This document shows, piece by piece, positions 1 to 64,000 of a DNA stretch of 64,000 nucleotides. Source of the stretch: Citrus sinensis (Eukaryota > Streptophyta > Magnoliopsida > Sapindales > Rutaceae); NCBI RefSeq assembly GCF_022201045.2, contig NC_068561.1, positions 24,310,501-24,374,500 of the forward strand. The letters run 5' to 3'. The first letter of the stretch is position 1. Every line of letters begins with the position of its first letter. The notes under the pieces are model-generated. The model did not search any database. It saw only the letters and a program-made list of their open reading frames with translations, and was not told the DNA's origin. Both the position numbers and the translations under genes were made by a program.

Positions 1-408
1 ACTCCTAAGGAAATCGAGACAGATGGAGTCACGACTAAGGAAAGGAAAGTAAAGATAGATCCTTTTCCTATCCGGTTGAGTACACCTATGAACTTTGTGG
101 CTGTAGGACATGAAACTCTGTAGACTTTATTGAGGTTAATAGAGTGATTAAATATTTTAAGGCAAGGAGTAACTAGTAATTCTATTTTGGTCTTTTTGGC
201 TTTCTATGTTGCTTGCGACTTTGTAATAACTCTTGTTATATGATCTTTGGTATTAACGTAGAATGAAATATTTATTGCTCTTGTTTACAATATCAAATTT
301 TCTTAGTTACACTACTTATTCAGTACGCTGCGCGCTTGCACGACCTTTAGCTATGAATTATTTACCCCTTTTTAATTATTTATTTATTCTCTGTGTTATA
401 GTCAAGAG
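1..408 (+). other. Leader of the outer Ty3/gypsy retrotransposon
   Basis: This is AT-rich, non-coding sequence upstream of the outer element's gag start at 409. It shows neither the LTR end seen at 19597 nor a primer binding site, so the 5' LTR and PBS must lie left of the window. The strand is inferred from the downstream gag-pol frame. A small open frame at 263-460 overlaps the gag start in another frame and has no recognisable features. Confidence 0.55.
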
Positions 409-832
409 ATGTCACGTAAGGGAGGTGCTAGGCATGCCTCTAGCTCGAGAGATGTTTTAGGTATCGCTGACGACGCTGACCCAACCTTGCACGAGATGGC
501 TAACGAAGGAAATCCTATGATGCGCGCAATGCTTAGATTGATGGAACAACAAAGTAAGTTAATTCAAGATATGGCTAGAGGCAGAGTTGGGGCACAAGAG
601 AATGTGCCAGTTGAAAGGCAAGGTGGCGCAAGAGATCATGGGGCTATGGTGAACTTAGAACGATTTAAGAAATTGGGACCACCTACCTTTCAGGGGACTG
701 CCGATCCCATGGTTGCAGAGGCATGGCTAAAACAGATGGAGAAGATATTTGTGGCTATGGGTTGTAATGATGATCAAAGGGTAATATTAGCCTCATTTGT
801 CCTTCAGGGTGAGGCAGACCACTGGTGGGATG
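409..832 (+). pseudogene. Outer element gag, N-terminal part, cut by the nested insertion
   Basis: This encodes the first 141 residues of Gag. It starts at the ATG in the context of residues MSRKGGARHAS and runs to the conserved DHWWD motif of the plant retrotransposon gag domain (about residues 133-137). The frame stops after D because the Athila-like LTR begins at 833. The matching continuation, [14 protein letters not shown], begins at 13371 in the same frame after the repeated GGATG. Gag assembles the virus-like particle around the element RNA. The frame extends to 849 only because it reads into the nested LTR. Confidence 0.8.
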
Positions 833-2216
833 TGTTGTGCAAATTTTAATGTACTCGCAAGCGCACGAATCTATTGTAGTATAGATCTATGGTGACGAGT
901 GTCGATCCCACGAGGAGGTGGATTTTAATTGTGTAGAATTAATTTTGTAAATGGGTGATTGGATTTATGGTGGAAATGATTTGGAATATGCTAAAACTTA
1001 AATTAAAATGGCGAGAATAAATTCTAAAACTGGAATTGAAATGGCGAGAATGAATTGAAGAGAATTCTATTGAAATGACGTACTTGGGTATCTGGATCCG
1101 TATCAACATGCATCATGGGCTAAATAATCCGTATTAATGCCAATTAAATCATGAGGGGGGAATCCACACCTCATGAACCACGCTCTAATCAATATGGTGC
1201 TAAGGGCTTATCGTGCCAAATAATAATAACCTTATACTAGAGAGCCGGTGTAACCAAGGCGGTATCTAGACAAGACTATTATTATTTGTCGACGAGAAGT
1301 CAAAACATCCACAAAAATTAGAGGGGAAGAGAAAATAAATTTACCAAATTAAGCCCATGACACATGTTGAGACTTCACCTTCAACCCAAGCTTGAAAGAA
1401 AATTAGCCACTCATAATTGAACTAGGGGCAAAATGGAAATTTATTAAAATACGAAGAAAATACAAGATGGAGAAGGAATTACAGAAAATGGATCCCAAAA
1501 ATGGATTCAGAGATATCAAATTAGGGGGGGGAGGCCCCCTTTTTATAGATACATGGAGTAAATCATGGCCATCGGATTAAAAATAGTTTGGACGCTCAGG
1601 ATTGCGCCACGTCATCAGTCAACAGTCCACGGTTTGACCACGCGGATGAACAGTAACACGGTTTGACCCGACTTTGAACAGTAACGCGGTTTGACCCGGA
1701 TGAACAGTAACGCGGTTTGGTTGAAAATAATCCTGTGTGATGCATGCACCGTACGCGAGATTTTTCGTCCACTGATATGCTGCCACGTCACCATCAACAG
1801 TACATAAGAATTTTAGTCCAACAGGATCGTGACACCTCATCAGTCAATGCCACATCATCGGTCAATGCCACGTCATCATCCGTCTATGTGAACAGTGTCG
1901 TGAACAGTAACGTATACAGTACCGTACACGTGAATAGTACCGTACATGTGAATAGTGTCATTTTTCCTTTTATGCTCCTCCTAAGGTTTTCGACCGTCCT
2001 GAGTTCAAAAGTGATGTCCGTTTTGCCGTCTGATCTCTCCTTTATTGTGAAATGACTATAATGCCCCTAAAATACATAAAATACTTAATTAAAATAAAAC
2101 ACATGTAATTAAATCACAAGAAGGTTAAATATATAAAAGTAAGGGTTGTTAGTAAGACTTAAAATGTAAAATAACGGTTTTCTCCTTTATAAATATGCAT
2201 TTTCTAATACTCAACA
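833..2216 (-). repeat. 3' LTR of the nested Athila-like element (1384 bp)
   Basis: On the + strand it reads TGTTGTGC...CTCAACA, with TGTTG/CAACA terminal inverted repeats. It is the same length as the copy at 11982-13365, and I saw no substitution or indel between them. It contains a promoter-like U3 with a TATA box near 1539-1548 and a cluster of TTGAC(C/T) and TGACGTGGC motifs between 1606 and 1880. Small open frames inside (1615-1840 and 1744-2055) recur identically in the other LTR and are not treated as genes. Confidence 0.95.
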
Positions 2217-2228
2217 CACCCCCCAACC
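2217..2228 (-). other. Polypurine tract of the nested element
   Basis: The + strand reads CACCCCCCAACC directly beside the LTR end at 2216, so the element sense is GGTTGGGGGGTG. This is the position and composition expected of the plus-strand primer. Just upstream in element sense is a 7-bp perfect inverted repeat, TTGCTAG/CTAGCAA (2235-2251). Confidence 0.75.
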
Positions 2229-3751
2229 AGCTTATTGCTAGTCCCTAGCAAATAAAGCGAAAACAAAATTCAAATTCAAAATAATTTTTTTTTTGTTTTA
2301 ATAGAAACACTCGTATTTATTCCATCAGATTAATGATAACACTCAAATAAAAGTATAAGCATTATCTCTAGTCTAAAGCAACATCACACCCACATCAACC
2401 ATCCACATGAATTAGCCCAGTAGACTTTGTTTTAGCTACTCTCAAGAATGACATGTCAAACCCCAAAATCTCACTGGAAGTAGTGACACTCTCACAAATA
2501 AATTAATCCCAATAAAAATAGTCACTCCAATGAATGGTAATTGAGAGAGAAAATAATAAAGAAGTGATATCACATGCTCTCACCAAGATGAAATAAATAT
2601 GCCCTCAGCTTAGAAATAATACGATCTCAAGTCAAATAAAATGTTAGTCAACCCACTTTATTTATCTTTTTTTTTTTTTTAATTATGCATCACTACATCT
2701 TTTTAGCCCATATAACTAGCTTCTACTTCAAACTATAGTTCCCTAAAATCAAGAAGGACTTTTATTAGGATGAAACGTAGGCTAGGGACATGGCTAACAA
2801 AGAAGGAAAATAAGGAAAACAAAGTGTATGTTTGAGAAAAATGCAGAGAAATTTTTTTTTTTTTTTTGGAAGTTGCAAGGTGGATTTCACCTATTTTTAT
2901 TCTTTTGAAACAACAACTTTTGTTTTTGTTTTTGTTTTTGTTTTTTTTTTGTTTTTTTTTGTTTTTTGGCATAACTTCACTGAACAACATAATTATTTAC
3001 ATTTTCTCAAACATAAATAGGTGATGGAACTTATAAGACATCGGGTAATACTCCAAATCGGAGTGGGTCAAGATGATAAGTTGACAAAGAAAATGTTTTT
3101 TTTTTTTTAAAGGCTCAAAAGGGTTAACTATGGATATTTAATAAAAGGGATGGCTAGAAAGGCTCAAACGGATCAAAGATGGCCTTTCCATCGTCTTTTA
3201 GGGCTCTGAATAACCTTCCATATCTACTAGTTAGATGGGCCTCCAAATGTAGCAACACACTCTTTTTTCTTTTTCTTTTTTCTTTTTTTTTTATTTTACA
3301 ATTTTTTTTTTTTTTAGGGTTAACTCAAAAGTAATTTAGAGATCGTGTATAAAATAATAAACTGCTAAGCTGTATAAAGAGTGGGCAAAAGGGTTATTCT
3401 CCAAGAAAAATAATAGGCTCAAAAACTCACTTGGTACTTATTATGACATGTTCATTCCTTCAAGCAACTCATATATGTCTCCGACATCAACATGTAGAGT
3501 AGCAAACATAATGTAACATCACTTAAGACCAAAGATAATACAAATACTAAAATTTAAAATTAATCATGTCACCCAATGTTAAAACAAATCACACAAATTT
3601 TTTTTTTTTTTAAACAACATTCTACCCCCCAACCTATTCTAAACATGAAAGGAAAATATGCATGCAGAAATGTGAAAATGATGCATAAAAACTAATTAGA
3701 AAAGTTACACGTAAAATGATAGAAAACGAAAATGATTTTTTTTTTTTTAAA

Positions 3752-3962
3752 GAAGATGCGTTTCTAGAGGAACTACACTCCATATTCAGCCATCTTCGAC
3801 TCAAAAGTTGGAAAATGTATATTTATAGAGGAGAAATTAAAAAGAAGAAAAATAAACATAAACACATAATAAAGAAAAAGAAAATGTCTGAATTTTTTTT
3901 TTTTTTTATAAACGATGAAGATGCGTTTCTAGAGTCACTACACTCCATATTCAGCCATCTTC
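3752..3962. repeat. Duplicated 46-bp hairpin-forming motif
   Basis: Two near-identical copies start at 3752 and 3917 (165 bp apart). They share GAAGATGCGTTTCTAGAG and CACTCCATATTCAGCCATCT and differ in a few bases between. Each copy begins GAAGATG and ends CATCTTC, so each can form a 7-bp stem. T runs precede both copies. Confidence 0.7.
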
Positions 3963-4043
3963 AACACAAAAAGTTAGCAACAGTTAGTTTCTACAACAAA
4001 AATTAGTAAAAACTTAACCAAAATTCTACAATTGTCGACTATT

Positions 4044-4083
4044 CCCTCCCCCCAACCAGAACGAAACATTGTCCTCAATGTTT
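4044..4083 (-). other. Internal purine-tract-like motif with hairpin
   Basis: In element sense, AAACATTG-AGGA-CAATGTTT (4064-4083, a perfect 8-bp stem with a 4-nt loop) is followed by GGTTGGGGGGAGGG (4044-4057). The G tract resembles the terminal PPT at 2217-2228, and a third copy of the GGTTGGGGGG core is at 3625-3634. It begins about 60 nt after the LOG-like stop. An internal PPT could give a second plus-strand priming site. Confidence 0.55.
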
Positions 4084-4144
4084 GAAAGGAAAGAAGTAGA
4101 GTTTAGAAGACATCACCTGGGTGGTGCAACACAGAAGAAAATAT

Positions 4145-4852
4145 TTATAGGCGGAGAGTTAAATCTAATTTGTACTTCTTACTGCTGCTACTGTTACCAT
4201 CATTATTTGGACGCTCCAACACGAAGGTCCAGGGGTCTGGCTCCGGTCTATAAGCTTGTAACAGATCAAGTAGCTCGTTAGCAGTGTGAGCACAAATAAA
4301 AAGTTTTTTCACATTAGCGGGAATGAAATAGTTTTTTATTGCATGGTTAAGAAATGCGATAAAGCCATCATAAAAGTTATTGACATTTAACAAACCGATG
4401 GGTTTTTGGTGGATGTGCAGATGGGCCCAAGATGCTAGCGTGATAAGTGCCTCTAGTGTTGCAAGATCTCCTGGAAGGAAAATAAATGCATCAGCATGAT
4501 TAAGCATTTCAGTTATTCTTTCTTGCATACCTGAGACGACTAACTCTTCTCCAGTTGATGAGTCAGACGAACTGCCCAATGGTTTTAGGACTCTTGGGAT
4601 GATGCCTAACACTTGACTTCCTCTGATAAAAGCTGCTTCGGAGACCATTTTTGATAACCCTCGGTTACCTCCTCCATACACCAAATGTAAATTTCTCGCT
4701 GCTATGCTTCGACCAAGATCTATGGCTGCCTCAACGAACTCTTTATGTTTGCCATAGGTAAATCCAGAAAGCACACAAATGTTCTTGAATTGTCTATTGG
4801 GAGTAGCTGCCATTGGAATATTTCTCAAAAACAATTTGTGAGTGTTTGACAA
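4145..4852 (-). CDS. Accessory ORF C of the nested element: captured LOG-like protein with degenerate catalytic motif (235 aa)
   Basis: The protein aligns by eye over its whole length with plant LOG (LONELY GUY) enzymes, cytokinin riboside 5'-monophosphate phosphoribohydrolases that release active cytokinin. Retained are a Rossmann start (KNICVLSG, 23-30), AAIDLGRSIAARNLHLVYGGG (42-62), LGIIPR (82-87), M-x-x-R-x-x-E-M (109-116) and the KPIGLLNV strand (150-157). The signature PGGxGTxxE is PGDLATLEA (127-135), so two glycines and the final glutamate are lost. Host LOG genes have several introns; this frame has none, so it was probably captured as spliced RNA. It is on the element's sense strand between ORF B and the 3' LTR. 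The start at 4852 is used; the ATG at 4813 (residue 14, MAATPN) may be the original start and lies just after an acceptor-like TTTTTGAG. LOG activity is doubtful. Confidence 0.85.
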   Translation of the reverse strand: MSNTHKLFLRNIPMAATPNRQFKNICVLSGFTYGKHKEFVEAAIDLGRSIAARNLHLVYGGGNRGLSKMVSEAAFIRGSQVLGIIPRVLKPLGSSSDSSTGEELVVSGMQERITEMLNHADAFIFLPGDLATLEALITLASWAHLHIHQKPIGLLNVNNFYDGFIAFLNHAIKNYFIPANVKKLFICAHTANELLDLLQAYRPEPDPWTFVLERPNNDGNSSSSKKYKLDLTLRL

Positions 4853-5136
4853 AAGAAATCACATTTAAGAGTCTTGGTGATAGTGGGTCACAGCTGTGAA
4901 TGAGGTAACATGTTAGTGTCAAATAACGCATGAAGCACATGGCTCGCGAGTCAAAAAGAAAACAGTAAAAAGGAAATAGCAAACAATAATAAAATTATTA
5001 AAGACAATAATGCAAACAATAAAACAACAGTGAAATGAAATAAAATAACAGTAAAGTAAAAGGATATTTACACGTAGTTGCGACTGTGGCTCACATCTTC
5101 CTCTGGTTTTACGTCCAGAAACGGCTTGAACGCCCT

Positions 5137-5694
5137 CTATGGGTCGAGGATAGGCTTCCCATCCAGTTTTCTTATAAACAGGCAAACAGGGTCGTTTATA
5201 GTCAGATTCCCGAGACTATATCGTGCATGCTCTTTCTGGAATAATGGCCATAACTGGAGAATCGCTCCTTGCACATATCCACTGGGATGCGTTTCAAGAG
5301 ACAAAAGGATATCATCCAATGACTCCTTATTCAAGCCATCCCTAATGAATTGAATCTTATCTTCCCTGTTATCAGACATCATTCCTAAAGAACATGGGTT
5401 TTTATTGCAACTCATTCTGGCACACTTATGACAAGCAACAGAAATTCTTCGAGCTCGTCGTTTTCTTGCATAATTTCCTTTACCACAACCAGGCATGTAT
5501 GCAATAAATTTTGGAGGTAACTCACCTGCCGATCGTACTTTAGCCTCGATTAACCAACGGATGTCAGCAGGTATGTTATTTCTCATGAGTAATCGCATGC
5601 GTTCGGACCGAGCTTTATAGATCGTAAGGAGGGCATTCTGAGGAAGTGAAGGGAATCGCTTGTGAAGCTTCGTTAGAATCTCGTTTCTGTCCAT
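5137..5694 (-). CDS. Accessory ORF B of the nested element: Cys/Arg-rich protein resembling plant-virus nucleic-acid-binding proteins (185 aa)
   Basis: The core is an arginine-rich stretch, YARKRRARR at 75-83, followed by a compact Cys cluster C88, C91, C96, C101 with H89 (CHKC...CNKNPC), and then a D-K-x-x-F-I-R-D-G-like tail (112-120). The order of basic stretch, zinc-finger-like cluster and short charged tail is that of the small cysteine-rich nucleic-acid-binding proteins of flexuous plant RNA viruses (carla- and vitivirus type, Pfam Viral_NABP and Carla_C4). In some of those viruses the protein suppresses RNA silencing. The ORF here is longer than those, with about 65 extra C-terminal residues and a helical N-terminus. 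It lies between ORF A and the LOG-like ORF on the element's sense strand and is unbroken. Homology is my judgement from motif order; an independent zinc-binding protein is possible. Start: first ATG of the frame at 5694. Confidence 0.5.
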   Translation of the reverse strand: MDRNEILTKLHKRFPSLPQNALLTIYKARSERMRLLMRNNIPADIRWLIEAKVRSAGELPPKFIAYMPGCGKGNYARKRRARRISVACHKCARMSCNKNPCSLGMMSDNREDKIQFIRDGLNKESLDDILLSLETHPSGYVQGAILQLWPLFQKEHARYSLGNLTINDPVCLFIRKLDGKPILDP

Positions 5695-5835
5695 ACCTTC
5701 GCCTCAGAATATCAGTTATTATAGGAAACTGAAGTAACCGACTTGATTGTCACGGAGTACCGTTATCCGCCACTTCACCGGGGTAACAAACTAAAGCACA
5801 CAAACAGAAAAACAAATTAAAACACACAAAGAAAA

Positions 5836-6111
5836 TTAAAATCGTCCTCTTATTGAATTTACCTCAAGCTCCAACTGGATGTCGTAAACACTTCTCTCAA
5901 TGTCTCTGAGTTGGCTTTCTAAACCCTCAACATAGGCTACTAACTCTGGTGGTTGTAGAGCCCAAATGCGTTGTGTTTTACAAAATTGAATCTGCCTTTT
6001 GAGATGAGTTTTGACACGTTGAAGTGGTTTAAGAATGTTCAGGAGGAACGGCCTAAGTATGAGACTCATGATTAACAATGATAAGAGAAAACTTAATGGT
6101 AAAATAAACAC
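5836..6111 (-). CDS. Accessory ORF A of the nested element: small membrane and coiled-coil protein (91 aa)
   Basis: I do not recognise the family. The predicted protein has a hydrophobic N-terminus (about residues 3-27, rich in L, I and F) that could be a signal anchor or transmembrane helix, then a basic stretch (about 32-48), then a helical, coiled-coil-like segment with regular hydrophobic spacing (about 53-84). It lies 87 nt after the gag-pol stop on the same strand, where Athila elements usually encode an env-like protein. An N-terminal membrane segment would fit a shortened env-like remnant. It could also be a chance frame. Confidence 0.4.
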   Translation of the reverse strand: MFILPLSFLLSLLIMSLILRPFLLNILKPLQRVKTHLKRQIQFCKTQRIWALQPPELVAYVEGLESQLRDIERSVYDIQLELEVNSIRGRF

Positions 6112-6198
6112 ACTTATGCAAAAACAATTTCAATTAGCAAAAGAATAATATAAAGAAAGAAAACAAAATCAAATCAACGAAAAGAAAGAAAAAAAAAA

Positions 6199-9100
6199 TC
6201 AATTCAAATCTGGTGGGTCACTCAAATTTATTTCGGTGTCTTCTCCACGTGGTTGGTATTCTAGATATGGCTTTAATCTTTGACCATTAACTTTAAACGT
6301 GACACCGTTCTTTGGGTCCTTAATTTCAATTGCCCCATGTGGAAAAACAGTATGAACAATAAAGGGACCAGACCAACGAGAGCGTAACTTACCTGGGAAT
6401 AGGTGCAAGCGAGAATTGAATAAAAGCACTTTCTGACCTGGAGTGAACGATTTTCTCATAATTTGCTTATCATGGAAGACTTTCATTCGTTGCTTGTAAA
6501 TTTTGGCATTTTCGTATGCATCATTGCGAATTTCTTCAAGTTCTGCCAGCTGTAATCTTCTTTCTGAGCTGGCTTGCTGCATGTCAAAGTTGAATTTCTT
6601 GATGGCCCAATATGCACGATGCTCGAGTTCCACAGGTAGGTGGCAAGCTTTTCCATACACTAGCCTGTAGGGTGACATCCCAATTGGGGTCTTGAAAGCC
6701 GTTCTATATGCCCATAATGCATCATCAAGTCTTAATGACCAATCTTTTCTGTCTGGCCTCACCGTTTTTTCTAATATGTGCTTTATTTCTCGATTGGAGA
6801 TCTCAACTTGGCCACTGGTTTGCGGATGATACGGGGTCGCCACTTTGTGTGTGATTGAATACTTTGTCAAAAGAGCCTTGAATGCTTTGTTACAAAAGTG
6901 GGCACCACCATCACTGATTATCGCTCGAGGGAATCCAAAGCGTGAAACAATGTTGCTTTTCAAAAATGCTATCACCACCTTGTGATCATTGGTCCTACAT
7001 GGAATTGCTTCTACCCATTTTGATACGTAGTCAACAGCAACCAATATGTATTGATGGCCAAAAGAAGGGGGAAAGGGTCCCATGAAGTCGATACCCCATA
7101 CGTCAAAAATCTCAACCACTAAAATTGGATTTAGTGGCATCATGTTCCTTCGTGTAATGCTTCCCATTCGTTGACACCTATCACATGAAGAACAGAAAGT
7201 GTAAGCGTCTCGAAATATAGATGGCCAATAGAAACCACATTGTAAAACTTTAGTCGCTGTCTTCTTAGCACTGAAATGGCCTCCACAAGCTTGTTCATGG
7301 CAGAATGAAAGGATATTCTGAATTTCACTTTCTGGGACACATCGTCTAACAATTTGATCCGCACAATACTTGAACAAATACGGGTCATCCCAAAAGAAAT
7401 TCTTTATCTCTGCAAAGAATTTAGCCTTGTCTTGCTTGGTCCAATGCTCTGGAAGTTTACCTGTAACAAGATAATTAACTATATCAGCATACCAAGGTAA
7501 TACTTCCACACTCATTAATTGTTCATCTGGAAATGACTCATTTAATGGTAATTGTTCTATAATTGTGTCAAAATGGAGACGAGAGAGGTGGTCCGCCACA
7601 ACATTTTCTATCCCTTTTTTATCTTTGAATTCCAAGTCAAATTCCTGCAAAAGTAACACCCAACGAATTAGTCTGGCTTTTGCATCTTTCTTTGTGAGAA
7701 GATATTTAAGAGCAGCATGATCTGTGAATATAATTATTTTACAACCAATGAGATAAGATCGAAATTTTTCCAATGCAAACACTACTGCTAGCATTTCTTT
7801 TTCAGTAGTTGAATAGTTCAACTGTGCATCATTCAATGTCATACTAGCATAGTAAATAACATGAGGAATTCGATCAACTCTTTGTCCTAAAACTGCTCCT
7901 ACTGCATAATCAGATGCATCACACATAAGCTCAAATGGTAAGCTCCAGTTTGGGGCCTGAATGATGGGTGATGATGTCAACAATTGCTTTAATTTTTCAA
8001 AAGCCATAAGACATGAATCATTAAAGATAAAAGGTACATCCTTAGCAAGTAAATTGCATAAGGGTCTAGAAACTTTGCTAAAATCTTTAATGAAACGTCT
8101 ATAGAAACCAGCATGCCCAAGGAAAGATCTTACTTCTCTGACTGTTTTAGGTGGAGGGAGATTAGAAATGAGATCCACCTTGGCTTTGTCAACCTCAATA
8201 CCTTTGCTCGAAATGATGTGACCGAGAACAATACCTTGTTTTACCATAAAATGGCACTTCTCCCAATTTAAGACTAAGCTCTTCTCGGTACATCTCTGCA
8301 GAACTAGCGTTAGATGATGTAAACATTGATCAAACGAGTCACCAAAGACAGAAAAGTCATCCATAAAGACTTCAAGGAATCGTTCAACCATATCAGAAAA
8401 AATGCTCAACATACATCGTTGAAATGTAGCAGGTGCATTACATAATCCAAATGGCATTCTCCTATATGCAAATGTGCCAAAAGGGCAAGTGAAAGTAGTT
8501 TTCTCTTGATCTTTTGGTGCTATGGGGATCTGATTATATCCTGAGTAGCCATCTAGAAAGCAATAAAATTCATGGCCTGCTAATCTATCAAGCATTTGAT
8601 CAATAAATGGTAAAGGAAAATGGTCTTTACGTGTGACAGAATTCAATTTCCTATAATCGATGCATACACGCCACCCTGTAGTTACTCTAGTGGGTATCAA
8701 TTCATTATCTGCATTCGTAACTACTGTGACTCCTGACTTTTTGGGGACAACTTGTACAGGACTGACCCATGAACTATCAGAAATTGGGTAAATGATACCT
8801 GCATCTAATAGCTTAAGGACTTCAATTCTAACAACTTCTTTCATATTAGGATTTAACCGACGTTGCATTTCCCTAGTAGATTTAGCATTTTCATCAAGGT
8901 GAATGTAATGCATGCAGTCTACTGGATTTATACCTTTGATGTCTGCTATGGTCCATCCTAATGCTCCTTTGTGCTCTTTTAAAACATCCAACAACTTACC
9001 TTTTTGTTCGTCATTGAGGGATGATGAGATGATTACCGGTAGAGTACTTTCTTCTCCCAAAAATGCATATTCCAATGTGTTGGGTAATGGTTTGAGCTCG

Positions 9101-11616
9101 AGTTTCGGTGGTGATTCTGATGATGGGATGAGTTTCTTCTCTGATGGTGCTAGTTGTTCAACTCTTGACTTCCATTTATTAGTGTCCATAGATGGTGCTG
9201 AGTCAAGCAGGGCGTTGACCTCATCAACCGATCTGTCAATATCAAAATCAAAACCAAAGTGAGTTAAACATGTTTGTAAAGGATCATCACTAAGGTTTGA
9301 AACAAAAGTATCATCAACTAATGCTTCAATTAAATCCACATCAACAATTCCATCATCTGCATTGTGAGGTTGTTTGGCAATGTTGAAGATGTTCAGTTCC
9401 ATAGTCATGTTGCCGAAGGACAACTGCATATTTCCAGTCCTGCATTGAATGTGAGCATCCGCAGTTGCCAAGAAAGGTCGGCCTAGAATAATGGGGATGT
9501 GCTTCCTTGAATCCTGTATTGGTTGAGTGTCAATTACAATGAAATCAACAGGAAAATAAAACTTGTCTACCTGGATAAGCACGTCCTCCACAATACCACG
9601 AGGTATTTTCGTGGACCGATCTGCAAGCTGTAACACCACTGGAGTTGGGTGTAATTCTCCCAGTCCAAGTTTCACGAATACAGAGTAAGGCAAAAGATTT
9701 ACACTAGCTCCTAAATCCAACAAAGCATTCTCAATTGTGTGGTTCCCTATACTACATGAGATAGTGGGGGAGCCAGGGTCTTTGCATTTTAAAGGAATTT
9801 TATGTTGGAGTATAGAACTAACGTTTTCTGTTAAAAATGCCTTCTTTTGAACATGCATATTTCTCTTTTTAGTACAAAGGTCTTTAAGAAACTTGGCATA
9901 AGATGGAACTTGTTTAATAGCATCAAGCAAAGGGATATTAACACTTACCTGTTTGAAGATTTCGAGAATCTCACCTGTGGATTTTCCCTTCTTTCCTTTC
10001 GCTAACCTTTGAGGAAATGGAGCTTTCGGAACGTATTCTCGTGGGTTGGTTTCTTCTTTCTCCTCCGGTGATGAGTCTTCAACATTCACAGGTACAATTT
10101 GATTTTCTTTTGTCACCAGCATCTCCACTTTGTTGTCGACTTCCTTTCCTTTTCGCAAGGTCATTACTGCTTTGACCTCTCCATGTTGCTGTGGTGAACT
10201 AGTACTCGCTTCATGCACTCCTTTAGGATTAGGCACTGGTTGACTTGGAAATTTTCCTTTCTCAACAGTCATTGCCAAGGTCTGAACTGAAGAAGCGAGT
10301 TGTCCCACCATCTTCTCGAGGCTTGAAACTGATTGGGCTTGTGAGTTGAAGCCCGCTCTCAACTCATTTCGTAGTCCATCAATGGTGCGGTTCTGTTGCT
10401 CAATCGTGGAGTGAGTAACATTCTTGAAATTTTGGAATGCATCCTCCCATGGTCTGGGTTGAGAGTAGTTCTGATTCTGATTGAATGGTCTAAATGGGGG
10501 CTGAGAGGCTTGAGGATTTTGTGGAATTGGTGGAGCTGGAGCTGTTGGTCCATTCTGTTGGAATCCTTGAGACCATGAAAAATTGGGGTGGTCTCTCCAT
10601 CCAGGGTTATATGTGTTGGAGTATGGGTTGTAATTTGATGGCTTTCTCATTACACCTATGGCATTGGCTTGATCTGAGTATGAGTCATGGTCATGTGGCT
10701 CTGTTGATTTAGCAGTCGATAATGATGCTATTTGTCGAGAGAGACCTTCAATTATCGCTTTGACTTCTTTAATTTCTGAACTTGATTCGCCAATTTGAAC
10801 CTCATTCACTCCTTTAATTCTTCTAGTAGTCCTGAGTGATCGACTCCGTTGTTGGGAATTATCTGCTTGTCGCTGGAAGAATTCCCAAATCTCTGATGCA
10901 CTTTTTGACATTAGCTCTCCTCCACTCGTTGCCATTAGCCATTCTTGCACATTCGGCAATAATCCCTCCAAAAAGTATTGGCATTGGTGCCATTTCTCGT
11001 ACCCATGATGTGGACACTTCAAGAGTAGCCCATTGAATCGCTCCCATGTTTCGAAAAATTGCTCGTCATCTTTCTGGGTAAACTCCGAGATTTCCCTGCG
11101 AATAGCATTGGTTTTATGCACTGGGAAATATTTATTTAAAAATTTTGTAACCATTTGTTCCCATGATGCAATGCTATTAGCAGGCAATGTATTAAGCCAT
11201 GAACGAGCTCTATCTTTTAAAGAAAATGGGAATAGTCTAAGTTTAACATCATCATCTGAAAAATTCTCATATTTGAATGTTTGACAAATGGCATGAAAAT
11301 CATTCAAATGATTATATGGATCCTCATTTTCTAGGCCATAAAATGTAGGGAGACAATTTAACACACTAGGTTTTAATTCAAAACTCCTAGCAGCTACATT
11401 TGGGTATCTTATGCATGACGTGCTCAAATTAGCTAAGGGACTAAAATAGTCCTTAAATGGCCTCTCCTGTGGTGCTTGTAAATCCATTTTATTTTTAACG
11501 TGTTTGTGTGTGCGAAGTGTTTTTTCTAATTCAAGGTCTATAGGTTCAAGATTAGGTAATAATGACCTACGACCATGCATGCAAAATAAATAAAATAAAA
11601 ATAAAGATGCAAACAA
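6199..11616 (-). CDS. Athila-type Gag-Pol polyprotein, 1805 codons, intact
   Basis: One uninterrupted frame encodes Gag (about 1-500), aspartic protease (D634-L-G-A-S), reverse transcriptase (VCIDYRKLN motif, FMDD at 1084-1087), RNase H ([19 protein letters not shown]) and integrase. The integrase has the HHCC zinc region (H1440, H1447, Cys pair near 1475), catalytic D1510, D1569 and E1605 (D-x35-E), and a C-terminal GPF motif near 1735. Gag has the [11 protein letters not shown] motif but no CCHC knuckle, as in other Athila elements. There is no frameshift or stop between gag and pol, so a single polyprotein is likely. The start is at 11616; a second in-frame ATG at 11580 (residue 13) is equally plausible and leaves out a hydrophobic stretch. 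No active-site loss is visible, so the product may be functional. Confidence 0.93.
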
Positions 11617-11957
11617 AACAAAAATAAAGATGGGAACAAAACAAATAAAAATAAAGAAGAGGGAGAAATTACGATACTAACCTTATTGCGCTATTACAAC
11701 CTTTCTATAAAAATACACAAAAATAAATACGTGAAAGAAATTAACTAAAAATTAAATTAATAAGATAAACAAAAAAAATTACAAAGAAAAATAAATGGAA
11801 AATTAAATTACAAAATTTTAAAGAAGAGAAAAAGAAAAGAAATACTAACCTTTAAATGTAGATTCACTTTTTTTTTTTAATAATAAAAAAAAATACAAGA
11901 AAACAAATAAAAGAAATTATTCACAAAAATTAATTCTATGAATTAAAATTACTTACC
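11617..11957 (-). other. 5' leader of the nested element
   Basis: This is AT-rich, low-complexity DNA (runs of AAATAAAAATAAAG on the + strand) between the primer site and the gag start. I see no open frame of note. It would contain the packaging signal, but I cannot identify one. Confidence 0.5.
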
Positions 11958-11975
11958 TCCCCGGCAACGGCGCCA
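11958..11975 (-). other. Primer binding site, tRNA-Asp type
   Basis: The + strand reads TCCCCGGCAACGGCGCCA, which matches the 3' end of plant tRNA-Asp including the terminal CCA. Its complement is the PBS in element sense, 6 nt from the 5' LTR edge at 11982. A tRNA-Asp primer is characteristic of Athila/Tat elements. Confidence 0.85.
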
Positions 11976-11981
11976 AAAACT

Positions 11982-13365
11982 TGTTGTGCAAATTTTAATG
12001 TACTCGCAAGCGCACGAATCTATTGTAGTATAGATCTATGGTGACGAGTGTCGATCCCACGAGGAGGTGGATTTTAATTGTGTAGAATTAATTTTGTAAA
12101 TGGGTGATTGGATTTATGGTGGAAATGATTTGGAATATGCTAAAACTTAAATTAAAATGGCGAGAATAAATTCTAAAACTGGAATTGAAATGGCGAGAAT
12201 GAATTGAAGAGAATTCTATTGAAATGACGTACTTGGGTATCTGGATCCGTATCAACATGCATCATGGGCTAAATAATCCGTATTAATGCCAATTAAATCA
12301 TGAGGGGGGAATCCACACCTCATGAACCACGCTCTAATCAATATGGTGCTAAGGGCTTATCGTGCCAAATAATAATAACCTTATACTAGAGAGCCGGTGT
12401 AACCAAGGCGGTATCTAGACAAGACTATTATTATTTGTCGACGAGAAGTCAAAACATCCACAAAAATTAGAGGGGAAGAGAAAATAAATTTACCAAATTA
12501 AGCCCATGACACATGTTGAGACTTCACCTTCAACCCAAGCTTGAAAGAAAATTAGCCACTCATAATTGAACTAGGGGCAAAATGGAAATTTATTAAAATA
12601 CGAAGAAAATACAAGATGGAGAAGGAATTACAGAAAATGGATCCCAAAAATGGATTCAGAGATATCAAATTAGGGGGGGGAGGCCCCCTTTTTATAGATA
12701 CATGGAGTAAATCATGGCCATCGGATTAAAAATAGTTTGGACGCTCAGGATTGCGCCACGTCATCAGTCAACAGTCCACGGTTTGACCACGCGGATGAAC
12801 AGTAACACGGTTTGACCCGACTTTGAACAGTAACGCGGTTTGACCCGGATGAACAGTAACGCGGTTTGGTTGAAAATAATCCTGTGTGATGCATGCACCG
12901 TACGCGAGATTTTTCGTCCACTGATATGCTGCCACGTCACCATCAACAGTACATAAGAATTTTAGTCCAACAGGATCGTGACACCTCATCAGTCAATGCC
13001 ACATCATCGGTCAATGCCACGTCATCATCCGTCTATGTGAACAGTGTCGTGAACAGTAACGTATACAGTACCGTACACGTGAATAGTACCGTACATGTGA
13101 ATAGTGTCATTTTTCCTTTTATGCTCCTCCTAAGGTTTTCGACCGTCCTGAGTTCAAAAGTGATGTCCGTTTTGCCGTCTGATCTCTCCTTTATTGTGAA
13201 ATGACTATAATGCCCCTAAAATACATAAAATACTTAATTAAAATAAAACACATGTAATTAAATCACAAGAAGGTTAAATATATAAAAGTAAGGGTTGTTA
13301 GTAAGACTTAAAATGTAAAATAACGGTTTTCTCCTTTATAAATATGCATTTTCTAATACTCAACA
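11982..13365 (-). repeat. 5' LTR of the nested Athila-like element (1384 bp)
   Basis: It appears identical to 833-2216 throughout. In element orientation it is the upstream LTR, so its U3 is the functional promoter. The TATA box equivalent is about 12688-12697, and the W-box and bZIP-type motifs lie at 12755-13026. It ends with CAACA next to the target duplication GGATG. Confidence 0.95.
12688..13026 (-). promoter_or_regulatory. U3 promoter of the nested element: TATA box with W-box and bZIP-type motif cluster
   Basis: In element sense the sequence CTATAAAAAGGGGGCC forms a strong TATA box. Upstream of it (higher coordinates) are three TGACGTGGC motifs, seen on the + strand as GCCACGTCA at about 12755, 12931 and 13016. 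There are also several TTGAC(C/T) cores, three as TTGACC on the + strand at about 12783, 12812 and 12840 and others on the - strand. TTGAC cores are WRKY sites and TGACGTGG is a bZIP (G/C-box hybrid) site. The density suggests stress- or defence-responsive expression, which is an inference. The same array exists at 1539-1877 in the other LTR. Confidence 0.5.
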
Positions 13366-13370
13366 GGATG

Positions 13371-16300
13371 CCAAATCTCGTCTCATAAGGGCTGGCTTGC
13401 AAGATGCACCCATTACTTGGGAGTTATTTTTGGAGGCTTTTCATGAAAAGTATTTTCCTGAACGAGTTCGACATCAGATGGAGGCTGATTTCTTGAGGTT
13501 GACTCAAGGAACAAAGTCTGTTGCGGAGTATGAGGAACAATTTACTGCCCTCTCTCGTTTTGCTCATACCTTGGTTGCTAATGAAGGTAGTAAGTGTAGG
13601 AAGTTCCTGGAAGGGTTACGTCCTAACATTAAAGGGCGATTGACCATCCTTAAGATTAACAATTATGCCGATTTGGTGGACCGAGCAATTCTTGCGGAGA
13701 AGGATATTCTTGAAGCCCAAGTTACAAGGGATCAGAGAAATAAGAAGAATCCACAAGGTGGACCGCAAAATGGAAGTTCTTATAGGCAGGGTCCTCACTC
13801 CCAGAAGTATAATGGTGGAGGTAACAAATGGGATAACAAGGGTGTTCCTGATGACACTGCTCGGAGGAACTACCCCATTTGTCGACATTGTGAAAGGAGG
13901 CACCCTGGTGAATGCCATTGGAAAACTGGAGCTTGTTTTGCTTGTGGAGAATCTGGGCATAGGATTATGGATTGCCCAAAGAGACGTAGCGAGACTACAA
14001 ATACTCAGACTAACGAAGGGCAGAGGAAGAAACCGAGGGTGCAAGGGCGTGTTTTTGCACTAACAGAAAAAGATGCTGAGGTGTCCAATGATGTAGTATC
14101 AGGTACATTGTCCTTATTCTCTAGAGAAGCCAAAGTTCTTTTTGATCCTGGTGCTACACATTCATTTGTATCTTGTGTGTTTGCCCGTTATGCTAATGTG
14201 CCTATCACACCACTGGATGTTCACGTGACAATTAGTACCCCTATGGGGGATTGCCAGTTTATAGATCATGTCTATAAGTCATGTGTGATCAGATTGTGTG
14301 ATAAAGAATTCCTTGTGGATCTCCTACCTTTAGAGATGCACGATTTTGATTTGATTTTGGGGATGGATTGGTTAGGACCTTACCATGTTTCAATAGATTG
14401 TTTTGCTAAGGAAATTATTTTTCGCCTACCTGGCGAGGAAGAATTTCATTTTCAAGGGAATCATAAGAGTCATAAAGCTTTGATTTCTATGGTTAAGGCA
14501 ATGAAAATGCTAAAGAAGGGGTGTGAAGGATTTTTAGCGTATATAGTTGCTGACCATCCCGATGGGGCGTGCCTTGAAGACATACCTATTGTAAGGGAGT
14601 TTATTGATGTATTTCCTGAAGATCTTCCGGGACTACCCCCAGATCGAGAGGTTGAGTTTACTATAGAATTAGTTCCTGGTACTACACCTATATCCAAGGC
14701 ACCATATCGGATGGCACCCATTGAATTAAAAGAACTAAAGGTCCAGCTACAAGAATTACTAGATAAGGGTTTCATTCGTCCTAGTGTGTCGCCTTGGGGT
14801 GCTCCCGTTTTGTTCGTAAAGAAGAAAGATGGTTCAATGAGGTTGTGTATAGACTACCGGCAGTTGAATATGGTTACCGTCAAGAATAAATACCCTCTTC
14901 CCCGAATTGATGACCTCTTTGATCAATTACGAGGTGCAGCGGTATTCTCTAAAATTGATTTACGATCTGGCTACCATCAATTGAAAATAAGAAGTGAGGA
15001 TGTATCGAAGACAGCTTTTCGAACTCGTTATGGACATTATGAGTTCTTAGTTATGCCTTTTGGATTAACTAATGCTCCTGCAGTGTTCATGGATTTGATG
15101 AATAGGATCTTCCAACCTTATCTTGACCAGTTTGTCATCGTCTTTATTGATGACATATTAATTTACTCTAATAGTAAGAAGGAGCACGAGACGCACCTGA
15201 GGATTGTATTAGAAACATTGCGGGAGAAGAAGTTGTATGGAAAATTTAAGAAATGTGAGTTTTGGCTTGATCGTGTGATGTTTTTGGGACATATAGTGAC
15301 GAAGGATGGTATTTCAGCAGATCCAGCCAAAGTGGAGGTAATTGTGAATTGGGAAAGGCCTGCTAGTGTGACTGAAGTAAGGAGTTTCTTAGGATTGGCA
15401 GGTTATTATAGGCGCTTTGTCAAAGGATTTTCTAGCATAGCAGCACCATTGACTAATTTGACTAAGAAGAATGTGAAGTTCAATTGGGATGAGGCATGTG
15501 AAAAGAGCTTTCAAGAGCTCAAGAGTCATTTGGTGACTGCCCCCGTTTTAACTCTCCCTTCTGAAGGTGGAGGTTTTGTGATTTACAGTGATGCTTCCAG
15601 AAAAGGTTTGGGTTGCGTTTTAATGCAACATGGTAAGGTTATAGCATATGCTTCTAGGCAGCTAAAGAATCATGAACAAAACTACCCAACACACGATTTG
15701 GAATTGGCTGCTATGGTGTTTGCTCTAAAAATCTGGAGACACTATTTGTATGGGGAGACTTGTGAGATCTTCACCGATCATAAGAGTTTGAAGTACTTGT
15801 TTACTCAAAAGGAATTGAATTTGAGGCAAAGAAGATGGTTGGAGTTGGTAAAGGATTTTGATTGTTCTATTAATTACCATCCAGGTAAGGCAAACGTGGT
15901 AGCAGATGCCTTGAGTAGGAAATCATCTGGGTGCATGGCTCATCTTATCACCATGCAATCTCATTTGGTAAAAGACTTGAGGAGATGTGGGATTGAGGTA
16001 GTTACTCATGGGCAAGCAGACGTGTTAGCACATTTGACAGTCCAACCCACTCTAATTGATAGAGTTAAGGTAGCTCAGAAGAACGACATAGAACTCAATA
16101 AAATCCGTGAAGATGTGAGCAAAGGACATAAGCCCGGATTTAGACTTGATAATGGGGATGGATTATGGTTGGGACAAAGGTTATGCGTGCCAGCAGACGA
16201 AGAGTTGAAGGCGGAGATCTTAAGAGAAGCTCATGAATCATCTTACAGTATGCATCCTGGTAGTACTAAGATGTATCGTGATCTAAAGCAAAGTTTTTGG

Positions 16301-17482
16301 TGGAGGAATATGAAGAGAGATATTGCTGCTTTTGTGTCTCGGTGTTTAGTCTGCCAACAAGTAAAGATTGAGCATCAAAGACCAGCAGGAACTTTACAAA
16401 CGCTTCCTATTCCTCAGTGGAAATGGGAACACATAACAATGGATTTCGTTTCTGGATTACCTCGTTCTAGGAGGGGATGTGATTGCATTTGGGTAATTGT
16501 TGATCGATTGACGAAATCAGCTCATTTCTTGGCAAGGAAGAGTACAGACAATGTAGGGCAACTAGCTAAGTTGTTCATTAAGGAGATAGTGAGGCTTCAT
16601 GGAGTTCCAGTGTCAATAGTGTCTGATAGAGATCCACTGTTCACTTCAAGATTTTGGGCTAGCTTACATAAAGAGTTGGGGACGAAATTGAGATTTAGCA
16701 CTGCTTTCCATCCACAGACAGATGGGCAATCCGAAAGGACTATTCAAACCCTTGAGGATATGCTTCGAGCTTGCGTCCTAGACTTGAGTGGTGGTTGGGA
16801 AGAGCACCTAATGTTGATCGAATTTGCTTATAACAATAGCTTCCATTCGAGTATTGGCATGGCACCATTTGAGGCATTATATGGAAGAAAGTGTAGGTCC
16901 CCAATCTGCTGGGATGAAGTTGGTGAAAGAAAACTTTTGGGTCCAGAATTAATACAGATTACTGTTGATAAAATCAAGTTGATTAGAGGACGTCTTCAAA
17001 CAGCTCAGAGCAGACAGAAGAGTTATGCAGATCGTCGTAGACGTGAGTTGGAATTCGAAAAAGGAGATTTTGTTTTCTTGAAAGTATCGCCATGGAAAGG
17101 GGTGTTTCGGTTCGGGAAGACAGGAAAGCTTAGCCCTAGATTTATTGGACCATTTGAGATTTTAGAGAGAATTGGTCCGGTGGCCTATCGCATAGCTTTA
17201 CCACCAAGTCTGTCTAGGCTTCACAATGTATTTCATGTGTCTGTGTTAAGAAAGTACATTGCAGACCCTTTACATGTGCTAGACTATCAACCGATTCAGA
17301 TAAATGAAGACATGTCGTATGAGGAACAGCCTATTGAGATTGTCGATCGAGACGAACAAGTATTAAGGAATAGAGTTATTCCCCTAGTGAAGGTACGATG
17401 GATGAATCATTCTATTGAGGAAGCCACTTGGGAGAGAGAAGCAGAAATGTTGGAGAAGTATCCTCAACTCTTCCATGCATAA
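13371..17482 (+). pseudogene. Outer element gag-pol, C-terminal part (gag end, PR, RT, RNase H, IN, chromodomain)
   Basis: An open frame runs from the insertion junction to the TAA at 17480-17482; the first ATG inside it is 13397. Counting residues from that ATG: a CCHC zinc knuckle (C-x2-C-x4-H-x4-C, about 180-193) preceded by another Cys/His cluster; an aspartic protease with active-site D-P-G-A at about 250 (family usually DSGA or DTGA); RT with F-I-D-D at about 583-586; RNase H with YSDAS near 730; integrase with an HHCC zinc region and catalytic D1016, D1077 and E1113 (D-x35-E); and a C-terminal chromodomain of about 50 residues ending at 1361. The chromodomain is known to direct chromoviruses to heterochromatin. 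No stop or frameshift is visible, so the break at the nested insertion is the only lesion in the coding region. It has probably been inactive since that event. Confidence 0.85.
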
Positions 17483-17514
17483 GGTAACCTTTTAATTTCG
17501 AGGACGAAATTTTT

Positions 17515-17531
17515 GTTAGGAGGGGAGAAAT
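17515..17531 (+). other. Polypurine tract of the outer element
   Basis: The purine-rich run GTTAGGAGGGGAGAAAT lies directly before the TGTAAC start of the 3' LTR. This is the plus-strand primer position expected in a Ty3/gypsy element, and the same arrangement is common in the Tekay/Del lineage. Confidence 0.7.
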
Positions 17532-19597
17532 TGTAACGCCACAAATTCCCATACATATTAAATTATGGAAATTGGGCTTTCATTGAGAATTATGAGTGGC
17601 CTATAACCCTTATTTAGAAAGGGGTACTAATTAAATAGAGGTTATTTATGAGATCATTTTGGAAAAGGGCTATTTTTCCTTATTGAATAGGGTTTCTTAA
17701 GATCCCCTATAAATACATACTTTTCCCCCTTCCATAACCCTAAGTTCACAACGTTTATCCTTCTTCTCTGCTGCTCTTTACGCTCCTACCCAAATCTTAG
17801 GATTCAAACCTTTGTTTAGGAGAGACTCAAAGCGACGGGTAAGTTCACAACGTTTATTCTGAACAGCATGAGTATCTCGAATTTTTAAAGCTATATTTTC
17901 TGAACGAATTTTCTTATAAAATTTATATTTCTGGAAACTAGACATGTAGGGCTTCTTGATTAAATTTTATTTCATTAAATTCAACTTCGTTTTCAATTTT
18001 ATACGTATTTTGGAAATAGAAACCACTGCACTGGAAATCCACGATTCCAGTATTGTGATCAGATTCACAAGACTATTTGTACCACCAAATGAACTCAAAA
18101 AATTCTGAAAGTTTATATGTATGTTAATATATGTGTCTAGGATTCCCAGTTTTAATTTCATAATTTTCTGATTAGTATTTTATTTTATAAAAATCACGGA
18201 ACCCGTTCTGTTTGGTTTAGATTATGTGAAAACAGTTTCGAATTTGCTGAGAAGTAAATAGTTTTTAAAATGTTTTTGATATCGGATCCTCTTGTAAATT
18301 TTACATGGGGTACTCATGGATGTCCAGAATGGTTCCATAGGATTTTATATCATTCTGAGTCTTTGATTAAGAGTTAAAATTCCGAGAATCAGACCTGTAC
18401 GGGTATGAATTAGAAAATCAAATTCTTAGAATAAGTTATTGATTGTCATATCTTGTATTTGTTTAAGGTTTTGAAGGTGTTTGAGGCTCTTAGAAGCTTA
18501 GAGGTGTGTTAATCCAAGTTCATTTGTCGAGGTAAGTAACTTCATTCCTAATGTACTGGATATGTAGAAGTATTTTGATATTATTATTATAAGTATAAAT
18601 GTTTTGATACTACTTAAAGGATTACTAATTTTGATAACAAAATTAGCTTTATGTAAATGTTTTCAAACCATTCTTTTTAACAAAGTATTTTATAAATGCT
18701 TTTTAATATGTAAATGATTTTATGACATGACAACCTTTTATGATGTTATCTTTAAAATGTTATGCAAGCCTATATTATTGATATGAACTTTTATAAATCT
18801 GATACGAATGTTTTGTACCCATATATGATTTCAATTACTGATAATTGTATGAGATTCCTAATGTTTTGGCTCATTGTCCATAGTTATTCTGATTCTGATT
18901 CTGATCGTAATATACGATATATCTGTCTGGACCAGTACTGGGTTTCTGTTCTGAATGTGCACACGATATTCTGATTATGTTTCTGGCCGGGTCACCGGGA
19001 CTATAGGTGACACTATGTGACATGAGCTAACCTGTTTGTTTTCTGTATACGTATTACATGAGTTGATTCGTAAGTAAATATGCTTTTGAATATTCTGAAT
19101 TATTAAGAATTTATCTTATGTTATTGTGATATATCGTTTTATGAAAATTATGGATTATGATATATGCTTTAAACAAAAGAAGGCTTGCAATATTTTTGGT
19201 ATCGATAGGCCTAGTGTGTTAGGAATGGTTTTACTTACCGAGTTGACGGCTCACCCCTCGTCATTACTTTTTTGCAGATTAAGTTTCTTTTGAGAGGTGC
19301 ACTTAGCTTTGGAGTTAATGATTTCCAGTTTCCGTTTGCTATTGAATAAGAGGAGGAATAGACTTGTGTTTCTATTTAGTTACTTTTATTATGAACGTGT
19401 AATTTGGAGTTTGAGACTTTTGTTATTATTTTTATATGTCCTCGAGAGAGATTATTTAGTATTTGACGTTTGGATTTATGGATTTATTTGAATAAGAATT
19501 GGAGGAATTTCAGTTTGAAACTTATGAGTAAAGATTATGATTTGTGAGTAACCTCCTTCTTCACGTGCTCCGCACGTGTTAGATTTGGGGTGTTACA
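17532..19597 (+). repeat. 3' LTR of the outer retrotransposon (2066 bp)
   Basis: It begins TGTAACGCC and ends GGTGTTACA. These are near-perfect short terminal inverted repeats with canonical TG...CA ends, preceded by a polypurine tract and followed by GTAAC as the likely target duplication. The LTR is non-coding and AT-rich. A TATA-like stretch (CTATAAATACATAC) lies near 17708, which would be the promoter of the LTR. The partner LTR is outside the window, so insertion age cannot be judged here. Confidence 0.82.
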
Positions 19598-22195
19598 GTA
19601 ACAGTGCAATAATTTTAATATTCGTGGACTAACACTACACCCAGCTTTTATTTCTTTGATTTCGATTAATTCCTTTAATTATCTATGGCGACTTTTTATA
19701 TTTGACTAGTGACGTTCATTACTAGTTTGGAATCCATTCATATCTGTTACCAACTCAGACATCTAAACTAAATGAGATGTGCTAGCTTCTAATTAGTTGA
19801 GGAAGAAGTAAAAAATCCCCACATATACGAGGAGTAGGAATTTGTTTGGATTCTACTACATCAGCTATGATTTGGCGTAATTTAATTAGATATTTAAAAT
19901 TAAAAAGGATTAATTTTGTGTTCAGATAGTGAACACTTATTTAAATTACTTATTATTTGTGAAAAAGAAAATGAGTTATCAACCGACTAATAAGTGGTCT
20001 GTTCAATGATGATTGACATTAATTAAATTATCTTCTTCAATTCAGCAACATCTAAGTTGAATTATTAAAAAATGATGATAAGATTTAGATTGTTAAATCT
20101 TCTTATATCCAATTATTTAAGACGAATGTAATGCTTAAGTTAAGTTGCATGCTTACAAGAAACACAGATAGAAAGCAAAAGGGTCAAAACAACATAATTG
20201 GAAAGATGTTTTATGGTGGTTAATAATTATATGCATTGCATTAACTTAAAGGTCACTTCTAGATGCATCCGCGATTTTTCCACACTTGGGTTTAAAACGC
20301 AAATAAGAGTTCATTAAGTTAAAGCAGCAATTACATTACGTTTACAAATTAAAGAAACAAAAAAAAAACGAAAAGAAAGCCATCAAACAGAAAGAGAAGA
20401 AGCTGGCCACATGCTGAGGACACAAGTGATATAAATGTATTTATTCTCAAACAATTGAAAACAAAATTAAACCAAAGTAACAACACATAGATGAAATTAA
20501 AGGTGTGCGTTGTCGATAGATCTTTTTTTGTATGTTTTGGTGAGTGTGATTCGCATTGAGCACATCCCATGTGACAGATACCAATATCATGTCAATATTT
20601 ATCATCAAGATAAAAAAAAAAAAAAATGTCGTGCGTCTGTGTGTGATGCCAAATATTATTCTCAGTAGTGGAGATGATGTGGAGGAGGAGAATGACAAGT
20701 AAGCAATAGAAAAATAAAATAATGCAAAAAGCAAGTTAGGGTTTTGTTTTTAAGATTTTGTAGGGCAAGAAGGACCCACACAATGAATCATGAAAATAAT
20801 GCAAAAAGCAAGTTATGGTCTTTTGATTCTCTTCTTTATTTGTACTCACAAATCACCCACTACTTCATCATCTTCCATTTACTCACATTTCCATGTACAT
20901 ATTTTGAGTAAAAAAAAAAAAGAAAAGAAAAGAAATGCCCTATGTCTAGTCCTCCATCTAAATAAAAGAAATGCCCCACGTATATCAATTTTATATGAAA
21001 CCGGAATTAGTCATATTATGTGATCAAGTCATGTAGTATATTAGCAATAACATAGAAGGAATTATATAATAGTCGATGGTAAACCATTATGAAAATAATT
21101 TCAGGTATTAGTATGTATTAGTGGGGTTGATTTTCTTCTAAATATTTATAATCTACTAAGTCAATTTTACTCTAAAATATCCAAACTTTATCATCAAATA
21201 ATGATTCGTGGTTTTTGGTAAACTTATGACGTACCTAAATATATACAAAATTCAAAAGAAAATTAATTATTAAAGGATCGCGAAGGGAGATAGCTAGAAC
21301 TCTTAGGTTGTTGTAAGTGGAACTCATATACTGTATGATAACTGAAATCATTATTACGTGGCTTGAAAATCTTTGTTGCATATAATTTTAAATCCAACTT
21401 ATAAAGCATGCGGATTAGCTCTTTTCATTTTCATTCTCACGTAAGCATGAGACGTTCATTAGCACTTAATGATAATTAAAATTAACTTCAACTAAATTTG
21501 GTTCATATATGTCATCCTATTAATAATCAAATAAATAGATAATCAATTGATCTTTTTAGGTTGCTGTAGTAGCTTCCACTTGTGCATTAGCAAATAGCAA
21601 CTATTTTCTGTGCAAAAAGGCAGACTTAAACTGAGACCTAAGTAAAGTAATAATGTTGTTTCTTTCTATACACAAATCAAAATCTTTTTTTAAAATCACA
21701 TCTGTTTATCAATTGTCGATGATCTCATCTTCATAGTCACTTGCAGCCGAAATCCACATAGTTGGACTAGCTAGCCAGATATAGGTTTAGGATATATCAA
21801 GATCATGAAATAGGTTTTATGGATTTTGTTTATAGGTTTTTTATTTGATTGGCCAATTATACATATATTCATTGGTGGCAGTGATAATGGAGAAATTGTG
21901 TGGCAAAGACAAAGATATGAGAGAAGAGGAAGGCTAGCTAGTTTTCTTTTTTTAAAAAAAAAAAAAAGAAAAGGAAAGAAAAATAGAGTTACTCAGTTGT
22001 TGTCCTTGTCATAATATATATAAGCAGAGATAATTAATGGCTATAATATGAACAAGGATAAAATTTAGGTTTGTGCGGAATGGTGGGCATGCTTACGATT
22101 ACAATATGGTTACTATTGATAGGTCACTCTTATAACATGCACACGAAATCGCATTATCATTACTTACCCCTCCTGTTTAATTATCAAAAGCCATA
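19598..22195. repeat. Copy 1 of a non-coding direct segmental duplication
   Basis: Starting right after the outer LTR, the sequence matches 31126 to about 34140 in the same orientation, with scattered substitutions and indels. Shared landmarks are GTAACAGT, ATATTCGTGGACTAACACT, GACTAGTGACGTT, CCCCACATATA, TTGCATGCTTACAAGAA and ACACGAAATCGCATTA. It holds no convincing gene; small open frames (for example 20349-20734, both minus) are not conserved. Its true left edge is hidden because the outer retrotransposon inserted here. It ends about 600 bp beyond the 3' end of the ABCG14-like gene. Confidence 0.85.
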
Positions 22196-22805
22196 GGAAA
22201 CTGGCACAATTCTAATGGAAATAACCACACTTGCTTTTTTGACCACAACATCAAAGTGAAAAGAACGATTTTTTCATCTCCTCAGATCTCTTCATCTAAA
22301 ATAAAAGTACAAATATAAACAGAATAAAAGTAAAAAAGAATCTTTAATGATTCTCTATTCTCCTCTTTTGAATACGTCTGGTGGTTCCTAAATCACTCAA
22401 TTTTCTTTGTTGTTGTAATCACTGGACACTCTTTTCGTTTGATATATAAGCCCCAATTACCCCACAAAATGTCTGGCTTTGAGTTCTGCGGAAGCCTAGT
22501 GGCTTCAAAGGTCTGGTTGCTATATTTTATCTTTCTTGCAAATGTGCAATGCGTGTGTCGTTTTCTTGGCAGAATATCCATTGGGTTGACAATGCAACAA
22601 ATTAATAAATTTATTCTGAAATTAAGACTTGTTAGTATTATCTAAGCGATCTAACAAAAAGGCTAGTACATCGACTTACAGAAAAGTTGATCAAAATGAT
22701 CTCACATGATTCCCGTCTAACCCTAACATTATTCCTCAGTTTGAAGAAGGAGAAAACTCTTCAACTGTCACGTTCAAATGGCAGTAGAACTATGCTAAAT
22801 TGACC
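22196..22805. other. 3' flank of the ABCG14-like gene
   Basis: This AT-rich stretch after the ABCG14-like stop codon (gene on the - strand) probably includes its 3' UTR. I see no other gene. The small overlapping open frames at 22393-22645 lie on opposite strands and have no recognisable content. Confidence 0.4.
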
Positions 22806-25522
22806 TTAATGCACACGACGCAGTGCCATGTAAGCAATCAGTCGATATCCCACTAACATCAGGGCCATGATGCACACATCTGCCCACAAATTGTTCAGTC
22901 CCATTGATCTTACAGCAGGATAGTCTGCAACCCGGCACAACTCTCCCTTTGAGCACTCATAATAGTCATCATCATCATACTGAATCCCGAGTAGCATCTT
23001 GTAACAGTAGTAGCTATAGCTCAGGTACTTGAGCCAGATTATGAATGGTGGGATCTGTTGGACATAGTATCCTCCAGCCATTAGGAAAACAAGAGTCGTG
23101 ACAGAAGCTAAAGTAGTGGCTTGTTTGACATCCATGAGAATAGCTCCAATTGCTAAACCAAGACCTTGTGCTACAAGGACTGAGTAAAGAACCGCCAGTA
23201 AGGATAGAATAAAAGTAACAGAATCGGCTTTAAGGCCACCCATCCAATATATTATGAAAACAAACGCTGTTGGAAGGGCTAGTTCTAATGGCAGGTCTCC
23301 GAATGTTCTGGCTAAGAAGTATGATGAAAGGCGATACATTCCAGATGATCTTTCCTTTATTAGCATTGTTCTCTCTTGGGGAAATGTAAAAACAGCATTG
23401 TAGAGGGGATAGAACCCCCAGAACACAGAAAAAAAGAAGAGCAAAGCTACCTGCATCCGAAAGGAAAGCCTGATTTAGTGTCTATTAGTTATCAAAACTA
23501 TAGAGTATTAATCAAACAATTAGGCGTGTAATCTATGAACTAAATTAGAATTCTTACTCGGTCTTCGATGTGAGAAGTCGGAGTGTGCCACCACAGGAGT
23601 CCACCAAGCACAGCAACACTGATGACTTGGAAAATTCTAAGCTTGTTGAAAGCTTCAAACCTCCTCTCCCTCACTCCCCTTTGGAGCAGCACTTTGAACT
23701 GATGCCACCAGCTTGTGGACCACTGCTCTGCTTTCCTTCCATTTTCTGCATCATTTCAGAATTTATAATTCAGATTAACTCAAAAAGAGAAGAAAATAAA
23801 AATAGGAGACGTTTTAACTTGACGGGTGATAAGAGCAGAGGTAGTAAAGGAGAGAAAATTACTTGCAGAAGCATTTTTCGTAGAGTTGCAATCAATGGCA
23901 CCCAAGTTGCTAAGCTCGTCTTTTAATTTTGTTGCAATGTTCTTCTCATAAGCAGACTTGAGAGCTTCCCTTACCAACTTCTGATCTTGATCCGTGTTCT
24001 CACCCTGCTCAGTTGATTGCCTGTATTCAGGGCTTACTCCTGTAATTTTAGGACAATCTGTAAATGTCTGATGTTCCAGTTAATTAAAAGACCATGCAAC
24101 AACTTGGGATACATCAATCGCTAAAAGGATGAAATGAAAATCCGTGCACAGAATTACTTGGGATGTGATTGCATGTGGTTCTTGTTCACACCGTGTCACG
24201 CGTGTGTTTACATATGATCACAAATGAAGATGACTCCAAAGTTTCTCGTAGTGATAATGTAAATGTTTAGGTTGGTGGGGTCTTATTTTATTCCATTTAC
24301 ATAATTGTACAAGCAACATTTTCTGTAAGCCAAGTGATGTCCTATCCTAGTCTCATGTTAAAAGAAACCAAAGAGACTATGCAGGAATGATGAGTCAACA
24401 AAAGGAAACTACCCCCACCACGTATAAATTTTGCGACTTTCAATGTGTTTGTTCAGTGATAGTAAAATATGAAAAACAAGTGGGATAAAGTTTACCATTT
24501 GCAAGATCAAGTAAGAGATCGGCTGGATTGACAGTCACTGATGTAGAGAAACCAATGGAGGAAAAGTATTCCAAAGCTGTAGAAGCAGGGCCATTATAGA
24601 TGAGGCTGCCTTCAGAGAGCAAAACTACTTTATCAAACATGTGGTAAAGTCTGCTGGATGGCTGATGAATGGTGGTGATGATGGTTCGGCCGCTATTTGC
24701 CAGCCGTTTGATAGTTGTCAGGATTCTTTGAGCCGTGGTTGAGTCCAATCCTGAGGTTGGCTCATCAAGCAGTAGCAAGCATGGATTGATTAGCATTTCT
24801 TGGGCTATACTTACTCTCTTCTTTTCCCCTCCTGATATTCCTCTCACCAGTGGCCCTCCTATCATGCTATTCCGGCACCGTGTTAATCCCAGCTCAGCGA
24901 TAACTTGCTCCACATGCTGGTATTTTTCAGTATATGTCAAGCTATTGGGTAGCCTTAGCAGAGCAGTGAATAGAAGAGTTTCAGTGACAGTGAGATGTGG
25001 GTACAAAATGTCATTCTGTGCAACAAATCCTGTTCTTCTCTTTATGGAACCAGAAAAAGGCTGGTCATTGTATGTGATTTTCCCGGTTAACTTGCCGTGA
25101 AGACGTCCTCCGAGAGCACTGAGCAGAGTAGTTTTGCCACTGCCTGATGGGCCTAGCATAGCTAGTAGTTCTCCTGGACAAACCATTCCTGTTATCCCTT
25201 TCAGTATAGTCTTTTCTTTGTCTCCCCATGTTCCAGTACCTGTGCAAAATCCTATAGGCTGCTCCAATTTCACCTTGTAAACTACATCCTCAAACTGTGT
25301 ATATATAGAAAAAAAAACCACAGACAAATCAAATAAACATGCACAAGTAAGGTATTTTATTATGTTAACATGACTTAGTATACTAACAAATTAATCCTTT
25401 ATCCAAGAGAGAAATACCTTGAGAGTTATAGGACTCAAGATGAGCTGGTGAAGACCAGCAAGCTGTGACTTTGGTTGTACGGCAACGGCAAGGGCCGGCT
25501 TGTTCTGAGGCTCAATCGACAT
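22806..25522 (-). CDS. ABCG14: Half-size ABCG transporter, ABCG14-like (cytokinin transporter family), 5 exons, 637 aa
   Basis: The exons in coding order are 25522-25418, 25294-24496, 24039-23863, 23745-23558 and 23450-22806. All junctions are GT-AG, phases agree, and they give 638 codons with stop. The N-terminal ATP-binding domain has Walker [10 protein letters not shown], the ABC signature ISGGEKKR, Walker [13 protein letters not shown] and the switch TTIHQPSSR. The C-terminal half is the ABC2 membrane domain with about six helices and the [22 protein letters not shown] and [14 protein letters not shown] segments characteristic of the ABCG14/ABCG21 group. In Arabidopsis, ABCG14 moves trans-zeatin-type cytokinin from root to shoot; that role here is inferred from similarity. 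The upstream frame reads PLNCIAPKPEHC, like the family N-terminus, but its expected ATG is AAG, so I used the ATG at 25522. The length is close to the usual 640-650 aa. Confidence 0.92.
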
Positions 25523-27526
25523 GTTAGAATTGGTGCTGCAATGTTCGGGCTTTGGTGCTATGCAGTTGAGGGGCTTATGGCTTAAACAATGAAATGACCT
25601 TGTTAATTATAAGCTGTTTTAATTAGTTGTAGAAGTGCGGTGGTGGTGGTGGTGGTAGTGATGTGTGATGATGATGATGATGATTGGGGGAAGGGACTAT
25701 AAAGATGTAGTTATAAGGGGTTATTTTTAATAACTTGGCCTTGGCTTTTCCCAAACTGAACTAGAGAGCTCATGAATATATAGAGATGGTACAAATGAGG
25801 ATTTCTGATTGTGCCGAGTGCCAAGCCTCCCCCACGGTGGGTTCCCACCTTTTTTCCCCTTAAATTATTCTAACACCAACTCTTAACCATTATTTATACT
25901 AATCTCTATATCTTTCCTTTTAGCTCTTTTTATCAGCATCTCTATCATGTTCCTATTGTAACCTTGATTGCATGGATTTTTTATGCAGCTGAGATCAAAG
26001 TATGACAATTGGAAAATCCATTGACAATATAAGATACTCTTAGAATTAAAGACCGGCTTTGAGTGCAAGACCTAAAAGACTTAAGTTGATTGGTAAGAGT
26101 TATTATCAATATATTAATTGAGACGAGTCTTAATAGATTTCTCATGTAAAATGAAGATGTAATTATAAGGTCATGTGAATTTTAAAAGACATACAAATAC
26201 TTAAAAGTGAACGAACATTAAAAAGTAAATTAACTAAAATAAAGTGAACACATGAAAACCTAAACATAAAAACATGTTACAAAAGTTAATAAACCAAAAT
26301 TTTAAAATTAATTACTAAAGACAAGTCCTAACCAGCAATTCTCACTACCTTTGGCACTTAAATGGAACCAGATTCTAAGCACATGGAAGTAGCTAAGAAT
26401 GATAAACATAGCATCAATATTGCCATATTTCTTATTCTTGTTTTCTTACGTGCAGGTTGTAATAATAAATTGTGTAAAGATAAAACTTTGAGCTTGAAAT
26501 AGTTAAAAAAAAGAAAAAAAAAGAGCAAGTTGTTGAATATGATCTAACAGACAATTAGTAGTGCTTCCCACCATTATTTGACACAAGGTACCTAGATTAT
26601 GAAGGGAGTGGGAGATCCAAAAGCCTAATTGTATAGAGTTAGTACATTATAAGGTTTCAAAGTCACTACCCCTTTTTGTTGTGTTGTGTAACATCTTTAT
26701 ATGTACAACTTTTAATTTTTCCTTTTTTTTCTCAAAAGGAATTATTTGTTATTTATACAAGGCACTTTGTACATTATATGCTACTTGCATGTGAAAAAAT
26801 GAGTATTGCTTAGCTAGAAGATAATCATTATGTTTCCCACCATTTCTCACATGGCATGCAAATTAACTATTTCTATCTGTCATACTATAACACACACACA
26901 CACCACCTATTATAATTTTGATTATTTCAGGCATACGAAGTTAATCAAGATCCTTCGCAGTTTTTCTATTTGATTTCGTTAATGTAATTTGGTCATTTTC
27001 ATATACTCAAAATCGAAAAGTTTTAATTTTATTAAGTAGAATGTTGTCAAAATTTTCATTTCTAACACTCAAATTTTCATGATATATCGTAATTAGATTT
27101 AGAAATAAAAAAATTTAGGATGCACCTAAAATTTAAAGATTTACAATGAGAACCAAAAAAAAAAAAAAAAAAAAGAGGCATCAAATCTCACAACAATTGT
27201 ATTACAGACACATCAATGTACAAGTACCTAAAAAAGTTGAACACAACGATAAAAGATATCACAATCTATGGACTTTATTAGTCAATTGATTTACCCAAAC
27301 ACAAGGGGTTAAAAAATCTAATTTAGTTAATATTATATGTAAAAGTTTTTCATTGCTGGCTTCGTTCTTTTTATTGAGCCCCGAGAAAAGCTAAGCATAA
27401 AATAAAATGATACCAAATTACTGGCGGAAAAATCGCTCTTTAATTTTTTGAGCTCTAACACCTATGCTGCTTTGCTTAATTAATTGCTTTTGCTAGTCAA
27501 CTTTCACTTTGAAGAATTTGCTTAAT

Positions 27527-27562
27527 TACTGTACGAGGTCGACTTATCAACCTCGTACAGTA
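27527..27562. repeat. Perfect 13-bp inverted repeat with 10-nt loop
   Basis: TACTGTACGAGGT (27527-27539) is followed after 10 nt by ACCTCGTACAGTA (27550-27562). The similarity continues imperfectly outward (GAATTTG and CAAATTC flanks), so the whole palindrome may be about 80 bp. It may be a decayed foldback element or a transcribed hairpin. It lies about 2 kb upstream of the ABCG14-like start. Confidence 0.65.
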
Positions 27563-28773
27563 CAAATTCATTAAAGCAAGCACTTTCTCCATTTTTTTAT
27601 TTTTAAACAATTAAAAGGAAACACGTAATATGAAGAATTTGCAACATATATGACCTCTTAAATTAACTTTGTAATAGAATAGATTGAATTTATTTATGAT
27701 TATCTAACCCGAAACAAATTGTGTCTTTTTTTTTAAAAAAAAAAATTTATCCTTCCTATATCAATGCCCATAATAGATAACATCTACTTTTAAATATTTA
27801 GAAAAAAAAAAAATCAAATTCTATAATGCACACAATAAAATTAAGCGAGGAGCTGCCCTCCAATCAGCTACAGTTGAAATGACTATTAGCCACAGAAATT
27901 CTATCATATAAAAAGATGAGAAGCCTGAGGTTATTTTCACATGCTTTATAGTATTTTCTCAGGACAATGACACGATTTGACTTCTCTGTATTCCCTGCAC
28001 TTGGGACCAATTTTGAAGCAGTGAAAATTCGCGAGACAAACAAAGCATAAGAAACGAAACTAAAAATCTTTCCCGGATTCTTGCCCTTGGTTCCGTGCGT
28101 GCATGCATGCACATATGATACTTCTACTATCTATAACTAACAGTCGAATTTTGTGCGAATTAGTTATTTAACGACATTATCGCGTTAAATTTAAGCCAAA
28201 AGAAAAAGTTTCAGGTCTCAACACAGGAGAAGATTTTTTTTTTTTAAAAAAAGCTGTAGAAGAATAATAATATTCTCAAAAGAGGGGCCTGGTTTCAAGA
28301 AACTAATTAATAAAGTTATGATAGTGTTTAGCAGAGAAAGCATAATACTAAAGATGAAACGGATTGTCAAAAGAGTTAGTGAAATAAATTAAAAGTGAAA
28401 GCAATGATTCCTTTTCCATGTAAAGCAAAAACTGATTCTTTCAATCTATTCTCTTCCTCTTTTTAATTAATTTACTGTAGTCTTCAACATTCGTATCACC
28501 GAAATTCGATATGACCATTGCTTATCGTTTATATATTATTATCTCTAACTAATATTAATCACCTGAAGATGCTCTATATATGCTATGCTAAGCTAAGTCA
28601 TCTCTCTAACTTTTATTATTTTTTTCCCTTAGTTTATTTTCTTATTTTATGCTGAATAAGAGAGAGACAAATGATTAAAGGAAAAGAAACCCCAATCTGA
28701 TTCCAATTTCTGTCTCTAAAATATATAGATATATATTTTATTTGCAGAGCACTAAGAATGAAAGAAGTGTAAT

Positions 28774-28790
28774 GGGGGGGGGGGGGGGGG
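28774..28790 (+). repeat. Homopolymeric G tract (17 G)
   Basis: An uninterrupted run of 17 guanines lies in otherwise AT-rich DNA. Such runs can form quadruplexes and are prone to length error in sequencing and replication. The open frame crossing it (28742-29035) owes its glycine run to this tract. Confidence 0.85.
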
Positions 28791-31118
28791 CGAAAGTGGA
28801 GCCAGCCTTTTCAATGATCAAAGACTTGAGAGTTTTGGCTACTTCACATTATTGGGTGCGCATCATTTTTTTGAGTGCACCCCTTTCTGCGCCCTCAACT
28901 TGTATATATATTATGCGTTCAATAAGATTTTTCACTTTTTCTTGTGTTTTATGCTCTTGCTTTTTTGAAATATTCTTTCTCTCTCCATTGTTCTCTCATC
29001 ATATCTCTAATTTTATCTATACACTATTTAGCTAGCTTGCTTCATTTTTGCATGAATCATTCTCTCTAGTTTTTGGGTATCTTTATTATTAATCAATGAC
29101 CCTTTTGTGGTTGAGCTAGCATATTATTTATTAGGGTATCTTTACCTTAATCAATGACCCTTTATAGGTGAGCTCTAGAATATTATGCAAACATGTCAAG
29201 AATTTTCATTTCACATCAAATTGCAAATGTTGTTTACTGCTAAAAGAGATAAGCAAATTGATCGATCCATGAATCAACCAACCTGCATCCATTATTTTAA
29301 ACCGGAAAAAAAATCGTGCTTTTAGATAGATAATGAAATTTTATTGCTATCATTATAATCAAATAGAAAAAAAAAAGATTCTCCCAATGCGATCGATTTT
29401 GACTAAATTATTCCATAACCATGTGCTTAGCTTGGCAATTCTTTTTCATTTTATCATAGTGGAAGCTGCTCTTCTCTAGATATATTGAAAATGACATGCA
29501 CTTAGTTTTCTAATTTCACAACTAGATCCGAAGCTATCATTAATTAGATATTTTAACAGTGAATCTCTAAGTGCAACTTTGTTAGTGAATAAGAGAAAAG
29601 GTGAGAATTGAGATGATGATTAAAGTTAATGATAATGAAGTGCTAAGTTAATCTCACCATAAATAATTGTATCATTTAAAATAACAAAAGTAATTATTCT
29701 TTTTGAAGATATATATAATCATTATTAGATGTGGACTCTGCCCTTAGGATTGTTGATGTATAGTTCTTTTATAATTTTACAGCGCATAAAGGCACTTGAC
29801 AACGAAATAAAAGGTTAATAAGTTACGAATGTCCATACTTGTGAATAGTCCTTCTTTGATGGACACAAAAAAATTTAAATTTCAAATTGTAGATGACAAC
29901 TTTCTAAAAATAATATTGTCTAACTTGAAGTAATCATTAAAAAAAAAAAGAACTTCAAGTAATCACTAATTTTCTTTTTCTTTCTTTTTTTTTTCTTTCG
30001 TCTTTCACATTAGTTACTAATAGTATTTTCCGAACACTCACATATGAGAATTTATAATTTTATTAAAACATTAAAAATTTAAGAGAAAACCAATGGGCAT
30101 GCTACAACTCCTACAGATTCATGAAACTCTTTGGAGAGCCGGGAAAAGAATTAAAAATTGAATTAAGAAGTTAAAATTAATGAAAGCGATACCCAGTTTA
30201 AAAGTTCTTTATAATTTAAAAATGACTCAAAAATTTTCAAAAAAATATGTTTAAAAGTGGGGCCTGTTAGATGTGTCGTATAAGTGAGTTTGTGAATAGA
30301 GTTACCAAGTCGACAAGTGGCAAGCACTCCCGGTTTGTAGTGGCCGCAAGGGAGGTTGGGGGGAATTTTTGGTGTCGTTTTGTGTTTTCATGGATTGCGT
30401 TTACACAACCATTCCAATCAAATCATTTGGTGGTGGAGGTGTCCTTATCATCACATCTATCATCTATCATCTGTCATCATTTATTATTATTATTATTATT
30501 ATTCTTTCAGCTTTTAAATTAATTATTGCATTATGAAATTAACAATGAAAATTGGATTTTCCTCCAAACTTTTCAATCTCTGTTTTCTTTGTCTTTTGTG
30601 GTTTAGTCTTTGGTCTCTCTTTCTCACCCTTTTCTCATTATGATTGTTGCTTTAACAACCTTAATCTTTTCGTTGACCCCCTCAAAACTGGTTAGTTATG
30701 AATTCTTATTAAGAGAAAGGAAAGATTAAACTCATAACAGAGTGTTCTAATCCTAAAAACTGAATACATTCTAATTTAATTATAAATTTGACAAAATGGT
30801 GATATTAATTAATAAATAAATGGAAAGAGATTCTGTTTGTAATCATAAATGTGAAAAATAAACAAATAAAAAAAAAGGTGCTACTTTTTTTTTTTTTTTT
30901 TTTTTGGGTTTCTTTGGACTCAAAATGGGGTTGATTGGTTTCAACAAATAAATAACTGAAGCATGGATGTGATGAGACATATTGGTTGTCTCAGTCTCAC
31001 TGTCATATCTTGCTTTTTGTCCACTGCAAATCTTTCCATGCTTCTTCACACAAATTACCACGCATGAGGGAAAAATCTTTATTGGTTGTCACATCAAATT
31101 TGATACGCATTTGCATTT

Positions 31119-34100
31119 TGTTGATGTAACAGTTCAATAATTGCAATATTCGTGGACTAACACTCCACCCAGTTTTAATCTCTTTGATTTTGATTAATTC
31201 CTTTGATTAGCTCTGGCATCTCTTTCTATTTGACTAGTGACGTTAATTACTAGTTTGGAATCTATTCGAATCTGTTCTTAACTTAGACATCTAACCTAAA
31301 TCAGATGTGCTAGCTTCTAATTTTTTTTTTTTTAAAAGGGAAATAAAATTTCATTAATTGAAAGAAGCAAATAAGGACATAAGTTCTGAAAGGTATGAAC
31401 CCATCCAAACAATATTTTCATATTTCTCTAGTGCTAACTTAGTTAGAGAATGAGTAATTGCATTACAAAATCTAGGTATATGTTGAACTTTAATCTGATT
31501 AAAATTCTTCATTAAGCTTTGAGATGTGCTAGCTTCTAATTAGTTGAAGAAGAAGGAAGAAAAAATCCCCACATATATGAGGAGTAGGAATATGATTGGA
31601 TCCTACTAGATTAGCTATGTTGTGGCGTAATTTAATTAGATGTCTAAAATGAAAAGGGGTAAAATTTGCTTTCAAATAGTGAACGCTCATTTAAATTACT
31701 TCTTGCTTTTGAAAAAAAAAAAAAAGAGTTATCATCCAATTAATAAGTTATATGTTTAATGGAGATTCACATTAATTAAATTATCTTCTTCAGTTCAACA
31801 ACATAATAATGTTAAAAAAGTTAATCGGAATGAATTATTAAATAATGATGATAAGACTTAGATTGTTAAATCTTCTTATATTCAATTATTTAAGACAAAT
31901 GTAATGCTTAAGTTAAGTTGCATGCTTACAAGAATAACAGATAGAAAGCAGAAGGGTCAAAACAACATCATTGGAAAGATGCATTATGGTGATTAATAAT
32001 TATAAATATGCATTAACTTAAAAGGCACTTCTAGATGCGTGCGCGGTTTTTCCACATTGGGTTAAAATGCTAGTAAGAGTTCATTAAGTTAAAGCAACAA
32101 TTGCATTACGTTTGCAAACTCAAGAAAAAAACAAAACAAAAAGAAAGTCATTAAAAAGAAGGATAAGAAACTGGTCACATGATGAGGGCACAAGTGATAT
32201 AAATGTATTTGTTTTCAAATAGTTAAAAACAAAATTAAACTACAGTAACATATAGATGAAGTTAAAGGTGTGTGTTGTCGATAGATCTGATGTTTTAGTG
32301 AGTGTGATTCACATTAAGCACACCCCATGTGACAGATACCAAAATCATGTCAATATATATCATCAAGATTAAAAAAAAAAAAAAGTTAAAAGATGTGTAT
32401 GTGATATCAAATATTATTCTCATTAGTGGATATGATGTGGAGGAGGAGAATGACATGTAAGCAATAGAAAATAAAATAATGCAAAAAGCAAGTTAGGGTT
32501 TTGTTTTTAAGATTTTGCAGAGAGACAAGAAGAACCCACAAAATCACGCGCGTGCCCTATTGTATGTTTTTTTGATTCTTTGCTTTATTTGGACTCACAA
32601 ATCACCCACTACTTCATCATCATCCATTATCTAGCATTCTCATGCACATATTTGAAAAACAAAACATATATTTCTTATTTTTAACTTAATTTTTTTTATT
32701 TTAATTTTCTTCATGTGATGTATTTAATCTATAATAAATATGAATAAGAGTGTATTTGAAATAATGGTAATATTATAAACTTATACCATTAGGGGGTGTT
32801 ATTAGTTATTATAAAAAAGAGTAGAGAGTGCAAATGATATATATTGATTACAATAAAAGGAAAATTAGTAATTTCCCATCGATTGAAATTAAAATAGACA
32901 ATGAAGCTGGAATTTGTCGTACCAAGTGATCGGGTCATGTAGTATGTTAACAACAACATACGGGGAATTATTCAATAGTTGATAGTAAACCATTATGAAG
33001 ACAAATTCAAGCCAATTTGTAGTATGTAACCGTGTATTAATGGGGGGCTGTAGGGTTGATTTTCTTTTGAATGTTTACAGTAGACTAAGCCAATTTTACG
33101 CCAAAATATCCAGATTTTACCATCAAATAATGATTTGTGGTTCTTGACAATAATTGACGTTTTATATATACACGTATATTCATTTATTTATTTACCAATT
33201 TTTGTTAATGGAGATGGACAAAATTCAAAAGAAAATTAATTGTTAAACGATCGCGAATTGAGATAGCTAGAACTCTTCGGTTGTTGTATGTGGGACACAT
33301 ATACTGTATGATAATTGAAATCATTATTATGTGGCTTGAAAATCCTTGTTACATATAATTTTATATACAACTTAGAAAGCACGCGCATTAGCCTCTTTTC
33401 ATCCTCATCCTGGCGTAAGCATGAGACGTACATTAGCACTTAATGATACTTAAATGTGGTTCACATTATGTCATCCTATTAATCAAATAAATTGATAATT
33501 AATGGATCATTTTAGGTAGCCGTAGTAGCTTCCACTTGTACACGAGCAAATAGCAACTATTTTCAGTGGAAAAGGCAGGCTTAAACTGAGACCTAAGTAA
33601 AATAATAATGTTTTTTCTTTCTGTACACAAATAAAATGCAATCAGATAAAGAACTCAAGTCTTTTTTTTTAAATCACTTCTGTTTATCCACTGTCGATCA
33701 TCCCACCATCACAGTCACCCGTAGCCGAAATCCACACAGATATCAGATAGCTACTAGCTACATATGGGTTTCGGATCAAAATCATGAAATAGGATTTGTG
33801 GATTTTGTTTAGATTTTCTATTTGATTGGCCAATTATAAGTACATTCATTGGTAGGAGTGATAATGGAGAAATTGTGCGGCAAAGACAAAGATATGAGAG
33901 AAGAGAAAGCCAGTTGAAAGAAAAGAAAAGAAAAATAGAGTTACTCAAATGTCCTTGCATAAATCAAATATTGTGCGGAATGGTGGGCACTCTTATCTCT
34001 CATGCATGATTACGATTACAAATTACAATATGGTTACTTTTGATAGGTCGCTCTTAGAACGTGCACACGAAATCGCATTATCGTCATTACTTTTGGAAAT

Positions 34101-34140
34101 ACGATTCTTACCCCTCTTGTTTATCAAAAGCCATCAAAAC
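31119..34140. repeat. Copy 2 of the non-coding direct segmental duplication
   Basis: It matches copy 1 (19598-22195) in the same orientation. It is longer because of a LINE insertion (31321-31521) and other insertions, for example around 32680-32860. At 31126-31130 it shows an uninterrupted GTAACAGT, the empty site corresponding to the outer retrotransposon insertion in copy 1. Its left edge cannot be fixed, because copy 1 is cut at that point. It has no recognisable gene. Confidence 0.85.
31303..31539 (-). mobile_element. 5'-truncated L1-type LINE fragment with target duplication
   Basis: A 201-bp insertion (31321-31521) is bracketed by the 18-bp direct repeat AGATGTGCTAGCTTCTAA (31303-31320 and 31522-31539). 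Copy 1 has only one such motif, which defines the insertion. It starts with 13 T on the + strand, so it is a poly-A tail on the - strand. The - strand before the tail encodes HIPRFCNAITHSLTKLAL and about 30 more residues to a TAA. This is the C-terminal RNase H-like tail found in plant L1 LINEs. Long target duplication, poly-A and 5' truncation are the marks of target-primed reverse transcription. Confidence 0.85.
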
Positions 34141-36609
34141 TAAGAGTCGTCAAAAAAAAAAAAAAAATTATTGTCTCAAAAAAAATTGAATAGCATTGAT
34201 GATTCTTTTCGATTCAGTTTTTAAAACTAAAAATTCGATCGATTTATATGAGAAAAATTAAAAATTAAAAAAATATAAGGAAAAATAAAGGTTTTAATTC
34301 TATTCAGTCGAGTTCAATTTTTAATTTCTATAGAAAATATTGATGGTTCAATTTAATTTGAAACCGAATCGACCAAACTATTGCACACCCCTAATTAAAA
34401 CCCTTTAAAACCTGCAGTAGCAACTGATGTAGAAGATTGCACTGCATAATATCGGTTTGTTGTGACCCCGTTCAAACCTGCAGCAAAGAGAAGATGAAGA
34501 TGAAATGAGACAAAGAAGAAGAAGAAAAGGAGATCTCAGTCATCAATACGTTATATATCAGAGATAAATTAAATGGTAATACAACCAAGAACGTTATCAG
34601 TTGTCCCAATATATCTAACAGCAAGGGGTTTTAATTTAAAGGGTTTTTTTAATTTATTAAAACATCATAATAATGACTTTTGATAAATAAGAAGGGTTGT
34701 TAAATTGAGTTTTTTTTTTTTTTTTAAAGATAATTATAGTTCAAAGGAGATAGTTACATGTTAGTGTAAAGATGCCTCTTTTTTTTTTTTTTAATCATTT
34801 TTTAATTCTAATTGTCATCACTTGATTCATTAAATAACACAAACAGATTATATCAACGGAGAATTAATTTTATACTTAATAATTCAACTTTTCATTAAAT
34901 CATAGTAGAAGAATGCAGCATTTACATTCATACAAATAGCGGTGCAGCCAAGAAATGGAACTCATGGGAGCAAATTTTTTAACCATATATAAATTGCAAA
35001 CAAGGAGTAAAACATACTAAATATTAGAACTTTAGCTAGAAATCAAGGCGTTAGCATTGGCAACAAAAATGGTCAAATCATAGAAAGTTAAAATATGATT
35101 TTAGATATTTATTTTGTTTGTTTTCTAATAATAAGTTCAAATAGATTCCATTCTATTATACATTGGTCTAATAAATTCTATTCAATTAGGTTATCTGGAC
35201 TTAATTTAAATTTTACAATTGGGCTACAAATTATTATAAATAGACGAGACATTAATTATACTTTCAATTGAACTTAAATTAACAAAATAATTAATCTCAC
35301 AAGAATAAGTTTGCAATTTCGACTCATGAACACGTCAATCTTTCTTTTGAAATTTTTAGCGGCAACTGCCCCTGCAAGCCTCTTAATGTTTCCGCCACTG
35401 CATATAAAAAATATGTATAAATTTTAAGGAATGAGGCCAGGTACATCCTTATTTGTATCATATATTTTTCTATGAATTTAATATAGCCCCATTTGTTCCG
35501 CTGTATATTCTTTATAAAGCGGAAAAAAGACCTATGTTGTCCTCCGAAAATAGAGTGTCCAATCCAAGGAAATTAGAATTAGGATATGCATTGTATCAAC
35601 TTCATCTTATTTCTACTTAAATGCATCTATTGTATGAAAAAGAAATCATTTTAAGTGACCACCATCTGTAGAAACTTGTTCAAAGTTCCGTTGGACTCAG
35701 GATAAAACAAAAGATTAGTATTATATATAAGCAGTATGGGCTTGGGTTTAGTGGCCGTAGTCTATAATGATAACATTTCTATACTTTTTAGAATAATTGC
35801 TAAATGCGCCACTCAGCCTATAGCCAAGTGGTGAACTATTTGCATTCCTCTCTCAATAAAAAAAATTAGATAAAGGTAAGTATCTTTTTATTAGTTTGTT
35901 GGTATAGTATATATCCGTCCAATACTTATAAGAGTAGAAATTTAAACTATGCCATAATATAATTAAGTGATTTCATTAGATGTCCCATATCTTATTTGTA
36001 TTAAAAACAAAAAAAAAGGACAATTGTTAAATACACTCTGCATATTTCTAATTGTACCCACTAAATGTTACAGTCACCACTTTGGCCAGCACTTTACTCC
36101 TTGTGAGCTGACCCGGTGCAAGCGGAGATTAATCTGAGTTGTGGTACATTCAGGTGGGACCCTTTAAAGGTGCCTCCCACAGTTGGGACCCATTCAGGAC
36201 CACCTCGTGGTTCAAAAAAAAAAAAGAAAGATAATGAGGACTTATTTCTTACACATGGACAAGCTATCTCCTTCTTTAAGATTTTGTAAGGTTGAGGGAA
36301 TAAAATGCTATTACCCCAACTTTTGGTGATTTCATTAAGGGGTTGGGATCTTATTTGTTACACATGGAAAAAATACGTCCCTATATGAAAATGTATAAAA
36401 TCTTAGGTGAAAAAATGTTATTATCCTCAAATTTGTTTTAAAGATTCTGTTCATGGGCCTAAAGCCCTAAACAATGAGATTTGGGTCCGGCCCAGTATTT
36501 GAGAATTACAAACAGAAACAAAAGTTAACAGAAGAGAAGAAGAAGAGAAACAACAGATCAGTCTCATTCACAGATCGGAGCTGGCCAGTCTGTTCGGGGA
36601 GAATCGGAA
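34141..36609. other. Intergenic region between the duplication and COG6
   Basis: This is AT-rich, mostly unrecognisable DNA with T and A runs. The part at 34190-34400 has the look of a decayed transposon end (ACCGAATCGACCAAAC, TTGCACACCCCTAAT). The stretch 36030-36225 is a relatively GC-rich patch ending in a 12-base A run and may be an old retroposon. The last 150 bp or so, containing AGAAGAGAAGAAGAAGAGAA, is probably the COG6 5' UTR and core promoter. Confidence 0.4.
36030..36225. repeat. Possible retroposon or old repeat with A-rich end
   Basis: The patch differs in composition from its surroundings. It contains inverted motifs such as GTGGGACC and GGTGCCTCCCAC and ends GTGGTTC followed by a run of A. 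The text GAGCTGACCCGGTGCAAGCG looks like a dispersed plant repeat. I could not define target duplications or tRNA-type promoter boxes with confidence. Confidence 0.3.
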
Positions 36610-39600
36610 ATGGCATTAGCGCCGGGGCTTTCACGGAAGCTGAAGAAAGTACTAGAATCAAGAACAGAAACTCCCGATCTGCTAGCTTCGCTCAAAACGC
36701 TTTCTACTTTCTACGAAGATAACACTCCACACGCGCGTCGCAACCTCAGATCCACCATCGAAAAGCGCGCACTCTCCATCAATCTCGATTTCCTCCAAGC
36801 CTCAAGCGCCGCTCAACAAGTAACTCTCTCTCTCTCTCTTATATTCTTTTCTCTCTTTATTTCTCTCTCTTTCTTTTTGTTTTAGTAGGATTTGTTTTTT
36901 CAATGATTCTAGGCTCTGGATCAAGTTGAAGAGGAGGTTAATTCGCTCGCTGAATGCTGTGACAGGTTTTTTTTTTTAATCATAAGAGTTTAATTCAATT
37001 GTAGTAATTTCTGATTGGTGGTAGCTTTAGCCTGTAAATGCAGATGTGCACGCACAATATTTGATTCATGTTGTGCTTCACAGGATTGAGAAGGCATTGA
37101 ATAGTTGTAATGCTACCACTGGTAATATTATCGAAACCACAGAGAGGCTCAAGCGGGACCTTGATGTGAATACACAGAGACAAGAGATTGTTTCATGCTT
37201 TCTTCGTGATTATCAGCTCTCTAATGAAGAGGTTCAAGATTAAGCCTTTGATTTTGAAATGCACCCGCAAATTGAACTTAAATTACTGTGTTCATATCCA
37301 TTTATGGTGTTTGTTTGTTTTAATTGTAGATAAATGCACTGAGAGACGAAGACCTAGATGAAAGTTTCTTTAAGGCGCTTGCACATGTTCAAGAAATTCA
37401 CGCCAACTGCAAAGTTCTGTTAAGGACACATCACCAGGTAAAGTCTCTCTTTCTCTTTCCAATCCAATGTGGGACAATTTTGGACCTTTTATGATAAAAC
37501 TTGGTTTGAATCATTGAAGTCCAAAGTTATGGAACTAATAATTGACTTAGACTCATTGAAACCCAATGGATTTATAACTATATGAAATTGAAAATTGAAA
37601 ATTACATTTTAAAACAGGATCAGCAACATATAAAGACTTCTATCAACTGTCAAGACACTTTCTCTTGGCCAAAGGCATCCCTGCTGTCATAAGACCTATG
37701 AGTTTAATTCTAGGCTTTCAGACAAGATTAAAGATTAATCTTCTTGTGCCATCACATTCTACCTCTCCTACATCTTTGTACCGAAGGTGGGTAGATTCCC
37801 TTTGTGGATGTGTGTTATACAACCGTTCGCATTTCCTCACTAAAGATAGAGCCACATTTTGGTCCAGTATATTTCTGTTTTTGTGTGTGCCAGTGTCAAA
37901 TTTATATTGAATTCACTTAGTTTGTGATTAAAATTAGTAATTATAGACACCTCCTAGCTGGTCTACTCCCTTTTATTTAGGTATTCTAAGTTTCAGGTAC
38001 TCAATTTTGACCCTATGTTGAAGATTATTTTTCTTATTCTTGTGTTAATTACTAACTGAGAAGGACCGAGATTTACATGTTTATTTGGCCTCCTTATATT
38101 ATTATTATTTTTTTACAGAATTAATGATGGTAATTGTGATTCACTTGCAGCGTGCAGGTTTGGAGCTGATGGATATGATGGCTATGTACCAAGAAGGAGC
38201 CTATGAGCGCCTTTGCAGGTAAAGCTATATTATGATGGCTATCAGTGCTATATGTTTTTCGGGGAAAAAAAAATACACATGCACTGCTTTGGCTTCTTAG
38301 AACTTAAGTTCAGTTTTTCCAGATAAACAATCTGATGGTACTTTAATCTTCATGTAGTTTTCTTTTAGTCCCACTCTTGCTCTGTGGTCTATTACTGAAT
38401 TTCCAGATACCAGCTTTTGGGGAAGCTTTTGCCTTTTGTAAATCAAATTATGATTTACGTAATTTGTTAATCTTTTATCCAACAGTTATTTGCTTCTATG
38501 GTATCTGAACAGATTATATGTAATATGTATTTCGTTCCTTTCTCCTAGGTGGGTTCAGGCAGAGTGTAGGAAACTGGGTGACACTGAGAATCCTGAAGTT
38601 GGTGAACTTTTGAAAACAGCAGTTCGATGTCTCAAGGAGAGGCCTGTCCTTTTCAAGTATTGTGCAGAAGAGGTGATTCTTTTTCTTTCTAAGCTTAGTA
38701 TTAATAACTAAACTATATTTTTTCTAGAAGCTCTTATATGACTTCACTGATTATACAGGTAGCGAATATGAGGCATAATGCATTATTCAGACGATTCTTA
38801 AGTGCTCTTACACGTGGAGGGCCCGGCGGACTGCCAAGACCTATAGAAGTGCATGCTCATGACCCCTTACGATATGTAGGAGACATGCTGGGGTGGTTAC
38901 ATCAGGTGTGATGCAGGCCTTTTTTGATGGATTTAACTTTGATCTTCTGATATAGCTGAGTACTTTTCTACATCCGTGAATGAACTTTTACTGTATTTTT
39001 TTTATATGTTGCTGTCTAAGCAGGCACTGGCATCTGAACGGGAGCTTGTGCTAGGGTTACTTGATCCAGATGTAGGAGATACTGGGTTAACTGCCAGCCA
39101 ATTTTCCAAGAGCCAGAATGGATCTGGAAAGACTGATTCAGACCTGACATTTGTTCTGGATAGAATTTTTGAAGGAGTTTGTCGGCCATTTAAAGTGAGG
39201 GTTGAGCAAGTTTTGCAATCTCAACCCAGTCTTATAATCTCATATAAACTCAGTAATACCCTGGAGTTTTACAGCTATACCGTGAGTCGAGCTCTATTCC
39301 TCTTGTATTCGCTGTTCTCTGCTATGCTCTCTTTTGTCCAACTGTTTGTTGTTTTCTGTAGATATCAGATTTACTTGGGAGGGAAACAGCCCTATGTAAT
39401 ACTCTTTGGGTGCTGAAGGAAGCTGCTCAAAAAACATATTTTGACATTCTGAAAAGTAGAGGAGAAAAGCTTTTACGGTACCCTCCCCTCGTTGCTGCTG
39501 ACCTTTCTCCGCCTACAGCTGTGAGGGATGGAGTTTCTGTGCTGCTTGAAATAATTGAGACCCATAACAGTACAATGGTTCCTGTGTCAAGAGAAACGCC

Positions 39601-41006
39601 TGATTTCAATCTGGTTATATCTGCTTTGCTGGATCCTATTATCCAGGTATATTTGTGTTTCGTATTAATTCTCTCAGTTGCATTATATTTAGTGTCAAAC
39701 TACTTTTGGCCGATTGACAATGGAAAATTTTGGAACAACAATGTTTTGTGCTGCAATCAGGTCTTTGTAATAGAAATGCGGTGCTTTTTGCCTAGGGAGT
39801 TGGGAAGAAGGATAAAGAGGTTTCACTATAAACCTTCGAATTGTAACATTTACCTTTGAAATGAGAACTGAATGTTTTCTTTTTATTTTAGCTCTAGTTA
39901 AACTCATTCTGAATTTTATATGGGCTGACTAAAGTCAGGCCTTTGTAAAACTTCTTGTTAAACCGTGCTGGTGTTCCTTGTGAAAAATTGTACCAACTCT
40001 TCTTTTCCAAAATTTAGCAAAGCAGATAAAAATTCATTTTTCTTGCTAGAATTTAGAAATGATGTCAAATCCGTTCCTTCTATTTGCAGATGTGTGAACA
40101 AGCAGCAGAAGCACACAAGTCCAAGGGGGCCGGTCACTCATCGAGAAGAAGACTGAGTTCTGACTCAGGCAATGTGAGTAAATCATCAGTCGATGCAATA
40201 TTGTCGAACAGCAGCTCCACCCCATCCTCGCAGGTTTGTCCTTACTTGTTTTGTTGCTTTTATCAATGATAATTTTGGGATAATTTTAGTTACTATTAAA
40301 TTGCAGGTTTTACTAGATATGTCCTTAAAATATTTTGAGCCATACTTATAGAAATCATTGCCCAAAAAAAAAAAAAACACTAATGGCCCAATAGTTAGGA
40401 TCCAATCTGTTTTTGTGTATGGTGTGATGGAGTTAAGGCTTTAATCTTTGCGCGTGTGTAAATGCTTGATTGTTTTTGCATTCTAATCCCCTAAATGTTT
40501 TTTAGCAGAGTAACGAGACCCCTTCTAAGATATTCCTCATCAACTGCTTATGTGCAATCCAACAACCATTGATTGGGCATGAAGTTGCTGCTGAATATGT
40601 TAAGAACCTTGGATCAATGATAGATAATCACTTGCGAATTCTTGTGGATAAAGAAGTTGATACCATTTTAAGAAGATGCGGCTTGTTGCCGAAGATGCGT
40701 CATTTCCGTAGCAAGGAGGTTAGCCTTCCTCTGGCAGAGATAGAAGACACTTCTCCAACATCTCTTTCGGAGTGTTTAAAGGCATTCTTTGGGCTTGTTT
40801 TGGGAAGTGAGAGTTCTCTGCCTGAATTTGAGTTATTGCAGGTCCCAAAATTGCGTTCTGAAGCTTGTATCCAGGTGGCCAGGTCACTTGCTGAAGCTTA
40901 TGAGCAAATTTACCAGGCAATTATGGACCCCAAGAATGGCCATCCAGACCCCAAGTCCCTAGCTAGACATCCTCCAGATCAAATAAGGACCATTTTGGGA
41001 ATATGA
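36610..41006 (+). CDS. COG6: Conserved oligomeric Golgi complex subunit 6, 11 exons, 681 aa
   Basis: The exons are 36610-36819, 36913-36965, 37084-37231, 37330-37437, 38151-38218, 38549-38672, 38759-38905, 39024-39281, 39362-39646, 40090-40233 and 40506-41006. All have GT-AG borders, and phases give 682 codons with stop. The protein matches plant COG6: N-terminal [18 protein letters not shown], a helical coiled-coil region (about 60-190), the central [20 protein letters not shown] and [14 protein letters not shown] block, and the C-terminal [19 protein letters not shown] is an eight-subunit tether for retrograde vesicles in the Golgi, and COG6 belongs to lobe B. The last intron ends TTTAGCAG, a NAGNAG acceptor that allows inclusion or loss of one glutamine. 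The length matches the family. It is convergent with the UP3-like gene downstream. Confidence 0.95.
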
Positions 41007-41506
41007 GGTTGAGTTTTTCACTTTTGGGAGTTAAATACTTGTAATTTTTAATTTTTGTAATTAAATAGGAAATATCTTCATAGCAGTTCAGCGTCACATA
41101 GGCATGTTGATGAGTCGCTACCCAAGTGAACAGAAAAGGAGATATTACATTTATATTTTTTTTGTTTTTGAACTGTTTGTTGCTGTAAGTGAAATAATAT
41201 GTCATCATTACCGTGTGAATTCTTTTTAGGTTAATGTGCTTTCTTTTGCCCAAGGGACTGGGGGTTTGCGCGGGTTTGGATAAAGGAAACAGGGCACAGA
41301 TATGTCCTCCTTCCCCCCACTCCCCCCCCCCCCCCCTTCTCTAAGCTACATTTCAAAAACAAGAGAGAACAAACAGTAGACAACTAAATGAATTTTGGAT
41401 TCAAAATGGTTCTCACTTTCATTAAACAGAAATGTTTCAAACCTTTGCAGAATCCAGTCTGTTATTGAAACAAATGAAGACGAGGACTAAGGCTCTGAAA
41501 ACTTCT
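41007..41506. other. Intergenic region between convergent COG6 and UP3-like genes
   Basis: About 500 bp hold the 3' UTRs of both genes. A 15-base C run lies at 41322-41336 next to a second short C run (41313-41318). I see no further gene. Confidence 0.5.
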
Positions 41507-42280
41507 TCAAAGACTAGAGGAAGAAAGTGAAGGCACAACATAATCAACGACAACGACACCGTCTAAATAATCCTTCACCTTCTGCTTCTGCAGATTCACC
41601 AGCTCCTCATTCGAATCCGCTTCCTCCATCTCTTTCACGCTCTTAAAAACCGCAATGGAAGCAATCGAGAAACCCTTGGCTCGGGCAGAAAAATTTTCTC
41701 CGCTAGTAATTTGCTGAATTCCCCCAAAACTCTCCTTAATTCCCTTTATCACCCCATATATCTCATTCTTCGCATCCTCCCCAACACCGTCCTTCAATTT
41801 CAAAAACGAGACTCTCACAGCTGACCCCGGAGGTAAGACAATCGGATCGGGAGTTTGATCAGCCTCCCAATCAACGGCCATGATGTCCTTGCAGATCGGC
41901 AGCACTGACTCTTTGACCGCGCCCATGTGGTCGGGGTGTTGAGAGTAAGTGTCGAGGTCCTCTTTGGAGCTGTAGCGGCTGTGGAGCATGTGAGTGAAGG
42001 TGAAGAGAGATGAACCGTTTCGGAGGACCGGACCGCAGGCTAGGTGTCGGACCGGGTCGAGTGTGACCAGGCCGTTGAGGTTGTTGATCATGGTGTCCAC
42101 TTTTGACGGGTCGGTCTCGGATTTGACCTTGAAAAGGACGACGTGCTCGATGGTCTTTGACATATTCGCTTCGACGGAGAATCTGAATGACTGGGGTTTT
42201 TTCAGGCGTTTGGGCGGTGAGAAAGTTCGACAAAGTGGCGAGAAAAACAGCGGGCGTGATTTGAGTGCAAGGCCAAACAT
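41507..42280 (-). CDS. UP3: Stress-response A/B barrel domain protein, UP3-like, probably chloroplastic (257 aa)
   Basis: This is a single-exon frame. The N-terminus (about 1-39: S/R/P-rich, no acidic residue before about 37) looks like a chloroplast transit peptide. The mature part begins near MSKTIEHVVLFKVK. Two Dabb (stress-responsive alpha-beta barrel) units follow, about 42-135 and about 152-248, each with the short-strand pattern (HVVLFKVK; VRVSFLKLK) and the HDHxG-like PDHMGAV and KGFSIASIAVFKS segments. Related Arabidopsis proteins (UP3, At2g31670) are plastid or peroxisomal, and their biochemical function is not established. The start at 42280 is the first ATG and supplies the transit peptide; a second ATG at residue 40 would give a cytosolic form. 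Confidence 0.88.
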   Translation of the reverse strand: MFGLALKSRPLFFSPLCRTFSPPKRLKKPQSFRFSVEANMSKTIEHVVLFKVKSETDPSKVDTMINNLNGLVTLDPVRHLACGPVLRNGSSLFTFTHMLHSRYSSKEDLDTYSQHPDHMGAVKESVLPICKDIMAVDWEADQTPDPIVLPPGSAVRVSFLKLKDGVGEDAKNEIYGVIKGIKESFGGIQQITSGENFSARAKGFSIASIAVFKSVKEMEEADSNEELVNLQKQKVKDYLDGVVVVDYVVPSLSSSSL

Positions 42281-45188
42281 ATTAATTGATCTTCTGAGTT
42301 GAGTGTGTGATTGAACAACTGCCCAAGCAAATTGCAGGATTCTTTTAGTTTTGTTTTGAGAAATGTTGCACGCGCTACAGCCGCGTGGTTTCTGTTTACT
42401 TTTTGGGTTCTAAAAAATGGGCCTCTGAATTTTTAGGAGGGCTGGTCTGGACCATTAGAAAATTTGTTATATGCATGTGGAAGTTTGTGAAACTTAAGAA
42501 TAAGATTCTGTCACAACATAGTCTACATATCTACATATCCGGTTTAAGACGAGCTGAATCTACTCCAATGTTATGATTACCGATTAGTAATCGAAAATGA
42601 GTTAAAATTGAAATAAACTGAAAATCGAAATGAAGGATTAGAATTAAAATAAATTGTTTACTTTAATCATAGGAGTTACATCTACTTTAATGTTGCGTTT
42701 ATCAATTGGTAATTATAATGAGTTAGAATTAGAATGAATGAGAATCTAAATGAGGAATGAAAATTAGAATTACTTATTTGCTTTAGCCGTAGGAATCGAA
42801 ATAGATTTTTATAAGTTGTTAAAATGACTTTAGTTGATTGTTTTAATTTATAATAATTGTAATTATTATTGTTGTTATTCAAAATAACGGCTACTACTAG
42901 CAGTAGCAGTAGAGTAGTAGTGGTAATAATAATAATTTAATTGAGAATAAAGATGGAATTATGAAATTTGGGATGAGAAGTTAATTTCCAACCCTCATGG
43001 AAATTAAGTTTTTGTAGCTTAATATCAAAAACATTTAGGCCTCACTTATTTTTATTTCTATTCCTACTTCTATTTTAATAAGCAAATACGATTAATTATT
43101 GTGATTCTGATTCTTTAATTTCACAAGTCAACACACCATATAAATTTGGGTATATATTCTTAGGAACGAGGGAAGGAAGAAAAATAAAATTTTGATGGTT
43201 AGTATCATGACTTTGGGCAATTCAGACAGACATGCCATTGTAGATGAGTTGCTTTCACGTGAATACATAAAAGAAAGAGAAATTCCATTTTTCTTTTGAA
43301 AAATTTGTTGCTACCTATGTAATAATAATCAAAGTTACCATGATGCATTTGGATTAAGGTGCTTCCTGGGACAGTATAGCATGGGTTAGGAGTTTGCTTC
43401 TCTAACTTTTGAAAATCTTACATCTTTATAAGTTTTATTATTGATGCACAGAATTGTGTTTAGATTATTAAATCAAATCATTTGTCCCTATTGATGACTT
43501 TGTTTATACGTGTAGACATTGAAGAGTGCTATTTTTCAAGGAAGTACAATAGACAGTGAGGCATATAATCCACTGGGAGAAATTAGATTATTAGATTGAA
43601 ATCGTGCACCAAGTATATACGAAGAAATTAGATTACCACACAACCAGCAGTTTTGAACTAGTCATGAGTATATTTACCTTTTATATATATGGAGTCTCTT
43701 TAGTAATAAACAACATGCATTTTTACTTGGATTCTTCTAGAGATGAATTATCAAACTTTTCATTAAGGTACTGCAACAAAATTATCACAATAGCAGCTAA
43801 AGAATTTTGCCACATTAATTAATATGTAACATTTACTCAATCAATTTTTCATTTAAGACCTAGAACTTCCTCAAGTTCATTAACGCAGTGCAGCATGCCA
43901 TCACCGTCGGGTTGAGAGGCTCTGAAGGAGGAAGGTATTGAGAGGGTTAGGGCCATTGCGAGTGCATGCGCCGTCTAAGCAAGAGGGGAGTACTCTATTT
44001 TCTATTTAATATGTCAAACCTAACTTTGTCGAGACTTAATAATATCATGGGTCAATTAAACACGACTGTTTATAATTGAAAATAGCAAATTACATCCATC
44101 ACAACCGTATTCTAGCTAGCTAGAGATTCTAGACGCCACTCGCATATGATGGCTTCACATAGATATAGATTCCACTGTCCACGTAATTAAACATGATTCA
44201 TGTCAAGAAACATACACACTATTATTAAGATTTAAGAGTCTTTGTGGACCCGCGCTTCATTTCCATCTGCCATTGTCAACAATAATTAAGTTAATTAAGA
44301 CTGCTGGAAGCTTGGGCGAAGAAATTTTTACGAGCGTTATTCCACGTGATTCATGACAGCCATATCGAAATCCGGTCTCGCTAGGATTTTCTTCTAATCA
44401 TATGCAGATAAACTTGTCCCGAGTTTACTTGTATTGGCACGGCAGTTAATTAGTAGAAAGGAACGTATACCTAATTCATTCTTAGTTATTCACATCATGT
44501 TGAAACATTCACAAAATTGGTAGTTACTTTAAATTTCTCTATACTATTTTCATATATATTGTCATTAATTAATTAATTATACTACTTACTTTGAATGTAA
44601 AAAATATAAATTAGTATCCTCTCATAATTTAAATTCTCTCCTAAACTTTTAATTTTTTTCCCCCTTTCAAGTAATGCATTTTGTCTCTCTCTAAATGATG
44701 TAGGGTATTGTGTGTCGCGAGTATGGTACATTCTAGAGGTCATAATTTGGGTTATAGGTGTCCGTTTTCCATGTATAATATATTGTTTCAAACCCTGCGA
44801 CGAGACGAATAAAACTCAAAACCGCTTAAAATGTTCTACCCATAGTCGAGCCAGAAAACCTATTTTTTATGATTCTTTTAAGATTTTTATCTTTTTTTTT
44901 TTAGAACTCGAATTTGAATGTTGTTTATTTTTCTTTTGTTACTTTGATTAGGAGAATTAATTATCATATTATATTTCGAATTTAACTATTTTGATAAATT
45001 CACGATAATTAACCTTATTATAAAAGGGGCTCAAAATCTTAATATTATTTATTCAAACTTTCAAAAAAAAATTATCATTATTCCGAAATCTAGTTTCTTA
45101 TATAAGAAAACTTAATAACGTTTCCACTTCGTAACTATATATACCCGCTCCGATCCACCGCTGTTGTAGTGCAAAGACACACATAGCC
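42281..45188. other. Intergenic region between the UP3-like gene and CCD4
   Basis: About 2.9 kb of AT-rich DNA hold a diverged tandem repeat (42567-42797) that, with an inverted relative near 43045-43125, probably marks a decayed MITE. There are also an (AAT)n/(AGT)n simple-repeat patch around 42840-42940 and otherwise unrecognised sequence. The short frames at 43604, 44582 and 44712 have no visible domain. The last 70 bp before 45189 contain TATATATACCC, a likely TATA box for CCD4. Confidence 0.45.
42567..43125. repeat. Diverged tandem repeat and probable MITE remnant
   Basis: Two copies of a unit of about 122 bp begin AATGTT at 42567 and 42689 and share AATGAGTTA, GAATC or GAAATC, TAGAATTA and TAGGAAT-like blocks in the same order. 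The reverse complement of 43045-43125 resembles the end of the second copy (TTGCTT, TAGGAAT, GAAATA). This would give terminal inverted repeats about 550 bp apart. Target duplications are not clear. Confidence 0.4.
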
Positions 45189-46993
45189 ATGGATGCCTTG
45201 TCTTCCTCCTTCACGTCAACATTACCACCTCAAATACAGCGGCTCCACTACTCTCCAACCAAAACAAAAGCACCACTGTTGTTACCGTCATCATCATCTT
45301 CATCGCGAACCAATACCGTGATAGTTTCAACAACATCACCACCCAAAAAACCTGAAACCACAGCAGAAAATAACAAACAGCAAACAAAGACGACGCAGAA
45401 ACCATCATCATCAGTATCAACAACAACAACGTAAGTGCAGTGATACTTACTACACTCAACAATCTCTTCAACAAATTGATAAAACCTAAACTCCAGGCGC
45501 AACCACTGTCTCTCGACCCAAGTCGTGCATTTTCCAATAACTTAGCTCCTGTCGATGAGCTTCATCCAACACAATGCCAGGTAACACAAGGGTCTCTCCC
45601 GTCTTGCTTAGAGGGTGCATACATTCGCAATGGCCCTAACCCTCAATACCCTCCTCGTTCAGAGCCTTATAGTCCCTTCGACGGCGATGGCATGCTGCAC
45701 TGCATTAAAATCTCACAAGGCCAGGCCACCTTCTGTAGCCGCTATGTCAAAACTTATAAATACACCATTGAAAACACAGTTGGTTCTCCCATTGTTCCTA
45801 GTCCCTTCTCTAGCTTCAGTGGCCCTCTTGCGTTTTTAACAAGAGCTGGTGTCTTAGCAGCTCGTGTGCTCACTGGTCAACTTAGTATTAACAGCGGATT
45901 TGGTCTAGCGAACACCAGTTTAGCTTTCTTGGGAAACCGTTTGCTTGCACTTTATGAAGGTGATCTCCCCTATGCTGTGCGCTTGACGTCTAATGGTGAT
46001 ATTGAAACTTTGGGTCGTTGTGATTTGGATGGAAAGTTAGTGATGAACATGACTGCCCATCCCAAGAAAGACCCCGAAACAGGCGAAATGTTTGCTTTCC
46101 GTTATAGTCCAATGCTTCCGTTTGTGGCCTACTTCTGGTTTGATGCTAACGGAGAGAAACAACCTGACGTGCACATAAAAATGCCGGGTCAATGGCTTCG
46201 TCACCCTCCTTTAATGCATGACTTTGCAATAACAAAGAGATACGCTATATTTGTCGACACACAAGTGCAGGCTTATGGTATGGAAATGATTCTTCGACGG
46301 GAGCCTCTGCTCCATTCGGATCCAACAAAGGTGTCAAGGATTGGTGTTGTGCCTCGATATGCAAAAAATTCATCGCAAATGAGATGGTTTGATGCGCCGG
46401 GACTTAACAATATACATGCCGTCAATGCATGGGATGAGGAGGATGGCAATGTAATAGTCATGGTGGCACCAAATATATTATCTGTGGAACAAGTGTTTGA
46501 AAGAATGGAACTTATTCATTGTTTGATGGAAAAAGTGAGGATTGATCTCAGAACAGGAGTAGTTTCAAGGCATCCTATTTCAGCAAGAAATTTGGATATG
46601 GCGGTTATAAATCCGGGATATGTGGCAAAAAAGAACAGGTATGCGTATGCAGCAGTGGGCGATCCAATGCCTAAGATGACAGGCTTGGTGAAGCTGGATT
46701 TGACGAAAGGGGAACGACAGGAGTGCACTGTGGCTACCAGGATTTACGGGCCGGATTGCTACGGCGGCGAGCCGTTCTTCGCGGCCAGAGACGCAGCGGA
46801 CAAAGAAGCAGATGAAGATGATGGCTACATTTTGTCGTATGTTCATGATGAGAAGGCAGGAGAATCAAAGTTCTTGGTGATGGATGCAAAATCACCTCAC
46901 TTGGACATTGTGGCTGAAGTGAAGCTGCCTCAGCGGGTGCCTGCAGGCTTTCATGGCCTTTTTGTGAGGGAAATCGACTTCTGTAAGCTTTGA
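45189..46993 (+). CDS. CCD4: Carotenoid cleavage dioxygenase 4-like, single exon, frameshift in the N-terminal leader
   Basis: The ATG at 45189 opens an 81-codon leader (MDALSSSFTST..., Ser/Thr-rich, plastid-transit-like) that ends at TAA 45432-45434. The body continues in another frame from about 45440 to the TGA at 46991-46993 (517 codons) with no stop. The body has the RPE65-type seven-bladed beta-propeller features: [14 protein letters not shown], and all four iron-ligand histidines in MTAHP (46058), MHDFA (46217), NNIHAV (46415) and GFHGLF (46952). CCD4 enzymes cleave carotenoids in plastoglobules and influence flower and fruit colour. Leader and body line up with the CCD4 pattern if the frame shift near the (CAA)n run at 45410-45431 is ignored. 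The first in-frame ATG of the body lies after RNGPNP, so this allele probably makes no full protein unless the shift is a sequencing error. Confidence 0.85.
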
Positions 46994-48349
46994 AACTGCC
47001 CCTAGCTAATAAATGGACAAAACTCGTGTTGTAGATAACCATTTCTATATCAATGTTTGCTTGAGTATGAGAGTTTTGAGAAGTGAGCATGAATTATAAT
47101 AACAACAATGCATTTCTAAAGATAAGGGACCACCAGAATTTGTGAATTTATCTTCTTCTGCCTGTTTCATGTACCCCGTGTTGTTAACAAAAGTGCAGAA
47201 CAAAAGATCTTCAATGTCAATGTGCAAGCCTCAAGATCAGCATAATAGAGCTAGGAAAAGTCACCATTAAATTACAACAGCATTTTTTTTTCTTTTTCCT
47301 GAAACAAATCTGCTAATTATGGACATCAAAAGCTCATATGTATTGAAAGCATACTGGTCATTCTATAGCATACTATAGCTGTTTCTCGTAATCCTATTTT
47401 CTATCTCTTCCGATCACTCCTCCACTGCACCATTTCGTAACCAATGACAAAATGAAATTATCAACTAGTGTCAACTTAATTCAGTTAAGCTCCTACAGTA
47501 ACAGCTGGAAAAGAGTGAAAGTTAAGTGAAAAATTTGACCTAAGCAATCTTTACGGAGCATGCTTCGTGCAAATATGGTCATTGGCGCTGCCAGACTAAA
47601 GATGACGGGGCATCAAATTGTTGTCAGATAAGAAATGGCAGAACATGGAATGCTCACATAGCTAGTGACTGAGGACATTGTAACCATGGCCTGTACTCTC
47701 AATGAATGCAAACTTGTGTGTTGGGCAATTTGCCAACGATGCCTGAATACCCTGCTGAGCAACATCTGTTCGAACAATGATAAGACCAGCTCATCATTAG
47801 CTCAATGATCATTTTCTTTGTAACAGCGCTATAATGAGGGGAACATTCACAAAATGTTTGTGGAATGCGTCAAGGATCAAGTGAAAAAGCAAAAGAAACA
47901 GCTTAGTGAAGGGTGAAAAACGAATAAGAAGAAGTTAAGGCATCTGATCATCAATTCATAATTGCTGATGAGAGAAGGGTTTCCACTTGGTGAGTCATGA
48001 GAGTTGGGATATAAAAGTTTTTCTTTCTTTGGTGAGTGTTTTTAATCCCTTTAATTGCCACAAATAAGATATATTACTGATATATCCGTATATGCAATTT
48101 CATCTTCTTTATTACAGAAATAGAACAGGTAGTAACATATCTGATGCTAAATGGATTATAAACTGTGTTAAATTACTTTTTAAATTGAAGTTCTGTATGA
48201 TACAAAAAGAATGCCCACAATTGAATGGGAAAGGCCAAATTGTTAAAAAAAAAAAAAGAACTTTAGTGGCTTTTTACTGTGTTTCAAGAATAAAACAAAT
48301 GTGATTCAGAGAAGAATGACCGTACCAAAACTTCAGGACAAGCATTTGC
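46994..48349. other. Intergenic region between CCD4 and APY7
   Basis: This holds the 3' flanks of CCD4 (+) and APY7 (-). I see no convincing gene; the open frames here (46734-47227, minus) overlap the antisense of CCD4 or are short. There is an A run at 48245-48256. Confidence 0.45.
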
Positions 48350-51027
48350 CTAAATCTTCACCAAGTGTGCATCAGCCAGAGAAGAACTGAGGTCTTCTCG
48401 AGATTGTGATCTCCTACTTTGAAGACACATCTGACTTCTGTGAGGGGACCAGAAGGACGCCATGCCACCGCTGTCAAATTGCATTTGCCCCAAATTATTT
48501 GAAGAGAAACTGTGTGATACACTACTTGTTGATGGGTACAATGGAGACTCCACAAGCTCAATGCTGCTGCCTCCGAGACCATGTCCCAAGCCAAATGGTC
48601 TTTGCTGGGAACCCGCAACTGTTGGACTCAGTGGCATCTTAACTCTTCCATCCCCTAAACCACAGTTGTCATTGCCTTTAGAACTTGAACATAGAAAACC
48701 TAATCTAAAACTAGTTAACAAGAAGAAACAAACAGAATAAAACTTGATCAAAAGAGAATACCGAATAGACTGAAACAAAATAAAAATTCTGTGGACTAAG
48801 AAATGAGATTCACATAAGCGATGAAAGAATCGCTTGAATTGTTTGATCACGTAACACGAGTGAAGTAATAATCAGGTTGCAGAACAAATCAAGATAATAA
48901 ATATAAGATAGACAAACTACGTGCTGATTAAAGTCATAAGGGTCTCAAACCCTGCTAACCTGATTATACCCACATATAATGTGTTATTTCAAATCATGTA
49001 GCAGATAATTAACAGTATGAACATCCAATAGTGTAGTCGAAGAGCTTACCAGAGTTAATAGGACTCCAACGCTTGAACCGAAAAGGAGATGGAATATTAA
49101 GAACAGATGTAGTAGATGTGCTGTTATGTTTAAATAATGGGAGATATGACCGCCGGAAAAATCTTGGTGTCCAATTGACACATGATAATGCACAAACTAG
49201 GAAAATGAATGAAATAAGGAAAACAACAATTAGAATAACTGGATTGATCTTCATTCGAAGTATTTCATAACTGTGAAGCCCCCAACTAGTTGAAAATGTC
49301 TTGCCAGCTTCCAACAGGGCAACCCCAAGTGTCCAAGTAATACTTCCAGAACCAACAATGATGGTTTTATCAGTGATATGCAAGCCCTCTCTTAACAATA
49401 ACACAACATATGGTGACCTAAAGCAGTACTGTTCAATAAAGGGCTGCGGGGGAACACTGACTCTAGCACTGTCCCAAGTTTTCTCACAGAACTCCCGACC
49501 CTTTTCTAACACATCATCAAGTGAAGCTTCTGAAGTCAGGTTAAAAAACCTATACACCACAAAAAACCCTGAGATAGCATAAAATTGACCGAAAGGGCGT
49601 GGCAAACCATCAGGAAGAGCACAAGGTTGCATATCACAATCAACTCCTGGGCTTATATTCAACCATTCAGACAAATTGACAACAGTTTTGGCAAGTGCAC
49701 TGCATTCTTCCCAGTTTGGAGCACCAGTTAGCTGCACAGTAGTTCCCGATTTTCTTCCCTTAACCAATTTTTTTCCTCCAACCACAGGACTTCCATTTTC
49801 CGCTGGACTAGAAGCACAATGAGAGCAAACATATTGTTCCTTGTAACCAGACTGCAAGCAAGGGTGCTTAATTTCTACTTTACCATTTACTAAGTCTGAA
49901 GTTGTAACATTTGGAATCCTCTTTAAAAGTTTAACCACAGACTTGTCAAATGCGTCATTCAAACCATATCCTGAGAGAGAGTAGGCACTGAGATGATGGT
50001 TAACTGCCCCAATCCGAAGGTTTAAGTTAGTCTCATTATGCATGTGTTCCTTACTCTCAAATGTAACTTGCAACGACGATCCACCCAAGTCAAGTGAGCC
50101 AAATGTTTCTTTTTTGGGTATGGCCCCCAACATACCTGTGCGATAGTTCAAGGCCGTCCATCCATAGTAAGCTTCCTCTGTGCCACTTATGATCTTAACC
50201 CAATCTCTCTGACACAAGAACGGTGAATTTTTTTTAAGAATGGACCAAGCATTGTCTAGCAGCCATTTTGAATCGGACGTTGGCAGCCTGCGAACCCCAG
50301 CTGTAGCATAAATGAAGAGAGAGGTAGTCTTATGCGCATGCTCAGGGATTTGTTTCTCTGCCCACTGTAAAAGAGGCTTTATAGCAGCCTTCAAGCCAGA
50401 TATATTGTGCACCAACTTATCAAACCCGGGCTCAGTCTCCATTCTATCATATGCACGTCCGCTCTGTAAACTAGATTTTCTAGAAAGACCCTTCGTAAGA
50501 GGATTCATCAAAATAGGGAGACTGCTTTCTTTATTGTGATTTAGAGACGCCTCATACACATAAACTCGAGTTCCAGTACTTCCACAATCAAGAACAACAT
50601 AGTATTTGGACCCTCCTTGATACCAATTAGAATAAATGTACATTGAAACCATATATACTAGAAAAGAAAACAATAATAGGATCAAGAGAACCATAAAAAC
50701 TCGCAGCCATTTCCTGCACATAAACGGTGTTCCACCGGGCAATCCCTTTTCCTTTGAAAAACTTGATCCAGCATTTTCTCTCTGTAAGAGATTAGGTTGT
50801 TTTGCATACCTATCATATCCAAGACCAACAGCCTCCTCTGAATCAAGTTGACGATAAGTTGAAAAATCTTGAAGAGACGAGGAGAGTCGCAGATTGTTGG
50901 GAAAACCAAACTGATGAGCTGAACTGGCCTCAGTTGACAATCCAGCTGAAAGAGCAGTAGAAGACTGTGGTGCTGAAATACGACTTGATGCAGCTGAGAT
51001 TACTTCTGCAATTCTACTGAACACCAT
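48350..51027 (-). CDS. APY7: Apyrase 7-like GDA1/CD39 nucleotide phosphatase, 2 coding exons, 760 aa
   Basis: The coding exons are 51027-49050 and 48654-48350 with a GT-AG intron, phase 1. Apyrases hydrolyse NTPs and NDPs. The protein has an N-terminal cytosolic tail, a transmembrane helix at about 109-131, then the apyrase conserved regions: DCGSTGTR (147-154), YATAGVRRLP, GTEEAYYGWTALN, GSLDLGGSSLQVTF and FYAISGFF. A second transmembrane helix (VILIVVFLISFIFLVCAL) lies near residue 600, and a serine-rich C-terminal tail is encoded mostly by exon 2. The long tail and length match plant APY7, which has been linked to pollen wall formation. Reading on past the donor gives only KLFDYTIGCSYC and a stop, so the spliced form is preferred. 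The upstream region (51028-51900) probably contains a 5' UTR intron. Confidence 0.93.
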
Positions 51028-53157
51028 CTTGTGCAGCAGAATATTCCACCAAAATTTTGATAATTGCGCATCACACTGCCTGCACTGAATTAATGGAATA
51101 GCTTACATGTCTCCAATCAACATCCCATTTGCGTACCAAGGAGCCAAAACAAGGAAAAAGGAGCTTGTATATATTTCAAATTTCCATGCATAATGATTGC
51201 AATCATGTGCACAAAGCCAGTGTGATTGAGTGCTGATAAATCAAATACAAGGTATCAACTTTAACAAATCCTGCACAGAGAAGTTCCATTACAGAATCTA
51301 ATCAGTCAATTACATAATAAAAAACCACATCTTTGGATCATGGGTTGCTGAGAGAGACAAATTCACATGTATTGCTGAGTAAAAAAATCTACTTTTGTCT
51401 CTATCATTTTTTTATTTTGACATCTCAAAGATGATCCTTCAAAGAATAACTATTAAGATACGATTTTGAATCATAGGTAGTATTTGTTTTTCGATGCTCA
51501 ACCAATTTCTAATACAATACAATAAAGAACATTCACAAATCGATGAACAGGAAACCCTAGAACATTATGATCTCACATACAAAAGTAAGCTAAATGTGAA
51601 TGAAAAGTAAACAAGTGCCAATAATACTAAATACCCACCAACCCATTGAACCAAAAAAAGAAGAAAAACACAAAATATACGAAAAGCTACAGAAATTAAA
51701 ATTAGAAAACAAAGTTAGGGTGGGGGAAAAAGAAAAACTTACACACAGAAGAAAGTGAAAGCGAAAGCAAACGGGGAAAAAATGAGCGAAGTTATTGGTT
51801 GTGTTGATAGATTGGCAGTGATGATCTGTCGTCTGGTTAATGCCCTGACTCAGAACCTTTTTTTTCCCCCTTTTTTTATAACATTTGAGATCCAATGAGA
51901 GAGAGAGAGAGAGAGAGTGAGACGGGGTCTTGTTCTTCTTCTTGTTCTTTGTTTTGTTGTAACTCAACTAAACTCCTTCCATTCCTTGTTTGTGATTTGC
52001 GTGATTTTCTTTTCCTGAGTTTTAATTTAATTTTAATTACGTTTCTATATTGTTTTATTTTTACTTATTTTTTCTGACTTGAATCAGACGACTACACAGT
52101 GCCGCTGCCTGTTGATTTTGACTTTGGATTGGATCCAAATACGAAGTCCGATCCAACTTGGTGGAGAGTTTTGGATCCACTAAGGGCATATTTATAATTG
52201 CATTTTTTTTTCTTTTTTTCAACTAAAGAAATTAAAGAAGAGGTTTCTTTTCCAATTTGCCCCCCCTTTTTCAATCGATAAAAATCATTATCTTCCATAA
52301 TCACTCCCTCAAAATCTACTAGGACTTGGGGTAGACGCAAATATGATGTTGAAAAAAAATCTGTCTTGTTAAGGTAATAAAACTATGAAAGAATTTCCAT
52401 AACCCAAATGGTAAAATATTTATGTAGTTGTGTAAGAAAAACTAAGACCAAATCTCGTGCATACAAAGGGAAGGGAGTGGAATAGTGGATGACGAAATGT
52501 GTCACTTATTTTCTGTAATTCTTGCTTCTGCCTTTCTGCTTCATTTAGTATCTGAGTAAATTTATTTCCCTTCTATTCAAACTTGCTTCTGAAGTTTTTA
52601 TTACCACATTTTACATTTAGGTCGAGAAAGTCATTTACGAAGACATCCCCATCGTGTCATTAGTAAAGCCGTCCAATGAAATATTACCACATACACATCG
52701 AAATTAGAAGCAACCAAACATTGGTGATAAAAACGCCCCAATAAAAAACTTCTCCAATGAGGGGACAAACGACCTATGTTCACCAAACAAACGAAAACAA
52801 ATTTGATTTCAGTCTTTCAATCAATGGCTTTCCGTCTTCAACGCACAAATGCCAAGGCCTTTCCACTTACCAAACATGCTACAAAAAGCTTTACTGGAAA
52901 AGGTCTCAACAAAATTGACAGCGACTCCTTCAAGTGGCCAAGCAAATTCACACAGATAATCAATTCCATGGGATGGTTTCGTAAAATTTGAGCAAATAAG
53001 GTCAAAGAGACAAACAACTTAATCATGCGAAAATGATGGTTCGCCTTGGGAAGGACTAACATACATTTGGTGAAGAGAAAGTACACTGTAAGATATACTA
53101 ATTTCTTTGACAAAGACTTGAGTAATGATAACTTTACATCAAATATCAAGAGTTCGC
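51028..53157. other. Region between APY7 and the WAT1-related gene
   Basis: The first 900 bp are probably the 5' UTR, a 5' UTR intron and the promoter of APY7 (- strand), with a (GA)n run at about 51897-51917. The remainder is the 3' flank of the WAT1-related gene. Overlapping opposite-strand frames at 52776-53149 have no recognisable domain, and I do not call a gene. Confidence 0.45.
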
Positions 53158-56100
53158 TTAATCATTCGATTTTGTTGCAAAAACATGTGCTCTCTGGAAA
53201 GGAGTCTTGGATACTGCTGCGTCCTTGTTTATTAGAGGTTCAACTTCTCGAGTAACATGAGTAGTGATCACTGGGGGTGCTTGTCTTTCTCTATAGGATA
53301 CCCAAGTGACCATATAAAGACCTGCAATAATTAGACAACCCCCTAACACGCTGCATCCACAAGCGAAAAATACCAGAAGTAAGCACACATTAGCTTTTGA
53401 GGTACAAGCTCAAGGATGTTCAACCAAAGAAGTAAGGATGAAAAGGAGCAGAACCTTCCCAAATAAATAGGGCTTCCAAGGAAAATTTTTGACAAAAAGG
53501 CAGATGCTGCAGGTTGAAGTGGATTGTAGAGTGCAACCAAAGCTGGCCCCAAGATCTTATTGGACCAAGTGATGAGTCCATAATTGACAGCTGATGCAAT
53601 AATTCCCTGGAAAAGCATGCATTATTTTTCTCAAGGATTTCTTCATTTTCAACACTTAATAGAGGCCATAACAAGCAGCTAAAACTTCAAACTTGATAAT
53701 TGATATACCAAATTTCACAATCTAAGGACCTTAATCACTTCCTAGACTAGATAACTTCTGCTTCAACAAAACGAGTGGACACTCACAAATAACTTGTGAT
53801 TTTAACCAATTCTGAACTACAAGTAAGAAAATGATACAACCCTGACTATGTCCAATAAACAACCAAAATTCATGCATCTACCCAGAAGATTAGGTAGATA
53901 CTACTAAACAACTTCCCAAAGCTAGATGGACTTACAACTCAAAATGAAACTAGATTAATAGATGCAACTACAAATAATGATATAGGGAAACTTACTGCAT
54001 ATATGACAGCAAACAGTTCAGACTGTGTCAAACTCCACTCTGTTGAGTCATTGGTCAAAAAGAATGCTGTTATAACCATCAATACAGCACCAAAAAAGTA
54101 TGAATATGCTGTAACAGAGAGGCTGGAAGGATATTTCCTTAAAATAGGTGCCTGTAAATTTTCATCACAAAAAATTAACATCAGGAAATTCTAACCTGCA
54201 ACAAGCAAAAGATATGTAAAAGTTATGATAAATAGTTCGATGCAGAAACAAGTACAGCATGCTAAAATCAAATATGAAGGCTTATTAAGAAAAGCTAAAG
54301 TCTTATGAGATGATCAAGGAAATTGAAGCAACTAAGTGATAGTAAATAGTAGAATGAAACATTAAAGCAGGCCAAAATTAAACAAAGAACATTTTCTAAG
54401 CATACAAAAAATTATCCTCTCAGTTTTTATGTTTTGACTTCAGATACGAAATTTCAGTTCTCATCCAACAGTAACTATTCAATCCAGTACCTGAATGGCT
54501 ATAAAAGCAGCCATGCACATACAATTTCCAATCAAGCATAAAACTCCAAGGTGCCACTGATCAAGTCCAATATCAATGAAATTAGACAAGAGCCATCCAA
54601 CAGGCTCCGGTTGACCCCTTACATGTACTTCATTTTCCCCTACAAAGTCTTCATTACCATATCCAAACAAAGCTGGGCCACGGAATAAAACCATTAATAT
54701 GGCTCCAGAAACACAGATGAAGGTACCTCCAACCTTTGCCTGACCTTCAGTTGTGAGCAAATTCACTCTTTCTGTACTGCATGAACAGGTTCATACATGA
54801 AATTGGACGAGCAACATCCCACATAAAACACTCATTAATAGAGATAGGTATAAAAGGTACAAGGGGTCAAATAGAAATTTGTCACTCACCCCATCATTAC
54901 AGCCAAGAGAAATGTGAATACTGGAATTGAAGGTTGTATGGCAGCAGCATAAGTAGGATTGGTGTAGCTAAGACCAAGAAGAAACAGAAGCTGGTTCCCA
55001 AATATCCTAAACAAAGGTGTTAAAAAATAGCTATAAAACCAGATGGATTTTTTCAGCACTATATTAGGAAGCTATGACCAGTCCTATAACAATGGATCTT
55101 TAATGAAAAATGACTTACCCTGTTAATCCAAGAAAGAAGAATGACATGAGTAGGCGTCTAGTCATAGGTAGACGGGTTCTTCTACATAGAGGAAACAAAA
55201 AATATTTCAAAATACTGACTTTATCTATCATATGCTACAAATAAGCAGTATACATTAACAAAATTATTTAACAGCAGGATTCATTTTACAGCCAAATCTA
55301 CAAAAGGCAAATAGATGCAGTCATACAGAAAGATAGAAGCTTGAATAAATAAGAAGCTGACTTCTGCCATATGTCAAACGAACAAAAAGGATACAGCAGC
55401 AGGCTCTAATTACTTTTCTCTATTTCAGGGGTGTTAACCCCACAAAACCTCATAACATTCTAGATACAGCAAGAAGTGTAATATGATCATAAGTGCAGAT
55501 AACCAAGGACGGACCTTAATGAACCCCTGAAAAAGAGACAAAAAATCAACAAGGTAACGAGTGTCGAATGCAGCAGTACATCAATAATTAGACATGAATT
55601 ACACTTGAATAATGAAATCCTCTCTTTCCCTACTCTATACAAAATGGAAACGGCATTTGTGCATGTGGGCATGTGAAATTTCATTCATGCTAGAATATAC
55701 ATGCAACAAAAAAGATAGATTTAGGGTATGTTTGTATCTGCTATGCTTCAGCTCAGTTTGGAGAACAGAGTAGCAAGTTTTTGGATAACACCCGCTTGTA
55801 TTTGAGCGTTCATACTTTAATAACCAACTACCCACTTATACTCGACAGCTAGTAATTTCATTCCACAGCATCTCAATCTTAAACATTCCTTTGGATGCAT
55901 ATCCCAAGGACAGGTAATGCATATAAGCAAAACATTTCAAACTCTCAGGTAAGTTTATAATCAAGAAACATATGTTTAGCTCTTCTTAGCTTGTATATAC
56001 TCGTATTAATACAAATTCAACATGCAAGAGTCAATAACAAGTTGAATCAGAGCTAAAATGATTACTTTAAATCCAACAGCGCCACCTAACTATAGAAATT

Positions 56101-56395
56101 TCATCATCTCAAAATCCGAAGAAGCTAAACTATTTGACACTAGAGTTCCAATTTTTATCCTTAAAAATGAAACCCTGATTATGGAAATGAAAAATAAAAT
56201 TGTAAGAAAAACATACTTCTCACGAAAATAGGCGATGGGGGCGAGAATTGAGAGGGCAAGAAGATCGCGAAATACACAAAAGACAAGCTGATTGACTCCG
56301 ACATTGAGGGCTACTTTGGTAATTACATGATACCCTCCATTGAATAACTGCACCAAAGCCATCGCCCCATGAGCTCTCAATACCTCCCTCTCCAT
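53158..56395 (-). CDS. WAT1-related EamA-type transporter (At5g45370-like), 7 exons, 381 aa
   Basis: The exons in coding order are 56395-56217, 55181-55119, 55006-54890, 54776-54491, 54151-53996, 53606-53455 and 53350-53158. All have GT-AG borders with consistent phases, giving 382 codons with stop. The protein starts [31 protein letters not shown] and has the ten hydrophobic helices of the plant drug/metabolite exporter (nodulin MtN21) family in two EamA repeats; the second repeat includes [22 protein letters not shown] and [28 protein letters not shown]1 itself exports auxin from the vacuole; for this subgroup the substrate is unknown. The length equals that of its close Arabidopsis relatives. 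The region just downstream in transcription holds APY7 on the same strand. A partial dead copy lies at 57653-59449. Confidence 0.92.
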
Positions 56396-57652
56396 TGACA
56401 AGCTTTTGATTTTGAAATTTTTGGTTTCGTCGTGAAGTGTTCGTTGTTTTGCCTCAATGAAAAAATAAACCAAAAAACCAAAATATATATATATATGCAG
56501 AATGGAAGAAGAAGAGGTAGATAATACTAATAATAATGGGCGTGTCTGCGGATGTGACTGATACTCTTTTATTTACAAGGCAACAAATAAAGTAATAGTG
56601 ATTGAATTAAGTTGTCGCTGGGTTCGGACAGATTTTGTTTCAAATTATGCTGATTTTGACATTTTAATTATGCTTGTTAATTGTTATGTTTTGTCTTTGT
56701 CCTAATGGGGTTTCTTTGTTCAGTTGTTTGTTTTACTTCCCAATAACGCCACAACACGTTCGCTAATCTGTCAATTCATTAACTTATAATTGGCTAAGCA
56801 AAGTAGAAATTATCGAAATTTGGAAACAAATCCATTGAATTTTTTATTTTATTTTATTTTTTTCCAGTTTGCTTTTAATCAAAATTACTTCTCTATCAAA
56901 AGGAACGGGGAAAAAAAAATTAAAAATCACTCCACCAAACTTTTTAGGTACCCATGTGGATCTTTTTGGCCGTAAAAGTCAATATAAGTACAACTGTACA
57001 AGCAAGATACATTTTACAACTCAGTATGTTTTTTTTTTTTCGTTGTTATTATTTTTTCTAATATTATATTAATTTATTGATATATAAAAATATACAAACG
57101 ATGTGCCATATTTTATTAATTAAAAATACAACATTTATTAAAATTCTTGCTTAATTTAAATCTTTCTAAATTTTTAACGATCTTATACAATGAGTCATAT
57201 ATTATTAATATATGGATATAATTTAATTTTTAAATTTTTTATTTATTAACCAATAATCAATACTTAAATTTTTACTGAGGAGAAGTTCAATAGCCCCACA
57301 AATGAGTTGCTTCTTGTAAAATTAAATTACTGAAATTTACATCTCATCGGTGGATTGACTTTTGAAAATCGTTAACTTTTGAAACGTGCAACCGGCTCTT
57401 TACAGAATATGTGTCAAAGTGTTAGTGCAATCATTAAAAACAAATCATCAACGAGCATGTATGACTTTGAACTGTCGTTGAAGACATTTCTAAAACAAGC
57501 TTCAGAACCCAGGTTGGGACTTGCATGTTGGGTCAAATTAAAGAAGAAACGTTCAATTCTCTCGACAGAGGCAACTTAACTTAATTTTATATAAATCAAA
57601 CTAGGATTAAAGATATATCCAACATAGAAATAACAACATATTTGCTTAATCT
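56396..57652. other. Upstream region of the WAT1-related gene
   Basis: This contains the probable 5' UTR and promoter, with an (AT)n run at about 56484-56495. Further AT-rich DNA extends to the end of the neighbouring pseudogene. No gene is recognised; the frame at 57379-57579 has no visible domain. Confidence 0.4.
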
Positions 57653-59449
57653 CTAGACTTTGGAGAGAAAACCTGTCCTCTTTAGAAAGCAAGTACAGTT
57701 GTGTGATTTAAGTGAGGGATGCTTGCGAATGAAAGGTTCAGTGGCCTGAGTAACATGAGCAACAATATCCGGTGTAGCTTTTCTGTCTCTAGATCGAGGA
57801 TGCCCAAGGGACCAAATAAAAGTCCAGCGACAATTAGACATCCTCCGATCCTACAATACCGTCCAGATACAAAAAACACCAAGTGAGCTTACACTACCTT
57901 CGGCAAGAAGCCAACCAAATGAAAATTTCAACATACTAGAGTAATCGAACGAAAAACAACATGGCGTACGTACATTCCTCAATAGATAGGGCTTCCGAGG
58001 AAAAATTTGATAGAATGGCGGATGCTACAAGTTGAATTGGATTGTATAGTGCAACCAAAGCTGGTCTCGAGATCCTATTATACCAAGTCATGAATCCATG
58101 GTTGAATGCAGATGCAACAGCTCCCTGGAAAAGTATAGACAAATTTTGTAAAGCATTTCTTTATTTCAGACACATAAAAACGGATCATTACATACAGCTA
58201 AAACTTTCTAGATTGGATCATTAAGGAAAAAAAAAAATATATGCATCTATAACATGAGGAAACTTACAGCATATATGACTGCAAACAGTTCAGACTCTGT
58301 CAAACTCCAATCCGTTGACTCATTGGCCATAAAGAAGGTTGTTATTACGATGAATATAGCACCAAAGAAGTACGAATATGCTGTAACAGAGAGGCTGGCT
58401 GGATATTCCTTTAAAACTTGTGCCCGGATATGTTTACCGCAAGAAATTAGACCTCGGAAAGTATAGCTCAAGCATGAGTTGTGAGCAGAAACTGATCAGG
58501 AAATGCACAACAAGACATTATCAAGATGTAGTAGTAAGTCGTATTCATAAAAAATGAAGGGGCTATGATGGCAAAAATCATATAGTATCATCTAAATTTC
58601 AGTAAAATGATTCAGTAACCAACTCAGAAAGCACAGATATTTCTAATGAAACTTTACAGTCACAGTTGCAAGAACTTTCAGAAAATGAAAAAGTAACTAG
58701 TCTTAAGCAGGACAAGGACGCATGAAACCTTCGTCTTCTACCATCAACGTATATGCTTTTCCAAATAGTCTAATCGTTCTGAAATCCACAAGCAAAACGA
58801 ATGAATGAGGATTAAGCATAGTTTCCAAAGGCTACACCCAGTAATGTGATTGACATAGCAACGGCCTCAAAGAGATGTCACACAAATCACTTCAGACAGA
58901 AAGCAGCTTTAAGAATTGGAAATACACATTTGCGGACTTAAAGAAATGCATTAGACAATCAGCTGCAGAGGAAATTTATTGAAAATTTTCGTAAGAAATC
59001 TACCCATTTGTTTGTCGTGAAAGATTAATTAGCAAAAAGCTAAATCTATTTATCATTTTAGTTTTCCAAGCAGAATGGATCAGACTTCTGATGATGTTCT
59101 AAAAAGTAACTTAGAACCTATTTAATATTTCTGAAAATGCAACTTCATACACCCAGAAGTGAACTATATAATCCAGTACCGGGATAGCCAGAAGACTAGC
59201 CATGCAGATGCAGTTCCAATCATCCAATGATCAAGTCCAAGCTCCAGAAAACTAGACACTAGCCATCCAGCAGGTGCCAGTTGACCCCTTTCACTTATTT
59301 CGGTTTGTGTTACAAAGTCCTGGTTACTGCCTCCAAATAAAGCCGGGCCATGGAATAGAACCATTAGTATGGCACCAGAAACACAGATGACTGTACCTCC
59401 AACCTTTGCTTGACCTTCAGTTGTACCCAAATTCACCCTCTCTGAACTG
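57653..59449 (-). pseudogene. Partial WAT1-related pseudogene (exons 4-7 only)
   Basis: It is a diverged copy of the right-hand four exons of the gene at 53158-56395, in the same orientation. Remnants are exon 4 (about 59449-59177), exon 5 (about 58417-58262), exon 6 (about 58125-57975) and exon 7 (about 57850-57653), with related introns between. Lesions are visible: a deletion and frame change near 59225 inside exon 4; loss of the exon 5 acceptor (CAG changed to CCG at about 58417); a one-base deletion in exon 6 near LSKIFLG; and a frame change in exon 7. No counterpart of exons 1-3 is found, and similarity stops near 59480. It cannot make a full transporter. Confidence 0.85.
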
Positions 59450-60715
59450 CATGAACAAATTCATAATGAAATGGAACAAATTCATCTCCTTTGTTTGTTT
59501 GTTTGCTTGCTTACTTGGAACGTTTGCTTAGCTGCGGAGTGTCAAATAATAAGATTATGTTATGGTATGATACATGGATATTTTCTAAATTCATCCCCAA
59601 ATAAATGGTATTAGAATTAGACCTTAATAACTAGAATGTGATGGACTCGATTAATTGTCCGGGGTAGTGCTTCTTTCCTGCTAGCAGGAGTTCTGTCTGA
59701 GAAATTAAGCAGTACCACATATTTTAGAAAAGAATTTACTTCACTTAAACTTTTAATTTCTTAAGTCGAATACCTCAGTGTCCTAGTCCCACCCTCAAAA
59801 TTGTAAGTGGGGCTTCATTTAGAAGGAAACTAAATTATAAGGTAGTTGGAATGCATTATTGGGTTTGAAAATTATGTTTCAACTCTTTTAACATCTTTTG
59901 TAGTGCCTTTTCACTTGTTATCATCCGTTACATGCGGTATATCTTCGACAGCCTATATAATTAGATATTTATGATGTATTTCCCTCTTCCTTTGAATTTA
60001 TGAAAAACACAGAGTATATACTGAAAAATATGTAAATTATAAAAGCTTATTAGAAGTTAGGTTTGTTGGATAGATAATCTCACATTAATTAACTGAAAAT
60101 AAATCATGTGTTAGATAACAATCATCTAAGAGATCATGTCAATGGCAAATCAGCAATTACTAGGTCTCATGCAATCAACAACGTAGTTACGATGGTAAAG
60201 AAATCTGCAAGATCATCTCAATGAACACATGGATAGCAAGAAACTAAGTATGAAGAAAAGATTGGAATCAAACAGCCAGAGGAAAAGCATTAGATCCCCG
60301 ATCTCAAGGCTGGCCACATGCATATTTTGTCTTTATTATTGAATTATTTGCTGCCAAAGTAGGTATATAAATAGAATTACAATCCACACGTCATTATTTT
60401 TTTTAATTATGTAAGACATGTGTATAAATCTTTGTAATCTTCTTTGTGGAAATGCAACACGAGTATTAACACTTCATAAAATTCTTTATCATCATCTCTT
60501 TAGCTGACTTTTGCGTATAAGTTTTAGACTCGTACATAGTACTAATTAGAATCATACTCATGCGCAAGTGAGCCTATATTATCTTTTCACTTGGGTTCAT
60601 AATATTTTTTCACGTGATAAAGACTATGTAAAAAATCAGCCAAATGATAGGGGTGTTAAGAACCATATTGAGAATAGTTATTCAACTAAATATACAGGAT
60701 TTGGACAATCCTAAG

Positions 60716-61370
60716 CTCTTGTATTAATTTTTAAGTATAAGTTAGTCATATGAAATTTTAAAAGTTTTACCCATGTCCTATTTAAGGAAGATGATTTTCT
60801 CATATTATATAATACATGAACACAATAATACTTTATAGCATGCAATTTATTTATTGAACAAATATCTAATTGCAGATAATAACAGACTAAATTTATAAGA
60901 TTTGGACAATTTTTAACTGTTGAGTTAGTTTTTAAGTACAAGTTACCCTTAGAGAATTTTAAAAGTTTTACCCATGTCCCATGAGTCTTATTGTGGGATT
61001 AAGAGTGGATCCCATAGTAGTTCTCACCAAATTTAATGTTAGAAAATTTTAACGAGTCCCACGATAAAATCAAGTGCTCTATCATATGGTGGAACGTCAT
61101 TGAGCTATCCTATTAACTGTAAGACAATTCCACTCAAGTTTTTTTTTTTCTCCATAGTTTTAGATAATGATTTTCTGATGTGTATTTTATTGACCTAACA
61201 TGCACACAAGACTTGAGTTATCAACTCTTAAGTTAGTTTTTTAAGCATAAGTTAGTCCTATAGAATTTTAAAAGTTTTACCTATGTCCTGTTTAAGAAAG
61301 ATGATTTTCTCATATTATATAATACATGAAGGCAATAATACTTTATAGCATGCAGCTTATTTATTGTCAT
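60716..61370 (+). repeat. Three copies of a repeat of about 130 bp
   Basis: Related blocks start at about 60727, 60924 and 61225. All share TTAGTTTTTAAG-like, AATTTTAAAAGTTTTACC and ATGTCC text. The first and third also share GATGATTTTCTCATATTATA, AATACATGAA, CAATAATACTTTATAGCATG and TTATTTATTG. The middle copy is truncated where the inverted-repeat element begins. The third copy sits inside that element. Confidence 0.75.
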
Positions 61371-61619
61371 GTTGATACAGCAAAATTAGTTTGTCACTCG
61401 AGTCTTATGTGTATGTCGGTCAATAAAATACACATTAGGATATCATCATCTAAAATTAGGACAAAAAATTTGTGTCGAATTATCTTAAATAATTAAATGA
61501 TATTCTGTCATATGATAAGAGTATTTGATTTTATTGCAGGAGACGTTAAATTTTTTAACATTAAATTTTAGTGAGTACTGCTATGGGATCCAGTGCTGAT
61601 CCCACAATAAGACTCGTGA
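60979..61619. mobile_element. Foldback (MITE-like) element with long inverted arms
   Basis: The left arm (60979 to about 61235) and right arm (about 61383-61619) are imperfect reverse complements. The left reads GAGTCTTATTGTGGGATT...GGATCCCATAGTAG, and the right reads CTATGGGATCC...GATCCCACAATAAGACTC. An inner pair is TGTGTATTTTATTGACC against GGTCAATAAAATACACA. The spacer holds a copy of the local 130-bp repeat. The structure could fold into a hairpin of about 230 bp per arm. No coding sequence or certain target duplication is visible. Confidence 0.75.
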
Positions 61620-62113
61620 CACAACACCATTGAACTCTACTAGAGCCCCAGCATGCTGAACTGTTGAGACAGCCGCCACAACTTGTCTTAAACTGATGGA
61701 AGCTTGATACCATTAATTGAAAAGAAAGTTCTAAATATAAAATCACTTAGCTGCATTATGTAGACTATCTAATTAATTTATGAGTGATGATAGAGTCGTA
61801 AACTCTTGTATAAATTGATGTTACATCAATTTATTGGTTGAATGAAAATACAAAATAACAAAAATAATTTATGTGAGCAAAGAGATATTTAATTCAACAA
61901 ATGAATTAATGCCACATCAGTTTGTACAATAAAAATTTATACAAAAATTTGTGACCGTATCATTACTTTTAATTTATTGTGGTCGTGATAAATAAAAAAT
62001 ATTCATAAGATTTTTCTACAACATAAATATATTATTTCAATTTCGTTATCTGGGTAGTGCGTTTGGCAGCCTTTATAAATACCCCCTTCCAATATTCCAT
62101 TTTCATAGTAGCC

Positions 62114-63751
62114 ATGGACGCCTTCTCTTCCTCCACCTTATCAACATTACCATCTCATATACCACTCCTCTCTCAAACCAAAAAACCTCCACTATCGTTA
62201 CCATCATCGTCCTTATCGCAAAGAAAGACCTCATTATCATCATCATCGCAAAGAAAGACGTCATCATCATCATCATCGGCTAGGACAATGATAGTCAATA
62301 CAATCAACAATCTCTTCAACAACTTGATGATGATAAACTCTAATTATAAACTCCAACCATCTCTCGACCCAAAACGTGCACTTTCTAATAACTTTGCTCC
62401 AGTGGATGAGCTTCCTCCAACACAATGCCAGGTAATACAAGGGTCACTCCCATCTTGCTTGGACGGTGCATACATTCGTAATGGCCCTAACCAACAATAA
62501 CCTCCTCTTTCAGAGCCTTATCATCTCTTCGATGGTGATGGCATGCTGCACTGCATTAGAATCTCACAAGGCCAAGCCACCTTCTGTAGCCGCTGTGTCA
62601 AAACTTACAAAATACACCATTGAAAACACTGTTGGTTCTCCCTTTGTTCCCCGCGCCTTCTCTAGCTTCAGTGGCCCTCTTGCGTTTCTAGCATGAGCTG
62701 CTGTCCCTACAGCTCGTGTTCTCACAGGCCAACCTAGTATTAACAATGGATTTGGTCTAACAAACGCCAGTTTATCTTTCTTGGGAGACCATCTGTTTGC
62801 GATTTGTGAAGGTGATCTCCCATATGCTGTACGCTTGACGTCTAATGGTGACACCGAAACTTTGGGACGTCATGATTTTGATGAAAAGTCAGGGATGAAC
62901 ATGACTGCCCATCCGAAAAAAGACCCTGCAACAGACGAAACGTTTGCTTTCCGTTATGGTCCAATACCTCCGTTTGTGACACTTTTACTTTGATGCAAGG
63001 GGAGAGAAACAGATTGATGTACACATAGCAATGGCAGGACGTCACCCTCTTTTCATGCATGACTTTGCAATAACAAAGAAACATACCGTCTCTGTTGACA
63101 CCCAATTGAATATGTATTATACGGAAATGATTCTCCGAGGAGACTCTTTGCTGCATTCGGATCGAACCAAGGAGTCAAGAATTGGTGTCATTCCGCGATG
63201 CGCGAAAGATTCATTGCAAATGAGATGGTTTGACGTGCCGGGATTTAACAATATACATGCTATCAATGAATGGGATGAGGAGGACGGCAACGTAATCATT
63301 TTGGCACCAAACATATTATCTATTGAACAAGCATTTGGAAAAACAGAACTTGTTCCTTGTTTGATGGAAAAAGTGAGGATTGATCTCAGAACAGGAATAG
63401 TATCAAGGCATCCTATTTCAGCAAGAAATCTGGATATGGGGGTCATAAATCCGTGATATCTGGGAAAAAAGAACAGGTATCGGTATGCAGATAATATGTT
63501 TTTAAGAATACAAGATCCGGCGGTGTTGCGGCGAACACTGAAGCTGATGAAGATAATGGGTACGTGGTGTCGTATGTTCATGATGCGAAGACTGGTGAAT
63601 CAAAGTTCTTGGTGACGGATGCAAAATCACCTCATTTGGATATTGAGGCCGTAGTGAAGTCGACTCAGAGTGTGCCAACAGGTTCCCATGGCCTTTTTGT
63701 GAGGGAGATTGAACTTCGTAAACTTTACAAGTGCAAATATCCCATCACTTG
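62114..63751 (+). pseudogene. CCD4-like pseudogene
   Basis: It is a decayed paralogue of the CCD4 gene at 45189 and starts in the same way (MDAFSSSTLSTLPSHIPLL). Lesions are a TAA at about 62498 just after the RNGPN motif, an extra A near 62612 (ACAAAATACACC), a TGA at about 62694, a frame-changing deletion near 62980, a TGA at about 63454, and a deletion of around 200 bp near 63495 that removes the segment before the C-terminus. Pieces retained include FAITKKH, NNIHAIN and SHGLFVREIEL; in the last, the active gene reads FHGLF. Its leader is in frame with the body, unlike the gene at 45189. It is not expected to produce an enzyme. Confidence 0.9.
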
Positions 63752-64000
63752 ACAGATTTGCATTCAGGAAAGCTTAGGGGATCGTCAGCCTGAGAAACTA
63801 TGGTGAAAACATTGTGTGAAAATTATGAATCATAGATTGAAGACAAGGAAGAGCATTTTTTAAATAAAGTTGTAGCAAGAGCACAGCCAGTGGGGCAGAT
63901 TTTATGTAAAGTCATATCAAGACTCAGTTGATGTTGTTGTATGAGCATTCGATTTCCTACCTTTTAGTTACACTAATAAACATAAGCTTCTTTCAGAATT
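63752..64000. other. 3' flank of the CCD4 pseudogene
   Basis: Non-coding AT-rich sequence to the end of the window, with nothing recognised. Confidence 0.5.

Follow-up and report, generated by a model that had tools for sequence, protein, structure and literature searches.

What are three ORFs, here A, B and C, doing in the position of env in a young retrotransposon of Citrus sinensis, and are they kept there by selection? To begin with, extra ORFs are frequent in plant LTR retrotransposons, being mostly of unknown origin and of questioned function according to the available parts of two papers (PMC6317226, PMC7264820). The window analysed here (the whole stretch of 64,000 nucleotides) is best explained, with a probability of roughly one half for the model as a whole, by a recent citrus Athila-type insertion carrying a selected A-B-C cassette, in which B would be a silencing suppressor, C a non-catalytic binder and A a partner.

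The element and its region after pol

The following features were considered, in element order:

833..13365, minus strand: complete LTR retrotransposon of 12,533 bp, classified as Athila-type (from computation of the LTR boundaries, the identity of the LTRs and the repeat on either side)
11982..13365, minus strand: 5′ LTR, 1,384 bp, with 0 differences from the 3′ LTR
11958..11975, minus strand: primer binding site TGGCGCCGTTGCCGGGGA, after the 5′ LTR (computed), presumably for tRNA-Asp
6199..11616, minus strand: gag-pol, 1,805 codons in a single ORF, in which Pfam recognised Gag, protease, RT, RNase H and integrase
5836..6111, minus strand: ORF A, 91 codons from GTG, basic and then coiled-coil-like
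5137..5694, minus strand: ORF B, 185 codons, related to the nucleic-acid-binding proteins of viruses
5060..5192, minus strand: block conserved between subfamilies, running from the last part of ORF B into the following spacer (alignment identity)
4145..4852, minus strand: ORF C, 235 codons from TTG, LOG-fold protein
4042..4053, minus strand: a further purine tract, internal, past ORF C, GGGGGGAGGGAA (computed)
2217..2228, minus strand: polypurine-tract-like (PPT-like) GGTTGGGGGGTG, adjoining the 3′ LTR (computed)
833..2216, minus strand: 3′ LTR, 1,384 bp (computed LTR ends)

A complete and apparently very young element had been described from the sequence alone, and this was borne out by the identical LTRs, the target-site duplication GGATG at 828-832 and 13366-13370 on both sides of the element, the primer-binding-site- and PPT-like tracts, and a gag-pol frame open over its whole length down to the pol stop at 6199. 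The Pfam matches followed the Ty3 domain order (Gag, protease, RT, RNase H, integrase), and neither a second (archaeal-type) RNase H, which is the mark of Tat according to the accessible text of a 2019 survey (PMC6317226), nor a chromodomain was found at E ≤ 1 in the Pfam scan of the element proteins. These features agree with a Ty3/gypsy element of Athila type (OTA superclade). The element was inserted recently and belongs to an Athila-type family with many members in citrus. In the Pfam scan of its four long proteins, neither env nor ATHILA was matched; the genome as a whole gave 80 matches to ATHILA-domain ORFs. The replacement or loss of env supposed in the sequence-only reading is a conjecture.

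All three ORFs read in the direction of the element and lie in the interval that separates the pol stop from the PPT-like tract adjoining the 3′ LTR. These positions agree with the accessory module that the sequence-only reading had placed at env in a young Athila-type element; its coordinates for three sense ORFs of 91, 185 and 235 codons were right, those sizes requiring GTG and TTG starts for A and C, respectively. The likely start of A is the Met at 6069, as in its relatives (77 codons), and that of C the ATG at 4813 (222 codons). Moreover, the module was not found to contain any RNA family already described: at E ≤ 1, the sole Rfam match within 833-13365 was snoR71, which lies in the gag region.

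Copies of the cassette and selection

Among 60 genomic copies, which were chosen by the similarity of B and thus bias the counts of intact frames, A was intact in 54, B in 58 and C in 54, with all three intact in 50. The best 150 matches per ORF in the genome search were stop-free in 147 (A), 149 (B) and 147 (C) cases, counts biased towards intact copies because the matches were the best-scoring ones; these 150 scored matches per ORF ruled out an oddity of one copy. Furthermore, the gene order A-B-C was found in two divergent subfamilies. Open frames alone are weak proof, since many copies were very similar (14 of the 60 being identical over 2,100 nt). The dN/dS ratios between subfamilies were well below 1, ranging from 0.28 to 0.39 for A, from 0.22 to 0.29 for B and from 0.19 to 0.23 for C, in contrast to those within a decaying pair (1.06 for A and 0.60 for C), and the ratio of pol was lower still than that of the three ORFs. 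In addition, the variants common to several copies were poor in amino-acid changes, singletons being less so. Two of the checks proposed with the earlier reading, namely open ORFs in other copies and, between the subfamilies, dN/dS well below 1, thus gave the expected outcome, and the three ORFs are a family trait, neither confined to a single copy nor neutral. The cassette is stable after pol and is kept by selection on the transposing element.

The view of the ORFs as mere passengers, sequences once captured that serve no function in the young copies carrying them, would draw on the high similarity of the copies and on subfamily II, which is often broken (B in both copies read; C stop-free in 11 of the top 36 rows). 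However, neutral passengers were rejected on the dN/dS ratios and the depletion of shared amino-acid variants, and relatives of B occur in three other genera (Xanthoceras, Acer and Populus), which makes this view barely tenable.

At the nucleotide level, the block 5060-5192 showed an identity of 89-98% between subfamilies in the 60-column windows covering 5218-5039, and may be a candidate signal for translating B and C. A conserved RNA structure in this block was discarded, with z-scores of −0.4, −2.5 and −1.4 for three single sequences (the third being offset and covering only part of the block) and 21 of 100 column shuffles folding as well as the alignment.

Predicted roles of the three proteins

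ORF B encodes a protein with a pI of 9.8, in which a basic RKRRARR at residue 77 is followed by a zinc-type Cys cluster (Cx2Cx4Cx4C), CHKCARMSCNKNPC, at residue 88. At E ≤ 1, Carla_C4 was matched by all 38 of its relatives and Viral_NABP by 35, and all ten relatives picked from these 38 passed at least one curated Pfam cut-off; none of ten shuffles matched these families. The B of the window itself stayed below both cut-offs (16.5 vs. 20.9 bits for Carla_C4, and 14.2 vs. 23 for Viral_NABP). These profile matches place B in the same protein family as the viral NABP/cysteine-rich proteins, so that the virus-type nucleic-acid-binding protein suspected from the letters alone was upheld. In a BFVD fold search, four of six matches were viral NABP/CRP-type proteins, none of them significant, and the AlphaFold model was poor (pLDDT 59.7). 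Solved structures gave a best E-value of only 1.4, the viral_contigs scan with the B alignment gave 29 pattern matches, none confirmed, and the PHROGs search yielded no lead. As viral CRPs are silencing suppressors according to the part of a paper at hand (PMC12172455), B would most likely act, by analogy, as an RNA-binding silencing suppressor in trans, protecting the RNA of the element against small RNAs and RNA-directed DNA methylation.

The same features of B could suit a stand-alone nucleocapsid or RNA chaperone, which would package the element RNA because Gag lacks a zinc knuckle, and would not be an anti-silencing factor. Indeed, no CCHC knuckle was found in the gag-pol protein (motif search, and Pfam at E ≤ 1), and B is basic with a zinc-type Cys cluster. 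However, B matches viral NABP families and no nucleocapsid family, and packaging is considered unlikely as an alternative to suppression.

The LOG-like nature attributed earlier to C was confirmed by a strong match to AtLOG3 and by two family profiles over their cut-offs (TIGR00730, 125.2 vs. 96.35 bits; PF03641, 97.3 vs. 27 bits); its AlphaFold model was poor (pLDDT 39.8). C bears the motif PGDLATLEA where LOG enzymes have PGGXGTXXE. Among the aligned relatives of C, the position of the catalytic Glu122 held Glu in none of 118 and that of Gly116 held Asp in 115 of 117, while Glu121 was kept in 115 of 118 and the catalytic Arg in 100 of 109. Since the catalytic Glu is missing in all 118, C is probably a pseudoenzyme, as predicted from the motif, for which another substrate is possible. 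The sequence-only reading had suggested that the LOG-like protein might help to alter the host cell state. The corresponding view of C as an active enzyme, which would activate cytokinin and so drive division of the host cells, is favoured by the LOG fold, the AtLOG3 match and the retained Arg and Glu121. Against it stand the replaced residues at 116 and 122, a score far under the LOG enzyme equivalog cut-off (NF058542, 91.5 vs. 300 bits) and CgLOG, in which nearly all activity was lost, as far as the available text states, once AMP-binding and catalytic residues other than Ser19 had been changed to alanine (PMC4979012). An active enzyme is thus improbable: in the proposed alteration of the host cell state, the LOG-like part stands and the action as an enzyme is doubtful, because the catalytic motif is degenerate. 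C is an intronless LOG-fold protein captured by the element, in which the catalytic Glu and two motif glycines were lost and the catalytic Arg was kept; most likely it would act by binding, either to a nucleotide of the AMP type or to a subunit of a host LOG, and not by making cytokinin. Expression of the host LOG5 is the subject, in its accessible part, of another paper (PMC8438139).

With regard to A, the maximal 19-residue hydropathy was 2.7 in the 91-codon version, 0.9 in the 77-codon version, and 0.1 and 0.4 in two relatives, and no strongly hydrophobic 19-residue window was found from the conserved Met. Of the proposed membrane/coiled-coil protein, the coiled-coil-like part was retained and the membrane part rejected, because the hydrophobic stretch precedes the conserved start Met. 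A Pfam scan of the A relatives gave RDM in 14 of 24 (best E-value of 0.00059, others weaker) and no lead. At a guess, A could be a small basic/coiled-coil partner, perhaps an adaptor. A joint env-like job of the three ORFs (a membrane or cell-to-cell function) would agree with their place, in the sense orientation, after pol and ahead of the 3′ LTR, as for env-like ORFs in the available text of PMC7264820; the lack of any hydrophobic segment when A is read from the conserved Met and the non-env homologues of B and C speak against it and leave it very improbable.

Beyond the model of suppressor, binder and partner, a bolder and tentative version, to which we give clearly less weight, is a counter-defence cassette combining a silencing suppressor shared with plant RNA viruses and a catalytically dead LOG, which would either serve as a decoy that binds nucleotides or interfere with host LOG as a dominant-negative partner. 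Such a cassette may move between element lineages, and the viral gene could even have come from this family of elements. Between subfamilies I and III, four-fold sites differ at 37 of 112 positions for B and C and at 150 of 254 for pol, as would be expected if the cassette were exchanged by recombination.

Meaning and comparison with known systems

As two recognisable proteins are under purifying selection in one family, the question of the function of extra ORFs becomes testable. The locus also raises the question of whether a transposon encodes a virus-type suppressor of the transposon-silencing pathway, and a selected LOG pseudoenzyme, if true, would be a handle on non-catalytic LOG roles. 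The 2019 survey applied, in its available text, an eORF threshold of at least 250 codons (PMC6317226), and therefore short-ORF cassettes such as A-B-C would have gone uncounted there.

The Athila lineage (Athila4, Calypso, Cyclops, Diaspora and Bagy-2) likewise presents a single gag-pol ORF with no second RNase H found, and extra ORFs with a long non-coding region after pol; instead of its env-like or ATHILA-domain ORF, the citrus element has small coiled-coil, NABP-like and LOG-like ORFs. Carlavirus, vitivirus and related NABP/CRPs (PF01623, PF05515) share with B a basic stretch followed by a Cys cluster, with a profile match spanning about 90 residues, whereas B is retrotransposon-encoded and longer, with a conserved C-terminal part, and has a Cys spacing that we take to be tighter. 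Regarding the LOG cytokinin riboside 5′-monophosphate phosphoribohydrolases, C has in common the fold, the overall sequence, the catalytic Arg and the Thr and first Glu of the motif, but its catalytic Glu and motif glycines are replaced and the enzyme equivalog cut-off is failed.

Citrus Ty3/gypsy elements with a YgdH/LOG domain were reportedly described by Steinbauerova et al. in 2011. Such a domain in Ty3/gypsy elements of C. sinensis and C. clementina is already in print (PMC9289625), and these elements are very likely of the same family as that of the window; the accessible part of that source makes no mention of an NABP-like ORF, a small ORF, selection or a changed catalytic motif. Hence the earlier claim that no family with this set had been described fails for LOG; for the NABP-like part, the literature search found no report of such an ORF in a retrotransposon. 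Finally, the Ty3/gypsy elements of orchids that carry an m6A RNA demethylase domain (PMC9289625) differ in the gene involved, and a three-gene cassette is not described in the same part of that source, but they too have acquired a conserved domain, which may raise the fitness of the element.

The element and its accessory ORFs

The three accessory ORFs, designated A, B and C, were found after pol, in the env position of a complete LTR retrotransposon, whose features are given below.

Features of the element (window positions)
833-13365, minus strand: complete LTR retrotransposon, 12,533 bp long (LTR ends and flanking repeat computed)
833-2216 and 11982-13365, minus strand: the two LTRs, each 1,384 bp long and differing at 0 positions
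11616-6199, minus strand: gag-pol ORF of 1,805 codons
6111-5836, minus strand: ORF A, after the pol stop
5694-5137, minus strand: ORF B, after ORF A
4852-4145, minus strand: ORF C, after ORF B
4042-4053, minus strand: second purine tract, ~90 bases past ORF C, besides the tract adjoining the 3′ LTR

The element was flanked by GGATG at both ends, with TGGCGCCGTTGCCGGGGA after the 5′ LTR and GGTTGGGGGGTG before the 3′ LTR. Since the Pfam matches of gag-pol appeared in Ty3 order (Gag, protease, RT, RNase H and integrase), with neither a second RNase H nor a chromodomain detected in it at E ≤ 1, the domain set appears to fit Athila rather than Tat, following the criterion in an excerpt of PMC6317226. 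The ATHILA domain PF03078 was not found in the window's element by the Pfam scan, and ORFs with this domain were present at 80 places elsewhere in the same genome. Moreover, no element-sense ORF longer than 85 codons appeared in the ~1.9 kb between ORF C and the 3′ LTR. A gag-like frame belonging to another retrotransposon is split by the element (409-849 and 13366 onwards). Antisense to the element's own gag region, a stretch matched snoR71, a family of plant snoRNAs (11000-11103, plus strand; 48.6 bits vs. a gathering threshold of 40, E 1.6e−7).

The sizes of 91 (A) and 235 codons (C) proposed in the sequence-only reading hold if GTG and TTG starts are counted. From the ATG at 4813, C comprises 222 aa; among the 120 relatives listed for C, 52 have exactly this length and 97 begin with MA. 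For A, the Met at 6069 (77 aa) was the start in many aligned relatives, others starting four codons later. The proposal that A is a membrane protein was not supported, as its hydrophobic stretch falls upstream of this conserved Met: the maximal 19-residue hydropathy was 2.7 in the 91-codon version and 0.9 from the Met, and two relatives gave 0.1 and 0.4. With a profile built from four A sequences, 93 relatives were retrieved at E ≤ 0.1, the only named organism among them being Citrus x changshan-huyou. A has a basic N half and an acidic, helical-looking C half, and Pfam matches in its relatives were only weak (RDM in 14 out of 24, best E 0.00059).

Copies, subfamilies and selection

The genome (299.7 Mb, 11 contigs) was searched for copies, and the best 150 matches per ORF were scored; first-look candidates numbered 1,517 for A, 1,880 for B and 2,119 for C. 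Of the 150 scored for each of A, B and C, 147, 149 and 147, respectively, were stop-free, a proportion biased upward because only the best-scoring matches were counted. A total of 60 copies were read, 30 from the search with B and 30 from that with a Xanthoceras relative, leaving 20 further loci centred on C or A (L031-L050) out of the copy count. A was intact in 54 copies, B in 58 and C in 54, and all three stayed open in 50. The full 2,100 nt of the module were identical to the window in 14 of the 60 copies, including the window's own (L015). The window's element family is young and abundant, and frames that are open in such young copies are little proof.

Two divergent relatives of the window's own subfamily I, namely subfamilies II and III, were exposed by a genome search with P0219, a divergent Citrus relative of C. 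Subfamily II looks older, being stop-free in 11 of the top 36 rows of that search. Subfamily III comprised 30 rows whose frame was 228 codons long, 28 of them stop-free. The order A-B-C was the same in two copies of each (L081-L084), with protein identities to the window of 46-52% (A), 63-68% (B) and 75-76% (C), the B match of L084 consisting of two pieces (63% and 77%). All three ORFs were open in both subfamily III copies read, and B was broken in both subfamily II copies, by an internal TGA (L083) or a frame change (L084).

The sequence-only reading had proposed dN/dS between copies as a check, and the Nei-Gojobori ratios between subfamilies were indeed well below 1 (A 0.28-0.39, B 0.22-0.29 and C 0.19-0.23); inside the subfamily II pair, they were 1.06 for A and 0.60 for C. 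When bootstrapped, the I-III ratios were 0.29 (0.11-0.58) for A, 0.24 (0.15-0.36) for B, 0.18 (0.12-0.28) for C and 0.08 (0.05-0.14) for pol, the latter being rough because its dS was near saturation (3.2). Furthermore, N/S was scaled to the neutral expectation from the non-coding spectrum in 47 distinct subfamily I module sequences. For A, B and C, respectively, the relative N/S was 1.26, 0.42 and 0.65 in singletons (the B value being lowered, as copies were picked by B similarity), 0.16, 0.23 and 0.20 in variants found in 2-4 copies, and 0.62, 0.16 and 0.19 in those found in at least 5 copies, with small counts for A. Selection during transposition would leave such a pattern, in which the tips decay and shared variants are constrained.

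A block at ~5060-5192, which takes in the last part of B and runs on into the B-C spacer, was conserved between subfamilies (89-98% identity in 60-column windows over 5218-5039), compared to 53-88% in ORF windows elsewhere in the I-III comparison. Shared variants per site (at least 5 copies, subfamily I) were 0.018 in the block, 0.014 in the A-B spacer and 0.113 in the rest of the B-C spacer. As RNA structure was not supported in this block, we call it an unexplained signal. At four-fold sites, I and III differed in 150/254 for pol (codons 678-1805) and 37/112 for B and C together (Fisher p 5e−6), the last stretch of pol also being low (2/10). Such lower divergence of B and C fits either cassette exchange by recombination or regional constraint. 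The I-II differences were 38/58 in one pol piece, 14/42 in B and 23/68 in C, and those of II-III were 33/78, 12/56 and 17/72, respectively; regional constraint is somewhat favoured because the ratio was similar in all three pairs.

Relationships of ORFs C and B

The LOG-like nature ascribed to C, LOG being cytokinin riboside monophosphate phosphoribohydrolase (LONELY GUY), was borne out by PF03641 (E 1e−27) and TIGR00730 (125.2 bits against a cut-off of 96.35), and its score for the LOG enzyme equivalog (91.5 bits) did not reach the cut-off of 300. The nearest solved sequence was 2a33 (At2g37210), named AtLOG3 in an excerpt of PMC4979012, and, among the listed relatives with a name, the closest belonged to Citrus x changshan-huyou (P0121, 97%). 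According to that excerpt, Arg99 and Glu122 are the proposed catalytic residues of CgLOG, Gly116, Ala117, Gly118 and Thr119 surround the phosphate, and alanine at such crucial residues, Ser19 excepted, abolished nearly all activity (PMC4979012). These positions were counted in 120 listed of 523 C relatives, the named ones being nearly all Citrus. Arg99 was retained in 100/109, Gly116 was Asp in 115/117 and Gly118 was Ala, Thr or Val in 117/117, while the Glu122 position held Ala in 108, Thr in 6, Asp, Ser, Gly and Val in one each, and a gap in 2. This last motif residue was Ala in 59 of the 60 genomic copies and Val in one.

LOG-like host exons of the same genome (C7:1413177, C7:1366586 and C5:38206095) were 68-77% identical to At2g37210 over a 51-residue stretch, compared to 43-49% for the other listed rows, element copies included. 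GG(Y/F)GTLEE was kept in both host stretches read (n = 2), one of which was interrupted after HDKPV, where C is continuous. C can be read as having been captured long ago from spliced RNA and as now being a conserved pseudoenzyme, and it may act on another substrate.

Regarding B, 217 relatives were found at E ≤ 0.1, and the named ones among the 120 listed were from Citrus, Xanthoceras sorbifolium (69%), Acer yangbiense (64%), Populus x canadensis (64%) and Populus alba (60%). On its own, the window's B fell under both Pfam cut-offs, that of Carla_C4 and that of Viral_NABP. Its virus-type character was upheld by 38 aligned B sequences, of which all 38 matched Carla_C4 (best E 1.7e−7) and 35 matched Viral_NABP (best E 3.5e−8) at E ≤ 1, any other family matching at most 3. 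Ten relatives hand-picked from these all passed at least one curated cut-off, and their shuffles matched neither family, one weakly matching an unrelated family. The Viral_NABP match spans residues 36-122 and thereby takes in RKRRARR and a Cys cluster, which reads Cx2Cx4Cx4C in the window's B; this spacing was present in 39/120 listed relatives (Cx3C end in 48/120). The AlphaFold model of B was weak (pLDDT 59.7), and Foldseek returned six viral matches with it, none significant (E 0.49-9.8). Four of these were the Cherry mottle leaf virus 15-kDa protein, the nucleic-acid-binding protein of Coleus vein necrosis virus, a putative nucleic-acid-binding protein from Grapevine virus H and a fragment of an RNA silencing suppressor from Chrysanthemum virus B; the four viruses are betaflexiviruses. 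Viral cysteine-rich proteins are RNA silencing suppressors and pathogenicity determinants, as described in an excerpt of PMC12172455, and by analogy B might act as such.

NABP-like and LOG-type domains also appeared together in single Citrus x changshan-huyou gene models (P0004, P0100, P0174, P0193 and P0202), which are probably gene-prediction joins across the cassette, although they may be real fusions.

Comparison with known elements

Overall, the three-ORF observation was confirmed, and its interpretation was partly supported, standing for a virus-type B and a LOG-like C and not for a membrane protein A. Work by Steinbauerova et al. (2011) is said to be in line with a YgdH/LOG domain in such elements. 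An excerpt of PMC9289625 reports this domain for consensus elements from two citrus species, Citrus sinensis and C. clementina, and, with a filter off, for P. trichocarpa; therefore, the LOG part is not new. No report of an NABP-like ORF in a retrotransposon was found by title or abstract start among open-licence full texts, which is weak evidence of absence. In an excerpt of PMC6317226, eORFs counted at ≥250 codons were found to be heterogeneous and their function was questioned. The element is of Athila type with accessory ORFs, a kind already known, and the surprise for a specialist would be a selected virus-type B together with a selected pseudoenzyme C.
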